Source: a virus. Taken from it: a stretch of DNA of 64,000 bases. Location of the stretch: IMG/VR virus record IMGVR_UViG_3300044617_000796, positions 44,841 to 108,840 of that record, one strand, 5' to 3'. Below the pieces are notes generated by a model that was given only the letters and a program-made list of their open reading frames with translations, was not told where the DNA came from and did no database searches. Below are positions 1 through 64,000 of this stretch, piece by piece (position 1 is the stretch's first letter; every line of letters starts with the position of its first letter). The position numbers were made by a program, and so were the translations under genes.

Positions 1-1615
1 TCACTCCAGAATCTTGATTTTGACCACGCTCTGCTTGGGCTCCATCTGCTCTTGGGTCGCTTGTTGCCCCATCACCTGTTGGTGACTTAGGCGGTTCTGA
101 TGCAGAGTTGTTATCATTTCCAAAAGGAGCACCAGGACCATTTTTGCCTGAATCGTTTTGTTCTTTCTTAACATTCGTTGGGAATGGAAGAACTTCATCG
201 CCATCATATCTTTCTGGAAGACCGATCTGGCTTCTGACTTCGTTTGGCGTAATAACTTCTGTCCTAAGATATCTATCGTTAATTCTTGACTGGATGTCTT
301 CGTCAACCAAGTCAATCTTCTTAAGATGAATCTGCATTAGATCAGTAAACTCACCAACAATCCTATTTAGTTTTTTTTCAATAATTGCCTGATCTGGTCC
401 AATCACTTGCATCTTAAAACTCTTATCCGCATCTCTTGACACAGCCAGGTTTGCATTGTCATAAACTCCAACTTTCGGGGCAGGGACTCTGTTTGCTACA
501 AGAATTTCATCTCTGTTTGATTTACGATATTTATCAAATGATGAATCCTGAATTCCAGCTTCAAGTTTTTCAAACTTAATGTCAGTATTTGTTCCAAGGC
601 TGGCAGGAAGTGGAATTACCAATGTCCCATGATTACGACCTTTAACTTCATTTCTAAAGTAGTTAATCAATTCCTGTTTTGACTTATTACTAAGCTTTGC
701 ACCCTTAAGAATAATTGCATAACGGGGAATTGCTTTGTTTTCAAAATAATCAATGTTATATTCTTTTGCAAATTTATCACCAATGATCGCTGTTGCGGCT
801 GACACTGCGGAAGGAATTCCATAGTATGTATTGTTTGGTGAATAAATTTTAAAGTGGATTAATTCGTTAGGTTTTGGATCGTTATTAATTGGGTCTGGAG
901 TTTCTTTATCTTGAAACTGTCTAAAAAACACCGCTTGGATTTTATTTGTTTTTGCAATCTGCACATAACCGTCACGCTTTCTGCGAACACGAACTAGCGT
1001 TGCAGGGACATGTCCGATGTAACCAATCTTGCCAGCATTGTTTCTACCAATTTCAAGATATCCGTTCCCTACAGTTAAAACATCTTGCCAAACACGAACC
1101 ATTGTCTCAATCAATGTTTCTTCAATATTTAAACTTTCAAATGTTTCATCAAGATCTTCTTTTAAATCCTGATACTGCTGGCGAAGTCTTGTAAGTTTTT
1201 CTTCACCAGCTTGCGCTTTTTCAATTCTTCTTTTAGCCTTTAGTGTCTCTTGAAACTCGTAACCAAGACCAACTGTGTTCATAACTCTTGCATTAATAGC
1301 TGCATAATGAATTGCGCTTTGATCATACAAGCCAGCCAGCGTGTCTAGATCGTAAGGAGGGTTTACAATGTCGTAAAGTGAATATCCACTTACAACTTCT
1401 GGATCAACATATTTTGACTTGGTACCGTCTTCTCCTTCATGTTTCTTTTGAAGACGCACAGCTTTGCGCTTCATTTTTGGAGAAAGGCTGTCAATTTTTA
1501 CTAAATCAAACGGATCAAATGTTTCAACTTTACTTGTGAACCCCATGTATGAAATATCATCAATTTCTTGATCAAGAATAATTGTTTCTTCAACCAACTC
1601 TGTTTTACTTTCCAT
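1..1615 (-). CDS. phage portal protein (3' end outside window)
   Basis: Reading the minus strand from an ATG at 1615 gives 538 uninterrupted codons that run off the left edge, so the C-terminus is missing. The protein resembles PBSX/HK97-type portals. Its middle has the family pattern of a conserved YFENKAIPRYAIIL block followed by a segment ending GTLVIPLP, and the visible C-terminal part is Pro/Gly/Asn/Gln-rich. Portals form the dodecameric ring through which DNA enters and leaves the capsid and dock the terminase. The ATG overlaps the stop of the preceding gene by 11 bp, so translation is probably coupled. The large terminase lies about 39 kb away rather than adjacent. Confidence 0.85.
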   Translation of the reverse strand, partial: MESKTELVEETIILDQEIDDISYMGFTSKVETFDPFDLVKIDSLSPKMKRKAVRLQKKHEGEDGTKSKYVDPEVVSGYSLYDIVNPPYDLDTLAGLYDQSAIHYAAINARVMNTVGLGYEFQETLKAKRRIEKAQAGEEKLTRLRQQYQDLKEDLDETFESLNIEETLIETMVRVWQDVLTVGNGYLEIGRNNAGKIGYIGHVPATLVRVRRKRDGYVQIAKTNKIQAVFFRQFQDKETPDPINNDPKPNELIHFKIYSPNNTYYGIPSAVSAATAIIGDKFAKEYNIDYFENKAIPRYAIILKGAKLSNKSKQELINYFRNEVKGRNHGTLVIPLPASLGTNTDIKFEKLEAGIQDSSFDKYRKSNRDEILVANRVPAPKVGVYDNANLAVSRDADKSFKMQVIGPDQAIIEKKLNRIVGEFTDLMQIHLKKIDLVDEDIQSRINDRYLRTEVITPNEVRSQIGLPERYDGDEVLPFPTNVKKEQNDSGKNGPGAPFGNDNNSASEPPKSPTGDGATSDPRADGAQAERGQNQDSGV

Positions 1616-1952
1616 TAGCGCTCCTGTTTGAGAAATGATCGTCATACATATCTTCAAATGGATCAGCTATCAAACCATCATTCAACCTTTCAACCTGATC
1701 ATCCTTTTCTGATGCTGAGATTTTTCTTGCACCAGCAACCCACTTAACTAAACCATCAGCATCACCGCTCCAGTAGCGACCAGCTTCCAAAACCCTTCTT
1801 TCAACATCTAGGTCATACATAAGACCTTCGGCGCACAGCACGCCTCCATCTCCATCTGAAAGGGCTTCATCTTTTGAAGTAAAGTAAACACACACACCGT
1901 GAGGTCTTTCTGGAACCCAGATGTTTTTGCTTTTAATCATATTTGACGACAT
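1605..1952 (-). CDS. hypothetical protein upstream of portal
   Basis: 115 aa, soluble, moderately acidic, no recognised domain. It has an aromatic central stretch (RYWSGDADGLVKWV) followed by ARKISASEKDDQVERL. Small proteins of this kind sit just before portal genes in actinophages, so a head-associated or packaging accessory role is possible. There is no Shine-Dalgarno. Instead a TATAAT lies 7 nt before the ATG, so the mRNA is probably leaderless and this promoter would drive this gene and the portal. Confidence 0.7.
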   Translation of the reverse strand: MSSNMIKSKNIWVPERPHGVCVYFTSKDEALSDGDGGVLCAEGLMYDLDVERRVLEAGRYWSGDADGLVKWVAGARKISASEKDDQVERLNDGLIADPFEDMYDDHFSNRSANGK

Positions 1953-1959
1953 ACGGTAA

Positions 1960-1965
1960 ATTATA
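1960..1965 (-). promoter_or_regulatory. -10 box of leaderless promoter
   Basis: On the minus strand TATAAT is followed by 7 nt and then the ATG at 1952. No ribosome-binding site fits in between, so transcription probably starts at or next to the start codon. Confidence 0.6.
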
Positions 1966-2005
1966 CACCACTTTTATTAAAAAATGATACACAAGTGTTC
2001 AGATA

Positions 2006-3934
2006 TCAACGAATTGGGCATGCGCCTGTAGCACAGTCATCTAATTCAATTGATAAATCGCTTGACATCTGTTGCAATGGTACAGAAAGGTTGAGTTTTG
2101 ACAATGTTTTGTCATACTCTTCCTTTGTAATCTCCTCGTAAGGGGGCAAAGGGAAGTTATGGTCTACATGCAAAAGGAACGATACAGACTTGACACTCTT
2201 ATCATAATTCTTTGCCAGCCATTCTTGAATAGCTGGGAGTTCCTCTTTGCGGTAATAAACTGTCACTGAAACCGCATTATCTGCCCACTCAGCCTGCATC
2301 TTCTTAACCCATTCAAGTTGCTCAATAGCAGTCATGTTTGCTGCCAACACTGCACCCTCTGGTGATTTGCATGGGAACTCAACAACATATCGGCTGTGAT
2401 CTTCTCTACCATCAAGCCCCATATCCCAAGTAACTTTATAACCACGCTTCCTGCATGCGTCAACAAGCGGGTCAACCGAACTAAACCGAACCCTGCGAAT
2501 GTAGTACTGAGCAAAGGCTGGGTGAATTCCAGGAGTAACACCTGGAAGTAAGGACAGCGTTCCAGATGGCTGGACAGTAGTCAAGCGAACAGACTCAGGG
2601 AAGCCTTGTTCACGAGAGTAGTCTTTATCCAGCGCCCGCAAGTATTCATAAGCCGTTTTCAGCCATCCAATTTGAACCTCTGTGCACTGCAAAATTCCAG
2701 TTACAGACTGTCCAAGTCTTGCGTTCTTATGAACAACAGTGTTTGTTTTTTCATATGGGTACGAAAGCCTTGTGATCTGCTTTTGCACCATGTACAAAAG
2801 TCTTGAGATTTCCATGAGTTGTGCTAGCGATTCAATGTTTGGCAAAAAGATTGTTGCAAGGTTGCATGACTCACCATCTGCAAGTGCAATCTCTGCGCAT
2901 GGGTTGAAACCCTCAATAGTTGGGTCTGGCATCTTCTCGCCCAATCTTCCGTGTGTTCTTGCAAGCTTTCTATTCAACAAACCGTATGGCTCGCCAGTTC
3001 CGTCATAACCTTTCCAGAACTCTGCAACAATTTCATCATACGAGTCGGCATAGATAGAGTTGTTTGAGTTTGCTCTCCATGCAGGAACATTGCCGCTACC
3101 CCAATTCTTTGCTCTAATAAACAACATGTCATCAGGGTCTCCAATTGCAATCTGCGCCGATCTGCGTGATGAACCAGAGACAACAATTCTTCCAATGATG
3201 TTGCAAATATCAAGAACATCAATTGAACGAAGCTTCTTTCCAACTCTCTGATCTAAAACTTTTGAAATATCTACAATGCCATCTACAAGCGCACCAGAGC
3301 CAGAGGCTGTTCCACCAAATGTCTTGAGTGGTGTTCCAAACTCACGAATCAACAAAGTTGAGTATGTAAAAGATTTACCAGTTACAAAGTAGGACTCAAG
3401 AACTTTATGGAGCAATTCCCTCCAGCCCTGTCTTGAGTCTGGAACAATAAAATCTGCGTCATTTGTTTTTTCGGCTGTAATGTAATCTACTTTTTTAACC
3501 TTTGGCAAATCATGAATCTTTGAACGCTCAACAGAAAAACCAACCCCACCGCCAAGCATCAAGTAATCAAACAGAAGTTCAAAATCTTCAATCTTCTCAA
3601 TGTTTGTAAAAAAACAATTATTAAGAGAAGTTCCTGAGAACTTCTTTACAAGAGGCGTACCAAGTTGCCAGAGGGCTCTGCCAGAAACTGAGCACCTAAG
3701 GTTGAACATGTGATCAAACAAAGCTTCCGCTTCAGATTGCGTAAATGGAACTCCAATTTCAATAGCGCCATCAATAATTCTCTTGATTGTTTCAACCCAG
3801 GTCTCACTTCTGTCGGTTCCTTCAACTTTACGACTATATGTTCTTAAATAAACTACTTCTCCAAGACCACCAAAACCCCAAGGTGCGGTTCTTGAATTAT
3901 AGCTATTAATAAAATCTGTTGTAAAAATTGACAT
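2006..3934 (-). CDS. nrdJ: adenosylcobalamin-dependent (class II) ribonucleoside-triphosphate reductase
   Basis: 642 aa. Reduces ribonucleotides to deoxyribonucleotides with a thiyl radical generated from B12, without needing oxygen. The active-site motif NPCAEI lies at 344-349 (radical Cys346), with the partner Cys357 eleven residues on, as in the Lactobacillus leichmannii enzyme (C408/C419). Cys107 is the likely N-terminal redox partner. The tail ends CATGACPIR (C634/C639), the CxxxxC shuttle that re-reduces the active site. It is a single-chain enzyme, somewhat shorter than the L. leichmannii protein. It supplies dNTPs for phage DNA synthesis and presumably depends on host or environmental B12. 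Confidence 0.95.
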   Translation of the reverse strand: MSIFTTDFINSYNSRTAPWGFGGLGEVVYLRTYSRKVEGTDRSETWVETIKRIIDGAIEIGVPFTQSEAEALFDHMFNLRCSVSGRALWQLGTPLVKKFSGTSLNNCFFTNIEKIEDFELLFDYLMLGGGVGFSVERSKIHDLPKVKKVDYITAEKTNDADFIVPDSRQGWRELLHKVLESYFVTGKSFTYSTLLIREFGTPLKTFGGTASGSGALVDGIVDISKVLDQRVGKKLRSIDVLDICNIIGRIVVSGSSRRSAQIAIGDPDDMLFIRAKNWGSGNVPAWRANSNNSIYADSYDEIVAEFWKGYDGTGEPYGLLNRKLARTHGRLGEKMPDPTIEGFNPCAEIALADGESCNLATIFLPNIESLAQLMEISRLLYMVQKQITRLSYPYEKTNTVVHKNARLGQSVTGILQCTEVQIGWLKTAYEYLRALDKDYSREQGFPESVRLTTVQPSGTLSLLPGVTPGIHPAFAQYYIRRVRFSSVDPLVDACRKRGYKVTWDMGLDGREDHSRYVVEFPCKSPEGAVLAANMTAIEQLEWVKKMQAEWADNAVSVTVYYRKEELPAIQEWLAKNYDKSVKSVSFLLHVDHNFPLPPYEEITKEEYDKTLSKLNLSVPLQQMSSDLSIELDDCATGACPIR

Positions 3935-4006
3935 GACATACCTCCAAAAGTAAGAACAACCATCTTACCCTGCGGGCAGACTCGGTGCAACCAAAAATAC
4001 TTAGGT

Positions 4007-5020
4007 CTAAGAGAAATTATTTTCGTAGAAAACTATTCTTTCAAGAATTTTATCTGCAACGCTTGACCAAGAGTGCTCGTTGTGCAGTGTGCGTGCAGAT
4101 TGAATTGTATATTTTTTAAACTCATCATATTCAGAAACAACATGAGTCATAAGATCCATCAATTGTTCCATATCAGGATAAGCCCATAACCCTGTGTCTT
4201 CACCGTACTGATGGCTATTCCAATCCGCATTACCCATCTTGCATGAAAGAGGTATTGAATATTTTGCAAAATCACTACATCCAGTTGCATCTGTCACAAT
4301 TGTTGGCATACCAGTACAAATTGCTTCAAAAGGTATCATACCAAAACCTTCACCACTAGTTGGGTAAACAAGGCAATGACATTTGTGATAGAGCTTAACT
4401 AAATCCTCCGTGCTTAAGTTATCTGGAATACCGTATATTTGAGGATGCTGAATAGCTGGAACAAGATTGTTGTCAATATAAACTTCTGCCTGGCAAAAAC
4501 CATTGTATTTAAGTACAAGCTTAAAGTCATCATTACCTTCATAAAGATCAAGAAATGCATCAACAACCATTTGCGCATTTTTTCTTTTTGAATCACCGCC
4601 AACATGCAAGAAATTAAATGTCCCTGTGACTTCTCTATCAATTATTTTGAATTCATCAGAGATGCCGTGCGGAATAACATGAATGTTATGATGCACATTG
4701 TTTTGAATATATACATCTTTTACAAAATTAGATGTAGCCCATATCTCATCCATTTGTTGCATGTTGTATTTCCAACCAACTGGGATTTTGGTTGACTCCC
4801 AAGGAGTATATCCTACCTTGTATAAACTCTGCATTTGATAGTAATGAGGCTGACAGAAGTTAACATGGAAAGGTATTTCATTCCTATTGTAGAACACAGC
4901 TACATCTTTCTCTCTAAGAGCAGCAATAGTGCTAATAGCCGCATTGCTATAGCCTTGACTATACCAATGGACACCACTAACATCAATACTACCAGGACTA
5001 AACCAGCTGATTTTTTTCAT
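4007..5020 (-). CDS. GT4-type glycosyltransferase
   Basis: 337 aa with a GT-B fold pattern. The C-terminal half carries the retaining GT4 signature YPTSGEGFGMIPFEA, with the E-x7-E sugar-nucleotide site, preceded by an HVIPHGIS segment. It is a paralogue of the proteins at 42985-44016 and 47693-48940, which have YPTSGEGWG and YPTEGEGFG at the same point. Likely target is virion protein or modified DNA; the sequence does not decide. It follows the 81-aa gene by 6 bp in one operon. Confidence 0.88.
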   Translation of the reverse strand: MKKISWFSPGSIDVSGVHWYSQGYSNAAISTIAALREKDVAVFYNRNEIPFHVNFCQPHYYQMQSLYKVGYTPWESTKIPVGWKYNMQQMDEIWATSNFVKDVYIQNNVHHNIHVIPHGISDEFKIIDREVTGTFNFLHVGGDSKRKNAQMVVDAFLDLYEGNDDFKLVLKYNGFCQAEVYIDNNLVPAIQHPQIYGIPDNLSTEDLVKLYHKCHCLVYPTSGEGFGMIPFEAICTGMPTIVTDATGCSDFAKYSIPLSCKMGNADWNSHQYGEDTGLWAYPDMEQLMDLMTHVVSEYDEFKKYTIQSARTLHNEHSWSSVADKILERIVFYENNFS

Positions 5021-5026
5021 AAAATA

Positions 5027-5272
5027 CTATGTGCGCTTTCGCTTTTTTTTTGGTTCCTCAATTGTTCCATTAAAGTCTAAACAGTTTACACCATTTTTAA
5101 AAAAAATTTCTGCGTCTTTTTCAGAAATCTCGCAGGTGACTGGGATGTGTGTGAACATACATCTTGAAGCTGCTACATAGTAATCATTCATTTTTATGAT
5201 TGAGATGAAATCGGAGTCCATTATGGCAGCACCGCTGCATTCATCAGACTCAACAATCCCGACAATTCTCAT
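5027..5272 (-). CDS. hypothetical protein
   Basis: 81 aa, no recognised family. Beta-rich N-terminus and a very basic C-terminal tail (EEPKKKRKRT), three Cys without a clear metal motif. It is the first gene of the leftward operon (then the glycosyltransferase and nrdJ). There is no Shine-Dalgarno; a TATACT lies 6 nt upstream of the ATG, so it is probably leaderless. Confidence 0.65.
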   Translation of the reverse strand: MRIVGIVESDECSGAAIMDSDFISIIKMNDYYVAASRCMFTHIPVTCEISEKDAEIFFKNGVNCLDFNGTIEEPKKKRKRT

Positions 5273-5278
5273 AACTGA

Positions 5279-5284
5279 AGTATA
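5279..5284 (-). promoter_or_regulatory. -10 box of leaderless promoter
   Basis: TATACT on the minus strand, 6 nt before the ATG at 5272. It is one side of the divergent promoter region 5273-5472. Confidence 0.6.
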
Positions 5285-5312
5285 CCACCGTATTCTTTAT
5301 ACTAAGAGTACC

Positions 5313-5330
5313 AAGTGTACTAGTATACTT
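5313..5330. promoter_or_regulatory. 18-bp palindrome, operator candidate
   Basis: AAGTGTACTAGTATACTT is a palindrome except for one symmetric pair. It sits between the two divergent operons, with AAGTATAT direct repeats just to its right (about 5340-5356). Position and symmetry fit a dimeric repressor site controlling both directions; the repressor is unknown. Confidence 0.45.
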
Positions 5331-5460
5331 AATTGTTTATAAGTATATAAGTATATAGAGTACCTCGCTCGCTTTGCATGCGAAGCATACCAGTATTTTG
5401 CGACTTTTGCATCACTTTTGCAATTTTTTTTTATTCAATCAAATCTGGGAAAAGATGGTG

Positions 5461-5466
5461 TATCAT
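5461..5466 (+). promoter_or_regulatory. -10 box of leaderless promoter
   Basis: TATCAT, then 6 nt, then the ATG at 5473, with no Shine-Dalgarno. This spacing picks 5473 over the in-frame ATG at 5455 as the start. Confidence 0.5.
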
Positions 5467-5472
5467 ATACCT

Positions 5473-5649
5473 ATGAACTTCTTTTACTTTGTAATTTACG
5501 CCGCTTATTTGGTACTTAATGCATTAATGTTTAAACTCGCAATTAGCTGGGGTTTTGAACACCAAATTGGTTGGAAGTCTGCTTTGATGTTTTCTTTCTT
5601 AGCAAGCAGTTTTGCTCTATTCCATAAAAATCGTGCTAAACCCGAATGA
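5473..5649 (+). CDS. small membrane protein
   Basis: 58 aa, almost entirely two hydrophobic segments (about 2-20 and 32-47), ending in a basic tail KNRAKPE. It is the first gene of the rightward operon. The start is chosen because a -10-like TATCAT sits 6 nt upstream. Function unknown; a small holin-like or inner-membrane protein is possible. Confidence 0.55.
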   Translation: MNFFYFVIYAAYLVLNALMFKLAISWGFEHQIGWKSALMFSFLASSFALFHKNRAKPE

Positions 5650-6034
5650 CATTGATTTCTCATATCTAGAAGGTAAGAGAGTACTTGTTCTCTCAGATAC
5701 AAGCTATAGACATGAGTATATAGTTAACTTTATTGAGAAGCTTAACAAATCTAAAGTTTATATTTATATATCTCCAGCTACAACTTCTAGGTTTATTAAA
5801 CTGTGGACAAAGACTGCAATTGATAAGAATGCTGAAATTATTTACGATAAACATTATGAATATTTTTATACAAATAAAATTGATGATTATGAAATATGCA
5901 TTATACTTGGTAAAAAGAAATCAAAAGAAACTCCCATATTAACTAGATTAGTTCGTGACATGCTTTTGACTTATAAGAATATAACAATTGTTACAGAAAA
6001 AGGAATTGATTGCGATGAGAATTATACCGTATGA
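5633..6034 (+). CDS. hypothetical protein
   Basis: About 133 aa from a GTG at 5633 (an in-frame TTG at 5612 is the alternative). It has alternating beta strands and helices (KRVLVLSDTSYRHEYIVNFI, then YEICIILG), reminiscent of a Rossmann-like nucleotide- or nucleoside-binding fold, but no motif identifies a family. It overlaps the preceding membrane gene by 17 bp from the GTG. Start uncertain. Confidence 0.6.
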   Translation: MLNPNDIDFSYLEGKRVLVLSDTSYRHEYIVNFIEKLNKSKVYIYISPATTSRFIKLWTKTAIDKNAEIIYDKHYEYFYTNKIDDYEICIILGKKKSKETPILTRLVRDMLLTYKNITIVTEKGIDCDENYTV

Positions 6035-6263
6035 TGGCGAAGAAAATTTAGAAGATATTGAGAGCCTTTCTATTGTGATTAAAGCTGTTCCATTTGAAGG
6101 AAGTTTTGTTCCAGCCTTCTTTATACAAAGTCCAGAAGATAATTATCCAATGACGCTGGATGAAGTTAATTCTTTAATGGATGGAGTTGAAATTGCAAGA
6201 AACTCTTTAGATCACATTATTGCTTATTTAATAAGACAAGACTTTGATGGAGGAAGTTTGTAA
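6015..6263 (+). CDS. hypothetical protein
   Basis: 82 aa, acidic, no recognised domain. The ATG at 6015 has AAAGGAA about 9 nt upstream and is preferred to the upstream in-frame TTG at 5988. Overlaps the end of the previous gene and is followed by the next gene through a TAATG junction. Confidence 0.65.
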   Translation: MRIIPYDGEENLEDIESLSIVIKAVPFEGSFVPAFFIQSPEDNYPMTLDEVNSLMDGVEIARNSLDHIIAYLIRQDFDGGSL

Positions 6264-6550
6264 TGTTGTTGGGTGGTTTAAAAAAAGACTTTCCTTATCC
6301 AGATAAATTGTGCCCGTATTGCAATTGGTTGCTTGTGCCAGTTAATGCAATACATTGGCAAGAGGATATATATCAATACAAAGCTTTATATTTAGACAAG
6401 AATCCCGACTGTCCTGCTTATAATGAAGGTGCAAGACGGGCTTATGCTCGGATATACTATACATCAGAGGATGCCTTCTTTTACTTCAAAGATGTTCAAA
6501 TGCCAGTACAGCGCTGGACTCAAGAGGAGCTATATTCGTATTACCAATAA
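6263..6550 (+). CDS. hypothetical protein with CPYC knuckle
   Basis: 95 aa, Tyr/Trp-rich. One CPYC pair near residue 17 and a single further Cys (DCPAYN), so a full zinc site is not evident. Its ATG overlaps the previous stop (TAATG), so it is translationally coupled. Confidence 0.65.
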   Translation: MLLGGLKKDFPYPDKLCPYCNWLLVPVNAIHWQEDIYQYKALYLDKNPDCPAYNEGARRAYARIYYTSEDAFFYFKDVQMPVQRWTQEELYSYYQ

Positions 6551-6569
6551 TATGGTAAAATATTAGATT

Positions 6570-7400
6570 ATGTCATCAAATAACAACCCCGAAAATAATC
6601 TGTCAGAAGAAGAAATTGAGTATGCAATCAAATCTTTGAAGGAATGGTTCAAGGAAAAATGGGTTGATATTTCAAGACCAAAGCCTGGTGGTGGGTTTGA
6701 ACCATGTGGTCGTGCAGATGCAGCATCTGGTAAATATCCAAAATGTGTACCCGCTTCAAGAGCAGCAAGAATGACACCAGAGCAAATTGCCTCGGCTGTC
6801 AGAAGAAAAAGAACCGCAGAGTCTACTCAGCAAAGACAAGATAAGAAGCCAATAAATGTTTCAACAGAAAAAGCTGAAACAAGAAACATTCCAACAGACC
6901 CAGCCTTATACGCTAGAGTTAAAGCAGCAGCTAAAGCTAAATTTGATGTTTACCCATCGGCATACGCAAACGCATGGCTTGTCCGTGAATATAAAAAAAG
7001 AGGCGGAGGCTATAGAACAGTAAGTAAAGGCTTTGATGTTTATAAAGTTGCAGAAGATCTAGCGGAAGAAGAGGCAGCTCTTGCTGATGCTCTTGTAACT
7101 ATTGCCAGAAATTATGGAAAGTTTAACGAAGATGAAACTGGCATCTGGGCTGGCTATGAGAGCGCTGCAGAAAATGAAGTCAAAAATATTGGTGTTAAGT
7201 GCTCTAATTGTGTTCTTTACGAAGGCGATGGGGTTTGTGAAATTATTGCTCAAAAAGTTGAGGATGAGGGAATGTGTAGATTTGCCATCATTCCAGATGG
7301 CGTTGTTAAGCCAGAGGAAGAAGATGACGATATGGAAGATGAAATGGGTAAAAGTGTTGAATCTAGCCTCGCTGATGAGGTTATAGAAAATTTACTATGA
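6570..7400 (+). CDS. DUF5872-domain protein with C-terminal cysteine module
   Basis: 276 aa. Residues about 25-70 (EKWVDISRPK, then FEPCGRADAASGKYPKC) match the DUF5872 pattern seen in phage structural regions. The middle has a DVYPSAYANAWLVREYKKRG block common in cyanophage and actinophage proteins. Residues about 210-245 form a four-Cys module (CSNCVLY, then VCEIIAQKV, then MCRF) like those on phage capsid- and protease-associated proteins. The C-terminus is strongly acidic. No Shine-Dalgarno; a TAAAAT lies 8 nt before the ATG. A virion-associated role is inferred. Confidence 0.7.
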   Translation: MSSNNNPENNLSEEEIEYAIKSLKEWFKEKWVDISRPKPGGGFEPCGRADAASGKYPKCVPASRAARMTPEQIASAVRRKRTAESTQQRQDKKPINVSTEKAETRNIPTDPALYARVKAAAKAKFDVYPSAYANAWLVREYKKRGGGYRTVSKGFDVYKVAEDLAEEEAALADALVTIARNYGKFNEDETGIWAGYESAAENEVKNIGVKCSNCVLYEGDGVCEIIAQKVEDEGMCRFAIIPDGVVKPEEEDDDMEDEMGKSVESSLADEVIENLL

Positions 7401-7437
7401 TATGCTATTAAGCATATCTTAAATACAAGGAGAATAT

Positions 7438-7821
7438 ATGAAAGACAATATGAAGAAAATGGTCTCTGACCATACCGCAATGAAATCTTGGCATGAATCA
7501 GCAGCAAAGACTGCTGCTGAGCAGATGCAAGACCATGTTAAAGCTGCTGCATGGCACAGCTCGCAGGTTGATATTATCAAGGGAATGATTCAAGAAGTTC
7601 CTCTTGACCCAGAGAAAAAGAGCTCTAGTATCCCAGCCGCTGGCTCAGCATCCACCCCAACTTCTGGTGCTGGAAAGACATCACCAACAAAGGAAGTTCC
7701 TCTTGACCCAAAAACTGTTAAGAAGGGCGATCTTGTAGAAATGCTTTCGCAACACGAAGAACAGTTTGGGAAGTTTGACATGCCAGTAGAAGACATCGCA
7801 AGCTTCTTGCTCGCAGAGTAA
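7438..7821 (+). CDS. hypothetical helical protein with EVPLDP repeat
   Basis: 127 aa, with a good ribosome-binding site (AAGGAGA, 5 nt before ATG). The N-terminal half is helical and rich in Ala, His and Met. A Ser/Pro/Thr linker is flanked by two copies of EVPLDP followed by Glu or Lys; the C-terminus (KKGDLVEMLSQHEEQFGKF) looks like a short helical domain. Family not recognised. Neighbours suggest a virion or lysis-region protein. Confidence 0.65.
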   Translation: MKDNMKKMVSDHTAMKSWHESAAKTAAEQMQDHVKAAAWHSSQVDIIKGMIQEVPLDPEKKSSSIPAAGSASTPTSGAGKTSPTKEVPLDPKTVKKGDLVEMLSQHEEQFGKFDMPVEDIASFLLAE

Positions 7822-7830
7822 TGGCTAGAG

Positions 7831-8022
7831 TTGGAAACGATCACTGTTGCGCTAATTGCTGCTGTAGGAGGAATCCTGGCGGCTCTGGTGCAAAAGAGCA
7901 GAGTGGAAAACAAAAACGATCATGGTATAGTCGCTTCTTTACTTCAAGATCTTCATGAAGATGTTGCCAAAGTAGAAGATAAACTAGACAATCACATTGA
8001 TTGGCATTTAAAGAGAAAATAA
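7831..8022 (+). CDS. DUF2746-like membrane protein, possible holin
   Basis: 63 aa from a TTG. One N-terminal transmembrane helix (ITVALIAAVGGILAALV), then a polar helix with NDHG and LLQDLHEDVAKVEDKLDNH. This arrangement matches DUF2746 proteins, which occur near lysis genes in actinophages. No lysin is adjacent, so the holin role is tentative. Confidence 0.55.
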   Translation: METITVALIAAVGGILAALVQKSRVENKNDHGIVASLLQDLHEDVAKVEDKLDNHIDWHLKRK

Positions 8023-8027
8023 ATTTT

Positions 8028-8100
8028 AACGGGCGTTTCTTGACTGTAGTATTCCGAAAGGTTGCTGTAGGTACAGGGAGCGCCCGTTATTTATTTTTAT
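8028..8100 (+). terminator. structured RNA/terminator after the 7831 gene
   Basis: AACGGGCG (8028-8035) pairs perfectly with CGCCCGTT (8081-8088), followed by a U-rich tail. The 45-nt loop is itself structured: CTGTA (8043-8047) pairs with TACAG (8072-8076). The loop is larger than in a normal intrinsic terminator, so a small RNA with a terminating outer stem is also possible. Confidence 0.5.
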
Positions 8101-8165
8101 AAAAACTGCTTGATTTCCATTTTTATAAATGGTAAGATTTCATTCTTCAATAGAAAGGATGCAAA

Positions 8166-8621
8166 ATGTCAGAAGAAATTGTCAACGAGGAAGAAACCAG
8201 CTTTACTAGTACAGCCGAGTTCTCTAGGGTATATGATCAATTGATTTCCAAGATTCCAGTAAATGACCACAGAGTAGCCTCATGTGTTATCTACGGTCAC
8301 TACAGACAATGGAATGTACAAAAGACATGCAAGTATTACGGAATTTCCATTGAAGAATATAATCATTATTCAGAAATATTTAACTTCAAACAAAGGATGG
8401 TAAAAGAAATGACTGGTAGAAAATCAAAGCAAGACAACATCGTTAATTTTTTAAAAGTAAATGTTGGCAAAGTTGTTACCCCAGTACAAGTAGCTACTGA
8501 CACACAAATTTCACTTCCAACATTTTACAATTTTTACAACGCAAATCGTTCTTACTTTAAGAAGGTAAAGCGTGGTCATTTTGAAATTGTAAATCCAGAA
8601 ATGGAAAGAGCTAACGCTTAA
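8166..8621 (+). CDS. putative winged-helix DNA-binding protein
   Basis: 151 aa. Two helical parts: residues about 40-65 (a WNVQKTCKYYGISIEEY stretch, HTH-like) and 90-145 (VVTPVQVATDTQISLPTFYNFYNANRSYFKKV, resembling a winged helix with a recognition helix). Ribosome-binding site GAAAGGA precedes the ATG. Possibly a phage regulator; the target is unknown. Confidence 0.6.
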   Translation: MSEEIVNEEETSFTSTAEFSRVYDQLISKIPVNDHRVASCVIYGHYRQWNVQKTCKYYGISIEEYNHYSEIFNFKQRMVKEMTGRKSKQDNIVNFLKVNVGKVVTPVQVATDTQISLPTFYNFYNANRSYFKKVKRGHFEIVNPEMERANA

Positions 8622-8630
8622 TCGGGATAT

Positions 8631-8855
8631 ATGAGCAACCAACAATGGTCATGGTTATTAGCATCAATGGGCATTGTTGGGATGTTCTTTATCGGTAAGA
8701 AAAAATGGGAAGCTTTTTTGTGGATGATCTGCGTAGAATGTTTTTGGACATACTACGCAGTAATCACAAAGCAATATGGTTTCATATTAGGATCATTTGC
8801 ATACGGAATTGTTTATTTAAGAAACGCTTTTATATGGAGAAGAAATGACAGATAA
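8631..8855 (+). CDS. small membrane protein
   Basis: 74 aa with two to three transmembrane segments (about 7-22, 26-44, 48-64) and a basic C-terminus (RRNDR). No family recognised. Overlaps the next start by 11 bp. Confidence 0.65.
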   Translation: MSNQQWSWLLASMGIVGMFFIGKKKWEAFLWMICVECFWTYYAVITKQYGFILGSFAYGIVYLRNAFIWRRNDR

Positions 8856-9099
8856 TTTTTATGACCCAGAGAAAAACTACAACCCCTGGGCGGTTGAAAG
8901 AAGTTTTGAAGATTGGCTTCTTCTTGGAATAAACAACGGTTGGATTTCTAGACCAGTTTGTTCAACACATGATGGATTACCAAGCACTCGTGACGAAGAT
9001 GTTGAGTGGGATGAGGGCGGAGACCCATGTGTTTATGCAGTACGCCTTTTTGCTGATGAGAGTGAAAAGAAAGCTGTGGAAGATAACTGTGGTATATAA
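8845..9099 (+). CDS. hypothetical actinophage-type protein
   Basis: 84 aa, acidic. It has a WISRPVCSTHDGLPSTRDED stretch followed by WDEGGDPCVYAVRLF, a pattern found in many small actinophage proteins of unknown function; two conserved Cys. Good evidence of the host group, none of function. Confidence 0.75.
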   Translation: MTDNFYDPEKNYNPWAVERSFEDWLLLGINNGWISRPVCSTHDGLPSTRDEDVEWDEGGDPCVYAVRLFADESEKKAVEDNCGI

Positions 9100-9100
9100 A

Positions 9101-9592
9101 ATGGCAAGACAGCCAGCAAAGGTTGAAGAGATGGATGCTTGGGTTATCCGCTATGTAAATAAACTTAAGAACATGATGGGTTTATCCAATTGGACAATTT
9201 TAATGCAAGCAAAGCCATCTAGTGCTGATGCTTTAGGAGAGACAGAGGTTATTCACGGTCAACACCTAGCAAAGATGTATCTACACAAAGACTTCAGAAA
9301 AGACTCCCCAGAAGATATTCGTGCAACAATTGTTCATGAGTTACTTCATTGCCACTTGGCTGTTCTTGAAGAGGCGGTGCATGAAGTTCTTAAGCCAGAC
9401 TCGGATGATGCAAAAGCAAAAGCTGTGCACAAGATGGTTATCTCCCTTATTGAATATGAGAACGAAAGAATTATTGACAGTCTTGCAGAATCAATGGGTA
9501 AATGGATGCCTGTTCCTGATATGCCCAAGGCAAGGGAGAAAAAGAAAGCAGTAAAGAAAGTGGTGAAGAAACAGGTAAGAGGCAAAAAGTAA
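9101..9592 (+). CDS. HExxH zinc metalloprotease
   Basis: 163 aa from the ATG at 9101 (an upstream in-frame ATG at 8969 would overlap the previous gene by 130 bp and is not favoured). HELLH at 79-83 is the zinc-binding and catalytic motif, in an ATIVHELLHCHL helix. The C-terminus is Lys/Val-rich (KKAVKKVVKKQVRGKK) and may bind nucleic acid or membrane. Small zincins of this type are frequent in actinophages; the substrate is unknown. Its stop overlaps the next ATG (TAATG). Confidence 0.8.
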   Translation: MARQPAKVEEMDAWVIRYVNKLKNMMGLSNWTILMQAKPSSADALGETEVIHGQHLAKMYLHKDFRKDSPEDIRATIVHELLHCHLAVLEEAVHEVLKPDSDDAKAKAVHKMVISLIEYENERIIDSLAESMGKWMPVPDMPKAREKKKAVKKVVKKQVRGKK

Positions 9593-10191
9593 TGCAAATT
9601 CCAGACAATATGGTTAAGCATATTCAAAAAATATTTGATGGTGAATATGATGTCCCGTATGAAAATCCAAATCCAGTAATTTTAGATATCGGTGGTAATG
9701 TTGGTGGTTTTTGTTTATGGGCTAATAAAAGATGGAAGAATTCAAAAATTTATTCATACGAACCAATTAAAAAAAATTTTGAGTATTTAAAAACAAATAC
9801 AAAAGATCTTGAAAATATTATGGTTATGAATCTTGCAATAGGTTCAAAAACAGAACAAAGAAGAATGTATTATGGAGCTCACAATGTTGGTGAGTGCAGT
9901 TTTCAACATGGCGCTGAACAGATTGAAGAAGGCGAAGATGTTTCTGTTGTAGCAGCAAACCTACTCCCAAAAGCAAACATTGTGAAAATTGATACCGAAG
10001 GTGCTGAGATTGAGATATTAGAAAATATGGTTATCAAACCAGATGTTTATTTGATTGAATACCACTCAGCATATAACAGAAGAAGAATTGATAATATATT
10101 ACATGACTACACTTTGGTATCTGCAGATATTGCCCATCCAGATTACGGCATTGTAAAGTATTTCTTATCAAGTAAAATAAAATATGAATAA
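9592..10191 (+). CDS. FkbM-family methyltransferase
   Basis: 199 aa SAM-dependent enzyme. VILDIGGNVGGFCLW is the glycine-rich SAM motif I, IYSYEPIKKNFEYL is the acidic motif binding the ribose, and VKIDTEGAEIEILENM is the FkbM signature. Family members usually O-methylate sugars, so it may cap glycans added by the phage glycosyltransferases. Translationally coupled to the metalloprotease. Followed directly by tRNA-Thr. Confidence 0.88.
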   Translation: MQIPDNMVKHIQKIFDGEYDVPYENPNPVILDIGGNVGGFCLWANKRWKNSKIYSYEPIKKNFEYLKTNTKDLENIMVMNLAIGSKTEQRRMYYGAHNVGECSFQHGAEQIEEGEDVSVVAANLLPKANIVKIDTEGAEIEILENMVIKPDVYLIEYHSAYNRRRIDNILHDYTLVSADIAHPDYGIVKYFLSSKIKYE

Positions 10192-10192
10192 C

Positions 10193-10264
10193 GCCCCTTT
10201 AGCTCAGCGGTAGAGCACTTCACTTGTAATGAAGCGGTCCTCGGTTCAATTCCGAGAGGGGGCT
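10193..10264 (+). tRNA. tRNA-Thr (anticodon TGT)
   Basis: 72-nt cloverleaf. Acceptor GCCCCTT pairs with AGGGGGC (one G-U). D-arm AGCTCAGCGGTAGAGC; anticodon loop CTTGTAA; T-arm CTCGG/CCGAG with loop TTCAATT. No CCA is encoded. Confidence 0.95.
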
Positions 10265-10286
10265 CTGATATAAGGAGTAATATAAT

Positions 10287-10922
10287 ATGCCAGAACTAAA
10301 TGCAAATATTCCACCAATTGAATGCTATGTGCGTGGTAACTTTTTACGCAATCAAGTTGATAGCCATGATGTTAAATTTCCATGTGTAATTTTTGGAGTA
10401 GCATCAATACCAGATAGAGCGCCAGTGTTTCATTTCTTAATGGAAGATGGTGGTGTTTGGTGGAGAGCTCCAATAAATGCCTTTTGCTCATCCCTAGATA
10501 GCCCTGAAGTTGATCTACATGATTTGGTTATGTGGAACAGTTTTTCTTCCCACATCACAGTTACAACTTTTGAACACATGCGTGGTATGTCTATGACCTA
10601 TCTTGACAGGCGTAAAAACAAAGTTGATGGCAAATACATGTTCACACTAGATTGGCACACCCCCGATTCAAATATCGTAAACACTGGTTATTCAATTAAC
10701 CCAGGTCAGCATAAGTGTGGTCATGTAATAAACAGAAAAGATGGCAACTTTGCTATTCAGCCAAATAACAGGGTTAGACTATGGGATCCTTCTTATACAA
10801 CAAAGAAAGACGAAAGGTTGATTGAGAGATTGATCAATACAAAAGTCTGGGATGTGGAAGATGGCGATAAATGGGTGACATCAGATGATGACCGATACGA
10901 TTATGACATCATCTCTGAATAA
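10287..10922 (+). CDS. hypothetical protein, conserved phage type
   Basis: 211 aa with a ribosome-binding site (AAGGAG) before the ATG. Mixed alpha/beta with many aromatics (DGGVWWRAPINAFC, then SYTTKKDERLIERLINTKVW). Similar proteins of unknown function are found in cyanophages and actinophages, often annotated as putative structural proteins. No catalytic motif seen. Confidence 0.7.
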   Translation: MPELNANIPPIECYVRGNFLRNQVDSHDVKFPCVIFGVASIPDRAPVFHFLMEDGGVWWRAPINAFCSSLDSPEVDLHDLVMWNSFSSHITVTTFEHMRGMSMTYLDRRKNKVDGKYMFTLDWHTPDSNIVNTGYSINPGQHKCGHVINRKDGNFAIQPNNRVRLWDPSYTTKKDERLIERLINTKVWDVEDGDKWVTSDDDRYDYDIISE

Positions 10923-10939
10923 TTTTGAGGGGGTGAATA

Positions 10940-11020
10940 ATGTCAAAACAAGATAAGATTACACATGCAGTGTATTTCACACTTCACGCAATTACAATTG
11001 CTATACTGTTGATCAAGTAA
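10940..11020 (+). CDS. tiny membrane protein
   Basis: 26 aa between two clear genes, with a strong GAGGGGG ribosome-binding site 6 nt before the ATG. One hydrophobic segment (TLHAITIAILLI) after a basic N-terminus. Confidence 0.5.
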   Translation: MSKQDKITHAVYFTLHAITIAILLIK

Positions 11021-11025
11021 TACAA

Positions 11026-11098
11026 TGGCGAGTAGCTCAGTTGGCAGAGCAAGGGACTGTTAATCCCTGGGTCGTAGGTTCAAACCCTACCTCGCCAG
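11026..11098 (+). tRNA. tRNA-Asn (anticodon GTT)
   Basis: Acceptor TGGCGAG pairs perfectly with CTCGCCA; D-arm AGCTCAGTTGGCAGAGC; anticodon stem AGGGA/TCCCT with loop CTGTTAA; T-arm GTAGG/CCTAC. The next gene's ATG begins 3 nt after the discriminator base. Confidence 0.95.
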
Positions 11099-11100
11099 CC

Positions 11101-11658
11101 ATGAACATTATAGATAATTTTATCCCAGAGATGGAGCAAAATGATTTTGAGCAATATGTTGCTACATCTCATTTTCCATACAGGCTGTACAATACCCACA
11201 TTTATTCAGATTCAGAAAATATTGCCTACGAGCACGCCCCGATGCAGTTGTCTCATTTTCTTTATGAATCTGAATCCGACCAGGCATCCCCACACCTGCC
11301 AATCATTACAAAGTTTGTAAAGCAACTTGAGAAGAAATATGGGAAGATTAAATTATTGCGGGCTAAAGTTAATTTGACTTTCCCATATCCTCCGTATATG
11401 AGATATGAACATCAAACCCCCCATATTGACTTGCAATATGATGATGGCAGCCCAGTTGATCATAAGGTGCTCCTTTACTACATCAACGACACAGATGGAC
11501 CGACTTATTTTTTTAATGATAAAAAAGAAATGAGTGACACGGTTTATCCCAAAAAAGGTCGTGCTGTGATTTTTGATGGCAGCGAAATTCACGCTGCGTC
11601 TAATCCTGTTAAGAATCCATTCAGGTTTATACTTAATGTAGACTTCAAGGTTCTATAG
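11101..11658 (+). CDS. 2-oxoglutarate/Fe(II)-dependent oxygenase
   Basis: 185 aa from the ATG right after tRNA-Asn (an upstream reading through the tRNA is excluded). Prolyl-4-hydroxylase-like jelly roll: Fe ligands H108xD110 (TPHIDLQYDD) and H164 (SEIHAASNP), and Arg175 in FRFILNV for the 2OG carboxylate. It may hydroxylate a virion protein or nucleic acid, possibly making an acceptor for glycosylation; this is inference from the GT-rich genome. No Shine-Dalgarno is obvious, so processing of the tRNA may free a leaderless mRNA. Confidence 0.85.
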   Translation: MNIIDNFIPEMEQNDFEQYVATSHFPYRLYNTHIYSDSENIAYEHAPMQLSHFLYESESDQASPHLPIITKFVKQLEKKYGKIKLLRAKVNLTFPYPPYMRYEHQTPHIDLQYDDGSPVDHKVLLYYINDTDGPTYFFNDKKEMSDTVYPKKGRAVIFDGSEIHAASNPVKNPFRFILNVDFKVL

Positions 11659-11843
11659 TGGATAAAAACAAAATGCTTAAAATGGATAAAGAAACTTTTA
11701 ACGAACTCAAGCAGCTGGAGGCGGAACGGGATAGATGGCGGGATATTGCCAACAACCTCCTCCAGGAATGGTGCGCCAACTATGGAATCAGTCGGGAACG
11801 AGCTATTGAGAAATACTTCCCCGAATTTAAGGAATTGGGATGA
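11658..11843 (+). CDS. small coiled-coil protein
   Basis: 61 aa from a GTG overlapping the oxygenase stop by one base. Mostly one amphipathic helix (FNELKQLEAERDRWRDIANN). Function unknown. Confidence 0.6.
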   Translation: MDKNKMLKMDKETFNELKQLEAERDRWRDIANNLLQEWCANYGISRERAIEKYFPEFKELG

Positions 11844-11983
11844 TTTGGATTTGGTGGATGACTCAGTTGACTTTCATATTCTTATCAGAGATGTTAATCC
11901 ACATACTTACAGCAATTGTTCTAATTGAGGTGTATCGTAATCGGCGGCTTATCTTACAGTGGCGCAAAACGGATAAATACTAA
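11840..11983 (+). CDS. small membrane protein
   Basis: 47 aa. ATGA overlap with the previous stop and AAGGA upstream. A Trp-rich N-terminus (MIWIWWM), one transmembrane helix at about 8-31, then a basic tail (YRNRRLILQWRKTDKY), predicting a cytoplasmic C-terminus. Last gene of this rightward operon, convergent with the ferredoxin gene. Confidence 0.6.
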   Translation: MIWIWWMTQLTFIFLSEMLIHILTAIVLIEVYRNRRLILQWRKTDKY

Positions 11984-12016
11984 CTAAAGGATTGTTTACT
12001 TGTGGCTATTGCGAGT

Positions 12017-12262
12017 TTATAATTCTATAAAAATGCATTCACCAGGGCACTCTTCGGCGGCTTCAATAACATCTTCCAACCGATCATCGGGAAAAGATGC
12101 TAAACCAGCTGCGCCTTCGGGGTTTCCTCGGAGCTTGGAATAAACCTTCCCGCTCTCTTGGACATAGGCTAACCCATCCTCCAGCATGGTGAAAACATCG
12201 GGTGCTATCTCGGCGCACAGTCCATCTCCAGTACATAGGTCTTGGTCAATCCAAACTCTCAT
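12017..12262 (-). CDS. 3Fe-4S ferredoxin
   Basis: 81 aa. CTGDGLC (C10, C16) and the distal Cys of ECPGEC (C72) supply three ligands; the usual second Cys position of a 4Fe-4S site is Asp/Gly (D13), giving a 3Fe-4S type. This class in actinobacteria donates electrons to cytochromes P450 and other oxygenases. No P450 is visible here; nrdJ and the 2OG oxygenase are the redox enzymes in the window. The start overlaps the SNase stop (ATGA). Auxiliary metabolic gene. Confidence 0.9.
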   Translation of the reverse strand: MRVWIDQDLCTGDGLCAEIAPDVFTMLEDGLAYVQESGKVYSKLRGNPEGAAGLASFPDDRLEDVIEAAEECPGECIFIEL

Positions 12263-12660
12263 TTGCTCTTGCGCTTTGCAAGTAGGGCATCAAAGTCTTT
12301 CACCTTGGTCTCCCCCATGTATCCCCAAGCGTAGCCCTCGTCAATGAGCTGCTCGTTCAAGGACTTGGCTGCGCCATCAAGGTATACCCAACCTAAAATG
12401 CGCCCGTACTTTTCGGTGCTATCGGGAAGCTCTGTTTTTATAATAACTGTTTTGGCTGAATCTATCGCACTCTTCACTTTATTTTTAACCTCAAGCCCCA
12501 GAGCCTTCTCTCGCAGGTCTTTGGTGCGTGACTCAGGGGTGTCTATTCCAGCCAGTCGGACTCGTTGTGCGAAAGAGATATTAAAACCCAGATCAATGTC
12601 CACATCAATCGTGTCACCGTCTACTACCTTTGTTACTTTTTTGATATTATATTCGTACAT
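12259..12660 (-). CDS. staphylococcal-nuclease-like (SNase) nuclease
   Basis: 133 aa, an OB-fold Ca2+-dependent nuclease domain and nothing else. Catalytic residues fall at R35, E43 and R87, the same numbers as mature S. aureus nuclease, with calcium ligands D21 and D40 and the VVDGDTIDVDI and LAGIDTPESR motifs. No signal peptide, so it acts inside the cell, perhaps degrading host DNA or RNA. Leaderless promoter upstream; co-transcribed with the ferredoxin. Confidence 0.9.
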   Translation of the reverse strand: MYEYNIKKVTKVVDGDTIDVDIDLGFNISFAQRVRLAGIDTPESRTKDLREKALGLEVKNKVKSAIDSAKTVIIKTELPDSTEKYGRILGWVYLDGAAKSLNEQLIDEGYAWGYMGETKVKDFDALLAKRKSK

Positions 12661-12666
12661 TTATCA

Positions 12667-12685
12667 AGTATAGCAGGTATACTAT
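12667..12685. promoter_or_regulatory. interlocked divergent leaderless promoters
   Basis: Minus strand: TATACT (12667-12672) then 6 nt to the SNase ATG. Plus strand: TACTAT (12680-12685) then 6 nt to the ATG at 12692 (TATACT at 12678-12683 with 8 nt is an alternative). Only 31 bp separate the two start codons, so each -35 region lies at or inside the other's coding start; the promoters should exclude one another. Confidence 0.55.
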
Positions 12686-12691
12686 AAGACT

Positions 12692-12865
12692 ATGGCTATC
12701 TATCATTACCGCTGCCACAACCAGCACACCTACGAAGAGTCTAGAAAGATGTCTGAAGAACCTAGAGTAGTTACATGTCCTGAGTGCGACCTACCTCTGA
12801 AACAAATATTCTCCCCGCCAGGAATCAACTTCAAAGGTCATGGCTTCTACCGTAACTCTCGGTAA
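12692..12865 (+). CDS. FmdB-like zinc ribbon protein
   Basis: 57 aa. The C-terminus has the FmdB family pattern (CPECDLPLKQIF, then GINFKGHGFYRNSR). The usual first CxxC is altered to C8-HNQ-H12, so zinc would be bound by three Cys and one His (C8, H12, C29, C32). Family members are often called regulatory proteins without a proven role. Leaderless start. Confidence 0.8.
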   Translation: MAIYHYRCHNQHTYEESRKMSEEPRVVTCPECDLPLKQIFSPPGINFKGHGFYRNSR

Positions 12866-12907
12866 TACACCCAATCATTATTACTACCCCGCAAATTAGT
12901 ATCTGTG

Positions 12908-13010
12908 TATACTGATAAAGGCAGCGAAAGCTAACCTTAGGACCGTTATAGGTGCAGATGCCTCTGGGCTCAACCCCCAGGGGCATGTGCATGTGTAGCG
13001 GTCTTTTTTA
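12908..13010 (+). terminator. 63-nt hairpin with U-tract: terminator or small RNA
   Basis: GACCGTTATA (12941-12950) pairs with TGTAGCGGTC (12994-13003); inside, TGCA, ATGCC and CTGGG stack on CCCAG, GGCAT and TGCA with single-base bulges, and seven T follow. That is far more structure than a terminator needs. A TATACT at 12908-12913 and a small AGC-GAAA-GCT hairpin at about 12923-12932 precede it, so a short independent RNA is possible. It marks the left border of the mini-operon array. Confidence 0.55.
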
Positions 13011-13065
13011 TTCTCCCCCAAACTTTTATACTCCTATACCCGCCCTGAACCTTCCTATCCCAAAT

Positions 13066-13280
13066 TTGAGTATACATTTTATGAATGTTACTTTTACTTT
13101 TAGACGCACTGGAAAATCCTGTGTTCACTAGGGTCAATCGCTGGAGTGCGATTCTGCTTAAGCAAAGAATTGTACACCAGCGATTGGGAAAGCGGATACA
13201 AAGGAAATTGAATACACATTTTCTCTCAAATGCTATTGTAATTTGTGTCAAGGCAATCCCGCCGAGACAGAGAGGACAGT
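13066..13280 (+). promoter_or_regulatory. array unit 1 control region
   Basis: A-box TTGAGT at 13066; hairpin 13137-13184 with ATCGCTGG/CCAGCGAT, then GTGC/GTAC and ATTCT/AGAAT closing a GCTTAAGC tip; B-box TTGAATACACATTTT at 13208; extended -10 TGC-TATTGT at 13234; 5' stem-loop 13246-13269 (TGTC-AA-GGC / GCC-GA-GACA); GGAC ahead of the ATG. The A-to-B distance is 142 bp here against 98-99 in the other units. Confidence 0.7.
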
Positions 13281-13514
13281 ATGATTACTGAACACTGGAC
13301 ACGACAGAATGAGTTGCGTGAGCGTGAGCGCATGGCACTACGCTTGCTCAACCATATCCTGTCAATGACAATACCCGTTGAGGCTAATGACGATTGGTCT
13401 TGCGTCAAGTTCAACCTCAAATTAGAGGGCGGTTCCATTACCGTAATGACAGGCGCACAATATCACCCGTCATGCAATATGTACGAGGTCATGGAATACG
13501 AGGTACAGCGATGA
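13281..13514 (+). CDS. hypothetical protein, array unit 1 gene 1
   Basis: 77 aa from the ATG 11 nt after the 5' stem-loop (an upstream in-frame start would be inside that RNA structure). Helical, charged N-terminus (TRQNELRERERMALRLLNHIL), then a beta-rich part. No family recognised. G+C richer than neighbouring regions. ATGA overlap with the next gene. Confidence 0.65.
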   Translation: MITEHWTRQNELRERERMALRLLNHILSMTIPVEANDDWSCVKFNLKLEGGSITVMTGAQYHPSCNMYEVMEYEVQR

Positions 13515-13603
13515 AGTACCTACCACGCATTGGCTTCGGCATTGTGATTGGTTGCTTGGTTCTGATGATTGTTCAGACCATCGCCCACGCCTTTACAATG
13601 TGA
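13511..13603 (+). CDS. tiny membrane protein, array unit 1 gene 2
   Basis: 30 aa. ATGA-coupled to the gene before. MKYLPR then a single transmembrane helix (IGFGIVIGCLVLMIVQTIAHAF). Followed at once by a strong terminator. Confidence 0.6.
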   Translation: MKYLPRIGFGIVIGCLVLMIVQTIAHAFTM

Positions 13604-13608
13604 GCCCG

Positions 13609-13652
13609 AACCCCGAATGCCTCCCCCCTGAGGCATTCGGGGTTCTTTTTTT
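13609..13652 (+). terminator. intrinsic terminator, unit 1
   Basis: A 15-bp perfect stem (AACCCCGAATGCCTC/GAGGCATTCGGGGTT) around CCCCCT, followed by CTTTTTTT. Confidence 0.9.
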
Positions 13653-13692
13653 GTCCCTGCACCCGCCCTATCGCATGTCTGTTCCAATGAAC

Positions 13693-13868
13693 TTTAATAC
13701 ACTCACAACACACATGCGATCGGGTGGTGGGCAAGGGCGCTTCAGCATTGCAATTGCACACCAACTGTTGAGGATCAGAGCATGAACGAGATTGAATACA
13801 CATTTTTCCTCACATGGTATGTTTATTGTTATCGGAACACACCTAACCCCGATGAAAGGACAAAGACC
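13693..13868 (+). promoter_or_regulatory. array unit 2 control region
   Basis: A-box TTTAAT at 13693; hairpin 13725-13763 (TGGTG, GCAA / TTGC, CACCA) with GCTTCAGC inside; B-box TTGAAT at 13792, 99 bp after the A-box; extended -10 TGG-TATGTT at 13818; 5' stem-loop ATCGG/CCGAT 13831-13853; AAGGA ahead of the ATG. Confidence 0.75.
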
Positions 13869-14177
13869 ATGAGTGAAAGAATATGTTCATATCATAGTTG
13901 GAACTACTTGTATGAAGTGCACCCAAGCGGTAAGTACTTCATTGCATACCAGTTCAGTTACGACAATAAAGAGAGACAAGTTATTGCCGTAGTTGACCGC
14001 TATGTAACAGATGACAAGTGGGCTGCTATGCGTTGGTGCAGGGCACAGTATGACCTTGAGGTTGAACCTTGGGACAGAAGTGCTGAAGCCAACGAGATTA
14101 GGGAGAGTGCAAGGGTTGCCTTGCATGAACTCCACGAGTTGGAGAAAGAACAGGACAGGTATCGTATCTACGGGTGA
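13869..14177 (+). CDS. hypothetical protein, array unit 2
   Basis: 102 aa. The start is placed at 13869 behind AAGGA; the earlier in-frame ATG at 13782 would translate the B-box promoter itself. N-terminal beta-rich half (SYHSWNYLYEVHPSGKYF), C-terminal amphipathic helix rich in Glu and Arg. No family recognised. Confidence 0.7.
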   Translation: MSERICSYHSWNYLYEVHPSGKYFIAYQFSYDNKERQVIAVVDRYVTDDKWAAMRWCRAQYDLEVEPWDRSAEANEIRESARVALHELHELEKEQDRYRIYG

Positions 14178-14185
14178 TACCATCT

Positions 14186-14212
14186 CCCCTCGCCTTTGGG
14201 CGGGGGGAGAAC
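14186..14212 (+). terminator. GC-rich hairpin, unit 2 (no T-tract)
   Basis: TCTCCCCTCGCC-TTT-GGGCGGGGGGAGA, almost the same stem as the unit 6 terminator at 16405, but the T-run is missing (AACCCC follows). Termination may be leaky or lost. Confidence 0.6.
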
Positions 14213-14244
14213 CCCGACCTAATTGCGAACGATCATACATGTTT

Positions 14245-14420
14245 TTTAATACACATTCTCACAAGAAAAAATCATTGGTGTGCGGAGCTGCTTCAGCGAA
14301 AGATTTGTGCACCAACGAATAGGGCACATGCTCTCAACAGCGTTTAATACACATTTTTTACAAGATGGTATGTTTATTTATGTCAAGGACACTCCCTAAC
14401 ACCTTGACAGGGAGATAGCA
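14245..14420 (+). promoter_or_regulatory. array unit 3 control region
   Basis: A-box TTTAAT 14245; hairpin 14275-14315 (TTGGTG/CACCAA continued by G-U-rich pairing, GCTG-CTT-CAGC tip); B-box TTTAAT 14343, 98 bp later; -10 TGG-TATGTT 14369; 5' stem-loop 14381-14409 (TGTCAAGG/CCTTGACA); GGGAGATAGCA then ATG. Confidence 0.8.
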
Positions 14421-14612
14421 ATGAAAAAGCGGACAGAAGTTAGTCCAAACCACCCAGTCGCAAGACTGACACTGGAACAACAATTCATGGTTGTTGCAGG
14501 CGCACTCAATCGTGCTACCCAGCAGGGCAACACGAAAGGCATTCAGGGCTTGGCAATGATGCTCAAGGGTTACGAGGAAGCAATAGCCAAGAAGAACCAA
14601 GAAGCCAAGTAA
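14421..14612 (+). CDS. hypothetical helical protein, array unit 3
   Basis: 63 aa, all-helical, basic ends (MKKRTE and AKKNQEAK) and a middle rich in Gln, Ala and Gly (LEQQFMVVAGALNRATQQGN). No family recognised. Perfect GGGAG ribosome-binding site. Confidence 0.65.
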   Translation: MKKRTEVSPNHPVARLTLEQQFMVVAGALNRATQQGNTKGIQGLAMMLKGYEEAIAKKNQEAK

Positions 14613-14630
14613 TACCCTAATCCCCCCAGT

Positions 14631-14666
14631 CCCCTCAAGCCGAAAGGCTTGGGGGGATTTTTTTTG
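14631..14666 (+). terminator. intrinsic terminator, unit 3
   Basis: CCCCTCAAGCC-GAAA-GGCTTGGGGGG followed by A then eight or more T. Confidence 0.9.
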
Positions 14667-14705
14667 CCTAAACACCAGCGTTCTCACATGACCATACCCT
14701 TTATC

Positions 14706-14879
14706 TTTAATACACATTCTCATCACACAAGAACGGTGGTGTGCAAAGCTGCTTCAGCAAAAGATTTGTACGCCAACGAATGAGGTACACACTATCAACT
14801 CTCTTTAATACACATTTTCCATCAGATGGTATGGTTATCTTGTTCCTAGCAATCCCGCTAGGACAGATTGGAGATAGCA
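14706..14879 (+). promoter_or_regulatory. array unit 4 control region
   Basis: A-box TTTAAT 14706; hairpin about 14735-14775 with GCTGCTTCAGC; B-box TTTAAT 14804, 98 bp later; -10 TGG-TATGGT 14830; 5' stem-loop 14842-14864 with a different but still paired stem (GTTCCTAGC/GCTAGGAC); GGAGATAGCA then ATG. An arm at 14672-14684 is complementary to 14730-14742 across the A-box. Confidence 0.8.
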
Positions 14880-15101
14880 ATGAAAATTATGGTTACTATC
14901 CAAACCCCGACTTGCCCCGAATGCGGGCATTGGGGCGAGATCCAAATGACCCGTGATGAATGGGAGTTTGGCAAGACGGCTAGTTGGCAGGGCGAACTCA
15001 TTCAGAATTGTTTCCCTACCCTTACCCCAGCCCAGCGTGAGCAACTCATGAATGGCTACCATTCAGAGTGTTGGGATAAGATGTTTGCGAGTGCAGAATG
15101 A
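14880..15101 (+). CDS. small zinc-knuckle protein, array unit 4 gene 1
   Basis: 73 aa. N-terminal CPECGHWGEI and a C-terminal half (LIQNCFPTLTPAQREQLMNG, then HSECWDKMF) of a type widespread in actinobacterial plasmids and phages, where it remains of unknown function. Cys at CPEC plus NC and EC could form a zinc site. ATGA-coupled to the next gene. Confidence 0.75.
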   Translation: MKIMVTIQTPTCPECGHWGEIQMTRDEWEFGKTASWQGELIQNCFPTLTPAQREQLMNGYHSECWDKMFASAE

Positions 15102-15337
15102 GCCCGCAATTACTGGAGACTATCCTCCACGCCGTAGCAGACCTACGGATACCCAAGACTGACGGGGTAATCATTGAGGCTCTCAAGATACCCCGTGAGA
15201 TATTCCAGCAAGACGGTGTAGAGTGCCGTAAATACAAGCGGAGTGTTGAGCATCAGATACGCACTCACCCCGCTATCAAGCCAGTACTTGTCTGGTGGAC
15301 AGTACACGGTGACTGCTACTTGACAAGAGCAGACTGA
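15098..15337 (+). CDS. hypothetical protein, array unit 4 gene 2
   Basis: 79 aa, translationally coupled (ATGA). Helical start (SPQLLETILHAVADLRIP), a segment KTDGVIIEALKIPREIF that could be a helix-turn-helix, and a C-terminus resembling a wing (KPVLVWWTVHGDCYLTRAD). Possible small DNA-binding protein; unproven. Confidence 0.65.
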   Translation: MSPQLLETILHAVADLRIPKTDGVIIEALKIPREIFQQDGVECRKYKRSVEHQIRTHPAIKPVLVWWTVHGDCYLTRAD

Positions 15338-15342
15338 AACTT

Positions 15343-15376
15343 CCCCCTCGTGCCTTCGGGTGCGAGGGGGTTTTTT
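15343..15376 (+). terminator. intrinsic terminator, unit 4
   Basis: CCCCCTCGTGCC-TTC-GGGTGCGAGGGGG followed by six T. Confidence 0.9.
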
Positions 15377-15418
15377 CATGTCCAACACCAGTCTTTCCGT
15401 ATGCCATTGCCCATTGTC

Positions 15419-15595
15419 TTGAATACACATTCTCATACGAAAAAAAGAATGGTGTACGGAGCTGCTTCAGCAAAAGCTTTGTGCACCAGCCGAAGGGGTA
15501 CACACTCTCAACTACATTGAATACACATTTTTCATGATATGTTATGTTTATTCATGTCAGCGATTATCCTAACCCCGCTGGCAAGGAGAAAGCAA
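15419..15595 (+). promoter_or_regulatory. array unit 5 control region
   Basis: A-box TTGAAT 15419; hairpin about 15451-15490 in which GGTGTACGGAGCT pairs with AGCTTTGTGCACC through several G-U pairs; B-box TTGAAT 15517, 98 bp later; -10 TGT-TATGTT 15543; 5' stem-loop 15555-15583 (TGTCAGCG/CGCTGGCA); AAGGAG then ATG. Confidence 0.8.
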
Positions 15596-15853
15596 ATGAA
15601 ACGAGTACCTAAAGGCTCTGTCAAGGTAATGAAGCGTGGGCGCAGTAAGTTCCATGACCCGTACCTTGCCAAGTGCGTCAAGGCAGTAAGCAACACTTAT
15701 GATATTGTTGCAACACAAAGGGCAGTACCGAACACGATAGCCAACAAAAACCGTGTTCGTTCCCGCATTATGAGCCTTGCAGGAAACAAAAAACTTGGCG
15801 TGAATTGGTACGCTGAGGGCAAACTTGTAGTGCCAGTAATCACCAAGAAATAA
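15596..15853 (+). CDS. basic hypothetical protein, array unit 5
   Basis: 85 aa, strongly basic (KRVPKGSVKVMKRGRSKFH, then RVRSRIM and a KK end), so it probably binds nucleic acid or ribosomes. No family recognised. Good AAGGAG ribosome-binding site. Confidence 0.65.
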   Translation: MKRVPKGSVKVMKRGRSKFHDPYLAKCVKAVSNTYDIVATQRAVPNTIANKNRVRSRIMSLAGNKKLGVNWYAEGKLVVPVITKK

Positions 15854-15870
15854 GGTCGCTTCTCCAGCGA

Positions 15871-15904
15871 ACCCCCAAGCCTACGGGCTTGGGGGTTTTT
15901 TTTG
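15871..15904 (+). terminator. intrinsic terminator, unit 5
   Basis: ACCCCCAAGCC-TAC-GGGCTTGGGGGT with a run of eight T. Confidence 0.9.
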
Positions 15905-15945
15905 TGCCTGAACGCCAGCGCCATAGCAAAGTCATAACCAGTTGG

Positions 15946-16122
15946 TTGAGCACATGTTCTCTCTCTTGATATGTCGTTGGCGTGCGGATTGGGTTTACCA
16001 AACAATTTGAACGACAACGAAAAGGGTACAGGGTCTCAACGGCATTGAATACACATTTTTGATGACATGGTATGTTTATAGATGTCAAGGACATTCCATA
16101 CCCCCTTGACAAGGAGATAGCA
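15946..16122 (+). promoter_or_regulatory. array unit 6 control region
   Basis: Diverged A-box TTGAGCACATGTTCTC at 15946; the hairpin region has a different sequence (TCGTTGGCG near 15974); B-box TTGAAT 16045, still 99 bp later; -10 TGG-TATGTT 16071; 5' stem-loop 16083-16111 (TGTCAAGG/CCTTGACA); AAGGAGATAGCA then ATG. Spacing is kept although the sequence between the boxes is not. Confidence 0.75.
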
Positions 16123-16389
16123 ATGACACACCTACCCGAACACCCAAGAGCACTCACGATTGCTCATGAGGATGTTGTCAAAGTTGCCTTGCAACTGAAA
16201 GACAACCTCATCACCAGAGGCGAGATGAATGCTCAGATGCTCAGCATTGTGGTTGGCATGAAAGTTGCCCTGCGCCAAGAGTTCATTGGCGAAGTGCAGG
16301 ACAAGTTGAGCGACATTGAGCAACTGTTCACAGATGTTCAAGGCTCAATTGAGGAAATGGATTACCTCACACTCTTCCAACCAGAGTGA
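16123..16389 (+). CDS. hypothetical helical protein, array unit 6
   Basis: 88 aa, predicted all-helical and acidic at the C-terminus, probably a coiled coil (VVKVALQLKDNLITRGEMN, then GEVQDKLSDIEQLFTDVQ). No family recognised. The start behind AAGGAG is chosen over an in-frame TTG-type start in the stem-loop. Confidence 0.65.
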   Translation: MTHLPEHPRALTIAHEDVVKVALQLKDNLITRGEMNAQMLSIVVGMKVALRQEFIGEVQDKLSDIEQLFTDVQGSIEEMDYLTLFQPE

Positions 16390-16404
16390 TTGTTCCTTCC
16401 CCCG

Positions 16405-16439
16405 CTCCCCTCGCCTTCGGGCGGGGGGAGTTTTTTTTT
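16405..16439 (+). terminator. intrinsic terminator, unit 6
   Basis: CTCCCCTCGCC-TTC-GGGCGGGGGGAG followed by nine T. Confidence 0.9.
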
Positions 16440-16479
16440 GCCTGAACTCCAACTTTTCCCATATGCCATGTCTCTTTGC

Positions 16480-16676
16480 TTGAGTACACATTCTCACACT
16501 GGAAAAAAAGCTGGTGGGCGGATCTGCTTTAGCAAAAGATTTGCACTCCAGCCAATGAGGAAGCGAAACGAAACCAGGTTGAATACATATTTTTAGCGTA
16601 ATGCTATATTTATCTCATGCCAAAGCGATTAGGCTGAGGCAACACACTGCGGTGTGTATAACCAAGGAGATAAGCA
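16480..16676 (+). promoter_or_regulatory. array unit 7 control region
   Basis: A-box TTGAGT 16480; hairpin about 16510-16554 (CTGGTGGGCGGATC with GATTTGCACTCCAG, GCTTTAGC tip); B-box TTGAAT 16579, 99 bp later; -10 TGC-TATATT 16605; 5' stem-loop 16618-16641 (TGCC-AA-AGC / GCT-GA-GGCA); an extra hairpin ACACAC-TGCG-GTGTGT 16642-16657; AAGGAG then ATG. Confidence 0.8.
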
Positions 16677-16988
16677 ATGCCAAAGGTAAACCTAAGCGAC
16701 CTCAAAGGTCAGTTATCATCTCGTGGGCGAGCCCCGTATGACAACCCTGAACTTGAGGCTGAAATCAAGAGCCTTGACCCAGCCATTGATGGTGATGCAA
16801 CCATCTATGAGGGCAGTCAAGGAGACCCATCAAGCGAGGACTACACGAACCACAAAGCAATGTGGCGTGGGCGTGCCGAGACAATTGCCGACAAGAACGG
16901 CATTGCCATCAGCGTGCAGTGGCTCACCACTGGTCAGATGGTTATCTCGCTTGCCAAGCCTGCAAAGGGCAAGAGCAAGCGCAAGTAA
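16677..16988 (+). CDS. hypothetical protein, array unit 7 (paralogue A)
   Basis: 103 aa, paralogue of the unit 8 protein along its whole length: shared NLxDLxGxLSxRGR start, SLDPxxxGDAxI, EDYTNHKA, WRGR/YRGR, VQWxTxG and a basic SLAKPAKGK end. The conserved acidic middle and basic tail suggest a folded nucleic-acid- or protein-binding domain. No known family recognised. Confidence 0.75.
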   Translation: MPKVNLSDLKGQLSSRGRAPYDNPELEAEIKSLDPAIDGDATIYEGSQGDPSSEDYTNHKAMWRGRAETIADKNGIAISVQWLTTGQMVISLAKPAKGKSKRK

Positions 16989-17010
16989 CCGCATCTCCTG
17001 CGGTTAGTAT

Positions 17011-17046
17011 AGAACCCCCGTACTTCGGTACGGGGGTTCTTTTTTG
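17011..17046 (+). terminator. intrinsic terminator, unit 7
   Basis: AGAACCCCCGTAC-TTCG-GTACGGGGGTTCT with a UUCG tetraloop and T-run. Unit 8 ends with a near-copy (GTAC-TTCG-GTAC). Confidence 0.9.
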
Positions 17047-17085
17047 CTGGCGTTCATCCCGTGCTGAAGCACAATGAACGCCAGC
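17046..17085. repeat. long hairpin after unit 7
   Basis: GCTGGCGTTCAT, CCC, GTGCTGAAGCAC, A, ATGAACGCCAGC: a near-perfect 40-bp palindrome. Its GCTGAAGC tip is the reverse complement of the GCTTCAGC tips of the control-region hairpins, so it is probably an inverted relative. A second copy lies at 17671-17709. Confidence 0.75.
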
Positions 17086-17111
17086 TTTGCGACACATGCC
17101 ATTCTCTCATT

Positions 17112-17308
17112 TTTAGTACAGATTCTCAATCCCATTCCCTGGCGGGCGTGCGATTGCGCTTTAGCGATGCAATTGCACACCCGCTGTTGGGGTACCAATA
17201 CGAAACCGAATTGAATACATATTTTCACCATAATGGTATGTTTATTTATGTCAAAGGCAATACCGCCGAGACACACTCATACCGAGTGTTGAACATGGGA
17301 GAATACCT
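17112..17308 (+). promoter_or_regulatory. array unit 8 control region
   Basis: A-box TTTAGT 17112; hairpin about 17142-17184 (GCGGG/CCCGC, GTGC/GCAC, ATTGC/GCAAT, GCTTTAGC tip); B-box TTGAAT 17211, 99 bp later; -10 TGG-TATGTT 17237; 5' stem-loop 17249-17273 (TGTC-AAA-GGC / GCC-GA-GACA); extra hairpin CACTC/GAGTG 17274-17288; GGGAGA then ATG. Confidence 0.8.
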
Positions 17309-17614
17309 ATGGCAAAGATAAACCTCAATGACTTGCAAGGCATGCTGTCCAAGCGTGGGCGTGAGGCGTTCCACGATGAGACACTACAAGCCGAGATTGT
17401 TAGCCTTGACCCAAAGGTTGAGGGTGACGCATTCATTTGGGATGACGCACAGGGTAATCCAAACGATGAGGATTACACAAACCACAAGGCTAAGTATCGT
17501 GGTCGTGTTGAAACCATTGCAGAGCGCAACAATGTCGCTGTGTCCGTTCAATGGACTACAGACGGGCGTTGCGTAGTCTCACTCGCCAAGCCTGCCAAAG
17601 GCAAGCGCAAGTAA
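17309..17614 (+). CDS. hypothetical protein, array unit 8 (paralogue B)
   Basis: 101 aa, paralogue of the unit 7 protein (same start NLNDLQGMLSKRGRE, same EDYTNHKAKYRGRVETIA core and SLAKPAKGKRK end). Gene, extra UTR hairpin, UUCG terminator and trailing palindrome are all duplicated with it, so a whole cassette of about 630 bp was copied. Confidence 0.75.
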   Translation: MAKINLNDLQGMLSKRGREAFHDETLQAEIVSLDPKVEGDAFIWDDAQGNPNDEDYTNHKAKYRGRVETIAERNNVAVSVQWTTDGRCVVSLAKPAKGKRK

Positions 17615-17637
17615 CCCTTACCCCGTAAGGCGTGTAG

Positions 17638-17670
17638 AAGCCCCGTACTTCGGTACGGGGCTTCTTTTTT
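17638..17670 (+). terminator. intrinsic terminator, unit 8
   Basis: AAGCCCCGTAC-TTCG-GTACGGGGCTT followed by CTTTTTT. Confidence 0.9.
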
Positions 17671-17709
17671 GCTGGTGTTCATCCCGTGCTAAAGCACAAT
17701 GAACACCAG
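17671..17709. repeat. long hairpin after unit 8
   Basis: GCTGGTGTTCAT, CCC, GTGCTAAAGCAC, AATGAACACCAG. Compared with the copy at 17046-17085, both arms have changed together (GGCG/CGCC to GGTG/CACC; CTGAAG to CTAAAG), so pairing is maintained. Confidence 0.75.
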
Positions 17710-17735
17710 TTATCAGAAGGCTTATCGTTACCATT

Positions 17736-17960
17736 TTTAATATACATATTCCTAATCATAAAGATGGCGGGTGTCCCAAAAAGAAATGCATTTGTTTTTG
17801 TACACCCGCAAAATATAATTAATTTATCGCTTAACTTTATTACATATTTCTAATCATAACTATAAGATTACATATGGCTTTCAAAATGTATTCCAAAATC
17901 TCATAGATAAATACTTATCTAAGGGAGGAAGGTAAAAGTTTACGCACATTTTATTTTTGT
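17736..17960 (+). other. decayed ninth array unit without a gene
   Basis: A-box-like TTTAATATACATATTC at 17736, a hairpin GGCGGGTGT/ACACCCGC at about 17766-17810, a B-box-like TTTATTACATATTTC at 17836 (100 bp after the A-box) and TATAAG at 17861. A strong GGGAGGAAGG ribosome-binding site follows near 17920 but no start codon or open frame. AT-rich drift suggests loss of the gene. Confidence 0.55.
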
Positions 17961-18284
17961 TAATCAAATGGGCTGGGAAAGACTTAGCCTGTCTCTCTAC
18001 CTATCGCCTCAGATTACATCAGTGTAATCAAACACTTATACTATTCCTAAATCTATGCATCAACCCGTCATTATTCTGGGTCATCAATCGGTTATAGTAT
18101 TACGCCCCTATATAGTCTAAAAGAGGGGGAATATGTTTGTATTATTCTTATAGATACCCAGTAATAGGGTATTTACATAGGGGAATCTAAATAGATCTCA
18201 ATATCTGAGCTTTTTTGCCCAATTGTTGACCATTTTGGTAGTATTTCTATTAAAAATATTATTAATTAGTGAAAAAAAGACAAA
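17961..18284. other. non-coding convergent intergenic region
   Basis: No frame with coding character. Contents: a GATTACA-TCAG-TGTAATC hairpin (18012-18029), a CCCAGTAATAGGG dyad near 18155, and at about 18194 AGATCTCAATATCTGAGCTTTTTTGCC, a diverged single copy of the 42-bp repeat found between the terminase genes. AT-rich composition and location between convergent gene blocks would suit a replication origin, but no iteron set is visible. Confidence 0.4.
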
Positions 18285-18334
18285 AAAAACACCCAAAAAT
18301 AAGCTTATTTTAAGCCTATAAATGGGTGTTTTCC
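18285..18334 (-). terminator. terminator of the leftward accessory operon
   Basis: AAACACCCA (minus TGGGTGTTT) pairs with TGGGTGTTT around a loop that holds the palindrome AAAATAAGCTTATTTT; on the minus strand eight T follow the stem. A few T on the plus side allow termination both ways. Confidence 0.75.
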
Positions 18335-18490
18335 TTATGTACTATGTGATATATCAGCTATATATTATTGATACATCTATGATATGCCTATGATATGAAC
18401 TCCTGCTATATAGAATATATCTTATACATATTGGAGCGTGTCTCTCTCATACGCTAATGGTTTTTGACACTTATTTTCTATCAATTCAAA

Positions 18491-18862
18491 TTAGTTAGAA
18501 GTATCTTTATATCTAAATGGAATCACATTATCTGGAAGTTCTGGTTTCCAGTCTGCTGTATCATGTCTATGAGGATAGTCTTCACTATCTTCATTCTTTA
18601 ATCTATTACCATAGGCTGGATGATTGTCTAATATCTCATCAATATCATCAGCCCGCCTTTTAAAATACTCTTTCATATACCCTAGGGATATGAGAGACAT
18701 TTCAATTTCAGCTAATCTATTGATATCATCAGTCTCTGGCTTTAGTCTTTCCATAAAGTCTAGGATATTCTCTACCCCAATCTTTAAAGCAAAGACTTCC
18801 ATCCAAGAACCCCAATATTCATTTGGTTCATTATCGTCATGGAAATTGTTTTTGTTAGACAT
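18491..18862 (-). CDS. hypothetical acidic protein
   Basis: 123 aa, acidic with helical middle (VENILDFMERLKPETDDINR); ends DNVIPFRYKDTSN. No family recognised. GGAGAG lies 2 nt before the ATG and the start overlaps the previous gene by 8 bp. Last gene of the long leftward operon. Confidence 0.7.
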   Translation of the reverse strand: MSNKNNFHDDNEPNEYWGSWMEVFALKIGVENILDFMERLKPETDDINRLAEIEMSLISLGYMKEYFKRRADDIDEILDNHPAYGNRLKNEDSEDYPHRHDTADWKPELPDNVIPFRYKDTSN

Positions 18863-19061
18863 TACTCTCCATCCTCTCTATTTTAATCTTGAGGTCTAGA
18901 AACCTCATTGTTTTTCTATTTATTACTTTATCAAAGAAAACGAGCATCGCTTCATTTTTCCCATAATCCTTAGATAGATCTTCCATTTTAAACTCTATTT
19001 CTTGTATTTCTAAGGCTAGGATGAGCAATTCTTTTTGCATTTCTTCTACCTGGTTAGTCAT
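18855..19061 (-). CDS. small coiled-coil protein
   Basis: 68 aa, an uninterrupted amphipathic helix (KELLILALEIQEIEFKMEDL). Function unknown. TAATG-coupled to the gene upstream. Confidence 0.65.
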   Translation of the reverse strand: MTNQVEEMQKELLILALEIQEIEFKMEDLSKDYGKNEAMLVFFDKVINRKTMRFLDLKIKIERMESNV

Positions 19062-19168
19062 TATTTTTCGTCACCTTCCCGCTTTTTTCCATATATATAA
19101 AGAGCTATTCCAATGCCAAAGGTTAGGCTATATACAATAGTCCAACCTACTATTAATGTTTGGTACAT
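19061..19168 (-). CDS. tiny membrane protein
   Basis: 35 aa: one transmembrane helix (TLIVGWTIVYSLTFGIGIAL) and a charged tail KKREGDEK. Joined by TAATG junctions to genes on both sides, which supports it despite its size. Confidence 0.6.
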   Translation of the reverse strand: MYQTLIVGWTIVYSLTFGIGIALYIYGKKREGDEK

Positions 19169-19293
19169 TACCTATTCCAATACCTTTCTTCTTTATCCTG
19201 ACCGCCATAGCCACGATGATTATCAACACTATGCTTTGCAATTAAATTAACGACAATACCTAAAGCAATGAAAACACCTATGATTATAGCCAT
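19168..19293 (-). CDS. tiny membrane protein
   Basis: 41 aa: an N-terminal transmembrane helix (IIIGVFIALGIVVNLIA) then a polar tail rich in Gly, Glu and Arg. TAATG junction with the next gene. Confidence 0.6.
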   Translation of the reverse strand: MAIIIGVFIALGIVVNLIAKHSVDNHRGYGGQDKEERYWNR

Positions 19294-19295
19294 CG

Positions 19296-19460
19296 TTATC
19301 CCTCACAATCATGACCATAAGCCATGTCCTCTTCACCTAACATTTTGTCACATTCAAAGCAAATATCATAAAACAATTCCCCTGTTTCTGGGTCTTGTAA
19401 TGCTTTAACTGCGTCTATTTTTACCTTTGTCATTCGGTCTTTATTTTCTTGATATTTCAT
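19296..19460 (-). CDS. small CxxC protein
   Basis: 54 aa, acidic; ICFECDKMLGEEDMAYGHDC has one CxxC and a later His/Cys, enough for a small zinc site. Two bases from the next start. Confidence 0.6.
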   Translation of the reverse strand: MKYQENKDRMTKVKIDAVKALQDPETGELFYDICFECDKMLGEEDMAYGHDCEG

Positions 19461-19504
19461 ATTTTATCCTTAGTATTATTTGTGGTTTATATTAGGTCTA
19501 ATAA

Positions 19505-20092
19505 TTATACTATTTCTTCCATTATCTTAATAAATGCAGGATAGTAATCAGTTGCAATGAAGCGATTACTTTCTTCTCTCAATGCAGTTCTAAAGTCATA
19601 TCCAGTTACAAAATCTTTCATGACATCTTCCTGAAATTTTACAACTTTTGGATAAATCTCTTCTTTTAAGAACCAGTTACCGTATTCTTCTCGGTACTCA
19701 ATAAGATCAAACTTTCCGTTCTCATCAAAGTATTTCTCCATAATTGGGTAAAGTGTTTCCAATCTTTCAAAATGGATATCATGAATTCTTTGAGCTATTC
19801 CTAGCATCAAAACACTTCTTACATCCATATTCCAATCAGGGTTAGACTGAGCAACAACATCAATAACATCACTACTGCTTGCTGGTCTATCTTCAATTTC
19901 ATAATCATAAAGATCGGGGTCAATGATTTGACCTACTGCACACTTATAACCAAAGTCATTAAAATATGCACAAGACCCTATTTCTTCTTCAAGTTCACCA
20001 GTCCATTCACTTTCGTAAGTTTTATAACTAGGCTTACCCTGTTGAATTAGCTTTTCTTTAATTTTTAAAAGGATATCTTTATCTGTTACCAT
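19505..20092 (-). CDS. CAVG-type phage protein, long form
   Basis: 195 aa. Contains CAYFNDFGYKCAVGQIIDPD and an IHDIHFERLETLYPIMEKYF helix, a pattern (two Cys, CAVG, then IHD) seen in many phage proteins of unknown function. Shares this core with the 130-aa protein at 24587-24979, so the operon holds two relatives. Acidic, soluble. Confidence 0.7.
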   Translation of the reverse strand: MVTDKDILLKIKEKLIQQGKPSYKTYESEWTGELEEEIGSCAYFNDFGYKCAVGQIIDPDLYDYEIEDRPASSSDVIDVVAQSNPDWNMDVRSVLMLGIAQRIHDIHFERLETLYPIMEKYFDENGKFDLIEYREEYGNWFLKEEIYPKVVKFQEDVMKDFVTGYDFRTALREESNRFIATDYYPAFIKIMEEIV

Positions 20093-20097
20093 TTTAA

Positions 20098-20421
20098 TTA
20101 TGCCTTCGCTTTCTCTTTGACTAGGATACTGATAGCGTGATTCTTCCTCAGATAGTCTTCCACTTCGGATAGATTAAATTGACTCTCATGGATATTGCAA
20201 ACATGACCGTTGTTATATCGGCTAAGGATAGTGCTGCAGTGAACATGGGCACATACTTTTGTATTTAACTTATCCCTATCAATGTTCATTTCAGCAAGAA
20301 AAGAATTAACTCTGTTTAGTTGCCTTTCTCTTCTTTTCTTGTTATATTCAGTAATAAGCTGAGGATCGCCCTTTGCTTTCTCATATTCGCCATTTACTCT
20401 TTTCTTCTTTGGACTAGTCAT
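20098..20421 (-). CDS. LSRYN-type zinc-finger protein
   Basis: 107 aa from the ATG at 20421 (a GTG at 20433 is in frame). Very basic N-terminal half, then CAHVHCSTILSRYNNGHVCN with a final His: a C-x4-C / C-x2-H zinc finger built around LSRYN, common in actinobacterial phages. The same motif occurs in the protein at 45614. Probably DNA- or RNA-binding. Confidence 0.7.
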   Translation of the reverse strand: MTSPKKKRVNGEYEKAKGDPQLITEYNKKRRERQLNRVNSFLAEMNIDRDKLNTKVCAHVHCSTILSRYNNGHVCNIHESQFNLSEVEDYLRKNHAISILVKEKAKA

Positions 20422-20530
20422 TTCTCCATGCACCTTTCCCTTTTGATTCTTTTCTAATTTTTAAATTAATTAAAATAATAAAAGCAATGCCAACAGTGTA
20501 AACAATGCCAATGATATTATCAATACTCAT
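20414..20530 (-). CDS. tiny membrane protein
   Basis: 38 aa: one transmembrane helix (IIGIVYTVGIAFIILINL) followed by a basic tail (KIRKESKGKGAWRND). Overlaps the zinc-finger gene start by 8 bp. Confidence 0.55.
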   Translation of the reverse strand: MSIDNIIGIVYTVGIAFIILINLKIRKESKGKGAWRND

Positions 20531-20535
20531 ATTAT

Positions 20536-20772
20536 TTACTTTCCTTCCATATCTTCTGGAAGTGGTGGTAATATGTAATAAGATTGCTCATCTTTAAAAC
20601 CAAAGAAAGCACCAGGTCCATTACCTTCTTCATCTTGTGAAGCATAAATAAAAGAACCATCATCTAAAACAATAGAAACTCCAAAATGAGGACTATCATC
20701 CCAACCTTCTTTTTCTCTAAGGTCATCGCTTAATCTTACAACTCCGACTATCTTTCTGCCTATTAAATTCAT
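20536..20772 (-). CDS. hypothetical protein
   Basis: 78 aa, beta-rich start (MNLIGRKIVGVVRLSDD) then VSIVLDDGSFIYASQDEEGN; small SH3-like barrel possible. Of a type common in actinophages; function unknown. Confidence 0.65.
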   Translation of the reverse strand: MNLIGRKIVGVVRLSDDLREKEGWDDSPHFGVSIVLDDGSFIYASQDEEGNGPGAFFGFKDEQSYYILPPLPEDMEGK

Positions 20773-20798
20773 TTTTTTGCCTCTTCCATTTCTTGTTG

Positions 20799-21842
20799 TT
20801 ATTTCTTGAATTTTACTTTTGCTTCCGTAATATCATCAACACCAATAATATTATTTGTTGAAGATGCTTTAATTTCAGCCATTCTTAGTTCATGTCTATC
20901 TCTACCTTGTAAAATAGGCATTATGTAATTTAAAACTTGATCAGTGTTTTTTGCAGTGATTTTTTGTTGTTCAAGATTAAATTCACGCTCATCTTTTAAT
21001 TGACTATCAGTATATCCAAGTCTGTCTTTAAGAACATCGTGATCAATTTTCTTTAAGGCTTGTTCGTGTTCGTTGTCTAGTTTTGTTTTAGCAAGTTCTT
21101 TTAATTCATATTCACGAGCATTGCGTTCGTGTTCTTTGTCTGCTTTTTTTATTTTGAAATTAAGCATTTGTTGTATTAGTGTACAAATAAACGCCATTGC
21201 TAGAATAGACATGATTATAATAAATTCAGATACTTTTAATCCAAACATAAGTGCTTGTTCCTTTTCTTGTTTTGGTGTTGTTGTTATTGTTTTTGGCACA
21301 ACAATTTTCTTTTCTTTTACAATTGTTGTTGTTTCTGGGATTGTTGTTATTGTTTTTGGCACAACAATTTTCTTTTCTTTTACAATTGTTGTTGTTTCTG
21401 GGATTGTTGTTGTGTTGAAAGCAAGATAATTATTTGTATAATGCAATATTAGACCATTATCCCATTTGGTTCCAAGTGAATTAGGTCTAGTATCGGTCCA
21501 TGTCCATTTCATGGATGAAGATTCCATTAATGCGTGAACCCAAAATACTTCCATTTTTCCAGCAGGGAGATTAAAAACATAATCAGTTTGATTTGGGTAA
21601 ATTGTTATCCAAACTTTTGTTTCATCAGGTCCTTTACAGTTATTAGCTACGCAAATTCTATATTCTTTAACATCAGGAATAGTTTCCCAAGATATTTTAA
21701 TTTGTTCAGCATTAATAGATTCAATAGTTACTTTAAATGAAGTTTTCATTCCTGTTGAATCAGCAAAAGCTGCTGTAGAAAATAACAATCCAATAAAAGA
21801 AAAGATAATAGGTACAAATATTTTTATATTATTAAATTTCAT
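20799..21842 (-). CDS. exported, membrane-anchored protein with fibronectin-like domain and 21-aa repeat
   Basis: 347 aa. Signal peptide (FVPIIFSFIGLLFSTAAFA, cut near 28); residues about 32-130 beta-rich and fibronectin-III-like (QIKISWETIPDVKEYRICV); two identical 21-residue repeats (TTIPETTTIVKEKK and onwards, encoded by a 63-bp direct repeat at 21283-21414); a transmembrane helix at about 210-230; then a long charged cytoplasmic coiled coil. The layout, outside domain, stalk, membrane, inside coil, suits a host-surface or superinfection-exclusion protein; unproven. Confidence 0.7.
   Translation of the reverse strand: MKFNNIKIFVPIIFSFIGLLFSTAAFADSTGMKTSFKVTIESINAEQIKISWETIPDVKEYRICVANNCKGPDETKVWITIYPNQTDYVFNLPAGKMEVFWVHALMESSSMKWTWTDTRPNSLGTKWDNGLILHYTNNYLAFNTTTIPETTTIVKEKKIVVPKTITTIPETTTIVKEKKIVVPKTITTTPKQEKEQALMFGLKVSEFIIIMSILAMAFICTLIQQMLNFKIKKADKEHERNAREYELKELAKTKLDNEHEQALKKIDHDVLKDRLGYTDSQLKDEREFNLEQQKITAKNTDQVLNYIMPILQGRDRHELRMAEIKASSTNNIIGVDDITEAKVKFKK
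21283..21414. repeat. 63-bp tandem repeat (2 copies)
   Basis: Two apparently identical 63-bp copies inside the 20799-21842 gene. The period is a whole number of codons, so copy number can change without breaking the frame. Confidence 0.85.
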
Positions 21843-22045
21843 TACTTATTTTCTTTTAGGTGGTCTTTATATTCTAAATGTATCATTTTCCAGTATTTCT
21901 TTAATTCTGCATTTGTAGCTTCAGATGAATCTATGCCATTAGATACAGTATGCTGAAAATCTAAAAGAATTTCAGCATAATCATCATCACATCCAAGTGC
22001 ATCTTTTACCATACTTCTCCAATAGGCTGGGTATTTATTTTTCAT
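21842..22045 (-). CDS. hypothetical protein
   Basis: 67 aa, helical, charged (KYWKMIHLEYKDHLKENK at the end). ATGA-type overlap with the gene upstream. Family not recognised. Confidence 0.6.
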   Translation of the reverse strand: MKNKYPAYWRSMVKDALGCDDDYAEILLDFQHTVSNGIDSSEATNAELKKYWKMIHLEYKDHLKENK

Positions 22046-22671
22046 GATATTACTGCTTCCTGTTCAATGTAATATGGTTCGTCATTTATATTAGCTAAAC
22101 CAATTTCTCCATTCATAATTCTTGTAAGCACATCTACTGCTGTAAGATAATCAATGGTACTAAAGTCAATAGTAAGTTCACTTTCCCACCAATCAATTCC
22201 TTCTTCATTAGCAGCATCCATTGAGCCATAATCTTCTAATTCCAAATCGTACCTTTCAGGCTCATTTTCCATTAGCCATTTCCAGATACAATTGCTATCG
22301 CCATAGTAAAGATTTTTACCTTCTTGATATGTTAAGCCCAAGAAATTATTTGATGTTTGTTCAAATGCATTCATTTGATCAGAATGGTTGTCTACTGATA
22401 ACCATTTTGGTGCTTTCCATTCACTAGCAATTGCTGTAGCAAATCCTGCAATACAACCCATTGATGTACAATTGAAAATGTCTGTACCTTCATCAATACG
22501 ATTGACTCTTGATGCTGGATACTGGCTTGCTAATCTATCATCTTCAAATACATATTGTTCAAATCTTTCATCATTAAGTTTGCCAATGAAAGCGGACATA
22601 TTAAACTTCTTTTGTCCGTCAATCTTAATAGCATCAATTACTCTTTGCATGTTTTCTTTATTCATTTTCAA
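22042..22671 (-). CDS. hypothetical protein, CAVG-like family
   Basis: 209 aa, acidic. CTSMGCIAGFATAIASEWKA matches the Cys-containing core of phage proteins related to the CAVG type at 19505 and 24587; QRVIDAIKIDGQKKFNMSAF at the N-terminus. Function unknown. Confidence 0.65.
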   Translation of the reverse strand: MKMNKENMQRVIDAIKIDGQKKFNMSAFIGKLNDERFEQYVFEDDRLASQYPASRVNRIDEGTDIFNCTSMGCIAGFATAIASEWKAPKWLSVDNHSDQMNAFEQTSNNFLGLTYQEGKNLYYGDSNCIWKWLMENEPERYDLELEDYGSMDAANEEGIDWWESELTIDFSTIDYLTAVDVLTRIMNGEIGLANINDEPYYIEQEAVIS

Positions 22672-22900
22672 TCCATCCTTCGTATTCGTTGATTGTATCT
22701 ACAATTTGATCGTATATTCTTGCTTGTATATGCTCAGTCATATCATCAAATTCATTGACTACTTTTGACCAAGCTTCTTCTTTTATTCCTTTGTCATATG
22801 CGCTTTCAAATAACTCTTTACCCCACCAAGCAATACAAATTTCTTCATCTTGGTCAAGATAATCGTTAAGCATTTTCACTGCTTCTTTTACAGTTGTCAT
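22658..22900 (-). CDS. hypothetical acidic protein
   Basis: 80 aa, very acidic and helical (VKEAVKMLNDYLDQDEEICI). Overlaps the next gene by 14 bp. Family not recognised. Confidence 0.65.
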   Translation of the reverse strand: MTTVKEAVKMLNDYLDQDEEICIAWWGKELFESAYDKGIKEEAWSKVVNEFDDMTEHIQARIYDQIVDTINEYEGWIENE

Positions 22901-22901
22901 A

Positions 22902-23219
22902 TTAAAATACCAAAGCTTCTTGTACTCTTAAGAAATCAAGAACTTTGAGCCAGCCCATATTGTTATTAGCACCCAACTCAAGGAAATCACTTTCTAATTT
23001 GTCATTCAATCCAAGATCTGCTAGCTCTTTAATATAAGCAACAAATTCTGGTTTGTCTGTTTGAAAATGCTTTGTTTCATTTGTTAATGGGTTTCTAACA
23101 TAGACAAACTTTTGATCCACACAAGGCATCAAAAGACTATAATTAGAATTAGCTGCACTTTGAATTGCAATTTCTTTCTCTGAACGCTTGTCTGTTCTTA
23201 CAATTTTCTTACTAGCCAT
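22902..23219 (-). CDS. hypothetical protein
   Basis: 105 aa. Basic N-terminus (ASKKIVRTDKRSEKE), then a mixed region (QKFVYVRNPLTNETKHFQ). Family not recognised. Confidence 0.6.
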   Translation of the reverse strand: MASKKIVRTDKRSEKEIAIQSAANSNYSLLMPCVDQKFVYVRNPLTNETKHFQTDKPEFVAYIKELADLGLNDKLESDFLELGANNNMGWLKVLDFLRVQEALVF

Positions 23220-23220
23220 A

Positions 23221-23427
23221 TTAATCTCTTTCCTCTAGTTCTACTGATATGTCTAAGATTTGACCTACTAAAAGGTCTTTTTGATATTGAGAAATGTCTG
23301 GAATTAACTCAAACATTTTCTCTATTGCTTCTTCTTCAAGTGGTTCAATATCTTCTGATTCACTTTCCCAGCGGTTGATTGAAACACTATGATAAGGGAA
23401 TACAATTATTGCTGTGTATTTATTCAT
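23221..23427 (-). CDS. hypothetical acidic protein
   Basis: 68 aa: a beta strand start (KYTAIIVFPYHSVSIN) then acidic helices (EEEAIEKMFELI). ATGA overlap with the gene upstream. Family not recognised. Confidence 0.6.
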   Translation of the reverse strand: MNKYTAIIVFPYHSVSINRWESESEDIEPLEEEAIEKMFELIPDISQYQKDLLVGQILDISVELEERD

Positions 23428-23663
23428 TTTTTACTCCCAACTAATATTGCATATGTTGTTGATAGTTGTGCATGAACTAATGCTTCAGTTAATGCTGGAT
23501 CAGTAATTGTTGGAATACTTCTTGGATCAAATTCAATACTAGCCATTAATTCTTTTGCATGATTAGCATGAATAATAGACAAGTCTTTATATTCATAATC
23601 TAGCTCTAGCTTTCTTTCCCAAGAAATATTAACATCATTATAACTATATCTAATTCTTGTCAT
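23424..23663 (-). CDS. hypothetical protein
   Basis: 79 aa, N-terminal strands (RIRYSYNDVNISWERKLEL) and C-terminal helices. Family not recognised. Overlaps the previous gene by 14 bp. Confidence 0.6.
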   Translation of the reverse strand: MTRIRYSYNDVNISWERKLELDYEYKDLSIIHANHAKELMASIEFDPRSIPTITDPALTEALVHAQLSTTYAILVGSKK

Positions 23664-23901
23664 TATTAATACTCAATCTTTCTTGTAGCATTTGTAATAT
23701 CCTTGTATCTTCTTCCATAATTTTGCCTTCCTCTAGCTTTATCCATTCACCAGTTCCCATATTAAAGACTGGGGTAGGATAAAAGACTTCAACATTTTCA
23801 AGATCTAGATCAAAATTAATTCTGTCTTCTTTATCAATCCATCCCTTTACAATAAAGTGATGTTCTTTTCTATGGATATCTCCATGTCTAATTCCGCTCA
23901 T
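23650..23901 (-). CDS. hypothetical protein
   Basis: 83 aa from the second of two adjacent ATGs, 5 nt after AAGGA; a longer reading from 23967 overlaps the gene before by 80 bp and is not favoured. Small acidic alpha/beta protein (EHHFIVKGWIDKEDRINF). Confidence 0.6.
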   Translation of the reverse strand: MSGIRHGDIHRKEHHFIVKGWIDKEDRINFDLDLENVEVFYPTPVFNMGTGEWIKLEEGKIMEEDTRILQMLQERLSINNDKN

Positions 23902-24304
23902 CATATTCCTTTCTTTGCATCTTGAAAAGAATATTCTTTGCTTCTTCCATAGCAAGATAGATATCATGAAAAATCATATCTAAATGTTCTCCATCTTGAT
24001 CATAAAGATCAAACCAAGGATTCATAATTACTTGTGACCCAGGTTCTGATTCATTAAATATATCTGATAGATCACTATCATTAGTAATACCATTATCTAC
24101 TAGCTCATAGCAATCCCTTATTGTTTCACCGTTATATTCAAGCAACATATCCCCATCACAATAGATAGCAATGAATTTATCTTTAAGATCAACATTGCTA
24201 ACAGTCATTACTAGGTTTGATGTTTGACCTTGACAATAAAATTCAGGTGATGTTGTATCTTCTGTAAAATCAAACTTTGTTTCAAATGTTGTTATTGCGC
24301 TCAT
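23888..24304 (-). CDS. hypothetical acidic protein
   Basis: 138 aa. Beta-rich first two thirds (SNLVMTVSNVDLKDKFIAIY), ending in a helix (LAMEEAKNILFKMQRKEYDE). Family not recognised. Confidence 0.6.
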   Translation of the reverse strand: MSAITTFETKFDFTEDTTSPEFYCQGQTSNLVMTVSNVDLKDKFIAIYCDGDMLLEYNGETIRDCYELVDNGITNDSDLSDIFNESEPGSQVIMNPWFDLYDQDGEHLDMIFHDIYLAMEEAKNILFKMQRKEYDERN

Positions 24305-24584
24305 CTGTTATCCTTTCAATAGCTTCATGAAATGCAATCAGTTTTTTTGCAACTGCTTCCACTTCTTTTTCGTTTAGAGTTTCTACAGCCTCATTAAATG
24401 ATTCAATCAATCTTTCAGCATCTGAAAGATAGATACCATCACCTTGGTATTCAGATATATACTCTTCATATTTGGTATTGAATACTGTTCTATCTTCCAT
24501 GAACCATTCTTCAGCTTCAACATTATGAAACCAGGTATTATTATCTGTGTCATAACCTAGGATGTAATTATATATTAACGCCAT
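24282..24584 (-). CDS. hypothetical protein
   Basis: 100 aa. Aromatic N-terminus (LIYNYILGYDTDNNTWFHNV) then helices rich in Glu. Family not recognised. Confidence 0.6.
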   Translation of the reverse strand: MALIYNYILGYDTDNNTWFHNVEAEEWFMEDRTVFNTKYEEYISEYQGDGIYLSDAERLIESFNEAVETLNEKEVEAVAKKLIAFHEAIERITDERNNNI

Positions 24585-24586
24585 GA

Positions 24587-24979
24587 TTAACCTGCCTGTA
24601 TATATTCGTTGTTTTCTCCACCAAAATAACTTTCAAGATATTCTAATTTTAAAGACCATTGATCAGGCTCATACTCATCATGAATATTTTGCAATTCACT
24701 AAGCAAACTTATATTGTAATTCCAATTAGTAATTGAATTCTCAATTGCTTCTTTAACTCTTGGATCATTTGGGGAACTATTTTCAAACTCTTCTGAGTAG
24801 AATCTATCATCTATTAAACAACCAACAGCACACATCAATGGTTTACCCTCTTCATTTTGTGTACGATAATAACAAGACAATGAATAAGGTTCTGTTGATT
24901 TTTCATTCTGATTTAAAAGATGTTGTTTAACATAATTAAATACATCATAATCTGTTTCTAAGTTTATAAGCACCATCAC
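24587..24979 (-). CDS. CAVG-type phage protein, short form
   Basis: 130 aa. CYYRTQNEEGKPLMCAVGCL followed by IDDRFYSEEFE and NIHDEYEPDQWSLKLEYL: the same core as the 195-aa protein at 19505. Known only as a recurrent phage family of unknown function. Confidence 0.7.
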   Translation of the reverse strand: MMVLINLETDYDVFNYVKQHLLNQNEKSTEPYSLSCYYRTQNEEGKPLMCAVGCLIDDRFYSEEFENSSPNDPRVKEAIENSITNWNYNISLLSELQNIHDEYEPDQWSLKLEYLESYFGGENNEYIQAG

Positions 24980-25290
24980 TTAACCTTTCCATATTTAATT
25001 TTTGTAACGATATCATTAGCCCATCTCTGAACATCTTGTTGTGCAGTTTCACCAAGAAAAGCATCTTCCCAGAAATCACCATTTAATTTGTCAGTAATTT
25101 CAGCTTTTTGATATCCACCACTCATGATTTCTTGCTTACCTAGACCATAGATATAGCCTGCATCTGCTTCAAAATAAACGACTTCAATATACCATTTATC
25201 AAAAACAGAATTTTCTCGGTATTCAACAACATTTGTTTCATACCAATCGGATACTCTTGGATACATGTTTATTTGACTTGGCTTAATCAT
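24976..25290 (-). CDS. hypothetical protein
   Basis: 104 aa, aromatic and acidic (YEVVY-like strands, GDFWEDAFLGETAQQDVQRW helix). ATGA overlaps on both sides. Family not recognised. Confidence 0.6.
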   Translation of the reverse strand: MIKPSQINMYPRVSDWYETNVVEYRENSVFDKWYIEVVYFEADAGYIYGLGKQEIMSGGYQKAEITDKLNGDFWEDAFLGETAQQDVQRWANDIVTKIKYGKVK

Positions 25291-25736
25291 GCGAATACTT
25301 CCTTTTCAAATTGTTCTTCTAGTTTCTTTAAACGATATTGCATTTGTGTAGCTGTAAGATCAACTCTTTGATTACGAATTACATTCTTAATCCATTGATT
25401 TCTAGTAAGAGTTGAATGGTTTGTATGCAAACCAATATATTTAACCAACTCTTTTGCTTCTACTGGCTTATCTTTATAAGTATCTTCTTCTTCAACATAC
25501 TCTGATGTAAGGAATGTACTATACATTTCTTCACACAATTTCAATCTTACATACCATTCACTTACATTCTTATAAGTAATTGAACCAAGCGCAACCATAC
25601 CGCCAGCAAAGATTAAACCTTTAAGACGAGGTTTTACATCTTTATAGGTATCACCAAATTGCTTGTATTCTGTATACGCTTCGTCAAAATTATCTTTGTA
25701 CATTGCAATATCTGAAATATCGTAATTCAATGGCAT
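25287..25736 (-). CDS. hypothetical protein, one membrane-like segment
   Basis: 149 aa from the ATG at 25736, one base after the preceding stop. A short hydrophobic segment (GLIFAGGMVALGSITY) near residue 40 lies between charged helices; the C-terminus is a coiled coil (MQYRLKKLEEQFEKEVFA). Family not recognised. Confidence 0.6.
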   Translation of the reverse strand: MPLNYDISDIAMYKDNFDEAYTEYKQFGDTYKDVKPRLKGLIFAGGMVALGSITYKNVSEWYVRLKLCEEMYSTFLTSEYVEEEDTYKDKPVEAKELVKYIGLHTNHSTLTRNQWIKNVIRNQRVDLTATQMQYRLKKLEEQFEKEVFA

Positions 25737-25737
25737 G

Positions 25738-25938
25738 TTATTTACTCTCTTTCTTGTTTGTTGGTTTTTTATGTGGTACTGTTTTGTAAACAATTACATT
25801 ATCAATATGGACATTGCCATAACTCTTTACAAGCTTTGCTTGCTGGATAGCTTTTTCTTTTGTTGTATTCAGCGTTCTGATTTGAATTATATTTTCTTCC
25901 TTCATCAGAATTAGTGCGTAGTTTTCTTTAGTTGTCAT
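25738..25938 (-). CDS. hypothetical protein
   Basis: 66 aa, a small alpha/beta protein with a basic Lys/Pro end (PHKKPTNKKESK). ATGA overlap with the gene upstream. Confidence 0.6.
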   Translation of the reverse strand: MTTKENYALILMKEENIIQIRTLNTTKEKAIQQAKLVKSYGNVHIDNVIVYKTVPHKKPTNKKESK

Positions 25939-26297
25939 TTAATCATTCCAATCATAGTTTCCATTAGTTTTTCATTATCTTCATCAGTTAAATCAGTTTG
26001 ATTACCATATCTATCTTCCTTGATTAAAACAGCTGTACCAGCAATATAATCATTAAAAGATTTTAATTTATAACCATCTTCTTTTAGACAATCAATCCAG
26101 AATTGTGTTGCGATAAGATTTCCATCTTTTGTGAACTTGCCTTCCTCATTAATATAGAAAGCTAGTCTATTTTCTTTACTTACAGTTACACGCTCAACAT
26201 AGCCTCCAACCATTTTTTGTAATTCTTCAAGAGTCAACTCTTCTTTTGTATCTTCTTTTAGAATTGAATTATCTTCTGTGATTACTGCATATCTCAT
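25935..26297 (-). CDS. DUF3846-domain protein
   Basis: 120 aa. ELQKMVGGYVERVTV, FYINEEGKFTKDGNLIATQF and FNDYIAGTAVLIKED follow the DUF3846 pattern. The domain is frequent in phages and mobile elements; function unknown. First gene after the structured RNA region at 26333-26495. Confidence 0.75.
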   Translation of the reverse strand: MRYAVITEDNSILKEDTKEELTLEELQKMVGGYVERVTVSKENRLAFYINEEGKFTKDGNLIATQFWIDCLKEDGYKLKSFNDYIAGTAVLIKEDRYGNQTDLTDEDNEKLMETMIGMIK

Positions 26298-26332
26298 TTA
26301 ACTTTCCTTTCGTAGCTTAGTTTATATATAGA

Positions 26333-26495
26333 AAAAGTGGTATAAGAAAGAATTAGGCAAGAAACATTAAGTCGGATACTATGAACCTAAACGACACTTT
26401 GACGATTACTAATAAACCTACAAAATTAGTACATCGCATATTTCTCTTAGACTGAAAGGGTTAGCCTTAGCCTAATTCTTTCCTATACCACTTTT
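26333..26495 (-). ncRNA. structured RNA enclosed by a 26-bp inverted repeat
   Basis: The arms at 26333-26358 and 26470-26495 are complementary at 25 of 26 positions. The one mismatch is A-C on the plus strand but U-G on the minus strand, and five T follow the last arm on the minus strand, so a minus-strand RNA of about 163 nt with a terminator-like end is indicated. Inside, TACTAAT/ATTAGTA forms another hairpin. It lies between tRNA-Arg and the DUF3846 gene. No known RNA family recognised. Confidence 0.6.
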
Positions 26496-26598
26496 AATTA
26501 AGAATGATCATGAACTCCGATTTATTTGAATGTGTGTACCCAAGAAATTGAGTATACATTTTCACTAAACCTAAGAGTTTATAATGACAATATCTTAG

Positions 26599-26672
26599 CG
26601 TATCCGATAGGACTTGAACCTACAACCTAAACATTAGAAGTGTTTTGCTCTATCCAATTGAGCTACGGATAC
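26599..26672 (-). tRNA. tRNA-Arg (anticodon TCT)
   Basis: Minus-strand cloverleaf: acceptor GTATCCG/CGGATAC; D-arm AGCTCAATTGGATAGAGC; anticodon stem AAACA/TGTTT with loop CTTCTAA; T-arm GTAGG with TTCAAGT and CCTAT. Reads AGA, a codon the AT-rich phage should use more than a GC-richer host would. Confidence 0.93.
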
Positions 26673-26747
26673 ATAAACATATTGGTTAAACTCGTCTTTT
26701 GCATATGTTAGACAAATAGTTGTTTTCCAGGCTTTAACCAAACCTGT

Positions 26748-26832
26748 TTTTAATACCAGAGTATAATCAGATATGAGGATTATACATACTTTTTCAATGA
26801 CCAAAAAGAACAAGTATTTTCTGGTATTAAAA
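26748..26832. repeat. 13-bp perfect inverted repeat with nested stem
   Basis: TTTTAATACCAGA (26748-26760) and TCTGGTATTAAAA (26820-26832), with GTATAATC/GATTATAC nested inside; the palindrome AGGTTATATAACCT (26843-26856) is next to it, inside the adjacent gene's 3' end. Structured leader or processing site between the 26835 gene and tRNA-Arg. Confidence 0.6.
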
Positions 26833-26834
26833 CT

Positions 26835-26990
26835 TTACTCCCAGGTTATATAACCTTTTTCATTTATATAAGTTGGAAGACCCATGCTTTTAAGTTGTTC
26901 ATATGTGAACTTAGCTTTTTGATTACTATTGATATGATCAACATAGCCTTGATTTCTTTCGGCTTCTGTTATCTCTGTATCTATTCCCAT
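26835..26990 (-). CDS. small hypothetical protein
   Basis: 51 aa, helical, ending NEKGYITWE. Overlaps the end of the previous gene by 10 bp. Family not recognised. Confidence 0.6.
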   Translation of the reverse strand: MGIDTEITEAERNQGYVDHINSNQKAKFTYEQLKSMGLPTYINEKGYITWE

Positions 26991-27442
26991 GATATAACCC
27001 CTGATTTCATTGTCATTTCTTTACCATTAAATGCGTATTGATAATGAGTTCCATCTTCACCTTGCCAATTTAGATATCCGCCTGCTTTTACATATGGGGC
27101 AATTACTTGTAAAAACAAATCTTCAGCACCAGTTTTATTGTCATACCAAAGACTAATCATATTGCCATCTGCATCAAACTTAATATCTTCAAAGCCAAGG
27201 GCATAAAGGATAGTTTGCATATCTTTACATGTCTCAGGATAATTAGCATCCATCCAACTAAACCATCTATTTGGATGATAATTTATTCCTTCAGGTCTTG
27301 TTTCAGATACACCTGCACCCCAACTACCACCAGTTTTTAAATCATCTCTGTCATTAAGTTTGCACATTGCCTCATAGCAATATTCAAAATCATCTTTTGA
27401 TACAAAGATATCTGCTTCGGTTATTCTTGTGTAGTATCCCAT
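26981..27442 (-). CDS. hypothetical protein
   Basis: 153 aa starting MGYYTRITEADIFVSKDDF; beta-rich, aromatic and acidic. The start resembles small phage/actinobacterial proteins of unknown function. No catalytic motif seen. Confidence 0.6.
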   Translation of the reverse strand: MGYYTRITEADIFVSKDDFEYCYEAMCKLNDRDDLKTGGSWGAGVSETRPEGINYHPNRWFSWMDANYPETCKDMQTILYALGFEDIKFDADGNMISLWYDNKTGAEDLFLQVIAPYVKAGGYLNWQGEDGTHYQYAFNGKEMTMKSGVISWE

Positions 27443-27457
27443 CGGATACTCCTTTCT

Positions 27458-27994
27458 CTAGTTACTTATTTTCCAATTCATTAACTTACCTTTTGAATTG
27501 TCCATAATATATTTTGCAACACTTAAGTTGCAATCTAATTCTAATAGACCATTCAAATCTGTACCGCAAACATTTTTAGTTACTGTTTGCCATGAGCTAT
27601 TAATTTGCAGCAAGCCTCTATCAATTGAACCATTCTTATTTAATGTCCAAATAACTTTACCACTTGCATCAAATTTTGCATTTATTGCTTTTGGATTACA
27701 TCCACTTTCTCTCCAAGCAATATATGAAAATACCTGCACAGGTAATTTATATTCTTTGAACTTAGAATGAAACTGAGGACAACGCTTATTCTTATCCGCA
27801 GGAACTCTATCATCTAACCAATCAGGTCTATCAATAGCCATTGGTTTAGTGTTAATCTCTGCTATATCAATGACTACTGAATATGAGTTTGGATTAACAA
27901 CACTTACACTTTCATTAGAAGCGTAAGCGATTGTGCCTACGACTGCTATATACATACTTATAATTACACTTATTAAAGAACTTTTTGTCTTCAT
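27458..27994 (-). CDS. exported lytic transglycosylase (SLT domain)
   Basis: 178 aa. Signal peptide or anchor (LISVIISMYIAVVGTIAYA). The catalytic Glu is E96 in AWRESGCNPKAIN, and DRGLLQINSSWQ at 125-136 is the second SLT motif. Two further Cys may form a disulfide outside the membrane. It cuts the glycan backbone of peptidoglycan. Its place among accessory rather than tail or lysis genes, and its own signal peptide, suggest local wall remodelling or lysis without a holin. GGAGG ribosome-binding site. Confidence 0.85.
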   Translation of the reverse strand: MKTKSSLISVIISMYIAVVGTIAYASNESVSVVNPNSYSVVIDIAEINTKPMAIDRPDWLDDRVPADKNKRCPQFHSKFKEYKLPVQVFSYIAWRESGCNPKAINAKFDASGKVIWTLNKNGSIDRGLLQINSSWQTVTKNVCGTDLNGLLELDCNLSVAKYIMDNSKGKLMNWKISN

Positions 27995-28131
27995 TTTGCC
28001 TCCACAGTTTAGGTTTTGCGATTATTTCGCATTAGCATAGCTTTAGATGCAAAACGAGGGCAATCTACAAATTTGCTCGCTCGCTTTACAGATTTTTTAT
28101 CTTATAATAAACCTCCAGGTTGTATTAAACT
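27995..28131. promoter_or_regulatory. intergenic region with CTCGCTCGCTTT motif
   Basis: Leader of the transglycosylase gene. ATCT.CAAA and TTTACAGAT flank CTCGCTCGC (28076-28087), forming a hairpin that pairs better on the minus strand (G-U in place of C-A). The 12-mer CTCGCTCGCTTT recurs at 5364-5375 in the other main promoter region. Confidence 0.4.
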
Positions 28132-28473
28132 TTATTGACCAAGTGTTCTTTTGAATTCTTCAAAAGCTTTCTTAGTAAATGAAGGACTCAAAGGAAGAAT
28201 TTCTTTGAGGCTCTCTCTATTTTCATTATAGTATCCTGCATATGCAGAAAAAACCTCTTCAACTTCTTTTTCCAAAGAGGTTGCCATACAAGTTAATAGC
28301 ATTTCAAAATGCACTAAAAATCCAAACAATATGCCTGGAATAAAAGATTCATCATCAAGTTCATCATCATAAGTTGACAATAAACCTTGCATATCTACAA
28401 TCCCTTTATGTGCAAATGCTGTAAACAATTGCATTGTATAATCTGTATACAAGTATTCATCATTATCATTCAT
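28132..28473 (-). CDS. hypothetical protein
   Basis: 113 aa, mostly helical, with a hydrophobic middle (FIPGILFGFLVHFEMLLTCM) that may be a membrane segment or a buried helix. AAAGG before the start. Family not recognised. Confidence 0.6.
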   Translation of the reverse strand: MNDNDEYLYTDYTMQLFTAFAHKGIVDMQGLLSTYDDELDDESFIPGILFGFLVHFEMLLTCMATSLEKEVEEVFSAYAGYYNENRESLKEILPLSPSFTKKAFEEFKRTLGQ

Positions 28474-28521
28474 TATTTAACACCTTTCAAAAAGTTATAT
28501 CTTTCAATTGTAACAAAAATG

Positions 28522-28863
28522 TTATAATTCGTCAAGTTCTTCATCTACAAGCTTGGCATTTAGTTCAACAATATCAGCAGGGACTTCACCTTTTTTGATC
28601 AAGTCATTATGATAGCCAATATTTTTCTCTATCTCCCTAGATGTAGATGAATTTGGATTGTAAAAATATTCACGAACATGACCAACTGTTTTTTCACCAA
28701 CAGTATACTCAAAAATTCTAGCAAACCAATTTGATGGTTTGAATCCGTGTTGTCTTTCACATATCCTATTAGCAATAGATACTGCCGACATTACATTATC
28801 AGCATCATCTACTCTAATAGGTATCCTGAACTCAACGATATAGTAGTTATCAAATTTAGGCAT
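28522..28863 (-). CDS. hypothetical protein
   Basis: 113 aa from the ATG that overlaps the stop of the upstream membrane gene (TAATG). PKFDNYYIVEFRIPIRVDDA, then a basic middle and an acidic end. Family not recognised. Confidence 0.65.
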   Translation of the reverse strand: MPKFDNYYIVEFRIPIRVDDADNVMSAVSIANRICERQHGFKPSNWFARIFEYTVGEKTVGHVREYFYNPNSSTSREIEKNIGYHNDLIKKGEVPADIVELNAKLVDEELDEL

Positions 28864-28976
28864 TACTTCAACTTTGATCCCATTAAAACCACTGTTATTG
28901 CAACTAACATAAAAGCAATAGCAGGAAATAATATCAAGAAATATAATACCCAAATACCAGCAATCCAATACTTCAT
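28863..28976 (-). CDS. tiny membrane protein
   Basis: 37 aa, very hydrophobic, one long or two short membrane spans (IAGIWVLYFLILFPAIAFML, then AITVVLMG). TAATG-coupled to the gene after it. Confidence 0.55.
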   Translation of the reverse strand: MKYWIAGIWVLYFLILFPAIAFMLVAITVVLMGSKLK

Positions 28977-28983
28977 ATAACTC

Positions 28984-30633
28984 CTACAGTTTATTGATTG
29001 TTAAAAGCTCTGGATCATCAATTGAAAAGCTAATTCCCATTGATTTGCCATCGCTTGATGGAATTAATTGACCATTCATTTGGCTTGATAAAACAGATAC
29101 ATTCTGATCTTCATTAGTAACAAAGAATTTCTTCTTACCAATTTGCATGATCAACCCACCAATTTCTGTTTCGTAAATCTGATAGTTCAAACCACCAAAT
29201 TCACCAAGGTCTTCAATATTAACCCAGAAACCAGCTTCGTTCACATTCAAAATGTTGTTCTCATATGAATCAACAATCAATCTACCGATCCGATTATCTG
29301 CCAGGTTTCTGAATTCTCTGAACATACTATCAGTAATTCCAGTTGAATAGTGATCGTACTCATGAATAATCGTAGATACAATTTCATAGATATTAGAATT
29401 GGTAGCATGACTATGTTCAATAACAATTTGACGCTCACTAATGTCTTTACCAACATTAAAGGTATAACCAAGCGCATCGTTTGATTTTGACTTGAACACA
29501 CCCAATGGCTTATTCATTTTCAAAAGTCCTGGCTCATATGATTCAGCAATTTTCAAAGCTTTAATAAGTTTAGGAAATTTACTGATATCAAGATCAATAT
29601 CATAAGTAAATTCTTCAGTTATGAGTTCGCCAGCTAAATCAACTTTTGCTTCCTTTAGAAGACTATAGAAACCTTCAGATAAACACTTAACTGGGTTACT
29701 GCCTCTGTTCTTAATAAAGGAATCAATTCCTGGAATTAATGATTCAGTAGGGCTAAGCAATACTGCGTTATCGCCATAGATTTTATTGAATACAATATTC
29801 CATTCACGGCAAGGACTGACATAATGGTATGTTGATTCTGAAATAACATCAAATTCCCAAACTCTATTTTGTTTATCAATAACAAGTTTGAAAATCTTCT
29901 TGATTTCATCCTCATTGTCAAGCCTTGCAATAACCTTTGCGATTTCGTATGAAACACTATATATGCTTTTGATCTGCCTATCCTCATTCAATACGGCATT
30001 ATTAATCTCATAGTTATACATATTGTTTCGTTCATCGCCTTCGTGAACCATTACTGATTTGCAATAAATACGCAATGGTCCTTCTATTGCTTCAAGCATT
30101 GAAGATTGGTTTGGTTTGTTACCATAAACAGAAATTACTTTATGATCGTCACAGAAGAAAAAATTATGGTTGTTATAAACTTCCATAATACCTGGGGATG
30201 CAGTAATATAAACACTGAATTCACCAGGTTTAGCTTTTTCAATTGATTCAACAATCTCTCGCTTCCATTCCCCGCTATCCTTAGCATTAGAAACAGCCTC
30301 ACGATAAATTTGAAACTCATCTTCCCAGCTCATAATTCCAGCTTCCAATGTAAATGAAGATGGCTTTACGAATCCATTACAGTAATCGTAGTAGATTGAG
30401 TTGATGCCATTCTCATCAATTGATTTGTACTTTAGAATGTAATCGCCTTCACTATCGCTACCAGTAAAGACCCATTCCAAACCCATTCTTAAGGCTGCAA
30501 TTGGAGCATACTTAATTCCAGAACCAAATTGACCAATGGTATCTGGATTATCCCGTTTAGTTGATAGACCAAGTTTTTCCAAACTTAGTCTATTAACTGA
30601 ATCAGTGTAATTTGTTATTTTGATGTAGGACAT
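28984..30633 (-). CDS. GHKL-type ATPase with zinc-peptidase motif
   Basis: 549 aa. The N-terminus looks like a GHKL (Hsp90/MutL/histidine-kinase) ATP site: an early Asn/Asp helix, then TIGQFGSGIKYAPIAALR (residues about 32-49) as the glycine-rich lid. The C-terminal third has TIIHEYDHYSTG with HEYDH at 424-428, a zincin active site. T4 rIIA is a precedent for a phage GHKL protein, but the fusion to a peptidase motif is unusual. An ATP-gated protease acting on a host protein is a reasonable guess. Largest protein of the accessory operon. Confidence 0.7.
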   Translation of the reverse strand: MSYIKITNYTDSVNRLSLEKLGLSTKRDNPDTIGQFGSGIKYAPIAALRMGLEWVFTGSDSEGDYILKYKSIDENGINSIYYDYCNGFVKPSSFTLEAGIMSWEDEFQIYREAVSNAKDSGEWKREIVESIEKAKPGEFSVYITASPGIMEVYNNHNFFFCDDHKVISVYGNKPNQSSMLEAIEGPLRIYCKSVMVHEGDERNNMYNYEINNAVLNEDRQIKSIYSVSYEIAKVIARLDNEDEIKKIFKLVIDKQNRVWEFDVISESTYHYVSPCREWNIVFNKIYGDNAVLLSPTESLIPGIDSFIKNRGSNPVKCLSEGFYSLLKEAKVDLAGELITEEFTYDIDLDISKFPKLIKALKIAESYEPGLLKMNKPLGVFKSKSNDALGYTFNVGKDISERQIVIEHSHATNSNIYEIVSTIIHEYDHYSTGITDSMFREFRNLADNRIGRLIVDSYENNILNVNEAGFWVNIEDLGEFGGLNYQIYETEIGGLIMQIGKKKFFVTNEDQNVSVLSSQMNGQLIPSSDGKSMGISFSIDDPELLTINKL

Positions 30634-30647
30634 TTTTTAACCTCTTT

Positions 30648-31277
30648 CTATTTCAATGATAATGATGTAAGGATACGGCTCTTATTGTATTCAGTATATT
30701 GTAGAGCATCAAGAACTTCGCTAATTTCTAGAATAGAAAATGAACGAAGCATTACTTTTTCTTCTTCAATAACAGTTGGTTGGACAATACCTTCTGTTTG
30801 CTTCTTCATATAACCTTCAATAATGGCTTCTACTGATTTGATATATAGACTACCAGTATGGCAAGGAGAATCATAATTAAAAGATGTAAGCAATTCGTCA
30901 GCTAATGCTATAGCATCAGGTTCATCTAAATAATTACCTACTTCACGAGCAATGTCTTTATAATCAAGATTGCTTGCAATTGTATCCATATCCAAATAAT
31001 CTTCTAAATCAATAGAATTAAGAACACCTTCAACTTCATCGTTCCAGTCATGATTGCTAAGACCTGATTCAATCACATCTTCAAAATCGTAATTCTGAAT
31101 GATTTGCTCAACCTGATCGTCAGTCATTGTATAGTCTTTAAACATTTCAATTAACTGTTCTGATGGGAATGTCATTGTTGCTACGACATCTTTTACTTTT
31201 GCTGCTTCCATTTTATTTTCTCCAATCGGTGTGTTTATATAATTCCCTGCTACTTCTGTTCTCTCTAAATATTCCAT
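30648..31277 (-). CDS. hypothetical acidic protein
   Basis: 209 aa, very acidic through the middle (DFEDVIESGLSNHDWNDEVE), helical. The usual start may be the internal ATG of MEAAKVKDV. Next to the GHKL protein, so a partner role is possible. Family not recognised. Confidence 0.65.
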   Translation of the reverse strand: MEYLERTEVAGNYINTPIGENKMEAAKVKDVVATMTFPSEQLIEMFKDYTMTDDQVEQIIQNYDFEDVIESGLSNHDWNDEVEGVLNSIDLEDYLDMDTIASNLDYKDIAREVGNYLDEPDAIALADELLTSFNYDSPCHTGSLYIKSVEAIIEGYMKKQTEGIVQPTVIEEEKVMLRSFSILEISEVLDALQYTEYNKSRILTSLSLK

Positions 31278-31672
31278 TAGAAATACCTTTCAGCTTCCCA
31301 TTCAACATATCTAAACATTGCTGAACCTTCATTAATTTTTCTTCTTGCACCATCAAACCAATCTAAGAAAACATATTGTGCTGATTCAACAACATTGTCT
31401 TCATTAATAATTGCTTCAATATGTGACGAAGGACCACCACCACTTAATTCAATTGTTAATAGTCTCTTCATACTTGAGCCAGCTGCATATTCATAAATTG
31501 TTTGATTATCAATTTCTTCATCTTCAACTTGCTTAAGCAATTCTTTATCGTCTTCATCATCTTCATCAAGATCGTCATCATATACCCTAAACATAAGTTC
31601 AAGATAATCATCTGCTCTACGATATTCTTCTTCAATACGCTCTTGACATGTTTTTTGTTTTGTATTTGACAT
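31277..31672 (-). CDS. hypothetical acidic protein
   Basis: 131 aa with an Asp/Glu run (YDDDLDEDDEDDKELL) after a helical start. ATG/TAA junctions with both neighbours (1 bp). Family not recognised. Confidence 0.65.
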   Translation of the reverse strand: MSNTKQKTCQERIEEEYRRADDYLELMFRVYDDDLDEDDEDDKELLKQVEDEEIDNQTIYEYAAGSSMKRLLTIELSGGGPSSHIEAIINEDNVVESAQYVFLDWFDGARRKINEGSAMFRYVEWEAERYF

Positions 31673-32160
31673 TACATCTCCTCTATATAGTTAATATAAT
31701 CTTTATATGTTTCTTTTGTTGGATATTGAATTGTTAGCCTGATAAACTCAAGCAAACATTTAATTTTGTCTTTGAAGGACAAAAACTTTTCTATTTCAAG
31801 ATACTCTTCAAATGTATCTGCATGTGTTTTATAAACAAACTTACCTTGATCATAAGATGTAAATGGCTTTAACCAACCATTACTTCTACCATCTGTAGAG
31901 AACCCAGAATAACCATAAGCAACTGCAATATTCATTGCTTTATCAAAGAAATAATATTGCACCGCTTCATAAATAATTTCATTTGTTTCATCTGAGTTCA
32001 GAGGGTTAAAATTCAGATGATGCATTTTAATATTAATAGCCAAACGACCATTGTGAATATCTTTATCTCTGTCAATACTAGACCAGTTATATTGAACCCT
32101 TTCTTTTTTATAAAATTCAATATCTCTATTATCTGAGTATACATTTTTCATATAAGACAT
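31672..32160 (-). CDS. hypothetical protein
   Basis: 162 aa from the ATG at 32160, just past the previous stop (an ATG at 32178 would overlap it). Tyr-rich, with KMHHLNFNPLNSDETNEIIY and a C-terminal helix. Family not recognised. Confidence 0.65.
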   Translation of the reverse strand: MSYMKNVYSDNRDIEFYKKERVQYNWSSIDRDKDIHNGRLAINIKMHHLNFNPLNSDETNEIIYEAVQYYFFDKAMNIAVAYGYSGFSTDGRSNGWLKPFTSYDQGKFVYKTHADTFEEYLEIEKFLSFKDKIKCLLEFIRLTIQYPTKETYKDYINYIEEM

Positions 32161-32162
32161 AA

Positions 32163-32540
32163 TCAGTACCCATCCCATCTATCTTTTTCATATGATGTTT
32201 CACATTCAGGACATTCAAAATAAACTGTTCCTCTATATTCTTCTTTTAATATTTCACCTGAGAAATCACAAGGTAATTCAGTAATTTTATCTGAATGATA
32301 AAAGCCATTGATTTCACTCATTAATTTCTTAAGGCGAGTTTCAATTGAATACTCACTGATATTGCCATTTCTTTTAAATTCATTAAACAAAGAAAGTGCA
32401 TGATCACTAAGTTTGTACAACTCTTTTCTTGTAATTAGTACATATTCCATGTCTGCGCTGCAATCAAAATGTTCTTCAAATTCATTGCCCCCAGCAATTT
32501 CATATTCATTACCAGTAACTCCTGGTGGATAATTACTCAT
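32163..32540 (-). CDS. hypothetical protein with C-terminal zinc knuckle
   Basis: 125 aa from the ATG behind GGAGAAAGCT. The C-terminal CDFSGEILK, then ECPECETSYEKDRWDG supplies up to three Cys; the N-terminus is acidic. Family not recognised. Confidence 0.65.
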   Translation of the reverse strand: MSNYPPGVTGNEYEIAGGNEFEEHFDCSADMEYVLITRKELYKLSDHALSLFNEFKRNGNISEYSIETRLKKLMSEINGFYHSDKITELPCDFSGEILKEEYRGTVYFECPECETSYEKDRWDGY

Positions 32541-32562
32541 AGCTTTCTCCAATCTTTTCTTA

Positions 32563-32600
32563 TTGGGGCTAGATTAGTGATCAGCCTAACCTAGCCCCAA
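32563..32600. promoter_or_regulatory. strong hairpin between genes
   Basis: TTGGGGCTAG with CTAGCCCCAA (10 bp) and further inner pairing (ATTAG with CTAAC). No T-run on the minus strand, so RNA processing or mRNA protection fits better than termination. Confidence 0.5.
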
Positions 32601-32603
32601 AGC

Positions 32604-32924
32604 TTATTTTGATTTTTTTATTTGTGTTATTGTTTTGTTTATAACAATTGGGACTATTTCAGAATAGTCAATTACATTATAAACTTTCTTAATTGAATTT
32701 CTTTCACGAGAAGAAAAGCCTCCCCAAACACCATGCTCTATGTTTTCATTTAAAGCATAAGATAAGCATTCGGTTTGAACTTTGCAATCACCACAAAATT
32801 CTCTTGCTTTACTAATTTTCTTTGTGCTGTACCTTCCATTTTCAGTTTCAAAAAAGAAAATATCTAATGGATGTTTTTTGCATTTAGCAAAATCTCTCCA
32901 CTCTTCCCGTCTAGTTTTAGCCAT
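32604..32924 (-). CDS. WhiB-family iron-sulfur regulator
   Basis: 106 aa. The four WhiB cysteines are C15, C44, C47 and C53 (CxxC-x5-C), with GVWGG at 65-69 and a basic, Lys-rich C-terminus. WhiB proteins bind a 4Fe-4S cluster and the main sigma factor, and occur only in actinobacteria and their phages. Phage copies can take over host WhiB promoters. It may regulate early host or phage transcription. Confidence 0.92.
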   Translation of the reverse strand: MAKTRREEWRDFAKCKKHPLDIFFFETENGRYSTKKISKAREFCGDCKVQTECLSYALNENIEHGVWGGFSSRERNSIKKVYNVIDYSEIVPIVINKTITQIKKSK

Positions 32925-32927
32925 TAA

Positions 32928-33296
32928 TTACTCCTTATCTTTGTCTTCGTAATAAGGCATGTTTGGATTTTCATGCAACTGATTCATGGTACCTTCTTGA
33001 TATGCTTTATGATACTCATCCATATCAATTTCAGCTAACTCAATAATTGTTGACAAGTGATGTAACAAAGATAGTATAACGCTAACACTTCTATCGTCAT
33101 CAAGTTCACCTTCAACATCGCAAGCAATATTAAGTATTGACATTGATAACTGAGCTCTACTTGTTTTATCTTCATAGTTTGTTGTACATAACTTATTCAG
33201 AACTGATTGCATTATTACTACAAAATCAGTTTCATCACTAAATCCAGTAGGAATTCTATCCTTACCAGCATCATCTAAATCATCTAAATTAAACAT
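32928..33296 (-). CDS. hypothetical acidic protein
   Basis: 122 aa from the ATG 3 nt after AAGGAGA (the longer reading enters the upstream gene). Helical, acidic (LHHLSTIIELAEIDMDEYHK). Followed by WhiB. Confidence 0.65.
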   Translation of the reverse strand: MFNLDDLDDAGKDRIPTGFSDETDFVVIMQSVLNKLCTTNYEDKTSRAQLSMSILNIACDVEGELDDDRSVSVILSLLHHLSTIIELAEIDMDEYHKAYQEGTMNQLHENPNMPYYEDKDKE

Positions 33297-33303
33297 ATTC
33301 TCC

Positions 33304-33909
33304 TTAGTTTGCGTATAGGTCAAAATCAATATCTGTTACTTCTTCTGGAACATAATGATGTTCCCATTGATCATGTTGTCTAATTTCACCATTAGCAAAT
33401 ATCAATTGCCCAGCAAAACACATTCCTGGTTCTTCATAATGAATATAACCATTTAGTGTAGGAAATTGTTTAACAATAGCTTCTGCTAATTCATCACAAC
33501 CAGGAGCCCATGCTGTATCATATTCAAAATGAATACTTGCATTACCTGTTAATACAGAAACACCATTTTCAAAATCAACATCACCATCTTCTAGATGTGG
33601 ATAATTAATTTTTGTTTCATAGGAAATGCTTTCAGCATTCATATTGTAATCACCCCATTTAGTTCCCCATTTACTATTGCACCAATCGTACCAGTTATCA
33701 TGACCATATTTATTAATCAAATCTACATTGCCTTCTTTTGAAGGTGATGTAGTTCCTTCTAATTCTTTCGGCATTGGGATCAATGATTCAAATAGATTGT
33801 ATTCATTTTCATCTTTATCATCACCATCATTTTTTACAAGGGCGATGAATTTTTCTACATCATCAATTGGACCAGTTATTCCTAACCTGTTACTGCAATG
33901 ATTTGGCAT
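33304..33909 (-). CDS. DUF1281-like (YubB ferredoxin-fold) protein
   Basis: 201 aa. Starts MPNHCSNRLGITGP and has the DUF1281 features FESLIPMPKELEGT, YDWCNSKWGTKWG, TAWAPGCDELAEAIVKQFP and YEEPGMCFAGQL. The family is common on plasmids and phages; the name refers only to its fold and its function is unknown. Confidence 0.85.
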   Translation of the reverse strand: MPNHCSNRLGITGPIDDVEKFIALVKNDGDDKDENEYNLFESLIPMPKELEGTTSPSKEGNVDLINKYGHDNWYDWCNSKWGTKWGDYNMNAESISYETKINYPHLEDGDVDFENGVSVLTGNASIHFEYDTAWAPGCDELAEAIVKQFPTLNGYIHYEEPGMCFAGQLIFANGEIRQHDQWEHHYVPEEVTDIDFDLYAN

Positions 33910-33910
33910 T

Positions 33911-34594
33911 TTAAAACTCCATTTCTAGTTGATTCGGATTATATTTTGATATTTCATTTACTGAAAACTTTGGTCTTTCTAAACTAACTTCATCGCAGAA
34001 ATCAAACCATTTCTGATAATTTTCTGCACTCCAATATTGCAAATTATAGATTGCCATCATGACATCATTATCTTTAAATCCTGATCTAACATCAATATCC
34101 ATATTTATATTTAGCTCATGATAAACTTCAGAAGCCCAGTCTGGATTATTGACAATATCTACATAGCCAGGACTGATGTAATTCCAAAATTCAATACTGT
34201 CAATATTGTCATCATCAATCATTTTGTCGTATGTTTCTTCATCAGCAACTGGATAGTCATCTAATTTGTCTAACCATTCCATTGCTAAATAGAATGAAGA
34301 TGCGATAACTTTTTTGTCTGTATCATCTTCATAAACACGACAAACTAATCTATCAACATTACCAACAGCCCAATGTGCATAGTTTTCAATTCTGAAATCT
34401 TCAGGAAAAATGCCCATCAATTCTTCAGTAATATATTTGAAGTTTGCTTTTTCTAATGCATCAGAGTCTCTATTCTGATCAATATTAGTAAAGCCCCAAG
34501 TATCAAACATATCTTTGCTACCCCAATAACCGAATTCTTCTGGTTTAGTTGTAGCTTGTCTAGCAAATTCTTCTATGTTTTCAACATATGACAT
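33911..34594 (-). CDS. hypothetical protein, actinophage type
   Basis: 227 aa, acidic. ENYAHWAVGNVDRLVCRVYE and a following DKLDDYPVADEETYD segment recur in actinophage proteins of unknown function. No catalytic motif. Confidence 0.7.
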   Translation of the reverse strand: MSYVENIEEFARQATTKPEEFGYWGSKDMFDTWGFTNIDQNRDSDALEKANFKYITEELMGIFPEDFRIENYAHWAVGNVDRLVCRVYEDDTDKKVIASSFYLAMEWLDKLDDYPVADEETYDKMIDDDNIDSIEFWNYISPGYVDIVNNPDWASEVYHELNINMDIDVRSGFKDNDVMMAIYNLQYWSAENYQKWFDFCDEVSLERPKFSVNEISKYNPNQLEMEF

Positions 34595-34617
34595 ACCATC
34601 TCCTATTCAGGTATATT

Positions 34618-34650
34618 AAAATGGGGCTACTGATTTCTCAGTAGCCCCAG
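34618..34650 (-). terminator. hairpin ahead of the 33911 gene
   Basis: TGGGGCTACTGA-TTTC-TCAGTAGCCCCA, 12-bp perfect stem; on the minus strand four T follow. Probable partial terminator after the 34663 gene. Confidence 0.7.
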
Positions 34651-34662
34651 ATTGATTATTTA

Positions 34663-35133
34663 TTATTGTTGTTCTTGGTTATAGCATTCAATTAATTCTG
34701 CAATTGCTTCAGCAAGATCGCCTCTTGCATCACCATAATCAAAAACTGCATTCTCTTTATCATCTTCAAAAGAAATTGCACTTCCAATTTTATTGTCAGT
34801 AGTTGCGTTTACGGTAAGCATAACCCTTCTTCTTTCTGGATGCTTAGAGGGTGCTATTTGTTCATCTTCATTATCACCATCTTTAATTGGTGCCGCCCAA
34901 CCACAAGTTACAAATGTAAAGAAGTTATAACCTTTCATTTTCCAAATGGTATTGAATGGGTTAAGCATTTCATAAACATCTCCGTTCTCAGAGATTTTAT
35001 CAAATGTGATTTGGTTATTCTCATCCATCTTAACACCATACATCAATGCTTTACCCATATTATAATCGGCAGGCATTTGTTTTTGAATTGTTTCTACTAC
35101 TTCTTTGAATTCTGATTCTGTCAATGTTTTCAC
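34663..35133 (-). CDS. hypothetical protein
   Basis: 156 aa, mixed alpha/beta (MADYNMGKALMYGVK-like helix, then FFTFVTCGWAAPIKDG). Ends in a Gln/Glu helix. Family not recognised. Confidence 0.65.
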   Translation of the reverse strand: MKTLTESEFKEVVETIQKQMPADYNMGKALMYGVKMDENNQITFDKISENGDVYEMLNPFNTIWKMKGYNFFTFVTCGWAAPIKDGDNEDEQIAPSKHPERRRVMLTVNATTDNKIGSAISFEDDKENAVFDYGDARGDLAEAIAELIECYNQEQQ

Positions 35134-35134
35134 T

Positions 35135-35470
35135 TCAGTTTCCTTTGTTTGCTTTTTCGGATATTTTTTCTTTTGCTATTTCATCCCAATTTCTTGGAAG
35201 ATTCCATTCTACTTTTAATGCCAAAGTTTCTTCTTCTTCAACTTCATCATTATAAGTAATAATAACTTCACCATAAGAACCAAAGTCATGCTGTTGCCAA
35301 TGCTTTTTAAATTGCATTCCTTTATGATTTGCCACTTCTGGGTACATTCTATTTAACTGATCAATGTAGGTTTCCATCTCTTTACTACATTGTTCACGAA
35401 AATTATCATCACCAACTTGAGCACAATTTTCATCTCCAGGTGTTGGTCCTAAATATAAATAATCAATCAT
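35135..35470 (-). CDS. hypothetical protein
   Basis: 111 aa; YLGPTPGDENCAQVGDDNFR near the start, then helices and an acidic strand (EVIITYNDEVEEEETLAL). Small phage proteins with GPTP..E.C..VG starts are common and uncharacterised. Confidence 0.65.
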   Translation of the reverse strand: MIDYLYLGPTPGDENCAQVGDDNFREQCSKEMETYIDQLNRMYPEVANHKGMQFKKHWQQHDFGSYGEVIITYNDEVEEEETLALKVEWNLPRNWDEIAKEKISEKANKGN

Positions 35471-35609
35471 TTTCTTCTACCTCTCCGATTTCTTCTATTT
35501 TCCAATATTCATCAGGCATATCTTTTTGAGTCCAGCCTGTCTTTTCAGTCCAGTAATACTGAGGTTCAGCTATTTGCTTTACCCATCTCAATACTTTTAC
35601 TTTTCCCAT
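35463..35609 (-). CDS. small hypothetical protein
   Basis: 48 aa, with a WVKQIAEPQYYWTEKTGWTQ stretch and an acidic end. Overlaps the neighbours by 8 and 13 bp. Confidence 0.6.
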   Translation of the reverse strand: MGKVKVLRWVKQIAEPQYYWTEKTGWTQKDMPDEYWKIEEIGEVEEND

Positions 35610-36064
35610 TCCCCATCCTTATTTTGCTTTTCCAATATAATTTTTCCAGCTGACATATATTTCATTTGTTCTTTGCCAAAATCATAACTCCATGCCCAAT
35701 CACAACATAAATCATCTTCATACTTTGATGGATGCAGACCACTTAGGTTTTTAGTTTTATTTGGGAACAATGCAAATAATTTAACTGTGCAATCATGACA
35801 AGCATTTACTTTGATAATGTCTTTCTCTGACATACAATCAAAGAATTCGTCATAACCACCTACTAATTCAAAACTTACACCACCATCTAATTGATTAATC
35901 AAAGTGTTAGGAAACATAAAATCAGTATCTACTTCAGTTTCTTCAGCAGAAACCATATCATTTGATTCATCATCCCAAACTCTATTCCAGAATACTGGTT
36001 TTATTTTTTCACCACAACCATCACATTCACGCCAATCTTTTTTATTTAAAATTACTTTGCTCAT
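35597..36064 (-). CDS. zinc-binding hypothetical protein
   Basis: 155 aa. ECDGCGEKIKPVFWNRVW near the N-terminus and NACHDCTVKLFALFP in the middle form a four-Cys zinc site (CxxC ... CxxC); another CC pair follows. Function unknown. Confidence 0.7.
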   Translation of the reverse strand: MSKVILNKKDWRECDGCGEKIKPVFWNRVWDDESNDMVSAEETEVDTDFMFPNTLINQLDGGVSFELVGGYDEFFDCMSEKDIIKVNACHDCTVKLFALFPNKTKNLSGLHPSKYEDDLCCDWAWSYDFGKEQMKYMSAGKIILEKQNKDGEWEK

Positions 36065-36129
36065 ATTTTATCCTTTACTAAGATAGTGATTATTAATAAC
36101 ATCATTGAAAGAAGAAGGATTAAGTCCAT
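36061..36129 (-). CDS. possible 22-aa membrane peptide
   Basis: MDLILLLSMMLLIITILVKD plus two residues: a single hydrophobic helix ending at an ATGA overlap with the next gene. Fills an otherwise empty gap. No clear ribosome-binding site, so tentative. Confidence 0.35.
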   Translation of the reverse strand: MDLILLLSMMLLIITILVKDKI

Positions 36130-36137
36130 CGTTCTTA

Positions 36138-36509
36138 TTAAATTTCTTGCCAGATTCTTTGATAGTGCATGGTTTCTTCATCATTCTTTACTAGCCATAA
36201 AGAAATAACTTCTTTTCCAAGTTTACTATCATCACTGCCAATATATGGGTATGTCAATTGAATTGCATATTTGTATTTAGATATGAATTTCAAAGTTGAT
36301 TGATTTTGATCAACATACTTTGTAATGTTATAATCTGTTTCAAGATAATCTTTAACTTTGCCAATAAAAACATATTTGAAATACTTCTTATCAACTAGAC
36401 GAGGAGTAAATCCATCATTATTTTTATCGTTCTCAATAAGCCAAAGACGCTCAAGATGAATAAAGATTTCACCCTCTTCTGAATTTTTAAATTCTTTTAA
36501 AATGTTCAT
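36138..36509 (-). CDS. hypothetical protein
   Basis: 123 aa from the ATG in an ATGA overlap with the upstream small gene (the longer reading from 36533 starts inside it). Beta-rich (RLWLIENDKNNDGFTPRLVD). Family not recognised. Confidence 0.65.
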   Translation of the reverse strand: MNILKEFKNSEEGEIFIHLERLWLIENDKNNDGFTPRLVDKKYFKYVFIGKVKDYLETDYNITKYVDQNQSTLKFISKYKYAIQLTYPYIGSDDSKLGKEVISLWLVKNDEETMHYQRIWQEI

Positions 36510-36619
36510 CTGAATTTCAACTCCATTTCCCATATCTTCCAGCTTGGATTTTCATCAATATCTAATTCCCAATCATAAATTTCTTCACGCTCATAGTTTT
36601 CTAAATTTCTATTATCCAT
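36506..36619 (-). CDS. tiny hypothetical protein
   Basis: 37 aa, acidic, Trp/Tyr-rich (YEREEIYDWELDIDENPSWK). ATGA-coupled to the following gene. Confidence 0.5.
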   Translation of the reverse strand: MDNRNLENYEREEIYDWELDIDENPSWKIWEMELKFR

Positions 36620-36630
36620 GATTATTCCTT

Positions 36631-36861
36631 TCAATCAATTTGTTCTAATAGATCGGCTCTTACATTTAGTGATTTTAACTCTGTTTTCTTAACCCAGAAA
36701 TAATTACTTTTATGTAGTAATGCTGGGGTATATATTTTCCTAAATGCTCTCTCTGAAACATCTAGTCCAATTTTTTGACACTTATCAGCTAAGCAATATT
36801 CATAGCCTGCTTCAAATCTTTCTTCAATAAATTCTAGTTCACAATATATGCATTGAGCCAT
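36631..36861 (-). CDS. CxxC hypothetical protein
   Basis: 76 aa. CIYCELEFIEERFEAGYEYC then DKC: four Cys in the first 30 residues, a likely zinc site; basic C-terminal half. Overlaps the previous gene by 23 bp. Confidence 0.65.
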   Translation of the reverse strand: MAQCIYCELEFIEERFEAGYEYCLADKCQKIGLDVSERAFRKIYTPALLHKSNYFWVKKTELKSLNVRADLLEQID

Positions 36862-37057
36862 TTATCATTCTTTCTACTTGATCTTTTAATTCAAAAACTT
36901 GAGACTGAAGATTGATAATAGTTTTAGTATTTGATTCAACAATATCCATAAGAACACTTGTTCGTTGATCAAATTCTTTTGCTAATTCAATAGTATTTAA
37001 ACTTTCAATAGCAACCTTACCATTTTCTTTAGTATCAATCATATTCCATTTATTCAT
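36839..37057 (-). CDS. coiled-coil protein
   Basis: 72 aa, C-terminal half a coiled coil (ESNTKTIINLQSQVFELKDQ). Function unknown. Confidence 0.6.
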   Translation of the reverse strand: MNKWNMIDTKENGKVAIESLNTIELAKEFDQRTSVLMDIVESNTKTIINLQSQVFELKDQVERMINGSMHIL

Positions 37058-37257
37058 TACATTTCCTCTTTCAATAGAATTTTACAAATCTTTATTGCTT
37101 TATCTAGATTACGATTACCCTCATTAAGAATTTCACCATTACGCATAATCCAACGATAATCTTTTCTTCTAGAAATAGGGATATTCATTGAAGTAGTTAA
37201 TTTTTCCAACTCATTCAATAATTGATTTATTTGAATTTTGTCTAGTTTATCTTTCAC
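37057..37257 (-). CDS. hypothetical protein
   Basis: 66 aa, helical N-terminus (LDKIQINQLLNELEKLTTSM) and basic middle. Overlaps neighbours by 1 and 4 bp. Family not recognised. Confidence 0.6.
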   Translation of the reverse strand: MKDKLDKIQINQLLNELEKLTTSMNIPISRRKDYRWIMRNGEILNEGNRNLDKAIKICKILLKEEM

Positions 37258-37757
37258 TTCATCCTCGCTAATTTCTTAACATTTGAATTAATGCGCTTAT
37301 CAGTTTCTACTTTTTTAATTTCTGCTTTTTTGACATAAGAATTCAATTGATCAATATTTAATTGACTTGCTTCTTCAATATAACCATCAATTAATACATC
37401 AATACCCATTGATAAAATATCAATTACTGCTTTTACTTTTTCAATCTTTGACAAACGAATAAACCTACGGTCATCACCAAGATTATAATCTACACCTTGT
37501 CTTGCTTTACGAATAGCAGTAATTTTAATCAATGCTTTTAGCATAACAATTTCTTCTTCTGTTTCATAAGTTTCACAAACTAAATCAAATGATGTATGAA
37601 TTATTTCTTTGGCTTGTGGTTTTCTTCGGCTTAAGTTTGTCAAATCATTAAGGTTTACTTTAATAAAACCTTCACGCTCAACCTTAGGCAATGGAATATG
37701 ATATGCGTCAATGGTATCAATAAGACCACTGATATCATTTAAATTAATCTTTGTCAT
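37254..37757 (-). CDS. hypothetical protein
   Basis: 167 aa, helical and basic at the C-terminus (KKAEIKKVETDKRINSNVKK). The start INLNDISGLIDTI and a second KVNLNDLTNLSRRK resemble the NLxDL openings of the array paralogues at 16677 and 17309, but similarity does not continue. Confidence 0.6.
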   Translation of the reverse strand: MTKINLNDISGLIDTIDAYHIPLPKVEREGFIKVNLNDLTNLSRRKPQAKEIIHTSFDLVCETYETEEEIVMLKALIKITAIRKARQGVDYNLGDDRRFIRLSKIEKVKAVIDILSMGIDVLIDGYIEEASQLNIDQLNSYVKKAEIKKVETDKRINSNVKKLARMK

Positions 37758-38200
37758 GAGTTTCCCTTTTCGTTATAATAGTTGTTATAATATTCTTGTG
37801 TATATTGCTCTGTGTCAATTTTATTGTTATCTACTGACCAATTAAAATAATCTTGCTCTTTTCTAATATCAAGCAATGACACACCATTTACTTTTGTGTT
37901 ATGGATATCTGTTCCAGCAAGCCTATCTTTATTTATTGTAATAACTTTTGAATTAGTTGGAAACAATACTTTATCAAATTCAAATATAATATCGTCTGGC
38001 TTATTTGGATTGTAATCAATATCAATAACCTTAAAAGGAATCAAACGCTCTCTCTTTAACAAAGAGATTGTATCAAAGTAAACTTCTTTACCAGCATCAT
38101 AGATACCGATCCAATTAATTACATCTCCAACTTCTAAATTAGAAGCTGGGGTAAGATATTTATAATTACCATCTTTTGTAATTTCAGAGTGGGTTTTCAT
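37754..38200 (-). CDS. hypothetical protein
   Basis: 148 aa, beta-rich; VGDVINWIGIYDAGKEVYFD suggests an SH3-like barrel. ATGA overlap with the next gene. Family not recognised. Confidence 0.6.
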   Translation of the reverse strand: MKTHSEITKDGNYKYLTPASNLEVGDVINWIGIYDAGKEVYFDTISLLKRERLIPFKVIDIDYNPNKPDDIIFEFDKVLFPTNSKVITINKDRLAGTDIHNTKVNGVSLLDIRKEQDYFNWSVDNNKIDTEQYTQEYYNNYYNEKGNS

Positions 38201-38215
38201 TATTTATACCTTTCG

Positions 38216-38572
38216 TTATTTAATAAGATTAGCGGGATTGATATAACTTGAACCAACGACTGCCTTAGCGTTATGCTTACGCTTTGGACCAAATACTCGT
38301 TTGGAATAATCTGAACCATCAGGATAAACTACTTGTACGCCATTTTTTTTGCAATCAATTAGAAATAACAATTGTAATAATTGATCAACATCAATTTCGT
38401 TATCTTTGTCGGTAACGGCAAACATACGGGTATCGTGATTATTAAACTCATACTTAAACTTAACAATAGTCCCATAATTTAGATGACCATTTTCTATTTC
38501 TAAACCTAATAAACGAGTACGAATATGATTATCGTCAAGATTATCATCAGATTGTAAATTAAGATTTGACAT
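38216..38572 (-). CDS. hypothetical protein, first gene of the accessory operon
   Basis: 118 aa: a strand-rich middle (GTIVKFKYEFNNHDTRMFAV) and a basic end (RVFGPKRKHNAKAVVG). GGAG ribosome-binding site. The promoter should lie in the 440-bp gap upstream. Confidence 0.65.
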   Translation of the reverse strand: MSNLNLQSDDNLDDNHIRTRLLGLEIENGHLNYGTIVKFKYEFNNHDTRMFAVTDKDNEIDVDQLLQLLFLIDCKKNGVQVVYPDGSDYSKRVFGPKRKHNAKAVVGSSYINPANLIK

Positions 38573-39011
38573 AATTATCTCCTTTAGTATTTAGTTATTT
38601 ATTTAGTTAATCAATTAATTATTTATTTCGGGACAGAAAAAAACCATAACATGAGTTTATCAGTTAATTTTATTGAAACTACAGTAAGTGAAAAAGAATT
38701 TAAAAATTCTTTTTTTGGTGAGGAGAAACGACAATTGAATGTGCGTTAAAATGTGATCGCTTTGATAAATAGATTATGAAAGCGTTAGCTGAACAGATCA
38801 AAGCTCGCTTATGATATCTAATCCACGATCATGAGATTAGATTTAATGTGAAAACTACTTTTAAAATCGTTAATAGATTGCTAAAGTCAATGGTTTGAAA
38901 TACCATTAAAATTATTAACACCACCCTAATTTTATCATTATACTACGAAATTGAGTATATATTTTTCCTGGGTCTGATGTTTTACTACTGATTTACATTT
39001 TCCAGTAGATT
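38573..39011. other. non-coding gap upstream of the accessory operon
   Basis: No coding frame. Contains a bidirectional terminator-like hairpin AAAGAATTT/AAATTCTTT followed by T-runs near 38691-38715, and at 38951 a TTGAGTATATATTTT box that matches the boxes at 13066 and 26548. Presumed site of the leftward operon promoter; no convincing -35/-10 pair seen. Confidence 0.5.
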
Positions 39012-39836
39012 TTACTTTTTATCTGAGTATGTAGCATTTCTTTCTAAGAAACTCATCATAGTTCCTTCATATCTCATACGACCTAGGTGAGTCATTTTAA
39101 TTGCAGGATCAACCCAAACTTTTCCTTGAATATCCTGCCAATATCTACAGAAACCATAGTCTTCAGATAAGAATCTATTAAGGTGTGGATCAATGTATGA
39201 ATTAAAGAATGCGTATGTCCAGTCTCTTTCTTCATCATTTAGTGAACCAGTATCATCGTTATACTTTAGATGTGGATATGCTTCAATAAGTTTTGTAAAT
39301 ACTTCTCTCTTAATAAGCATAAATCCAGTTCCAGCGTCAAAAATTTCAATAGCGCCATTGCTAACACTAAGGGAGTTATTCTCTTTATCCTTAACTGCGT
39401 TAACAACATATCTCAAACTATTGCTCATTAGTTCATCTGTTGGTATTCCAGCTTTTACATTTTGCTCTACAAGTTCCCAATTAATAGACTTAATTGGATA
39501 AGCACCAGTCATGATTTCTTTATCATGCCATAACATCTTAATAACATCTTCAGGTTCCCAGGCAATATCAGCATCAATAAACATCATATGAGTTAAATTT
39601 TCTTGTGCCATAAATTTAGCCGACATGCTATTTCTAGCTCTATTAATTAAAGAGTCAGTAATTGTCGCTACAGCAAACCTAATGTTATGATCTCTAAAAT
39701 ACATTAGAGTCTTAATAAGGCTCATCATTGTTGGTTCGCTAATTTGTTGATCATAGCAAGGAATAGCAAAAAGAACATTCCAGCTCTTCAATTGTTCATT
39801 ATCAATTTCTATTGTTTGTGTTTCAAAAAGTCCCAT
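39012..39836 (-). CDS. GT-A (family 2-like) glycosyltransferase
   Basis: 274 aa from the ATG at 39836. NVLFAIPCYDQQISEPTMMS is a GT2-like opening, MMFIDADIAWEPEDVIKML holds the DxD metal/sugar-nucleotide site, and AGTGFMLIKREVF plus a late FLSEDYGFCRYW fit the family. The upstream in-frame ATG at 39851 lies within the -10 box, so the leaderless start at 39836 is preferred. Possible roles: glycan building on capsid or DNA. Confidence 0.82.
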   Translation of the reverse strand: MGLFETQTIEIDNEQLKSWNVLFAIPCYDQQISEPTMMSLIKTLMYFRDHNIRFAVATITDSLINRARNSMSAKFMAQENLTHMMFIDADIAWEPEDVIKMLWHDKEIMTGAYPIKSINWELVEQNVKAGIPTDELMSNSLRYVVNAVKDKENNSLSVSNGAIEIFDAGTGFMLIKREVFTKLIEAYPHLKYNDDTGSLNDEERDWTYAFFNSYIDPHLNRFLSEDYGFCRYWQDIQGKVWVDPAIKMTHLGRMRYEGTMMSFLERNATYSDKK

Positions 39837-39842
39837 GCCAAT

Positions 39843-39848
39843 AGTATA
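39843..39848 (-). promoter_or_regulatory. -10 box of leaderless promoter
   Basis: TATACT on the minus strand, 6 nt before the ATG at 39836; no Shine-Dalgarno. Confidence 0.6.
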
Positions 39849-39852
39849 CATA

Positions 39853-39890
39853 AAAAAATGGGCTGAGATTGCTCCCAGCCCATTTTTATT
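39853..39890 (-). terminator. bidirectional terminator
   Basis: AAAATGGGCTG with CAGCCCATTTT around a 10-nt loop, T-runs on both strands. Ends the terminase operon after the 39911 gene. Confidence 0.85.
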
Positions 39891-39910
39891 TATTTTTTTG
39901 TAATTTATAA

Positions 39911-40258
39911 TTACTTAGTTTTTACAGCGCTCTTGACATTCTTAATGTCTTTAGCTTTTACAACTCCCTTTACGGGGGCAATTGTAGTCTCTAATTCTGA
40001 CACCTTAGGGACACGGAAAAACAATGTCTGCTTTGTCTTATCAAAATGAATTTGAACATTAAAATTCAACTTCTTAGCTTGGGCACGAATTCTCTGCTGC
40101 ATTGAATTGTACTTCTTGCCTGGCTGAATACCTTCAATTGAGTAAGGCTTGCCGTTCTCATTTGAAAGAATTAGTGTGTCAATAATTGTCTGCAACTCTG
40201 CCGATGTACGACCAGTTCTAGAAATTACTGGGAAATTCATTGCTTCTTTGATTTGCAT
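39911..40258 (-). CDS. hypothetical basic protein
   Basis: 115 aa, basic. NFPVISRTGRTSAELQTIID at the N-terminus, then a beta hairpin (NVQIHFDKTKQTLFFRVPKV) and a Lys/Val tail. Possibly DNA-binding. Last gene of the terminase operon; AGGAG precedes the ATG. Confidence 0.65.
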   Translation of the reverse strand: MQIKEAMNFPVISRTGRTSAELQTIIDTLILSNENGKPYSIEGIQPGKKYNSMQQRIRAQAKKLNFNVQIHFDKTKQTLFFRVPKVSELETTIAPVKGVVKAKDIKNVKSAVKTK

Positions 40259-40267
40259 TTTATTCTC

Positions 40268-40348
40268 CTAATTATGTGGATTTGTACTGCCAATTGGCAT
40301 GTCATAGACATTATCACCAACAAAACGCAAAGATGCAGTTTTCTGCAT
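40268..40348 (-). CDS. possible 26-aa peptide
   Basis: MQKTASLRFVGDNVYDMPIG plus six residues fills the gap between two genes. No ribosome-binding site, and its first codons form a hairpin (ATGCAG/CTGCAT), so it is doubtful. Confidence 0.3.
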   Translation of the reverse strand: MQKTASLRFVGDNVYDMPIGSTNPHN

Positions 40349-40356
40349 TTTTTTAA

Positions 40357-40494
40357 TTAAAAATCTTTTTCGTTAATTTTCTGGGCAGCATTTAACTGAG
40401 CTATTAAGATAGCATTCTGAGTAGTTAACTCTGCAATTTTATCTGATAAAATCTTAATAACAAGCTGGACATCAACTTGAGTTTCATTTTTCAT
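40357..40494 (-). CDS. small coiled-coil protein after terminase
   Basis: 45 aa, one helix (VQLVIKILSDKIAELTTQNA). ATGA overlap with the TerL stop, so it is translated with the terminase and may bind it. Confidence 0.6.
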   Translation of the reverse strand: MKNETQVDVQLVIKILSDKIAELTTQNAILIAQLNAAQKINEKDF

Positions 40495-42230
40495 ATACTC
40501 TCCAACCATTTCTCTCCGTCTTGAATTTCAGTTTTGGTTTGCGTATAACCTGGGACAAACCCTCCCAAATCGTTATTATACACTCTCACCGTACCAAATT
40601 CCTCCACATCATCATATTTTTCACTATCTGCATCAAACCCAATTATTTCTATTTCAACATCTTGTTCCATTGCCATGTTCTCAATTGCGTTAAATACAGA
40701 ACCAGCCAATGCGTCAGCTAAATCTTTTGAGCCAGCGTTAGGGTGATCAATCTTATTATTAGAGAACAGTCTTAACTTTAAAAGCTCTTCCTCTACTAAG
40801 ATTTGATTCCAATAGCCCCTAAGTCTTGTATCATAAATTGAGGTCATCAATGTATCATAATCAGTTTTCTTAACTGAGTGAAAGTCTGCGTTAATACCTT
40901 GTGCTCTTAAACTTTGAATCATTTCAATTGATTGCCAACGGTCAAATGTTACTTTTGCTACATCAAACCTCTTGCATAAATCAACTATCAATTGCCTTAC
41001 TGATGCAAAATTAATCTCTTCTCCTGGTGCTGCTTTCCATGAGTGAATTAAATCAATATTAATGATTGGTAAGTATTCAACTCCCATTGATGTTGTAATT
41101 TCTTTAAACCCAGCACAATGAGACATACATAGAGCTGTTCTATCTCTTTTAAATCCAAGGTCAATATGAATATACCTTCTGTGCCCATCTGTATTATTAA
41201 ACCACTTATGAAATCTTCCTTCTTCATCTAATGGATCATCAGCATACAAAAAAGCTTTTCTAACTTTTTCTTCATCTCTAAAATATGCGTCTTCCATTGT
41301 TGGAGGTTCACATTCAAATCTTGATGCTGCTTCAATTGGATTTCTAATATACTCTGATTCCAATTGTTCTCTTTTAATTGTAGGATTAACTTCCCAAGTA
41401 GCAGCTTTAATTGACCAAGTTTTTGGCTCTTTCTTCTCTCTAGAATTAAAATATCTTTGTTGAATAAAGTCACCTTTATAGCGAGGGAAAGACAATAGAA
41501 TTACTTTACCTATTTCTGGGAATCTGGACATGACAGATAATTTACTCATGTTATAAATTGCAGATGCCGATCCTTTTGATCTAATCTCACCTTTTAATTC
41601 ACTATCTGTTTTAAAGGCTGAGATTTCATCCAAGATTACTGTTAATACTTCATAACCTTCCCAACCTTCTGATTCAGAGTGACCAGAGAATAATCTTACT
41701 GGGCGAGAAAAGAAAAATATTTCTGATACTCTAGGTTCAAATCCAACATTATTAAAGAAAGGAGAAGATAGCAAAAGGTTCTTTAATGGTTCAAAGAACA
41801 CTCTCTGAGCCTGCTGAGCGTTAACAGCCAGGTTTAACAAGTCAATATAAACACCGTGAGCTTTACCGTAATAACCCAAAGGGTCTCTTAAGCAATGCAA
41901 TAAGTAAACTGTATAAGCCATAGATATTCTTGCACAATGGTCTTTTCCTGATCCTTTGCCTAACATGCAAATTACTTCATTGTCTGTATACTTGTTGTAA
42001 TACTCTAGACCTTCTTTTTCTCCATAAAGTTTTTGCAAAGTCGGTAATTTCAAAATCTGTGTGCTATGCTTTACGATCTCAAGCTGAATTTCAGATAGGG
42101 GTGGTAATCCTAAATAATGTTTATCTTGAACAAAAGTTTCAATAGAGACAGGTTCTTCCATAAGTTCATCCTGACGGAGTAACCTATCAAAATCATTAAA
42201 CTCAAGATTAATGCCGAGGAAATCAGACAT
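40491..42230 (-). CDS. terL: terminase large subunit
   Basis: 579 aa packaging motor. Walker A GKGSGKD at 91-97, Walker B VILDE at 198-202, then the nuclease domain with an Asp in HIDLGFKRDRTAL (about 354), FDRW and a late DLADALAG. It pumps DNA into the prohead and cuts concatemers. 180 bp separate it from the small subunit, filled by 42-bp repeats. Confidence 0.93.
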   Translation of the reverse strand: MSDFLGINLEFNDFDRLLRQDELMEEPVSIETFVQDKHYLGLPPLSEIQLEIVKHSTQILKLPTLQKLYGEKEGLEYYNKYTDNEVICMLGKGSGKDHCARISMAYTVYLLHCLRDPLGYYGKAHGVYIDLLNLAVNAQQAQRVFFEPLKNLLLSSPFFNNVGFEPRVSEIFFFSRPVRLFSGHSESEGWEGYEVLTVILDEISAFKTDSELKGEIRSKGSASAIYNMSKLSVMSRFPEIGKVILLSFPRYKGDFIQQRYFNSREKKEPKTWSIKAATWEVNPTIKREQLESEYIRNPIEAASRFECEPPTMEDAYFRDEEKVRKAFLYADDPLDEEGRFHKWFNNTDGHRRYIHIDLGFKRDRTALCMSHCAGFKEITTSMGVEYLPIINIDLIHSWKAAPGEEINFASVRQLIVDLCKRFDVAKVTFDRWQSIEMIQSLRAQGINADFHSVKKTDYDTLMTSIYDTRLRGYWNQILVEEELLKLRLFSNNKIDHPNAGSKDLADALAGSVFNAIENMAMEQDVEIEIIGFDADSEKYDDVEEFGTVRVYNNDLGGFVPGYTQTKTEIQDGEKWLESI

Positions 42231-42243
42231 ATATCAATTCCTC

Positions 42244-42408
42244 TTTTTTACATAGGGCGATTTGAAAAGATCTCAAAATATGAGCTTTTTCCCATATGCG
42301 ATTTCTAAAAGATCTCAAAATATGAGCATTTTTGCATAGGGCGATCCAAAAAGATCTCAAAATATGAACTTTTTTACATATGCGATTTTGAAAAGATCTC
42401 AAATTATG
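42244..42408. repeat. 42-bp direct repeats between terminase genes
   Basis: AAAAGATCTCAAAATATGA recurs with its G at 42269, 42311, 42353 and 42395 (exact 42-bp period), separated by TTTTT.CATA.GGCGAT segments; a partial copy precedes the first. About 4.5 copies. Position next to terS fits a pac/cos-type recognition site for the small terminase. A diverged single copy lies at about 18194. Confidence 0.8.
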
Positions 42409-42409
42409 A

Positions 42410-43003
42410 TTAATTTTCATCATCATCATGTTCAATTGCATCCTCAACAATTTTTGTTACTTTACCACTCATAATTTCAAATGCAATTTCAAGTTCCTTA
42501 CGGACTTCATTTGCAATATCTGGGTACTTTGAAATAACATCACGCAAAATCTTTGACAAGATCTGATTAACATTCTCTGCCTTTTGCATTCTGGCAATGT
42601 ATTCACCGTCAGTTTGGTTCCCGCCCATAAGCTTGTGCAGCTGAGCTTTCTTTGTTGCCAAATCTCCAGCCAATTTAATAGCCTGGATTCTGGCTGCAAC
42701 CATCCCATTGTCTGTTGCAATAGTAATAGTCTCCCAGGCTTCTTTGCTTAATTCATCAAACTCAGTAAGAGCTTTGATTGTATTAAACTGAACTTTTTCA
42801 AGGAAAAATGGGTCTTCTTCAATTGTTTGATTTAAAATCAATTTATATTCTTCAATATATTCTTTTATTTCATTTACAGGAATAGACATGAGAGTTGATA
42901 TCTCTCTCATTGAATAACCCTTTACATGCAAAAGACCGACTTGTTCAACATCTTTAATTTTCTCAATCAAGCTTTTCGTTTTAACTAATTCAATATCTGA
43001 CAT
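42410..43003 (-). CDS. terminase small subunit (putative)
   Basis: 197 aa. N-terminal helix-turn-helix (VKGYSMREISTLMSIPVNEI), a central helical oligomerisation part and an acidic end (EDAIEHDDDEN). Position directly before terL and the domain order support TerS, which binds the packaging site. Confidence 0.75.
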   Translation of the reverse strand: MSDIELVKTKSLIEKIKDVEQVGLLHVKGYSMREISTLMSIPVNEIKEYIEEYKLILNQTIEEDPFFLEKVQFNTIKALTEFDELSKEAWETITIATDNGMVAARIQAIKLAGDLATKKAQLHKLMGGNQTDGEYIARMQKAENVNQILSKILRDVISKYPDIANEVRKELEIAFEIMSGKVTKIVEDAIEHDDDEN

Positions 43004-44016
43004 AATCTATCTATATACCTCTCCGACACTTTTTCCCATGTCATGTTTTCATTTATATATAATGCCGACATGTATGTGCGGTTGGAAATTTCTTCGTAAT
43101 TGTTTACTGTATACAACATTTTATCACATAAATCGTCAAAATCTGGCTTTGCCCAGTGCCCTGTGTCTTGATATATGCCAGACATTTTATAATCCGACAT
43201 TGAGTAATCAAGCGGAATAGAGAGATGAGCAAACTCAGTACAAGCAGAAAAGTTTGTGCATATTGTTGGTATGCCCTTCGCTATGCCCTGGAATGGGAGC
43301 AGCCCCCACCCTTCTCCACTTGTAGGGTATAATACGCAATCTACTTTATCGTAAATACGACCAAGTTCTTCTGCGCTGACTTCCCAATCAATTATATTAA
43401 TCTGCGGATGATCAAGCTTGTCCTTCATCCCGTTGATAATTGATCTCGCATCAGCTGGTCCTTTGGATTTATAAATCATTTGGTACTGGTCATTCCCACC
43501 AAACAGTTTAATGAATGCGTCAACAGCCACCTGGGAGTTTTTCCTCGTAGATGGGGAGCCGATACTTAAGAAAGTAAATGGTCCTTTCCTGATTCTCTTA
43601 CGAGGAAAATATATCTCAGGGTCAACGCCTAATTGAAAATTATAAACTGGTTTTGTAACTCCACTGTTTATAAAAACAGACCGCATGAAATCAGATGCAG
43701 TCCAGATTTCATCCATTCTGTTTAAATCATCTATCCACCCACCTGGAAGCTGGTTAGTCTCCCAGTACGAGAACCCAATCTTATAATCGCCATACTTGCC
43801 ATAAGATTCTGGCAGGCAGTGATTGATCACCACACCTTCATGAATATCGTTTGTTCTTGCATACCCAATCTGAAGCCCGCTAATTTCTTGCGGACTTTCA
43901 TTTTCAATCTTACGAAAATCTAACCCGCTCTTACTAATGTGCTTTGTTAGATGATATGAAGCATCGCCATAACCTTCGCCAATTCTTGACGAACCATTAT
44001 CTGTCCAAGTGATCAT
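42985..44016 (-). CDS. GT4-type glycosyltransferase
   Basis: 343 aa, paralogue of the GTs at 4007 and 47693. GFSYWETNQLPGGW, DEIWTASDF, FQLGVDPEIYFP and VLYPTSGEGWGLLPFQG show the GT-B fold with the retaining GT4 site. It overlaps terS by 19 bp, so glycosylation and packaging genes are co-expressed, hinting at a virion target. Confidence 0.87.
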   Translation of the reverse strand: MITWTDNGSSRIGEGYGDASYHLTKHISKSGLDFRKIENESPQEISGLQIGYARTNDIHEGVVINHCLPESYGKYGDYKIGFSYWETNQLPGGWIDDLNRMDEIWTASDFMRSVFINSGVTKPVYNFQLGVDPEIYFPRKRIRKGPFTFLSIGSPSTRKNSQVAVDAFIKLFGGNDQYQMIYKSKGPADARSIINGMKDKLDHPQINIIDWEVSAEELGRIYDKVDCVLYPTSGEGWGLLPFQGIAKGIPTICTNFSACTEFAHLSIPLDYSMSDYKMSGIYQDTGHWAKPDFDDLCDKMLYTVNNYEEISNRTYMSALYINENMTWEKVSERYIDRLCQILN

Positions 44017-44768
44017 TCTTCTACTTGAAACGCAATCTTTTTCCCAGCAGCATCTGCAGCCTCTCTTAGCTTAGGCAAGGGTAATCCGTGAACTTTTGTA
44101 TATTCAACTCGGTAATTAAACCAACCTTCAACAGCTCTCCACATTCGGTCATCTGTTTTATCCGCCAGATCTTCTAATTCTTCTGGCGTGAGTAAGAAAC
44201 TCAGCACACCTAACGGCATATAAACAACAACATCATAATTTGAGTCCTTGTCTTTTGAATATCTACTTAGCAAATTCTGGAATTGCTGGACCATACCCTC
44301 AACTGGTGTCCCAGAAAAGTGTTCTACAATGCCATAAACATTTCTTTCTCTAGGGCAAACATCGTCAACACCGACAAAAGCCCCATAACTTCTGCACACC
44401 AAAGGTCTAAACCCATAGATAGTGCAACCGTCTTTGTAGAAAGCGCATTTCCTTTCAGTTTCACCACCGAACTGCCATGTCTCATCATACATCGCCTCCT
44501 TTAAAGAATTAACTACTGAATTAAACCATTCATCCGCAAAATCCTTACCTTTGTTTTCCAAATGCAAATAAAATTGCTGGGTAATATTGAATGCAATATT
44601 GGCACACTCTGTCATGTGAATTGTTAAACCAATTGAGCAGCAATTACCAGAGCCAAGACATTTGTATTTTGTTTTATTCTGGCTTGCCTCAATCATTCTT
44701 GCTTGGTTATAAACCATGTCAAGCTCTGCGAAAATCCCTAAATCTCCTGCCGCTACTTTTCTTTGCAT
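44013..44768 (-). CDS. YkgJ-type cysteine-cluster protein
   Basis: 251 aa. YKCLGSGNCCSIGLTI, RKCAFYKDGCTIYGFRPLVC and RSYG are the YkgJ (zinc/iron-chelating) pattern CxxxxxCC ... C ... C ... RPxxCR. The family is thought to bind a metal; its reaction is unknown. Overlaps the GT by 4 bp. Could serve glycan or amino-acid modification. Confidence 0.8.
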   Translation of the reverse strand: MQRKVAAGDLGIFAELDMVYNQARMIEASQNKTKYKCLGSGNCCSIGLTIHMTECANIAFNITQQFYLHLENKGKDFADEWFNSVVNSLKEAMYDETWQFGGETERKCAFYKDGCTIYGFRPLVCRSYGAFVGVDDVCPRERNVYGIVEHFSGTPVEGMVQQFQNLLSRYSKDKDSNYDVVVYMPLGVLSFLLTPEELEDLADKTDDRMWRAVEGWFNYRVEYTKVHGLPLPKLREAADAAGKKIAFQVEE

Positions 44769-45061
44769 TATCTACCCATACCCTTCTTTTTTTGTTGCAT
44801 TGATTTTCTCCTATCACGCTTCATTTGTTCAGCCTTCCTTTGCATTGGCGATTTTGGCTTCTTGGAAGTAGCAGACAAGTTCCTTCCCTTGCCCCTGAAT
44901 TTTAATAGATCGTACTTGTTACACCAGTTATAAAGACCTTGCGGAGTGATTTCAACATTGTAAGTTTGCTTTAATAACTTCACAATGTCAGTTAAGTTCA
45001 TCCGCTTCTTTACATAGTGCTCATAAAGCCAGCTTTTGTCTTTATAAGGTTCAAGAGCCAT
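44768..45061 (-). CDS. basic helix-turn-helix protein
   Basis: 97 aa. RMNLTDIVKLLKQTYNVEIT then PQGLYNWCNKY is an HTH of the type found in small DNA-binding phage proteins; the C-terminal 40 residues are Lys/Arg-rich. Possible nucleoid or packaging factor. Confidence 0.7.
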   Translation of the reverse strand: MALEPYKDKSWLYEHYVKKRMNLTDIVKLLKQTYNVEITPQGLYNWCNKYDLLKFRGKGRNLSATSKKPKSPMQRKAEQMKRDRRKSMQQKKKGMGR

Positions 45062-45614
45062 TAGATACCACCATTAAATAATACCAAAGACCAATGCCAA
45101 TTGCGTCAACAATGTCATCATCTTTCAAATTTTCCTCTTCCATCTGGAAGTAATCAGTAATAATATCCCTGACACGATCTTTTCTTTCTTTCTTCTTCTT
45201 AGCCTCTGTGTCAAAAACCATTTTATCTGTTTTAGATATATTTTTATACCCGATTCCTCGCTTCCAAAGAATCGGGTTAATGTCCATAACTTTAAAACAA
45301 TAACCCTGAACAATTCCCCAGGTGTAGCCAATTATATAAGATATAACCCTGCTTGTTTGAAAATTTTGTATATAAACTGATTGCTCAATAATAGTTACGC
45401 TAGGATTATGCTTCTTACAAATTTCCTTTAAACCAGCATTAATTTCATTAAATTTTATAGAAATATCATTTGTTTTTGTAAATTTGATTTTACCGCAATC
45501 AACAAGCTTTAGACCGTTGTTAAAATCAATAACAGCCCAACCTAAAGAATGAGATGATGGATCTATTGATAAAATTCTTTTATCATGAGAATTAACTATG
45601 TTCTTAAGATTCAT
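45051..45614 (-). CDS. ruvC: RuvC-like Holliday junction resolvase
   Basis: 187 aa RNase H-fold nuclease. Acidic residues D18 (LSIDPSSHSLGWAVID), E77 (TIIEQSVYI) and D167/D170 (LKDDDIVDAIGIG) make the RuvC active site. It resolves four-way junctions from recombination-dependent replication before packaging. Confidence 0.9.
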   Translation of the reverse strand: MNLKNIVNSHDKRILSIDPSSHSLGWAVIDFNNGLKLVDCGKIKFTKTNDISIKFNEINAGLKEICKKHNPSVTIIEQSVYIQNFQTSRVISYIIGYTWGIVQGYCFKVMDINPILWKRGIGYKNISKTDKMVFDTEAKKKKERKDRVRDIITDYFQMEEENLKDDDIVDAIGIGLWYYLMVVSNGS

Positions 45615-45922
45615 TACAGACTATCCCTGACGGAGCCTTCTTCCCAACCCCAACCGACCAGCCTTTGAACATATCTTTCTCTTTTACATTTTTCACAGAT
45701 ATTTTCTTTATTATACCGTGACAATATAGTTTCACAACTTTTTGTTTTACAAATTCTTTTTTTATTTATATTAGCTTTTTTTTCATAATAATTACTTAAT
45801 AGCTTTGCATTTGTAACAATTCTTCTACATTCTGCTGAACAATAAATACTATTATAAGATTTAGCCTTAAACGGTCTACTGCAATCTAAATTTTTACATG
45901 TCCTTTCGTCATCATTAATCAC
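45614..45922 (-). CDS. double zinc-finger protein (LSRYN type)
   Basis: 102 aa from a GTG at 45922, overlapping the previous gene by 8 bp (a longer reading would overlap by 107 bp). CKNLDCSRPF with YCSAECRR is one zinc site; CKTKSCETILSRYNKENICE with a following KC is a second, of the LSRYN type also seen at 20098. Possibly DNA-binding. Confidence 0.65.
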   Translation of the reverse strand: MINDDERTCKNLDCSRPFKAKSYNSIYCSAECRRIVTNAKLLSNYYEKKANINKKRICKTKSCETILSRYNKENICEKCKRERYVQRLVGWGWEEGSVRDSL

Positions 45923-46655
45923 TGTCTCCCCAGCATAAAGCAGCCACATTACAATCTGAACAATGCTTAGATGTTCTCTTGTACGGTCTGTCGGGGATAT
46001 TACCGCTAGTGTAATTCCCATAAATATCTCTGTATTTCTTAAAGAGCTTGTCTATGAAAGCCTGGTCTTTTTCAATATAAATAGGAAGAATTTCTTGATT
46101 ATTCTTGCATTCATAAATAACAAAACCGCCATCTAAATTCAAGCACTCCATATAAATCTGCGCTTGTCTGTAATGCTCATCCTTTGGCTTGTTGTGCAGT
46201 TTTCTATAATGGAAACCTTCTGAGCTGATTGACTTTAATTCAATCAACTTCTCCCCATGCCAGTTAATAATTCCATCTGCCGTTCCTTCAATCGGGGGCG
46301 ATGAATAAGTAACAGGAATTTCTTCGGCTACCAGTATGCCCATCTCTCTAAAATATCCGTATAGCCTGTCATGAACAGCATGACCATTATCAAAGATTCT
46401 AAGCGTTTGCGCTCTAAAGTCTGGAGTTACGCTAACCCCATCAAACATATAATACCAATAGCGTGAACATTGGTTGGTATAGCTTGGGTGAAAACCCTTA
46501 ACTTTTTTAAATTCTGGCTTATTTCTTTCCGTCAGACTTTCGTCAATAGCTTTATTTAAACTATCTACTAACTGAGCGGTAGTAAAGCTCTCCTCTGGAA
46601 CTTCCACTGCGACTTCTACTGGCTTTGGATTCCTCAATACTTTTAGTGATTTCAT
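45915..46655 (-). CDS. Cas4/RecB-like PD-(D/E)XK exonuclease
   Basis: 246 aa. GTADGII with ELKS gives the D...ExK catalytic core; C63 (NQCSRYWYY) and the C-terminal CSDCNVAALC supply four Cys for a 4Fe-4S cluster, as in Cas4 and AddB-type nucleases. Probable 5'-3' ssDNA exonuclease in phage recombination; no CRISPR array is present. Confidence 0.87.
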   Translation of the reverse strand: MKSLKVLRNPKPVEVAVEVPEESFTTAQLVDSLNKAIDESLTERNKPEFKKVKGFHPSYTNQCSRYWYYMFDGVSVTPDFRAQTLRIFDNGHAVHDRLYGYFREMGILVAEEIPVTYSSPPIEGTADGIINWHGEKLIELKSISSEGFHYRKLHNKPKDEHYRQAQIYMECLNLDGGFVIYECKNNQEILPIYIEKDQAFIDKLFKKYRDIYGNYTSGNIPDRPYKRTSKHCSDCNVAALCWGDSD

Positions 46656-46972
46656 TACATTCCGCCTTTCGCAGCGAGTTTAAGTGCATTTATGTTTTCA
46701 CCTAATGCTTCATACATGGTTTTCCATATATCATTAACAAACTTATCTTGATCATTCATAACCGCAGACTTTCTTTTAAAAGCTTGTGATTTAATAATCA
46801 TCAATGTTCTGTACGCCGCTAATATATTAGCATACTTAACAGCCTGCCCGCCTAGATAATGGTCTGGGTTGTGGATAATGTCTTCAACTATCCTTATACA
46901 TTCTATAAATTCCTCCGCTTTATCGCCCATTTGCTCAGCAAGAACTTCTTTATTAATTATAATATCTGGCAT
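46655..46972 (-). CDS. hypothetical helical protein
   Basis: 105 aa, all-helical; HNPDHYLGGQAVKYANILAA resembles small DNA-metabolism accessory proteins in actinophages but is uncharacterised. TAATG junction with the gene upstream. Confidence 0.65.
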   Translation of the reverse strand: MPDIIINKEVLAEQMGDKAEEFIECIRIVEDIIHNPDHYLGGQAVKYANILAAYRTLMIIKSQAFKRKSAVMNDQDKFVNDIWKTMYEALGENINALKLAAKGGM

Positions 46973-47148
46973 TACATATCCTTTCTAAGATCTTCTGTTT
47001 TAACTAAAGCTTGATATGGCGGATAGACTTTTGCAATCCCAACAAACCAAAATATAAGATTTACACCAATGGCAAATTCATCATGATCAAGGTTTATACC
47101 AAGACTCTTGTGACCAGATAGTTTATCGCAACAAAATTTAAACTTCAT
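46972..47148 (-). CDS. small hypothetical protein
   Basis: 58 aa. CCDKLSGHKSLGINLDHDEF then a hydrophobic stretch (AIGVNLIFWFVGIAKVYPPY). Possible membrane contact. Overlaps both neighbours. Confidence 0.6.
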   Translation of the reverse strand: MKFKFCCDKLSGHKSLGINLDHDEFAIGVNLIFWFVGIAKVYPPYQALVKTEDLRKDM

Positions 47149-47440
47149 ATTCGCTTCCTTTAATTAAATCCTGGAGTACATCCCAATCAATTATAGCGAC
47201 TTTCGTTTGGGAATTCTCACCAAACACAACGGAAATACACGGGTATTTATAATTAGCGTTAAAAGCGTCTTTTCTCATCTTCTCCCAGGCTTTGAGAGTT
47301 AGCGTAAAAGTTTTTTCATTATGCTTGTAATCAACTAAAAACTTGTGAAGAGAGGCATCGCCTTTCTTAAGTCCACGACCTGAATTCTTGACAGCTTTTG
47401 CTTTGTCACGCTTAATTTCTTCTTTTTCAGTTCTTTTCAC
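47138..47440 (-). CDS. small PD-(D/E)XK-like nuclease
   Basis: 100 aa. RGLKKGDASLHKFLVDYKHN then TLTLKAWEKMRKDAF and PCISVVFGE follow a small phage family related to Hjc-type resolvases, with D...D-x-K at VDYK. Catalytic assignment is tentative. Confidence 0.65.
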   Translation of the reverse strand: MKRTEKEEIKRDKAKAVKNSGRGLKKGDASLHKFLVDYKHNEKTFTLTLKAWEKMRKDAFNANYKYPCISVVFGENSQTKVAIIDWDVLQDLIKGSEYEV

Positions 47441-47582
47441 TAATAAGTTCTTTCAGTCGGTCTCGGTCAGATTTCATTAGAATGTATTGTACACGAAGAA
47501 TTGCAAGTCTGTTTTCATTTTCTTCAATTCTTTTCTTTAAATCATTAATTTCTTTAGCGTAATCCATTTTCTTTTTAAACAT
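47427..47582 (-). CDS. small coiled-coil protein
   Basis: 51 aa from the ATG behind AGGTGG. Basic start then a coiled coil (EINDLKKRIEENENRLAILR). Function unknown. Confidence 0.55.
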   Translation of the reverse strand: MFKKKMDYAKEINDLKKRIEENENRLAILRVQYILMKSDRDRLKELISEKN

Positions 47583-47592
47583 AATAAACCAC

Positions 47593-47688
47593 CTAATCAT
47601 CCTCAGACTCCTTGTCACCACACTCAGGGTTTTCGGGGATGGGCTTGGGACAGAAGCATTTATAGGATCTCACACCTATGATAATCAT
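47593..47688 (-). CDS. tiny Cys-containing protein
   Basis: 31 aa: YKCFCPKPIPENPECGDKES with three Cys, acidic end. Strong GGAGAG ribosome-binding site. Fits snugly between two genes. Confidence 0.5.
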   Translation of the reverse strand: MIIIGVRSYKCFCPKPIPENPECGDKESEDD

Positions 47689-47692
47689 GCAA

Positions 47693-48940
47693 TCACTCTC
47701 CTAAGTGTTTCGTAATCTCTTGGTCTGTTGGTTGTCTAAAATTAGAATTCATAATTAAATAATTATATTCTTCGTCAGACACCTTCTGCACTGGATTTTC
47801 TTTTGAAAATTTTACACCAGAGCTTGTGCTATACCCAGAGCCTCTTTGAAAATATATATATTTCACCCTAGACACTTTGCCCACAGGCTCAAACATTTCC
47901 ACCCCAACACGCTTAATCAAAGATTTAAGCATCTTATCGCATTGAGATTGCCAGTTGTATTCTTTAATAACTTTAGGGGCTTGCTTATAATAGTAATCAC
48001 ATTGAGCATCAAAATTATCAACTGCGTTCTTCATCAACTCAACGGTTGAGTCAAAATCTGGAAGGATGACATCGCCAGTGTGATAACCAGAGTGCTGTGT
48101 TTTACCAAGAGTTGATTCAATAATATTCTTACCAAGATATTTCTCATACGAACACCATTTGCTTGTTGAGATAGTAGGCATACCTGTTGCTAACGCCTGA
48201 AGAGGTATCAACCCAAACCCTTCACCTTCTGTCGGATAAATTAGGATATCATGATCGTGATATAGCTGAACCATCTCTTCTTGCGAAAGTGTTTTAAATA
48301 TTCTCTTAACATTACTTTCATCACCTTGATTAAAAAGGTCCATAACACTGTAGCCAATTGAATCACCAACCCCGTGATGCTTCAATGTAAGCTCAACATC
48401 CTTACTCCCCCTAAATAACTCAAGAAATGCTGTCTTAACAAGGTCTGCTCTTTTACGAGGACTGTCTGAGTCAACATGAAGAAATCTAATCTTCTTCCGA
48501 TTTCCTCTTTTAAAAGGTGTCCACATATCATCAACACCTAATTCAAAAATATATGTAGGTGTATCAATGCCTGAATTGCGAATCGCATCAACAGAGAATT
48601 GATTGCCTACCCAGATTTCATCAAATGTTTTCATGGTGGGAATCCACCAATCCCAAGCCTTTGTAGCTTCTAAGTATGTGCCATTAATCTTATATTGGTG
48701 ATCATGGTGTTTCTTGAACCCTGGTTGCCTAAAATCATGACCAGTGACAGGGTTATGCCATTCTGGTTCCATATAAAACATTTGAATCTGAGCGGATGGG
48801 TCATTATCCACGACTTCTAATTGTTTACCACGATAAGTAAACTGATTAAAATGTTTTACAATATTGTCGTAGCCATAAGCATACCCAAACACACCGCCCG
48901 CATCTTTAATATGCTGATCAGTATGAATTGAAAATATCAA
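47693..48940 (-). CDS. GT4-type glycosyltransferase with extra C-terminal region
   Basis: 415 aa from a TTG next to the previous stop. GT-B fold: DEIWVGNQFSVDAI, FELGVDDMWTPF, LIYPTEGEGFGLIPLQA. About 70 extra C-terminal residues (VKYIYFQRGSGYSTSSGVKF onwards) are not in its two paralogues and may set acceptor specificity. Confidence 0.87.
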   Translation of the reverse strand: MIFSIHTDQHIKDAGGVFGYAYGYDNIVKHFNQFTYRGKQLEVVDNDPSAQIQMFYMEPEWHNPVTGHDFRQPGFKKHHDHQYKINGTYLEATKAWDWWIPTMKTFDEIWVGNQFSVDAIRNSGIDTPTYIFELGVDDMWTPFKRGNRKKIRFLHVDSDSPRKRADLVKTAFLELFRGSKDVELTLKHHGVGDSIGYSVMDLFNQGDESNVKRIFKTLSQEEMVQLYHDHDILIYPTEGEGFGLIPLQALATGMPTISTSKWCSYEKYLGKNIIESTLGKTQHSGYHTGDVILPDFDSTVELMKNAVDNFDAQCDYYYKQAPKVIKEYNWQSQCDKMLKSLIKRVGVEMFEPVGKVSRVKYIYFQRGSGYSTSSGVKFSKENPVQKVSDEEYNYLIMNSNFRQPTDQEITKHLGE

Positions 48941-49093
48941 TTACAACACCTCGTTCTTTAGCGCCTTCCATGCTTCATCAACTTTCTCTTTCAACTGAGA
49001 TGTGTCAGTTTCTGGGTACGCACTGAGATATGCATCCTCAGCTTTTACATAATTACGAACTATTTCTCGTAACCGCTTAAGATCATCACTCAT
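48941..49093 (-). CDS. small helical protein
   Basis: 50 aa, two helices (LKRLREIVRNYVKAEDAYLS, then LKEKVDEAWKALKNEVL). ATGA overlap with the recombinase gene. Function unknown. Confidence 0.6.
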   Translation of the reverse strand: MSDDLKRLREIVRNYVKAEDAYLSAYPETDTSQLKEKVDEAWKALKNEVL

Positions 49094-50004
49094 GAGTTAA
49101 TCTTTTTAAGAATCTCTTTTGATTGTTTATCAGTCAATTCAATTGAGCCCATGCCATTCCATTTGCTTTCCTCATAGGAATACCAAGCGCCCTTGCGTTG
49201 AATAATATCCATCTCAATAGCAATATCAATGATCTCACGATTTTGGTCAATTCTGCCCTCTTGCGGAAGTACATAATAATAACCTGTTGCGCCGATTGTA
49301 GGAATCTGTTTTGTTTTTTCAACAGTCCAGGTCGCTCGTTGTGAGGTAATCATGTTGTTCTCTTCACGCTCCATTTCGCTCTTTGACATGGAAAGAAACA
49401 GCTTGACGATGTTGTGCATGTTGTGATGAACCGTGTTTCCCATTTTGGCTTTTGTTACCGCAAACATTCCGCTCAAGTCAACTGTTTGGTGAGCAACGAA
49501 TAGCATAATGTTACGCTCTTTATGGAGATAGTTCACCAACTTCTGCAGCAGATATCCTTGCGAGCGTGACTGCAAGCCCATTGCTTTACCACCTTCAGGC
49601 TTATCGTAAAACTCTTCCTTAATGATGTTAGATAGTGAGTCAAACAAGAAGATGTGCTTCTCCTTGTCATCTGTCAAATACCCAATCAAGTTCTTCATAA
49701 TGTCTTCTACGATGGTAGATTGGATGATTACTACATCCTCAATGTTTATGCCGCACTTAGCTGCATACGCATCATTATATGATGACTCCGAATCAATGAT
49801 AACAGGGCGATACCCAAGCTTTTGAGCTTCAGCAATAATGCGAAAACACATGGTTGTCTTACCTACCGATGGCGTACCCCAGAATAAATGAGTCGCACCA
49901 GTATTAAGACCACCGCCTAAAGCACGATTTAAACCGATGCTAGGGGTTGGAATAACATCATGAATAGGCATTGTCTGCCCTTTGCGTTTATCTACAATTA
50001 ACAT
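49090..50004 (-). CDS. RecA/UvsX-like recombinase
   Basis: 304 aa. Walker A GTPSVGKT at 43-50, Walker B HIFLFDSLS near 117, and a LFVAHQTVDLSG element like the conserved Gln-containing loop of RecA. Forms filaments on ssDNA for strand exchange. Shorter than RecA, lacking the C-terminal domain. Acts with the SSB, Cas4-like and RuvC-like proteins nearby. Confidence 0.87.
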   Translation of the reverse strand: MLIVDKRKGQTMPIHDVIPTPSIGLNRALGGGLNTGATHLFWGTPSVGKTTMCFRIIAEAQKLGYRPVIIDSESSYNDAYAAKCGINIEDVVIIQSTIVEDIMKNLIGYLTDDKEKHIFLFDSLSNIIKEEFYDKPEGGKAMGLQSRSQGYLLQKLVNYLHKERNIMLFVAHQTVDLSGMFAVTKAKMGNTVHHNMHNIVKLFLSMSKSEMEREENNMITSQRATWTVEKTKQIPTIGATGYYYVLPQEGRIDQNREIIDIAIEMDIIQRKGAWYSYEESKWNGMGSIELTDKQSKEILKKINS

Positions 50005-50013
50005 ATTTCTCCT

Positions 50014-50448
50014 TTATTGAAACATTCTATCTAGAATTCTTGATTTAATAATTGTTGTTGAAATGTGTTCGCTATACGGAACAAAGATTACTTTAATGTT
50101 ATGTTCATCAAGCCATTCCTGGGTAAAGCCCATTTGTTTATGGTAGTCCTTGGTCTCCCAATCTGAACCAACAACAATGACATCTGCTTTCGCCTCTAGG
50201 ATAGCAGGTTTTGAATCAGCTCCGCCTGTGTTAATGATAACTTTGTCCACCCATTTGCAAGAAGATACAACTTCCATTCTTTCAAATAATTCACAAATTG
50301 GCGGTTCTTTATACTGAGCACAGAACTCACTTGGGTTAACCGACACCACTACTTGACCACCGACACCAGCTATATTCTTACATCTCTCTAACAATCGGCT
50401 ATGACCCGAATGAAAAAGATCAAATGTTCCACCTGTATATACAATCAT
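50014..50448 (-). CDS. cytidylyltransferase (TagD-like)
   Basis: 144 aa. GGTFDLFHSGH with HxGH at 13-16 and ISTTIIKSRI are the signature motifs of glycerol-phosphate cytidylyltransferase and related enzymes. It would make a CDP- or ADP-activated alcohol or sugar, the donor for a transferase, so it belongs with the GT genes on either side. Confidence 0.88.
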   Translation of the reverse strand: MIVYTGGTFDLFHSGHSRLLERCKNIAGVGGQVVVSVNPSEFCAQYKEPPICELFERMEVVSSCKWVDKVIINTGGADSKPAILEAKADVIVVGSDWETKDYHKQMGFTQEWLDEHNIKVIFVPYSEHISTTIIKSRILDRMFQ

Positions 50449-51167
50449 TTTTTCTCCATTGACGCACTAACGAAATTCCATTTATTTGCATTATGAAATG
50501 TAAACTTCTCAACCCCATCAATACCAGAAAGAGCATCGCAGTATTCAAACATCACATTGTCAAAATCTTTAAATTCAAAAAGGTTTGTATCATTTACTAA
50601 AACAGTTGGAGCATTCGGGATGCTTACTGTTTCGCAATTAATTCCAGACCAAGCTAAAACATTCCTTGAGTCAAGATGCTTTGTTCCAATTTTAAAATCC
50701 ATTACATCTCTTTTCCAAATATTCATACTTGCTAATGTCGCAGCAATCACATACGATTTATCATTAAGGCTGTTTATCAATTCAACCATTGTACCAGAAA
50801 ACCCAGGCTTTAATTCCCCAGAGTAAGGGGCGTATTGCATTATTCTATCAACACCATTCAACATAGGCAGTAATGTCGCAATAGCACCTGGGAGTAGAAC
50901 ATCATCATCACCCAGCACCCACACATACTCACCAGTGCCAGATGTTAACCCATGTAGGCAATTGCCATCACAACCTATGTTTTGTTTTCTTACTGAATAC
51001 TCTGTTATATATTCCTTGTACGGGTATAAAAGATCGCCAGCAAAAGCATCTTGGTCGTTGTCAGATATAATTAATTCAATATCATTTGTAAATTGATTAA
51101 CAATACTCTCCACACACTGCACAACTGATTCACGCTTGTATGTTGGTATGTAAATAGTTAGAGGCAC
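50445..51167 (-). CDS. GT2-family glycosyltransferase
   Basis: 240 aa. TIYIPTYKRESVVQCVESIV opening, ELIISDND for the nucleotide and VWVLGDDDVLLPGAI for the metal-binding DxD. ATGA overlap with the cytidylyltransferase, so it probably uses that donor pathway. Confidence 0.87.
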   Translation of the reverse strand: MPLTIYIPTYKRESVVQCVESIVNQFTNDIELIISDNDQDAFAGDLLYPYKEYITEYSVRKQNIGCDGNCLHGLTSGTGEYVWVLGDDDVLLPGAIATLLPMLNGVDRIMQYAPYSGELKPGFSGTMVELINSLNDKSYVIAATLASMNIWKRDVMDFKIGTKHLDSRNVLAWSGINCETVSIPNAPTVLVNDTNLFEFKDFDNVMFEYCDALSGIDGVEKFTFHNANKWNFVSASMEKK

Positions 51168-54100
51168 TACACGCTCTCCTTGACAAGGTTTTTCCTCTTT
51201 ACATAATCATCTACAGTAATAATTTTATCTGCCGCTTCAAGCTTGTAAGAGTCAAGACGGTTAAGAGTATCCTTGTCCTCAACCTTTGACAGACGAACTG
51301 CATACCATTCGCCTTCCTTAAGTATCTGCTTAACCTTTTTGTAAACTGCAGCAAATATCACGATCTTAAAGAACTGCTTACCATCCCAGCAGTAAACGCT
51401 AGCCATTTCCTTACCAGATGAGGTAATAAAGTTTCTAATGTTGAAAATATAGGCAAGAGTTTTCTCATCAGTTACATAGCCAATACCGTGTTCGTATAGC
51501 CATGAATACTTATGATCAGTACCAGCTTTTTTCATCATCATGATATTAAACAGTCTAGAATCTTCTGCTTGGTACACATCGCAATACGCATGTAGCGTTC
51601 TATCGCCAATCAACGCATATACATAGTCTCTCTGTGCCAGCTCAGTATTGCGCTCACCAAACACAGTGCAAGATCCTGAGTGATCTTCAAACTCCACCCG
51701 CAAATAGCCAGTAGCTTTCTTTGTAGAGCGCACTACAGCTTTAATAAGAGTAATGCTTGACATTGTTTCATGGAATTCATCTGCATTCTCTACGAACTCA
51801 TCAATAGCAGTCTTGTGCTGATTAGCCGCAATTGGGAACCCAAGAATTGGCAGGTAGTACTTTTCATTATCAAATTGCGATACATGCCCGATTGATTCAA
51901 ACGCACCAACCTTATCCAAGTTCTCTCTAAGTGGAGCTTTGACAGCCGACTTAGAACACTTATGACTAAACTCTTCAAATGAATTGAATGGTCGCTTAGT
52001 TGTGATTTCTTTGATTGCACTAGTACCGCATCCAGTGACATTGGCAAGACCAAAGCGAATCCCTTCGTCTTCACCTGGGAGTGACATTGAAAAGAACTCT
52101 TCTGATTTATTAATGTCAGGAGCGTAGATTTTCAATCCAAGCCTCTGTGCTTCCATCAAGTAAGCGGTGATCTTGTCAGATGCAGACTCATTGTAAAGAA
52201 GCGCCCATATGAATTCAAGAGGGTAGTTGATTTTCAACCACATTGTCTGATATGACATGAGTGAGTAAGCAACAGCGTGTGATTTGTTAAACATATACAA
52301 CGCTGACATTTCAAACTCAGACCAAATCTTTTCAGATTGCGCTGGAGTTAAATACTTGTTATTTACAAACTTCTCTTTGTACTTATCAAACCCAGCCGCA
52401 TCTCGCTTCTTACCAATGATCTTACGCAATGAGTCAGCTTCTGACCAAGTAAAGTCTGCAAGTAGCACAGCCATTTGCATGAGTTGCTCTTGGAAGATTA
52501 CAGTACCATAAGTCTCTTCTAGGATCTCTCGCACTACTTCGTCAGGGTACTTAGGCTTAGTGACTCCCTTTTTGCAATCAATATATTTCTGCCCTTGTGA
52601 AAGCAAGGCTCCAGGTCTAACCAATGCGTTAGATACAACAAGGTCATTAAAGTTGTCAATACCCATTCTTTCAATGAGGTTTCTATAAGCAGCCGCATCA
52701 GCCTGAAAGATACCAACGGTGTTGATATTATTGAAGTTTTCAAACACTTTATGGTCATCCAGCTTCAGTGATTGAGCCCTCACATCTATCCCCAGACGCT
52801 CCTGGATCTTTGCTAAGCAATCTTTAATCACAGATACGGTCTTTAGACCCAAAACATCTATTTTAATAAGCCCAACGGCTTCGGCATCTTCCATAGCGAA
52901 CGCCGTAACAGCCGAACGGTCTCCACCCTGAGAGTCTTTACGAGATTCAACAGGGCAAACATCGGTCAACGGAACGGAAGAAACGACCATCCCAGCCGCA
53001 TGGACTCCAGCGGTACGAATGCGATTTTCCAACCTTGATGCCAACGGTACAACATCGGGATATTTCTTGATAAAGACCTTGCCTTTTTCGGTGGCTTTAA
53101 GCTCATCAATGGTTTCAAAAAACGGTGTGACCGAGTTGATTTCGGCAAAGGGAACTTGTAGCACTCTCGCAACATCTTTAACCGCACTCTTTGATTTGAA
53201 AGTACCATAGATAGAAATTGCCGCTACATTATCTTTACCCCAGCGAGTGGCAAGATAAGTTTTAACCTCATCACGGCGCTTATCCTCAAAGTCCAAGTCA
53301 ATGTCGGGATAGTCGTTACGCTCAGGATTAATAAAGCGAGCGAACAGCAAATTATATTTGATTGGATCAACTTGAGTAATGTCCAACAAAAACGCCATGA
53401 CGCTACCGCCAACAGACCCACGACCAGTTCCACGACCAATGCCATTGTTGTCAGCCCACTTCACCAAGTCCCATACAATCAAAAAGTAATCAGCAAAGCC
53501 GAGTTGCTTAATGATACCCAATTCCTCATCAAGACGCTTCACATAAACTTCATCGGTAATCCCCAGCTCTTGCAAACGGAACTTTGTAATCTCAGCCAAG
53601 TAATCATCCGAGTTCATGGACTTCATATACTTCGGCAACAGGTTCTTCCGCTTTTCCATCCGAGCCGTACACTTCTCCGCAACTTCCATCGTATTTTCCA
53701 GAATGTCAATTCTGTCGTAGCCAGCATCTTTGAACCAAGAAGCCACCTCATCAGCACTAGCCACATACGGGTTAATATCATCAAACCTAAGATGCCTGTT
53801 AGGATACATATTGTTGATTTTTGCCACCATATCAAGGGATGGGTTGTGTAAGCAATCAGCATGGTCCTTGGCATGGCGTTGATCTGCGGCAGATAGGCTT
53901 GGGTATTGTGAGAGCATTAGCAAGACCTCTTCACAACCCTTATCCTTACGACTGGGGAAATGACAATCAGCAGTAGCTAGTACAGGTCGGTTATAGGTGT
54001 CTGCTAATTGGATTAACCCGTCATTTATATGCTTAGGGTTCCAGGATTGAATTTCAAAGTAGAAATCATCTTTAAATATCTTTATAAATCTTTCGGACAA

Positions 54101-54568
54101 CTGAGCTGCTCTGTCCATATCGCCAACATCAATAGCCTTAGAGATAGCGCTACCCATACAACCCGACAATGAGATAACATCATTATCAACAAGTTCTTCT
54201 AGCAGACTAAAATCTATTCTAGGCTTGTAGTAGAAATTACTTCCCCAAGCCTTTTGATTCATCTTAAATAGCTTCTTAAGACCTTCATTGTTCTTAGCCA
54301 ACAAAATTAAATGGAAGCGCTCACTCTTATCTTCGCTGTCAGACTCAATAGATGGTACAAAGTAGGCTTCTACACCAAACAATGGCTTTACATTATTAGC
54401 CAAGCAAGCATCCTGGAACTTCAGAACCCCGCCCATTGTCCCATGATCTGTAATAGCAGCAGCTACTTGACCATTGGTGCTTGTAATTTTTGCTATCTCT
54501 TCTGGTGTTGACATTCCATCTAGCAGTGAGTATTCAGAATGACAATGTAAGTGAACGAAATCCGTCAC
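51167..54568 (-). CDS. dnaE: DNA polymerase III alpha subunit (DnaE type)
   Basis: 1133 aa, near full length for bacterial DnaE. PHP domain at the N-terminus (HLHCHSEYSLLDG, ITDHGTMGG), catalytic acids in YPDIDLDFEDKRRDEV at about residue 420, then finger, tandem HhH and OB regions. Phage-encoded replicative polymerase. The PHP metal residues look intact (HxH, DHG), so built-in proofreading is possible; no separate exonuclease was seen. Confidence 0.95.
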   Translation of the reverse strand: MTDFVHLHCHSEYSLLDGMSTPEEIAKITSTNGQVAAAITDHGTMGGVLKFQDACLANNVKPLFGVEAYFVPSIESDSEDKSERFHLILLAKNNEGLKKLFKMNQKAWGSNFYYKPRIDFSLLEELVDNDVISLSGCMGSAISKAIDVGDMDRAAQLSERFIKIFKDDFYFEIQSWNPKHINDGLIQLADTYNRPVLATADCHFPSRKDKGCEEVLLMLSQYPSLSAADQRHAKDHADCLHNPSLDMVAKINNMYPNRHLRFDDINPYVASADEVASWFKDAGYDRIDILENTMEVAEKCTARMEKRKNLLPKYMKSMNSDDYLAEITKFRLQELGITDEVYVKRLDEELGIIKQLGFADYFLIVWDLVKWADNNGIGRGTGRGSVGGSVMAFLLDITQVDPIKYNLLFARFINPERNDYPDIDLDFEDKRRDEVKTYLATRWGKDNVAAISIYGTFKSKSAVKDVARVLQVPFAEINSVTPFFETIDELKATEKGKVFIKKYPDVVPLASRLENRIRTAGVHAAGMVVSSVPLTDVCPVESRKDSQGGDRSAVTAFAMEDAEAVGLIKIDVLGLKTVSVIKDCLAKIQERLGIDVRAQSLKLDDHKVFENFNNINTVGIFQADAAAYRNLIERMGIDNFNDLVVSNALVRPGALLSQGQKYIDCKKGVTKPKYPDEVVREILEETYGTVIFQEQLMQMAVLLADFTWSEADSLRKIIGKKRDAAGFDKYKEKFVNNKYLTPAQSEKIWSEFEMSALYMFNKSHAVAYSLMSYQTMWLKINYPLEFIWALLYNESASDKITAYLMEAQRLGLKIYAPDINKSEEFFSMSLPGEDEGIRFGLANVTGCGTSAIKEITTKRPFNSFEEFSHKCSKSAVKAPLRENLDKVGAFESIGHVSQFDNEKYYLPILGFPIAANQHKTAIDEFVENADEFHETMSSITLIKAVVRSTKKATGYLRVEFEDHSGSCTVFGERNTELAQRDYVYALIGDRTLHAYCDVYQAEDSRLFNIMMMKKAGTDHKYSWLYEHGIGYVTDEKTLAYIFNIRNFITSSGKEMASVYCWDGKQFFKIVIFAAVYKKVKQILKEGEWYAVRLSKVEDKDTLNRLDSYKLEAADKIITVDDYVKRKNLVKESV

Positions 54569-55113
54569 AAATTCTCCAAATCAATTTCAAACAACGATTC
54601 AATCGTGTCCATCTTGTTCCAATAATCTTGATTGTACCACGCCGCACGAAGATAACACTTGATTCCGTGTTCTTGTAATATTTCTATTTCGTGTGGATTA
54701 TCTTCCACCACAAACAGCGGATCAATTTGTTTGATGATATCAATTTTCTTTCCGAATTCAGAGAATCTTGGTCTAGCTGTATTTATTCTCCACTTGTCAA
54801 GCCAAGGAACTGTCTCTTCAACAGCGGCTGGTTGTCTTCTAGCAGTCACAATATTTACATCAACACCAAGACTAAACCAATGATTTACTTGAAAGAAAGC
54901 ATCCTCAAAAGGTTTCATGTTCTTCCAAAACAAATTGTTCTGAAATATTTTCATGGCTTCCTCATCTTTTGTATTTGTTGTGAACCATGATGAGTAATCA
55001 CATTGGTCAATACTGACACCGTGATTATAAAATAAATGATCAGCTACCGCTGTATCTATGTCAGCAATTACACCGTCTAAATCTAGAACGATTGATGTAT
55101 TTACGAATTCCAT
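54565..55113 (-). CDS. HAD-family phosphatase/5'-nucleotidase
   Basis: 182 aa from the ATG behind GGAG (a longer reading enters the terminator). VLDLDGVIADID is HAD motif I (DxD), NIVTARRQ motif II, and VVEDNPHEIEIL motif IV. Resembles phage 5'-deoxynucleotidases and polynucleotide phosphatases; probably adjusts nucleotide pools. ATGA overlap with dnaE. Confidence 0.82.
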   Translation of the reverse strand: MEFVNTSIVLDLDGVIADIDTAVADHLFYNHGVSIDQCDYSSWFTTNTKDEEAMKIFQNNLFWKNMKPFEDAFFQVNHWFSLGVDVNIVTARRQPAAVEETVPWLDKWRINTARPRFSEFGKKIDIIKQIDPLFVVEDNPHEIEILQEHGIKCYLRAAWYNQDYWNKMDTIESLFEIDLENL

Positions 55114-55136
55114 TTTTCTCCGATTATATATTTTTG

Positions 55137-55166
55137 AGCATGAAAAAAGGGAGGGCTTTCGCCCTC
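55137..55166 (-). terminator. intrinsic terminator
   Basis: GGGGAGGGC-GAAA-GCCCTCCC followed by six T on the minus strand, downstream of the SSB-like gene. Confidence 0.88.
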
Positions 55167-55182
55167 CCCAGTTCATTAGTGA

Positions 55183-55824
55183 TTACCAGGAATCTTTCAT
55201 CTCACCAGTGGTGAGGAACATCTGTTGCTTCTCATATGGAAGCATCATGTAAACAGTGTCTAGCTGATGCATTGGCAATTCAGTGATCTGCTTTGGCTCT
55301 GGTGAAGAGTCCAATGGAATCAATGAATAGTTTGTATCAGATGCTGAAGATCCTGTCCGTGAATACTTGTAGAATCTGTCAGTAATTGAACCGAATTCCT
55401 TTGCATACTCAATAAGTGTAAGACCAATATGGCGTTGGTTAAATGTTGTGTCAAGAACTCGTGGTTCCCAAACACCTGGTTCCATTTCCACCGCAACATT
55501 AATCAAAAGATGGGGCTTTGGTCTCCAAGCCTTATCAACGGTTGCTTGCTCTGTACCCCAACAACGGTAATTGAACTTTTCAAATCCCGCAGTAGAAGCG
55601 ACTCTCCACTTCCAGTTGATTGGCGATGTGATAACTGGAACATTAATTGCTGTCCCGATATTTTCATCATAGTTTTTTGAATCTTCTGTCAATTCCTGAC
55701 GGAAGCGAATGCGGTACGATTGACCAGCTTGAACCGTAAAGAATTTCTTCGGTCCTGCTGACGCACCTGGTTTTGCTACTGACTTTTCCAAGTCTTTTAG
55801 TGATTTTAATGATTGAAATGACAT
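55183..55824 (-). CDS. putative ssDNA-binding protein (gp32-like)
   Basis: 213 aa. KKFFTVQAGQSYRIRFRQEL start, WRPKPHLLINVAVEMEPGVW and a FGSITDRFYKYSRTGSSASD stretch match a protein family in actinophages usually annotated as SSB. Strong beta content fits an OB fold. It has its own terminator, in keeping with high expression. GGAG ribosome-binding site. Confidence 0.7.
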   Translation of the reverse strand: MSFQSLKSLKDLEKSVAKPGASAGPKKFFTVQAGQSYRIRFRQELTEDSKNYDENIGTAINVPVITSPINWKWRVASTAGFEKFNYRCWGTEQATVDKAWRPKPHLLINVAVEMEPGVWEPRVLDTTFNQRHIGLTLIEYAKEFGSITDRFYKYSRTGSSASDTNYSLIPLDSSPEPKQITELPMHQLDTVYMMLPYEKQQMFLTTGEMKDSW

Positions 55825-55834
55825 GTTTTGTCTC

Positions 55835-56755
55835 CTATATGATTATTTCTTTGTTGTTTATAGCTTCTGCTATTTGTTCTTTAGTCATCTCCGCAGGGTC
55901 TTTAACTCCTTCGGGGATTCTTGCTACCGAGATTTCTTTGCCTCGGCACATCTCTATCATAGCACATCTCATTGCCATGCCAGCATCATCATTGTCACAA
56001 AATAAGATGACTTTATCAAAAAATCTTCTTATCATATTACCTTGATTTTTTGACACCGCAGCCCCAAGAGTTGCTACCGCATTTGGATATCCAGCTTGAT
56101 GTACGAACATACAATCCACGCTACCTTCAACCACAATAACTGAATTGTAGTTTTTAGCATTGTGAATATTGAATAAAACATCGGCTCGCTTAAAGCCTTT
56201 ATTGTATAAATATCTAGGTTGCTGGGTTGATTCTATAGCTCTACCAATAAGACCTACTAACTCATAGTTGTGAGACCTTACTGGAATAACCACACGATTC
56301 TTTTCAATTGAAAACCCAACCTCAAAGTGCCTCATTGTATCAATATCCAAACCACGCTCAATCATCGTTCTTAGCAAATTAGATTGCGTTTCGTAGTCCA
56401 GCATTAAATTATCAATTGATAACTCTTGAACATCTTCAACCTGATACTTGTAGCTATTTAACTCTTTATCAAGCTTATGGCTATCAAGATCTATGTGCTT
56501 ACTGTACGACTTACCAGTGATGTTAAAATATAGTTGTCTAAAATTGCCTTTCTTCCCACATGACGGGTTGAAGCACTGCCAGAGACCAGTTCTAACATTA
56601 ATATACATAGCGGCACTATGTGTATTCTTGTGGAATGGGCAATAGACATTTAACTCTTCACCATTGGCACTTTGAATTGAGACATTGTAGTTATTAAATA
56701 ACGATAATATCTCTTCTTCAATAGAGCTAGCTAAGAAGTTTGAATTTGTAGACAT
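55835..56755 (-). CDS. DnaG-type DNA primase
   Basis: 306 aa from the ATG at 56755 (56770 also possible). Zinc-binding CHC2 domain (YCPFHKNTHSAAMYIN, CFNPSC), an RNAP-like core and Toprim motifs VVEGSVDCMF and FCDNDDAG. Shorter than DnaG: it lacks the C-terminal helicase-binding domain, so it may contact the helicase differently. Confidence 0.92.
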   Translation of the reverse strand: MSTNSNFLASSIEEEILSLFNNYNVSIQSANGEELNVYCPFHKNTHSAAMYINVRTGLWQCFNPSCGKKGNFRQLYFNITGKSYSKHIDLDSHKLDKELNSYKYQVEDVQELSIDNLMLDYETQSNLLRTMIERGLDIDTMRHFEVGFSIEKNRVVIPVRSHNYELVGLIGRAIESTQQPRYLYNKGFKRADVLFNIHNAKNYNSVIVVEGSVDCMFVHQAGYPNAVATLGAAVSKNQGNMIRRFFDKVILFCDNDDAGMAMRCAMIEMCRGKEISVARIPEGVKDPAEMTKEQIAEAINNKEIII

Positions 56756-56894
56756 CTCTACCAGCATCATAGTCTGTAATCAATTTAGTTTTACCAAAAT
56801 TTCCATATTTTTTACGAGCTTCGTCTTCCATCCAATCTCTAAGTCTGTGAAGAGTTTCAATGTCTTTGATTTCGCCTTTAACTACAGCTTTCAT
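56727..56894 (-). CDS. small hypothetical protein
   Basis: 55 aa from the ATG in a TAATG junction with the helicase. Basic and helical (LHRLRDWMEDEARKKYGNFG). Lies between helicase and primase, so it may be a replisome adaptor. Confidence 0.6.
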   Translation of the reverse strand: MKAVVKGEIKDIETLHRLRDWMEDEARKKYGNFGKTKLITDYDAGRDVYKFKLLS

Positions 56895-58108
56895 TAAATG
56901 TCCCACTCCTCTACCCACTTACCAGTTTCTAGATTCCATCTAAGGTAGAAACCGAAGTGCGATGCTCTACGAACTTTCCTTGATACCACCTGAAATAAAT
57001 CAGATGACAACTCTCTATGGATAGCAAGAACAAGGTCAGCGTCATATGCCAACTGCTTACTCCATGCGACTTCCTCTAGCTCTGGCGGTCTCTCTGAGTG
57101 ACCATCAGCCATAGTTACTGCAGCAACATCTATGATAGGGATACCGTTCTTTACCGCAATACGCTTAAATGCCTTAGAGAGGTTCTTAGCCTTCTCTGTT
57201 TCATTCTTAGCACCGCTTGAATCATCAAACAAGCTGTGGTAATCAAGAATAACCATGTCGGGGTGGTACTGATCAATCTTTGCTTGCACCATGTTTTGGT
57301 CTGCTGTTTCCAGCCCCTCTGATGTAACGAGATGGATAGCGTGCTTACCTTCAAAGGTAGCCTGCGCCCACTTTTCGTAACCATCAACAATCCCTGGGTT
57401 AGCTTTAATCAAGTCTGTGTTAGTGAAATGCCCTTCGCCATTGTTAAGCAATGTGTCAAGTCTCTGACCCTCTTGTTGCTTATTCATTTCCAAAGAAATA
57501 ATTAATGGTCTATAGCCAGCCTTCCAAGCATTGACCGCAAACAATCTTGCAATAAATGATTTACCAACACCAGTCCAGCCGAGCAATACAATGAAGTCTC
57601 CCGATTGCCAACCGCCAAACACTTTATCAATAACATCAATACCACTAGGGATACCAGCAATAGCCTTTGGGTTGAGAGACCTGGCTTTCAAGTCTCTAAC
57701 TCTGTCTTTCCACTCCCCAGCAAGATCAGTATCTTTTAGGTTTGATGAAAACTTATAAAGCTTTGAAGTTTCTTCCATCAAAAACGATAAAGCTTCTTTA
57801 GGACCAGACTCATTGATAAGACCATGTGCCTTAGCAACGATGCCTCTAGTCTGGTAGGACAGCGACTCCTTCTTTGCTTCATCAACATAATAAGCCAACG
57901 GTTCAGGTGTTGAAATGAATTCAAAATCCTGATGGTGTTGCTTTACTGTCTCCTTTGACGGAACTTTACTATGTGTTTCATAGTGAGAAACTATAAAGTT
58001 CCAAACATCTCTGTATTCCAAGAAGACATTCTCAACACCGCTGTTCACGGCGCTTACATAGTCTTGGGTATCAACAATAGAATTTAGAAGTCTTACTTCG
58101 TAATTCAC
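56894..58108 (-). CDS. DnaB-type replicative helicase
   Basis: 404 aa. N-terminal helical domain, Walker A GWTGVGKS at 177-184, Walker B MVILDYHSLF near 290 and a C-terminal DADLVLAIHRE. RecA-fold hexameric 5'-3' helicase. No loader is recognised, but the gene just upstream (58105) is a candidate. Confidence 0.92.
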   Translation of the reverse strand: MNYEVRLLNSIVDTQDYVSAVNSGVENVFLEYRDVWNFIVSHYETHSKVPSKETVKQHHQDFEFISTPEPLAYYVDEAKKESLSYQTRGIVAKAHGLINESGPKEALSFLMEETSKLYKFSSNLKDTDLAGEWKDRVRDLKARSLNPKAIAGIPSGIDVIDKVFGGWQSGDFIVLLGWTGVGKSFIARLFAVNAWKAGYRPLIISLEMNKQQEGQRLDTLLNNGEGHFTNTDLIKANPGIVDGYEKWAQATFEGKHAIHLVTSEGLETADQNMVQAKIDQYHPDMVILDYHSLFDDSSGAKNETEKAKNLSKAFKRIAVKNGIPIIDVAAVTMADGHSERPPELEEVAWSKQLAYDADLVLAIHRELSSDLFQVVSRKVRRASHFGFYLRWNLETGKWVEEWDI

Positions 58109-58410
58109 TCTGTCTCCATTCTCTTTTTGGTTTCTTCCACTATGGATTTAAATTTATCAGTTGATTTCTTATCAAGCTGAGCTTTCTCTACAAACGATCT
58201 AGATTCTATTGCAAAATCAAAAACTAAGAATGGTCCTGGTCTGCTTCTTACAAAACTTTCCAATCCAAGTCTAAGGTTGTCATTCTTATAGAAACTAACA
58301 AGAGAGTCTGCGACTGCTTCTTGTCGTGGAGAGTCGGGGATGAACAGCTTATTCTGCTTTGCGCAGTAATTTTTGAAGTGTTCTATCAGTTCTGTTCCAG
58401 TTGCTATCAT
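58105..58410 (-). CDS. hypothetical protein, helicase-loader candidate
   Basis: 101 aa, helical (EAVADSLVSFYKNDNLRLGL; FDFAIESRSFVEKAQLDKKS). ATGA overlap with the helicase; small proteins here in other phages load DnaB, but there is no diagnostic motif. Overlaps the WhiB gene by 62 bp. Confidence 0.6.
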   Translation of the reverse strand: MIATGTELIEHFKNYCAKQNKLFIPDSPRQEAVADSLVSFYKNDNLRLGLESFVRSRPGPFLVFDFAIESRSFVEKAQLDKKSTDKFKSIVEETKKRMETE

Positions 58411-58639
58411 TTTCTTTTTTAGCTTTCTTCCAAGTTGCTAATAGTATATCAAATTCGGAGTAACCACCGTTAACGCCATATATAACATCTTCACCCCATG
58501 CATTGATCAGACATTCTTTTCTGACCTCGCATGATTGGCAAATGTTTTTTGCATATTGAACATCCTCATGTTTATATGAGAACCAATAAATGCTGTTCTT
58601 ATCTTCAGCGCAAAGGGCTTTTGTTCTCCAATTTGCCAA
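58349..58639 (-). CDS. WhiB-family iron-sulfur regulator
   Basis: 96 aa. Four Cys at C10, C34, C37 and C43, then GVNGGYSEFD at 55-64 (the usual GVWGG with Asn for Trp) and a basic C-terminus. Second WhiB paralogue; the W-to-N change may weaken sigma binding. Located in the replication operon. Confidence 0.88.
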   Translation of the reverse strand: MANWRTKALCAEDKNSIYWFSYKHEDVQYAKNICQSCEVRKECLINAWGEDVIYGVNGGYSEFDILLATWKKAKKENDSNWNRTDRTLQKLLRKAE

Positions 58640-58849
58640 TTACTTCTCTGCGTCAAGCTCTTGGAGCTTCGCTTCAATTTGTGAGTCAATTGAATCCCAC
58701 AACTTGCCCCAAGACTTTTCATCATCAATACTGGATGCAATTAATCTTGCACCAGCATCAAGACGAAGTGATTCATAGTTACCCAAGTTTTTTGTGATAC
58801 CAACAGAAGCCCACAATTCAACCTGATTTTCATTTAATGGAGTTGTCAT
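58640..58849 (-). CDS. hypothetical acidic protein
   Basis: 69 aa, helical, with YESLRLDAGARLIASSIDDE. Small proteins of this kind are common in actinophage replication regions. Function unknown. Confidence 0.65.
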   Translation of the reverse strand: MTTPLNENQVELWASVGITKNLGNYESLRLDAGARLIASSIDDEKSWGKLWDSIDSQIEAKLQELDAEK

Positions 58850-58850
58850 A

Positions 58851-59291
58851 TTACCTTTTTCCTATCTTTATTTTTTCGGATATTCTAATAACTTTTGCTT
58901 GCACATTTATATTCTTGTCTGCAATAGGTCTTCCTGGCGTTCTGCCATTGAAAAATGATACCATATCGTAAACATCTTGTCTCTCATAGTAGCGCCAGTT
59001 TTTATAACTTTCACAAGTTTCACTGAATTTCTTTCCACTAGGGATAAGACCTCTTTTTTCGTACTTTCTGATTGTATCAGATCGTTTTTCAACTATCTTA
59101 GCAATCTCTCCAATTGTATAAATTCTATGCATAATCAATTCTGCATTTTCGTATGGCAAAATCAATTCTTGCTTAGTCGTTAAATCAGTTACATAGACTT
59201 TATTTAAGTTCCTTGTTATTTTTTTTACTTTTACGATGGTATCAGCGTATTTGTAAAATTTATTTAGGATTATTTTCGTCTGCAAACTCAT
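58851..59291 (-). CDS. MerR-like DNA-binding protein
   Basis: 146 aa. Residues about 55-110 form a MerR-type winged HTH (YTIGEIAKIVEKRSDTIRKY, then EKRGLIPSG and WRYYERQDVYDMVSFF). The N-terminal part is beta-rich. It probably regulates the operon or marks an origin; no MerR dimerisation helix follows. Confidence 0.8.
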   Translation of the reverse strand: MSLQTKIILNKFYKYADTIVKVKKITRNLNKVYVTDLTTKQELILPYENAELIMHRIYTIGEIAKIVEKRSDTIRKYEKRGLIPSGKKFSETCESYKNWRYYERQDVYDMVSFFNGRTPGRPIADKNINVQAKVIRISEKIKIGKR

Positions 59292-59487
59292 AACGCTCCT
59301 CTATTGTTTTGAAACCTAATGATCTCAAAATTTTATTAAGCTTTCTTACCTCAATATCCCTACTATCGGCACAATGAATGCATGTAACATCAACCCAATT
59401 CTTACGCATTGCATAATATTGAGAGCCAATCATCTTCTTACCACCGCAGAAAGTGCATCTAAAGTCTTTAACTTTATAAACCAACAT
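59260..59487 (-). CDS. zinc-ribbon protein
   Basis: 75 aa. CTFCGGKKMIGSQYYAMRKN and VTCIHCADSR give two CxxC pairs. Basic. Possible transcription or translation factor; family not recognised. Confidence 0.7.
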   Translation of the reverse strand: MLVYKVKDFRCTFCGGKKMIGSQYYAMRKNWVDVTCIHCADSRDIEVRKLNKILRSLGFKTIEERYEFADENNPK

Positions 59488-60653
59488 TAGTCTAACCAGC
59501 AGTTATACTCCGCCGTTACCATTCCTTTCTCTGGGTGAACAAAGTACAATGATTGTGACGGTCTACCAACTGCGGCTAGCACCTCAGCCGCATATGTGTT
59601 TACAGATTCAGGACTGCCAGAGATTCTTAACTGGACAGTATTAAATGTCATCTTAGTTGGTGTATGGAAATGACCAATGTAGATATCGTCAAAGTCCTCA
59701 CTCAGTGCGCCGATCTTCCAGCCATACGCTTTCTTTTGGAAAGAGTAAAATGAAGACAAGCTACCAAATTGATCGCCGTGACAGAGCATTGCTTTGTAAT
59801 TTCCAATCTTGTCAATTGCGTACCAATGACGCTCACCACGACCATCAGGAATCTTAAATTCAATCCTCTTTTCATTTTCAAACATCAATTGAGCAATGCG
59901 ATAAAGCATTCTGTCACCGTTGGTCTCAGGGTCGTGATCTCTTCTTGCCCTACCGCCGATAGAACCATGATTACCAATCACACCAACAAATGTAACTTTT
60001 TCAAAGTTTTCAAGCATGATGTTAATAAAGTTCTTAAGGATTCTTGGACCATCAACTGTGATCTGTCTGTAGAGACCACCATCAACTAAGAATGATTGAC
60101 CTGGGAAGATCAATTCACCTTCAATAATGTCACCTAAAGCCCAAATTCTAAGCTCACGAACTGGGTGGTCTTGTCTTTGGATTTCAGTAAGATTGATAAT
60201 CTTCTCAGCAAATTTGTAGATTCTTTCTTCACACACTTGTGAGTTATAATCAGGAGTGATTTTGGCAAGTTGCCAGTCAGCAATGACCGCAACGGCTACC
60301 TCTTCTCCATTCTTCTTTTTGCTAAGAACTGGCTTTGGAACTGGCTTGTACTTATTATCAGCCATGTCATCTTTTACAGCTTGATAAACTGCACTAGCCA
60401 AATCATCGCTCTTGGTTTTCAGTTTGTTATATTCTTGCTGAAGTCTTGTAAACGAGACTCTCAACTCTGGGTCTGAAACTGGCTGTTCACCAGTGATTGG
60501 ATCTTTTGGCACTTCAAATAAACCTTTCTGTCGTCTATATTTGCAGATGCCAGTGCTGTCTATTGACTTACGACAGTCTTTGTCTGCATATTTGTGATTT
60601 GCTGTATTTGGTTCAAACTCTTGGTCGCAACCTTTTGCTTCGCATATTTTCAT
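59487..60653 (-). CDS. metallophosphoesterase with N-terminal zinc finger
   Basis: 388 aa. N-terminal C-x4-C/C-x4-C finger (CEAKGCDQEF, DKDCRKS). The phosphoesterase core has ALGDIIEG, VGVIGNHG and IYIGHFHT; the usual first DxH is VIADWQLAKI (D and Q), so one metal ligand is altered. Mre11/SbcD-like nucleases share this fold; no Rad50 partner is seen. Leaderless promoter upstream. Confidence 0.82.
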   Translation of the reverse strand: MKICEAKGCDQEFEPNTANHKYADKDCRKSIDSTGICKYRRQKGLFEVPKDPITGEQPVSDPELRVSFTRLQQEYNKLKTKSDDLASAVYQAVKDDMADNKYKPVPKPVLSKKKNGEEVAVAVIADWQLAKITPDYNSQVCEERIYKFAEKIINLTEIQRQDHPVRELRIWALGDIIEGELIFPGQSFLVDGGLYRQITVDGPRILKNFINIMLENFEKVTFVGVIGNHGSIGGRARRDHDPETNGDRMLYRIAQLMFENEKRIEFKIPDGRGERHWYAIDKIGNYKAMLCHGDQFGSLSSFYSFQKKAYGWKIGALSEDFDDIYIGHFHTPTKMTFNTVQLRISGSPESVNTYAAEVLAAVGRPSQSLYFVHPEKGMVTAEYNCWLD

Positions 60654-60660
60654 AAGGTTA

Positions 60661-60666
60661 ATTATA
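60661..60666 (-). promoter_or_regulatory. -10 box of leaderless promoter
   Basis: TATAAT on the minus strand, 7 nt before the ATG at 60653, no Shine-Dalgarno. Probably drives the replication operon. Confidence 0.6.
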
Positions 60667-60704
60667 CACGAAAAAAACTTTTTTTTTGGAAAAAGCGGTT
60701 TTTC

Positions 60705-61109
60705 TTAAAGTTTGTTTTTCTTGTTTTCTCTCGTTACTTTATTACGCTCTTTCATATTTGCACGCATTTTATCACGATGTTGCTGGGTAGGCTTCTTGCC
60801 TTCTCTATGCACAGCGCTATGCTCTGGCACTGTACAGAGGTAAAAGTTTTCTACCCTGTTATCAACCTTAATTTCATTAATATGATGTACTGTTTCCCAA
60901 GGCTCTAAAAGTCTACCTAGATAATCTTCCATGACCAATCTATGCTCGTAGACATAACCTTTGATATTGCTAGGGTGCTCTTGCTTTAGCACTCTGACAT
61001 AGCCTTTATCATCAATATACTTTCCACCGCCATAATTAGGGTTGTGCTCCCCACTAACCGATCTTACTGACCACTCAATATCTTTTCTTTGAGAGGCTAA
61101 AGAACCCAA
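60705..61109 (-). CDS. HNH endonuclease
   Basis: 134 aa (TTG start; an internal GTG is possible). The HNH motif reads EHRLVMEDYLGR, then TVHHINEIKVDNRVENFYLC and EHSAVHRE. The flanks show the NUMOD-like GYVRVLKQEH pattern of homing endonucleases. Possible homing enzyme inserted between tail and replication genes. Confidence 0.85.
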   Translation of the reverse strand: MGSLASQRKDIEWSVRSVSGEHNPNYGGGKYIDDKGYVRVLKQEHPSNIKGYVYEHRLVMEDYLGRLLEPWETVHHINEIKVDNRVENFYLCTVPEHSAVHREGKKPTQQHRDKMRANMKERNKVTRENKKNKL

Positions 61110-61111
61110 TT

Positions 61112-61789
61112 TTACAGACCGCCGCCAATATCCTCAACATACAATTGGCATCTAGATGTTGAGTTAGCAGTTACTGAAATTGTTGGAGAGTTGGTTGCTC
61201 CAGAAGAGCCGAATGATCTAGAGACAGCTGCCGAGAATGATTGCTGTGACAAACCACCGCCAGTGTTTATAACAACAGAATACGCACCTGCACCAATAAC
61301 ATTGTGATCAGGATAATTCTTATATGAAATCTCCGAGGCAAGGATGTTCGCATTAGATGAAACATTATAATAATTATATGGAGGAATAGTAAAATTCCAC
61401 TGCATCAGCGGGGCGGTGTTTTCATAATAGTTACCACCCTGCACTTGCTGGTAAACCTTTAATGAAACCATTGAATCCTCAGCGCCTTTACCTCCAACTA
61501 CAAATCCAGGGAATACACATGTAACTCTTACATATCTAGATTGATCTGCATTAACTCTTCTATCAGTACCACCACCTGGGTTGGTAAGGGCAATAATAGA
61601 TTGGTTGAGGGCTACGGTGTTTGCAATTAATGTTCCACTAGTTGCTTCAATAAGTTGAATCAGACCATTAGGTTTATTATCATTAGCATCCCTAACCTGT
61701 TCAACATTTAAAGACATCTGAGCAAGGCGCTCCGATGTTAGAGGTGTTCCGTCTGTCCAAGATACAAATGTGTAATTTTCGTAAGCCAT
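61112..61789 (-). CDS. minor tail/receptor-binding protein (putative)
   Basis: 225 aa, beta-rich, Asn/Ser/Gly-rich with few charges: TDGTPLTSERLAQMSLNVEQ near the N-terminus and SAAVSRSFGSSGATNSPTIS near the C-terminus. The sequence resembles tail fibre-associated proteins next to S74 fibres. Leaderless start. Confidence 0.7.
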   Translation of the reverse strand: MAYENYTFVSWTDGTPLTSERLAQMSLNVEQVRDANDNKPNGLIQLIEATSGTLIANTVALNQSIIALTNPGGGTDRRVNADQSRYVRVTCVFPGFVVGGKGAEDSMVSLKVYQQVQGGNYYENTAPLMQWNFTIPPYNYYNVSSNANILASEISYKNYPDHNVIGAGAYSVVINTGGGLSQQSFSAAVSRSFGSSGATNSPTISVTANSTSRCQLYVEDIGGGL

Positions 61790-61795
61790 TTAACT

Positions 61796-61801
61796 ATTAT
61801 A
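61796..61801 (-). promoter_or_regulatory. -10 box of leaderless promoter
   Basis: TATAAT on the minus strand, 6 nt before the ATG at 61789, no Shine-Dalgarno. Confidence 0.6.
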
Positions 61802-61807
61802 CCTCAT

Positions 61808-63193
61808 TTAGCCTTCTAACTCGGCAATCCTTGCTTCCAAAGAAGATATCCTTGTTCTTAAATCTTTAATATTGGCAACAGAAAGGGCAAGGATATCAAG
61901 ATGTTTATACATTTCAACTTCTCCATTACCGCCTTCTTCGTAGTTATAAACAGACAATAAACCATTACTAACCTCTTCCACTTCCTCTGCAATAAAACCA
62001 ATATTAATAGAAGACTCTCTTCTAGATCGCTCTTCTTCTGTCTCATTCTTTTTAGTATGAGGATTTTTTTTCCATATAAAAGTTACTGGTTTTAAATTAT
62101 CAATTAAAGAAATATCATTGAAATCTTGAATATTGTCTTTTAATTCTCTTTTTGAGCTTACTCTTCTAATTTCTCCAGCACTAACGCACAAGTTAGTTCC
62201 TGATCCAACGAAAGAATTAAGTCCAGTGATGTATCTTTGTGATGCAAATTCTTGTAGATTTACATACCAAGTTGCTCCAGCGAACCAAGAACTCCCTAGC
62301 CCGCTTGTATCTATATATAAGCCCTGCGAGCCTTCAGCGAATATAGAAACCTGAGTTGCGCTACCGCCAGAAGCTGTCCCAAGAAGAATCTGACCGCCAT
62401 CAACTGGCAGGAGAATACGACTTCCCACTGTAATCGTTGAACCATCTATATTGACACCAGAGATGTTAACACCAGTAATATCAGTTGATGATATTGTACC
62501 GCCCACAAGCAAATTACCACTTATTGAACCACTTGTTGCGTTTATTTCTCCATAAATCGTTGCATTTTCAGCATAAAGATTTCCAGATGCATCAACCGAA
62601 AAATTACCACTTGATGTAAATATAGCACCATTGGCATAAATACCAAAAGTACTAGCATTTGATGTTAGATTACCATTGGAGTCAATGTCAATACCTGGAG
62701 TAGAGACAGCACCTGCAGTTAATGTCCCTCTAATAGCGGTGTTTGAGAAGGCAGCAGAGCCAGCACTAGTTATAGCCCACCCAGATGTCCCTTGACTTGT
62801 AATAACACCATTAGCCGCTACAGTCCCATCAAAATTATTACTTCTAATTACATTATTAACAAGAACAATATTTGCAGCCAATGCGGTTGCCGTAATTGAC
62901 CCAGCGGCAATATTGTTTGCCTTAACTTGATTCGGCAATAGCGTGATGCCAGCAGTAGTTAATACATCCTCTCTAACAATTCTAGCGACAACCTCTTTAA
63001 ACTTTCCATAATTATTAGCTTGCGGACCATCTCTCCTAGCCTGTGTCCCCAAAAAGTCTGTTGTAAAATCATAAAGGGAATATTTTGACACATCAATCAA
63101 CGCTGAAGAAACCCCATTATGATTGTGCCCACCGTTGAAAAATATAATAGAACTTTCAGATGTACCAGTTGACAATGTTTGACGCAAAGCCAT
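61808..63193 (-). CDS. tail fibre with S74 intramolecular chaperone
   Basis: 461 aa. Beta-solenoid shaft with repeated SGN/TSG turns (about 130-290), then a receptor-type domain and the C-terminal S74 chaperone (SSKRELKDNIQDF, INIGFIAEEVEEV, final coiled coil RTRISSLEARIAELEG). The Ser-Lys of SSKREL fits the self-cleavage dyad that releases the chaperone after trimer folding. Joined to the next tail gene by overlapping stop/start. Confidence 0.88.
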   Translation of the reverse strand: MALRQTLSTGTSESSIIFFNGGHNHNGVSSALIDVSKYSLYDFTTDFLGTQARRDGPQANNYGKFKEVVARIVREDVLTTAGITLLPNQVKANNIAAGSITATALAANIVLVNNVIRSNNFDGTVAANGVITSQGTSGWAITSAGSAAFSNTAIRGTLTAGAVSTPGIDIDSNGNLTSNASTFGIYANGAIFTSSGNFSVDASGNLYAENATIYGEINATSGSISGNLLVGGTISSTDITGVNISGVNIDGSTITVGSRILLPVDGGQILLGTASGGSATQVSIFAEGSQGLYIDTSGLGSSWFAGATWYVNLQEFASQRYITGLNSFVGSGTNLCVSAGEIRRVSSKRELKDNIQDFNDISLIDNLKPVTFIWKKNPHTKKNETEEERSRRESSINIGFIAEEVEEVSNGLLSVYNYEEGGNGEVEMYKHLDILALSVANIKDLRTRISSLEARIAELEG

Positions 63194-64000
63194 TAAACCA
63201 CCTTCCTTACAACCATAGTTTGACTTGGTTGTGATCCATACCCTATCTCTGTACTAATAACCCAATAATCACCATTAATTATATCAAAAGAATCCATTGA
63301 AGATATACGAATTCTGTCCCCTAATTGAATTGTTGGCGTTGGGGTTACAGTTAGATTTAAAACTGGCACTGGATCGCTCATTTTAGATATTATAAAATCA
63401 GCAATAGTTTTAGCATGAGCCAGGTTTGTTATAAATTCATTCTCAATAACAATTTCTTTTAACCCATAAAGGCGAATATTGTCACTTAATGTATTAGTTT
63501 GCTCTCTAATATCGTTATTCGTTTGCTGAACAACAATTGGTATCCCAGCAATTGCAGCTACAGATTGTTCATTGTTTAATTCATCAGTTCCTTTCAGCCA
63601 AACTTCGGAACCGTCTGCGGCGTACTGAGATGCAGCAACGATCAAATTAGCTTTATAGGCATTAGGCTCATATTTTATGATTTCAACCAGTGCTGGCTTC
63701 TTATTGAAAATCCCAGAAATTAAAGGGTTTTGCACTTGATACGCTGGTGCGGCATTATAAGTTACTGTATATTGCTGCACTTCTCTAACTAATGTGTTAG
63801 CAGTGTGCGCAGCGGCTACTGTATTGAAGTAAGCCCTTGTGAGAGTATCTAAGGAATTAGCAGTCTTACTTTCATATCTAATTACTTCATCATCTAACTT
63901 AACATAACCGCTTTTTGGGAAATATGGCTTGTCTGTTGTTATCATTGGTATTGATGCCGCATTGGATGCAATATTTGCATTAAGTTTTCCAACAGCTAAT
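63193..64000 (-). CDS. tail protein (5' end outside window)
   Basis: Open to the right edge with no stop (LAVGKLNANIASNAASIP precedes the internal ATG at 63945), so the N-terminus is missing. GYVKLDDEVIRYESK then LTRAYFNTVAAAHT is a pattern of phage tail/baseplate proteins; the C-terminal LTVTPTPTIQLGDRIRISSM part looks like a phage tail hub or baseplate domain. Confidence 0.75.
   Translation of the reverse strand, partial: LAVGKLNANIASNAASIPMITTDKPYFPKSGYVKLDDEVIRYESKTANSLDTLTRAYFNTVAAAHTANTLVREVQQYTVTYNAAPAYQVQNPLISGIFNKKPALVEIIKYEPNAYKANLIVAASQYAADGSEVWLKGTDELNNEQSVAAIAGIPIVVQQTNNDIREQTNTLSDNIRLYGLKEIVIENEFITNLAHAKTIADFIISKMSDPVPVLNLTVTPTPTIQLGDRIRISSMDSFDIINGDYWVISTEIGYGSQPSQTMVVRKVV

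Follow-up and report, generated by a model that had tools for sequence, protein, structure and literature searches.

HSP90, gyrase, MutL, MORC and histidine kinases are all driven by GHKL domains. Their canonical motif order is N-box, G1 and G2, and all GHKL proteins known to us share one motif order. The described systems closest to the protein analysed here are the T4 rIIA-type proteins, the HSP90, HtpG and TRAP1 chaperones, the Wss1 and SPRTN peptidases (WLM and SprT-like) and gp29 of Pseudomonas phage YuA with its Yuavirus relatives (phrog_8203 and phrog_6077). The protein resembles each of these in part, and it very probably unites a permuted GHKL domain and a zincin in one chain. No description of a permuted GHKL or Bergerat domain was found in searches of the open-access literature.

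The window, which is the whole stretch of 64,000 nucleotides that was analysed, corresponds to bases 44841-108840 of a virus record (IMGVR_UViG_3300044617_000796) with a total of 108,840 bases. The 549-aa ORF starts with an ATG and runs on the minus strand from 30633 to 28984; the plus strand of the same interval carries stop codons throughout. Against four close relatives, the gene showed a dN/dS of 0.06-0.12. The phrog_8203 HMM significantly matched residues 1-257 (E=2.9e-15) and phrog_6077 was also matched (E=2.9e-13), both being annotated in PHROG as of unknown function. Scans of the protein with Pfam, NCBIfam and PADLOC gave no usable family, and no Pfam family at its cut-off. Identity with TmtA, GajB or PtuB was rejected, the PADLOC matches being weak and scattered, and a PDB search with the single sequence returned ribosomal chance matches only. 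The sequence-only reading had singled out GQFGSGI at residues 34-40 and HEYDH at residues 424-428 of one protein. Both are present as described and conserved across the family; they are not chance occurrences, as they include invariant positions in an alignment of 56 sequences, whose members are 30-93% identical to the window protein. Coordinates are given in Table 1.

Table 1. Features of the 549-aa protein and its neighbouring genes (window positions)
Feature	Residues	Position	Strand	Basis
CDS of the 549-aa protein (probable permuted GHKL/zincin), stop codon included	1-549	28984..30633	(-)	ORF; phrog_8203 and phrog_6077 matches
Apparent circularly permuted GHKL (Bergerat-type) ATPase domain	1-146	30196..30633	(-)	Rotation test; AF2; Foldseek
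G1-equivalent strand YIKITN..V.R; invariant Asn8 (Asp in canonical GHKL)	3-15	30589..30627	(-)	Alignment, profile comparison
LGLSTKR; S-x-K motif of the lid in rIIA/MutL-type GHKL	21-27	30553..30573	(-)	Alignment
G2 box IGQFGSGIKYAPI	33-45	30499..30537	(-)	Alignment; aligned with rIIA GGFGLGSK
N-box REAVSNAKD, after G2	111-119	30277..30303	(-)	Invariance; rIIA spacing
HSP90-middle-domain-like region	147-345	29599..30195	(-)	Foldseek; hhalign
LNEDR	215-219	29977..29991	(-)	N216, E217, R219 invariant (56/56)
Zincin metallopeptidase domain, Wss1/SprT-like	346-460	29254..29598	(-)	AF2; Foldseek; hmmsearch
HEYDH active-site motif	424-428	29350..29364	(-)	H424, E425, H428 invariant (56/56)
D435 and FRxxAD, including D446	435-446	29296..29331	(-)	Invariance; Wss1 alignment
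C-terminal beta-rich extension	461-549	28987..29253	(-)	AF2 secondary structure
Upstream neighbour, 209-aa protein, syntenic		30648..31277	(-)	Cluster in 64 loci, usually position -1
Second upstream neighbour, 131-aa acidic protein, syntenic		31277..31672	(-)	60 loci, usually -2
Downstream neighbour, up to 148 aa, syntenic		28522..28968	(-)	59 loci, at +1

With regard to the ATPase half, the chain opens with the G1-like strand (YIKITN), continues through LGLSTKR and IGQFGSGIK, and only then reaches the N-box, whose place after G2 had gone unremarked in the sequence-only reading. All 79 long members show the order G1, G2, N-box instead of the canonical one, and on this ground we regard the domain as a permuted relative of GHKL. 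The motifs themselves are well preserved: I33, G34, F36, G37, S38, G39 and K41 are invariant in the 56-sequence alignment, which includes the three glycines of the G2 box GxxGxG, and so are R111, E112, N116 and D119 (56/56), which provide the N-box pattern E-x3-N-x2-D. S24, K26 and R27 are likewise invariant (56/56), the S-x-K being aligned with S107 and K109 of rIIA. By homology, Glu112 would be catalytic and Asn116 would bind Mg, with Asp119 assigned to the same N-box. A split gene, its N-box encoded by a separate ORF upstream, was considered and dismissed because the invariant N-box already lies within the protein; among the long members, at most 37 open codons precede any start, too little for an extension with a further N-box. 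The N-terminal GHKL domain appears to be circularly permuted. The implied new ends lie in the hairpin between the strand following the N-box and the G1 strand, which would be a structurally easy place for a cut.

The principal support for the permutation comes from a test in which the profile of residues 1-146 was cut, rejoined with the N-box leading and compared with a T4-type rIIA profile (hhalign). The native order aligned over 23 columns with a score of 36.3, and the rotated profile scored 50.1 (P 92.7%, E 4e-7). Rotations starting anywhere between residues 43 and 109 gave scores of 49-51 (P ~92-93%), and the gain disappeared with a cut within the N-box (start 115). In 300 shuffles of the moved segment, the highest score was 41.4. 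Six distant phages taken alone, comprising YuA gp29 and others with none from the clade of the window, rose from 33.4 to 46.2 upon rotation, with shuffles at 36.8 or below. When an HSP90 profile was used, the same rotation extended the alignment from 59 to 119 columns and then covered the N-box, without raising the score (36.3), so the gain in score comes from rIIA only. As the permutation is deduced from sequence and profiles, one might suppose that the G2-like loop is real and that a helix with the pattern REAxxNAxD resembles an N-box by chance, in a protein that is no true GHKL. We consider this very improbable, given the invariance and exact spacing of the four N-box residues and a rotation gain far above the shuffles in two separate sets of sequences. 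If such a natural permutation is indeed widespread, it would mean that a Bergerat fold can be opened at the hairpin preceding G1, and it would explain why these phage proteins are labelled "hypothetical" under searches based on motif order and Pfam.

A further departure within the ATPase half concerns G1. The canonical box DxGxG carries an adenine-binding Asp, which is replaced by Asn8 in all 56 sequences, and its GxG is absent in the clade of the window; distant members have N-x-G. The equivalent substitution in yeast Hsp90, D79N, reportedly abolishes ATP binding. ATP binding may be altered here, given Asn8 and the missing GxG, and the replacement of the G1 Asp makes the use of ATP uncertain. 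The term "ATP-regulated", applied to the protein in the sequence-only reading, is accordingly something we infer, since the residue that would contact adenine is an invariant Asn.

The earlier comparison with T4 rIIA, a GHKL protein of phage-host conflict, holds for the motifs and not for close kinship. Both proteins are phage-encoded, both carry S-x-K, GxxGxG(x)K and E-x3-N-x2-D with identical internal spacing (E47-N51-D54 in rIIA), and both have a candidate downstream Arg. In contrast to rIIA, the window protein has its N-box after G2, Asn for Asp in G1 and a zincin at its C-terminus. The rIIA profile A5, run without a positive control, matched nothing in this genome. Furthermore, the 595-kb huge phage LR756511.1 encodes a permuted member (67801-69219, L021) as well as a canonical-order rIIA homologue (135968-136813, L094), which indicates that the two are separate genes.

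The whole protein was modelled by AF2 with a pLDDT of 88.4, confidence being lowest around residues 21-40, as is expected of a lid. In Foldseek, the best matches of the model were HSP90 and TRAP1 (E ~1e-6), and isolated HSP90 middle domains (1usu, 6ksq) were matched with E values of 5e-3 to 1e-2. In hhalign, RIYCKSVMVHEGD and LNEDR were placed on an HSP90 strand and LNVSRE, the profile score itself not being significant. Arg219 is a candidate equivalent of the middle-domain Arg that reaches the gamma-phosphate in HSP90 and rIIA. The likeness to HSP90, HtpG and TRAP1 includes the IGQFG G2 box and possibly the middle-domain strand and the LNxxR motif. The window protein differs from them in its permuted ATPase domain and in the metallopeptidase that follows the middle-domain-like region, where the C-terminal dimerisation domain of HSP90 would be expected; no Pfam HSP90 match was obtained.

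In the C-terminal half, the helix that carries HExxH belongs to a zincin fold, as judged from the AF2 model, Foldseek and the alignment. Residues 340-460 alone were modelled with a pLDDT of 93.0 and a pTM of 0.87. The best Foldseek match was Wss1 (5xbv, prob 1.00, TM 0.61, E 0.019), followed by the HExxH oxygenase domain of ChlB (prob 0.90) and, below it, selecase, SPRTN, Ste24 and HtpX; no match of this domain fell under E 0.001. In hmmsearch, Wss1p was found at E=0.014. In addition to the HExxH residues, D427 is kept in 55 of the 56 sequences, and D435, F441, R442 and D446 are invariant. D435 occupies the position of the D in HExxHxxxGxHD of Wss1 and is a candidate third zinc ligand, with D446 as an alternative. 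The window protein thus shares the zincin fold, HExxH and this Asp with Wss1 and SPRTN, but has Thr434 in place of the third-ligand His and an attached GHKL ATPase. The gathering scores of Pfam WLM and SprT-like were not reached, the best members giving E values of 0.0013 and 0.0097 and those seen singly falling below the cut-off. The beta-rich extension is absent from shorter members (~455-495 aa). Overall, the fusion of a GHKL-type ATPase with a zincin-type domain proposed in the sequence-only reading is borne out by the conserved motifs, the AF2 model, the Foldseek matches to HSP90 and Wss1 and the profile comparison; the structure predictions that it had called for led to HSP90/TRAP1 for the whole chain and to a zincin fold for residues 340-460. 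A second HExxH protein of ~207 aa (TIVHELLH) is encoded in the window at 8969-9592 (+), with a weak SprT-like match of 15.3 bits, below the cut-off.

A first scan of IMG/VR found 19 loci; with the alignment as query, 153 viral loci were confirmed, 80 of which were kept. Among ~85,000 bacterial and archaeal genomes there were only two family matches, both on MAG contigs. The few matches in bacterial and archaeal assemblies lie on a 5.3-kb contig (L023), a 5.9-kb contig (G057:C2) and a 20.8-kb archaeal-MAG contig (L024); the L023 and G057:C2 contigs are probably carried-over viral DNA and were rejected as cellular genes. Two huge-phage homologues connect the family to cultured phages, namely the YuA/M6 group of Pseudomonas phages and phages of Bordetella, Stenotrophomonas (Sonora), Synechococcus and Brevundimonas. 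Deposited names range from hypothetical to HATPase, ATP-binding protein and "hydrolase, metallopeptidase". YuA gp29 and its Yuavirus relatives have the same permuted ATPase domain, but are only ~390 aa long with a shorter middle region. HExxH is replaced by EExxH in YuA (L086:4986-6164), Sonora (L087:4995-6179), Synechococcus JY42 (L088:4992-6185) and LR756511 (L021:6001-7422), where the first His is Glu and the second Glu, second His and downstream Asp are retained; the motif is absent in LR756500. EExxH may represent a degenerate or altered metal site. As HExxH is degenerate or absent in distant members, proteolysis would not be universal in the wider family. As cultured Pseudomonas phages have a homologue, YuA gp29, the permuted half is open to testing at once.

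The gene was present in 12/12 terminase-relative contigs with >12.5 kb downstream of the terminase. Sixteen shorter TerL contigs without the gene were considered for gene loss, which was rejected as none of them extends past the place where the gene would lie. The gene is thus a syntenic core gene in a group of freshwater phages. The three syntenic neighbours are possible partners or substrates of the 549-aa protein; the 209-aa one showed no clear Pfam or PHROG match.

Our full reading, to which we give slightly better than an even chance, is that of a permuted GHKL ATPase with an HSP90-like middle domain, a Wss1/SprT-like zincin and a beta-rich tail, forming a nucleotide-gated clamp that feeds the protease. 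Gating of proteolysis by nucleotide is the most likely mechanism, at a little under an even chance. The N-box helix, last in the permuted domain, would run into the middle domain, and nucleotide would be bound and hydrolysed by Glu112, Asn116 and the G2 lid together with Arg219. This cycle would open and close the HSP90-like clamp, which would grip a client protein, possibly DNA-bound, and present it for cleavage to a zinc site formed by H424, E425, H428 and probably D435. The zincin fusion suggests that an HSP90-style clamp can serve as a protease regulator. More tentatively, and with clearly less than an even chance, a natural permuted GHKL with Asn for the adenine-binding Asp would drive or gate the zincin as a one-chain "HSP90-protease", a phage-specific type of chaperone-protease, possibly with altered nucleotide specificity.

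The sequence-only reading had favoured host takeover or counter-defence. On such a view, the protease would cleave a host immune or housekeeping protein and ATP would act as a timing switch. This found no support here and we regard it as unlikely: the gene is core, syntenic and strongly purified in the phage clade rather than patchy, and no PADLOC match was convincing. Its presence in all twelve contigs, its conserved neighbours and its low dN/dS fit better with a core function in infection than with a swappable counter-defence gene. Nevertheless, core status would be compatible with counter-defence, since T4-like phages commonly carry rIIA as well. Orthologues of rIIA have been discussed with other little-understood systems by which jumbo phages counter host defences, and host proteins have been suggested as possible targets of phage SprT-like peptidases (PMC7824862).

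Two further explanations, each rather improbable, reassign one half of the protein. Many GHKL proteins act as DNA clamps, and a clamp of this kind (cf. MutL, GyrB and MORC) could hold DNA while the Wss1/SprT-like protease removes crosslinked or DNA-bound proteins that block replication or packaging. The closest zincins are consistent with this, being Wss1 and SPRTN, of which the SPRTN entry bears the title "Mechanism of protease dependent DPC repair", but the middle domain matches HSP90 best rather than the MutL or GyrB transducers, and neither a DNA-binding domain nor a SprT-type zinc ribbon was identified in the protein. Alternatively, the protein could be a chaperone of the HSP90/rIIA kind whose zincin fold is structural or supports other chemistry, e.g. 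that of an HExxH Fe(II)/alpha-ketoglutarate oxygenase. The distant members that retain the ATPase half with EExxH or no motif, and the ChlB match, point in this direction, whereas the invariance of H424, E425 and H428 over deep divergence in the clade of the window and the best structural match, the protease Wss1, argue against it.

The nearest cultured relatives of the large terminase subunit of the window infect Streptomyces (41-42% identity). A WhiB-like protein is encoded at 32604-32924 (-) (Pfam E=4e-19), and together these suggest an actinobacterial host. The window also encodes an Api92-like protein with a DUF1281_C domain at 33304-33909 (-) (E=7e-9). Finally, a small ferredoxin-like ORF (CTGDGLCAEIAPDVF...CPGECI) was recognised by eye at 12017-12262 (-).
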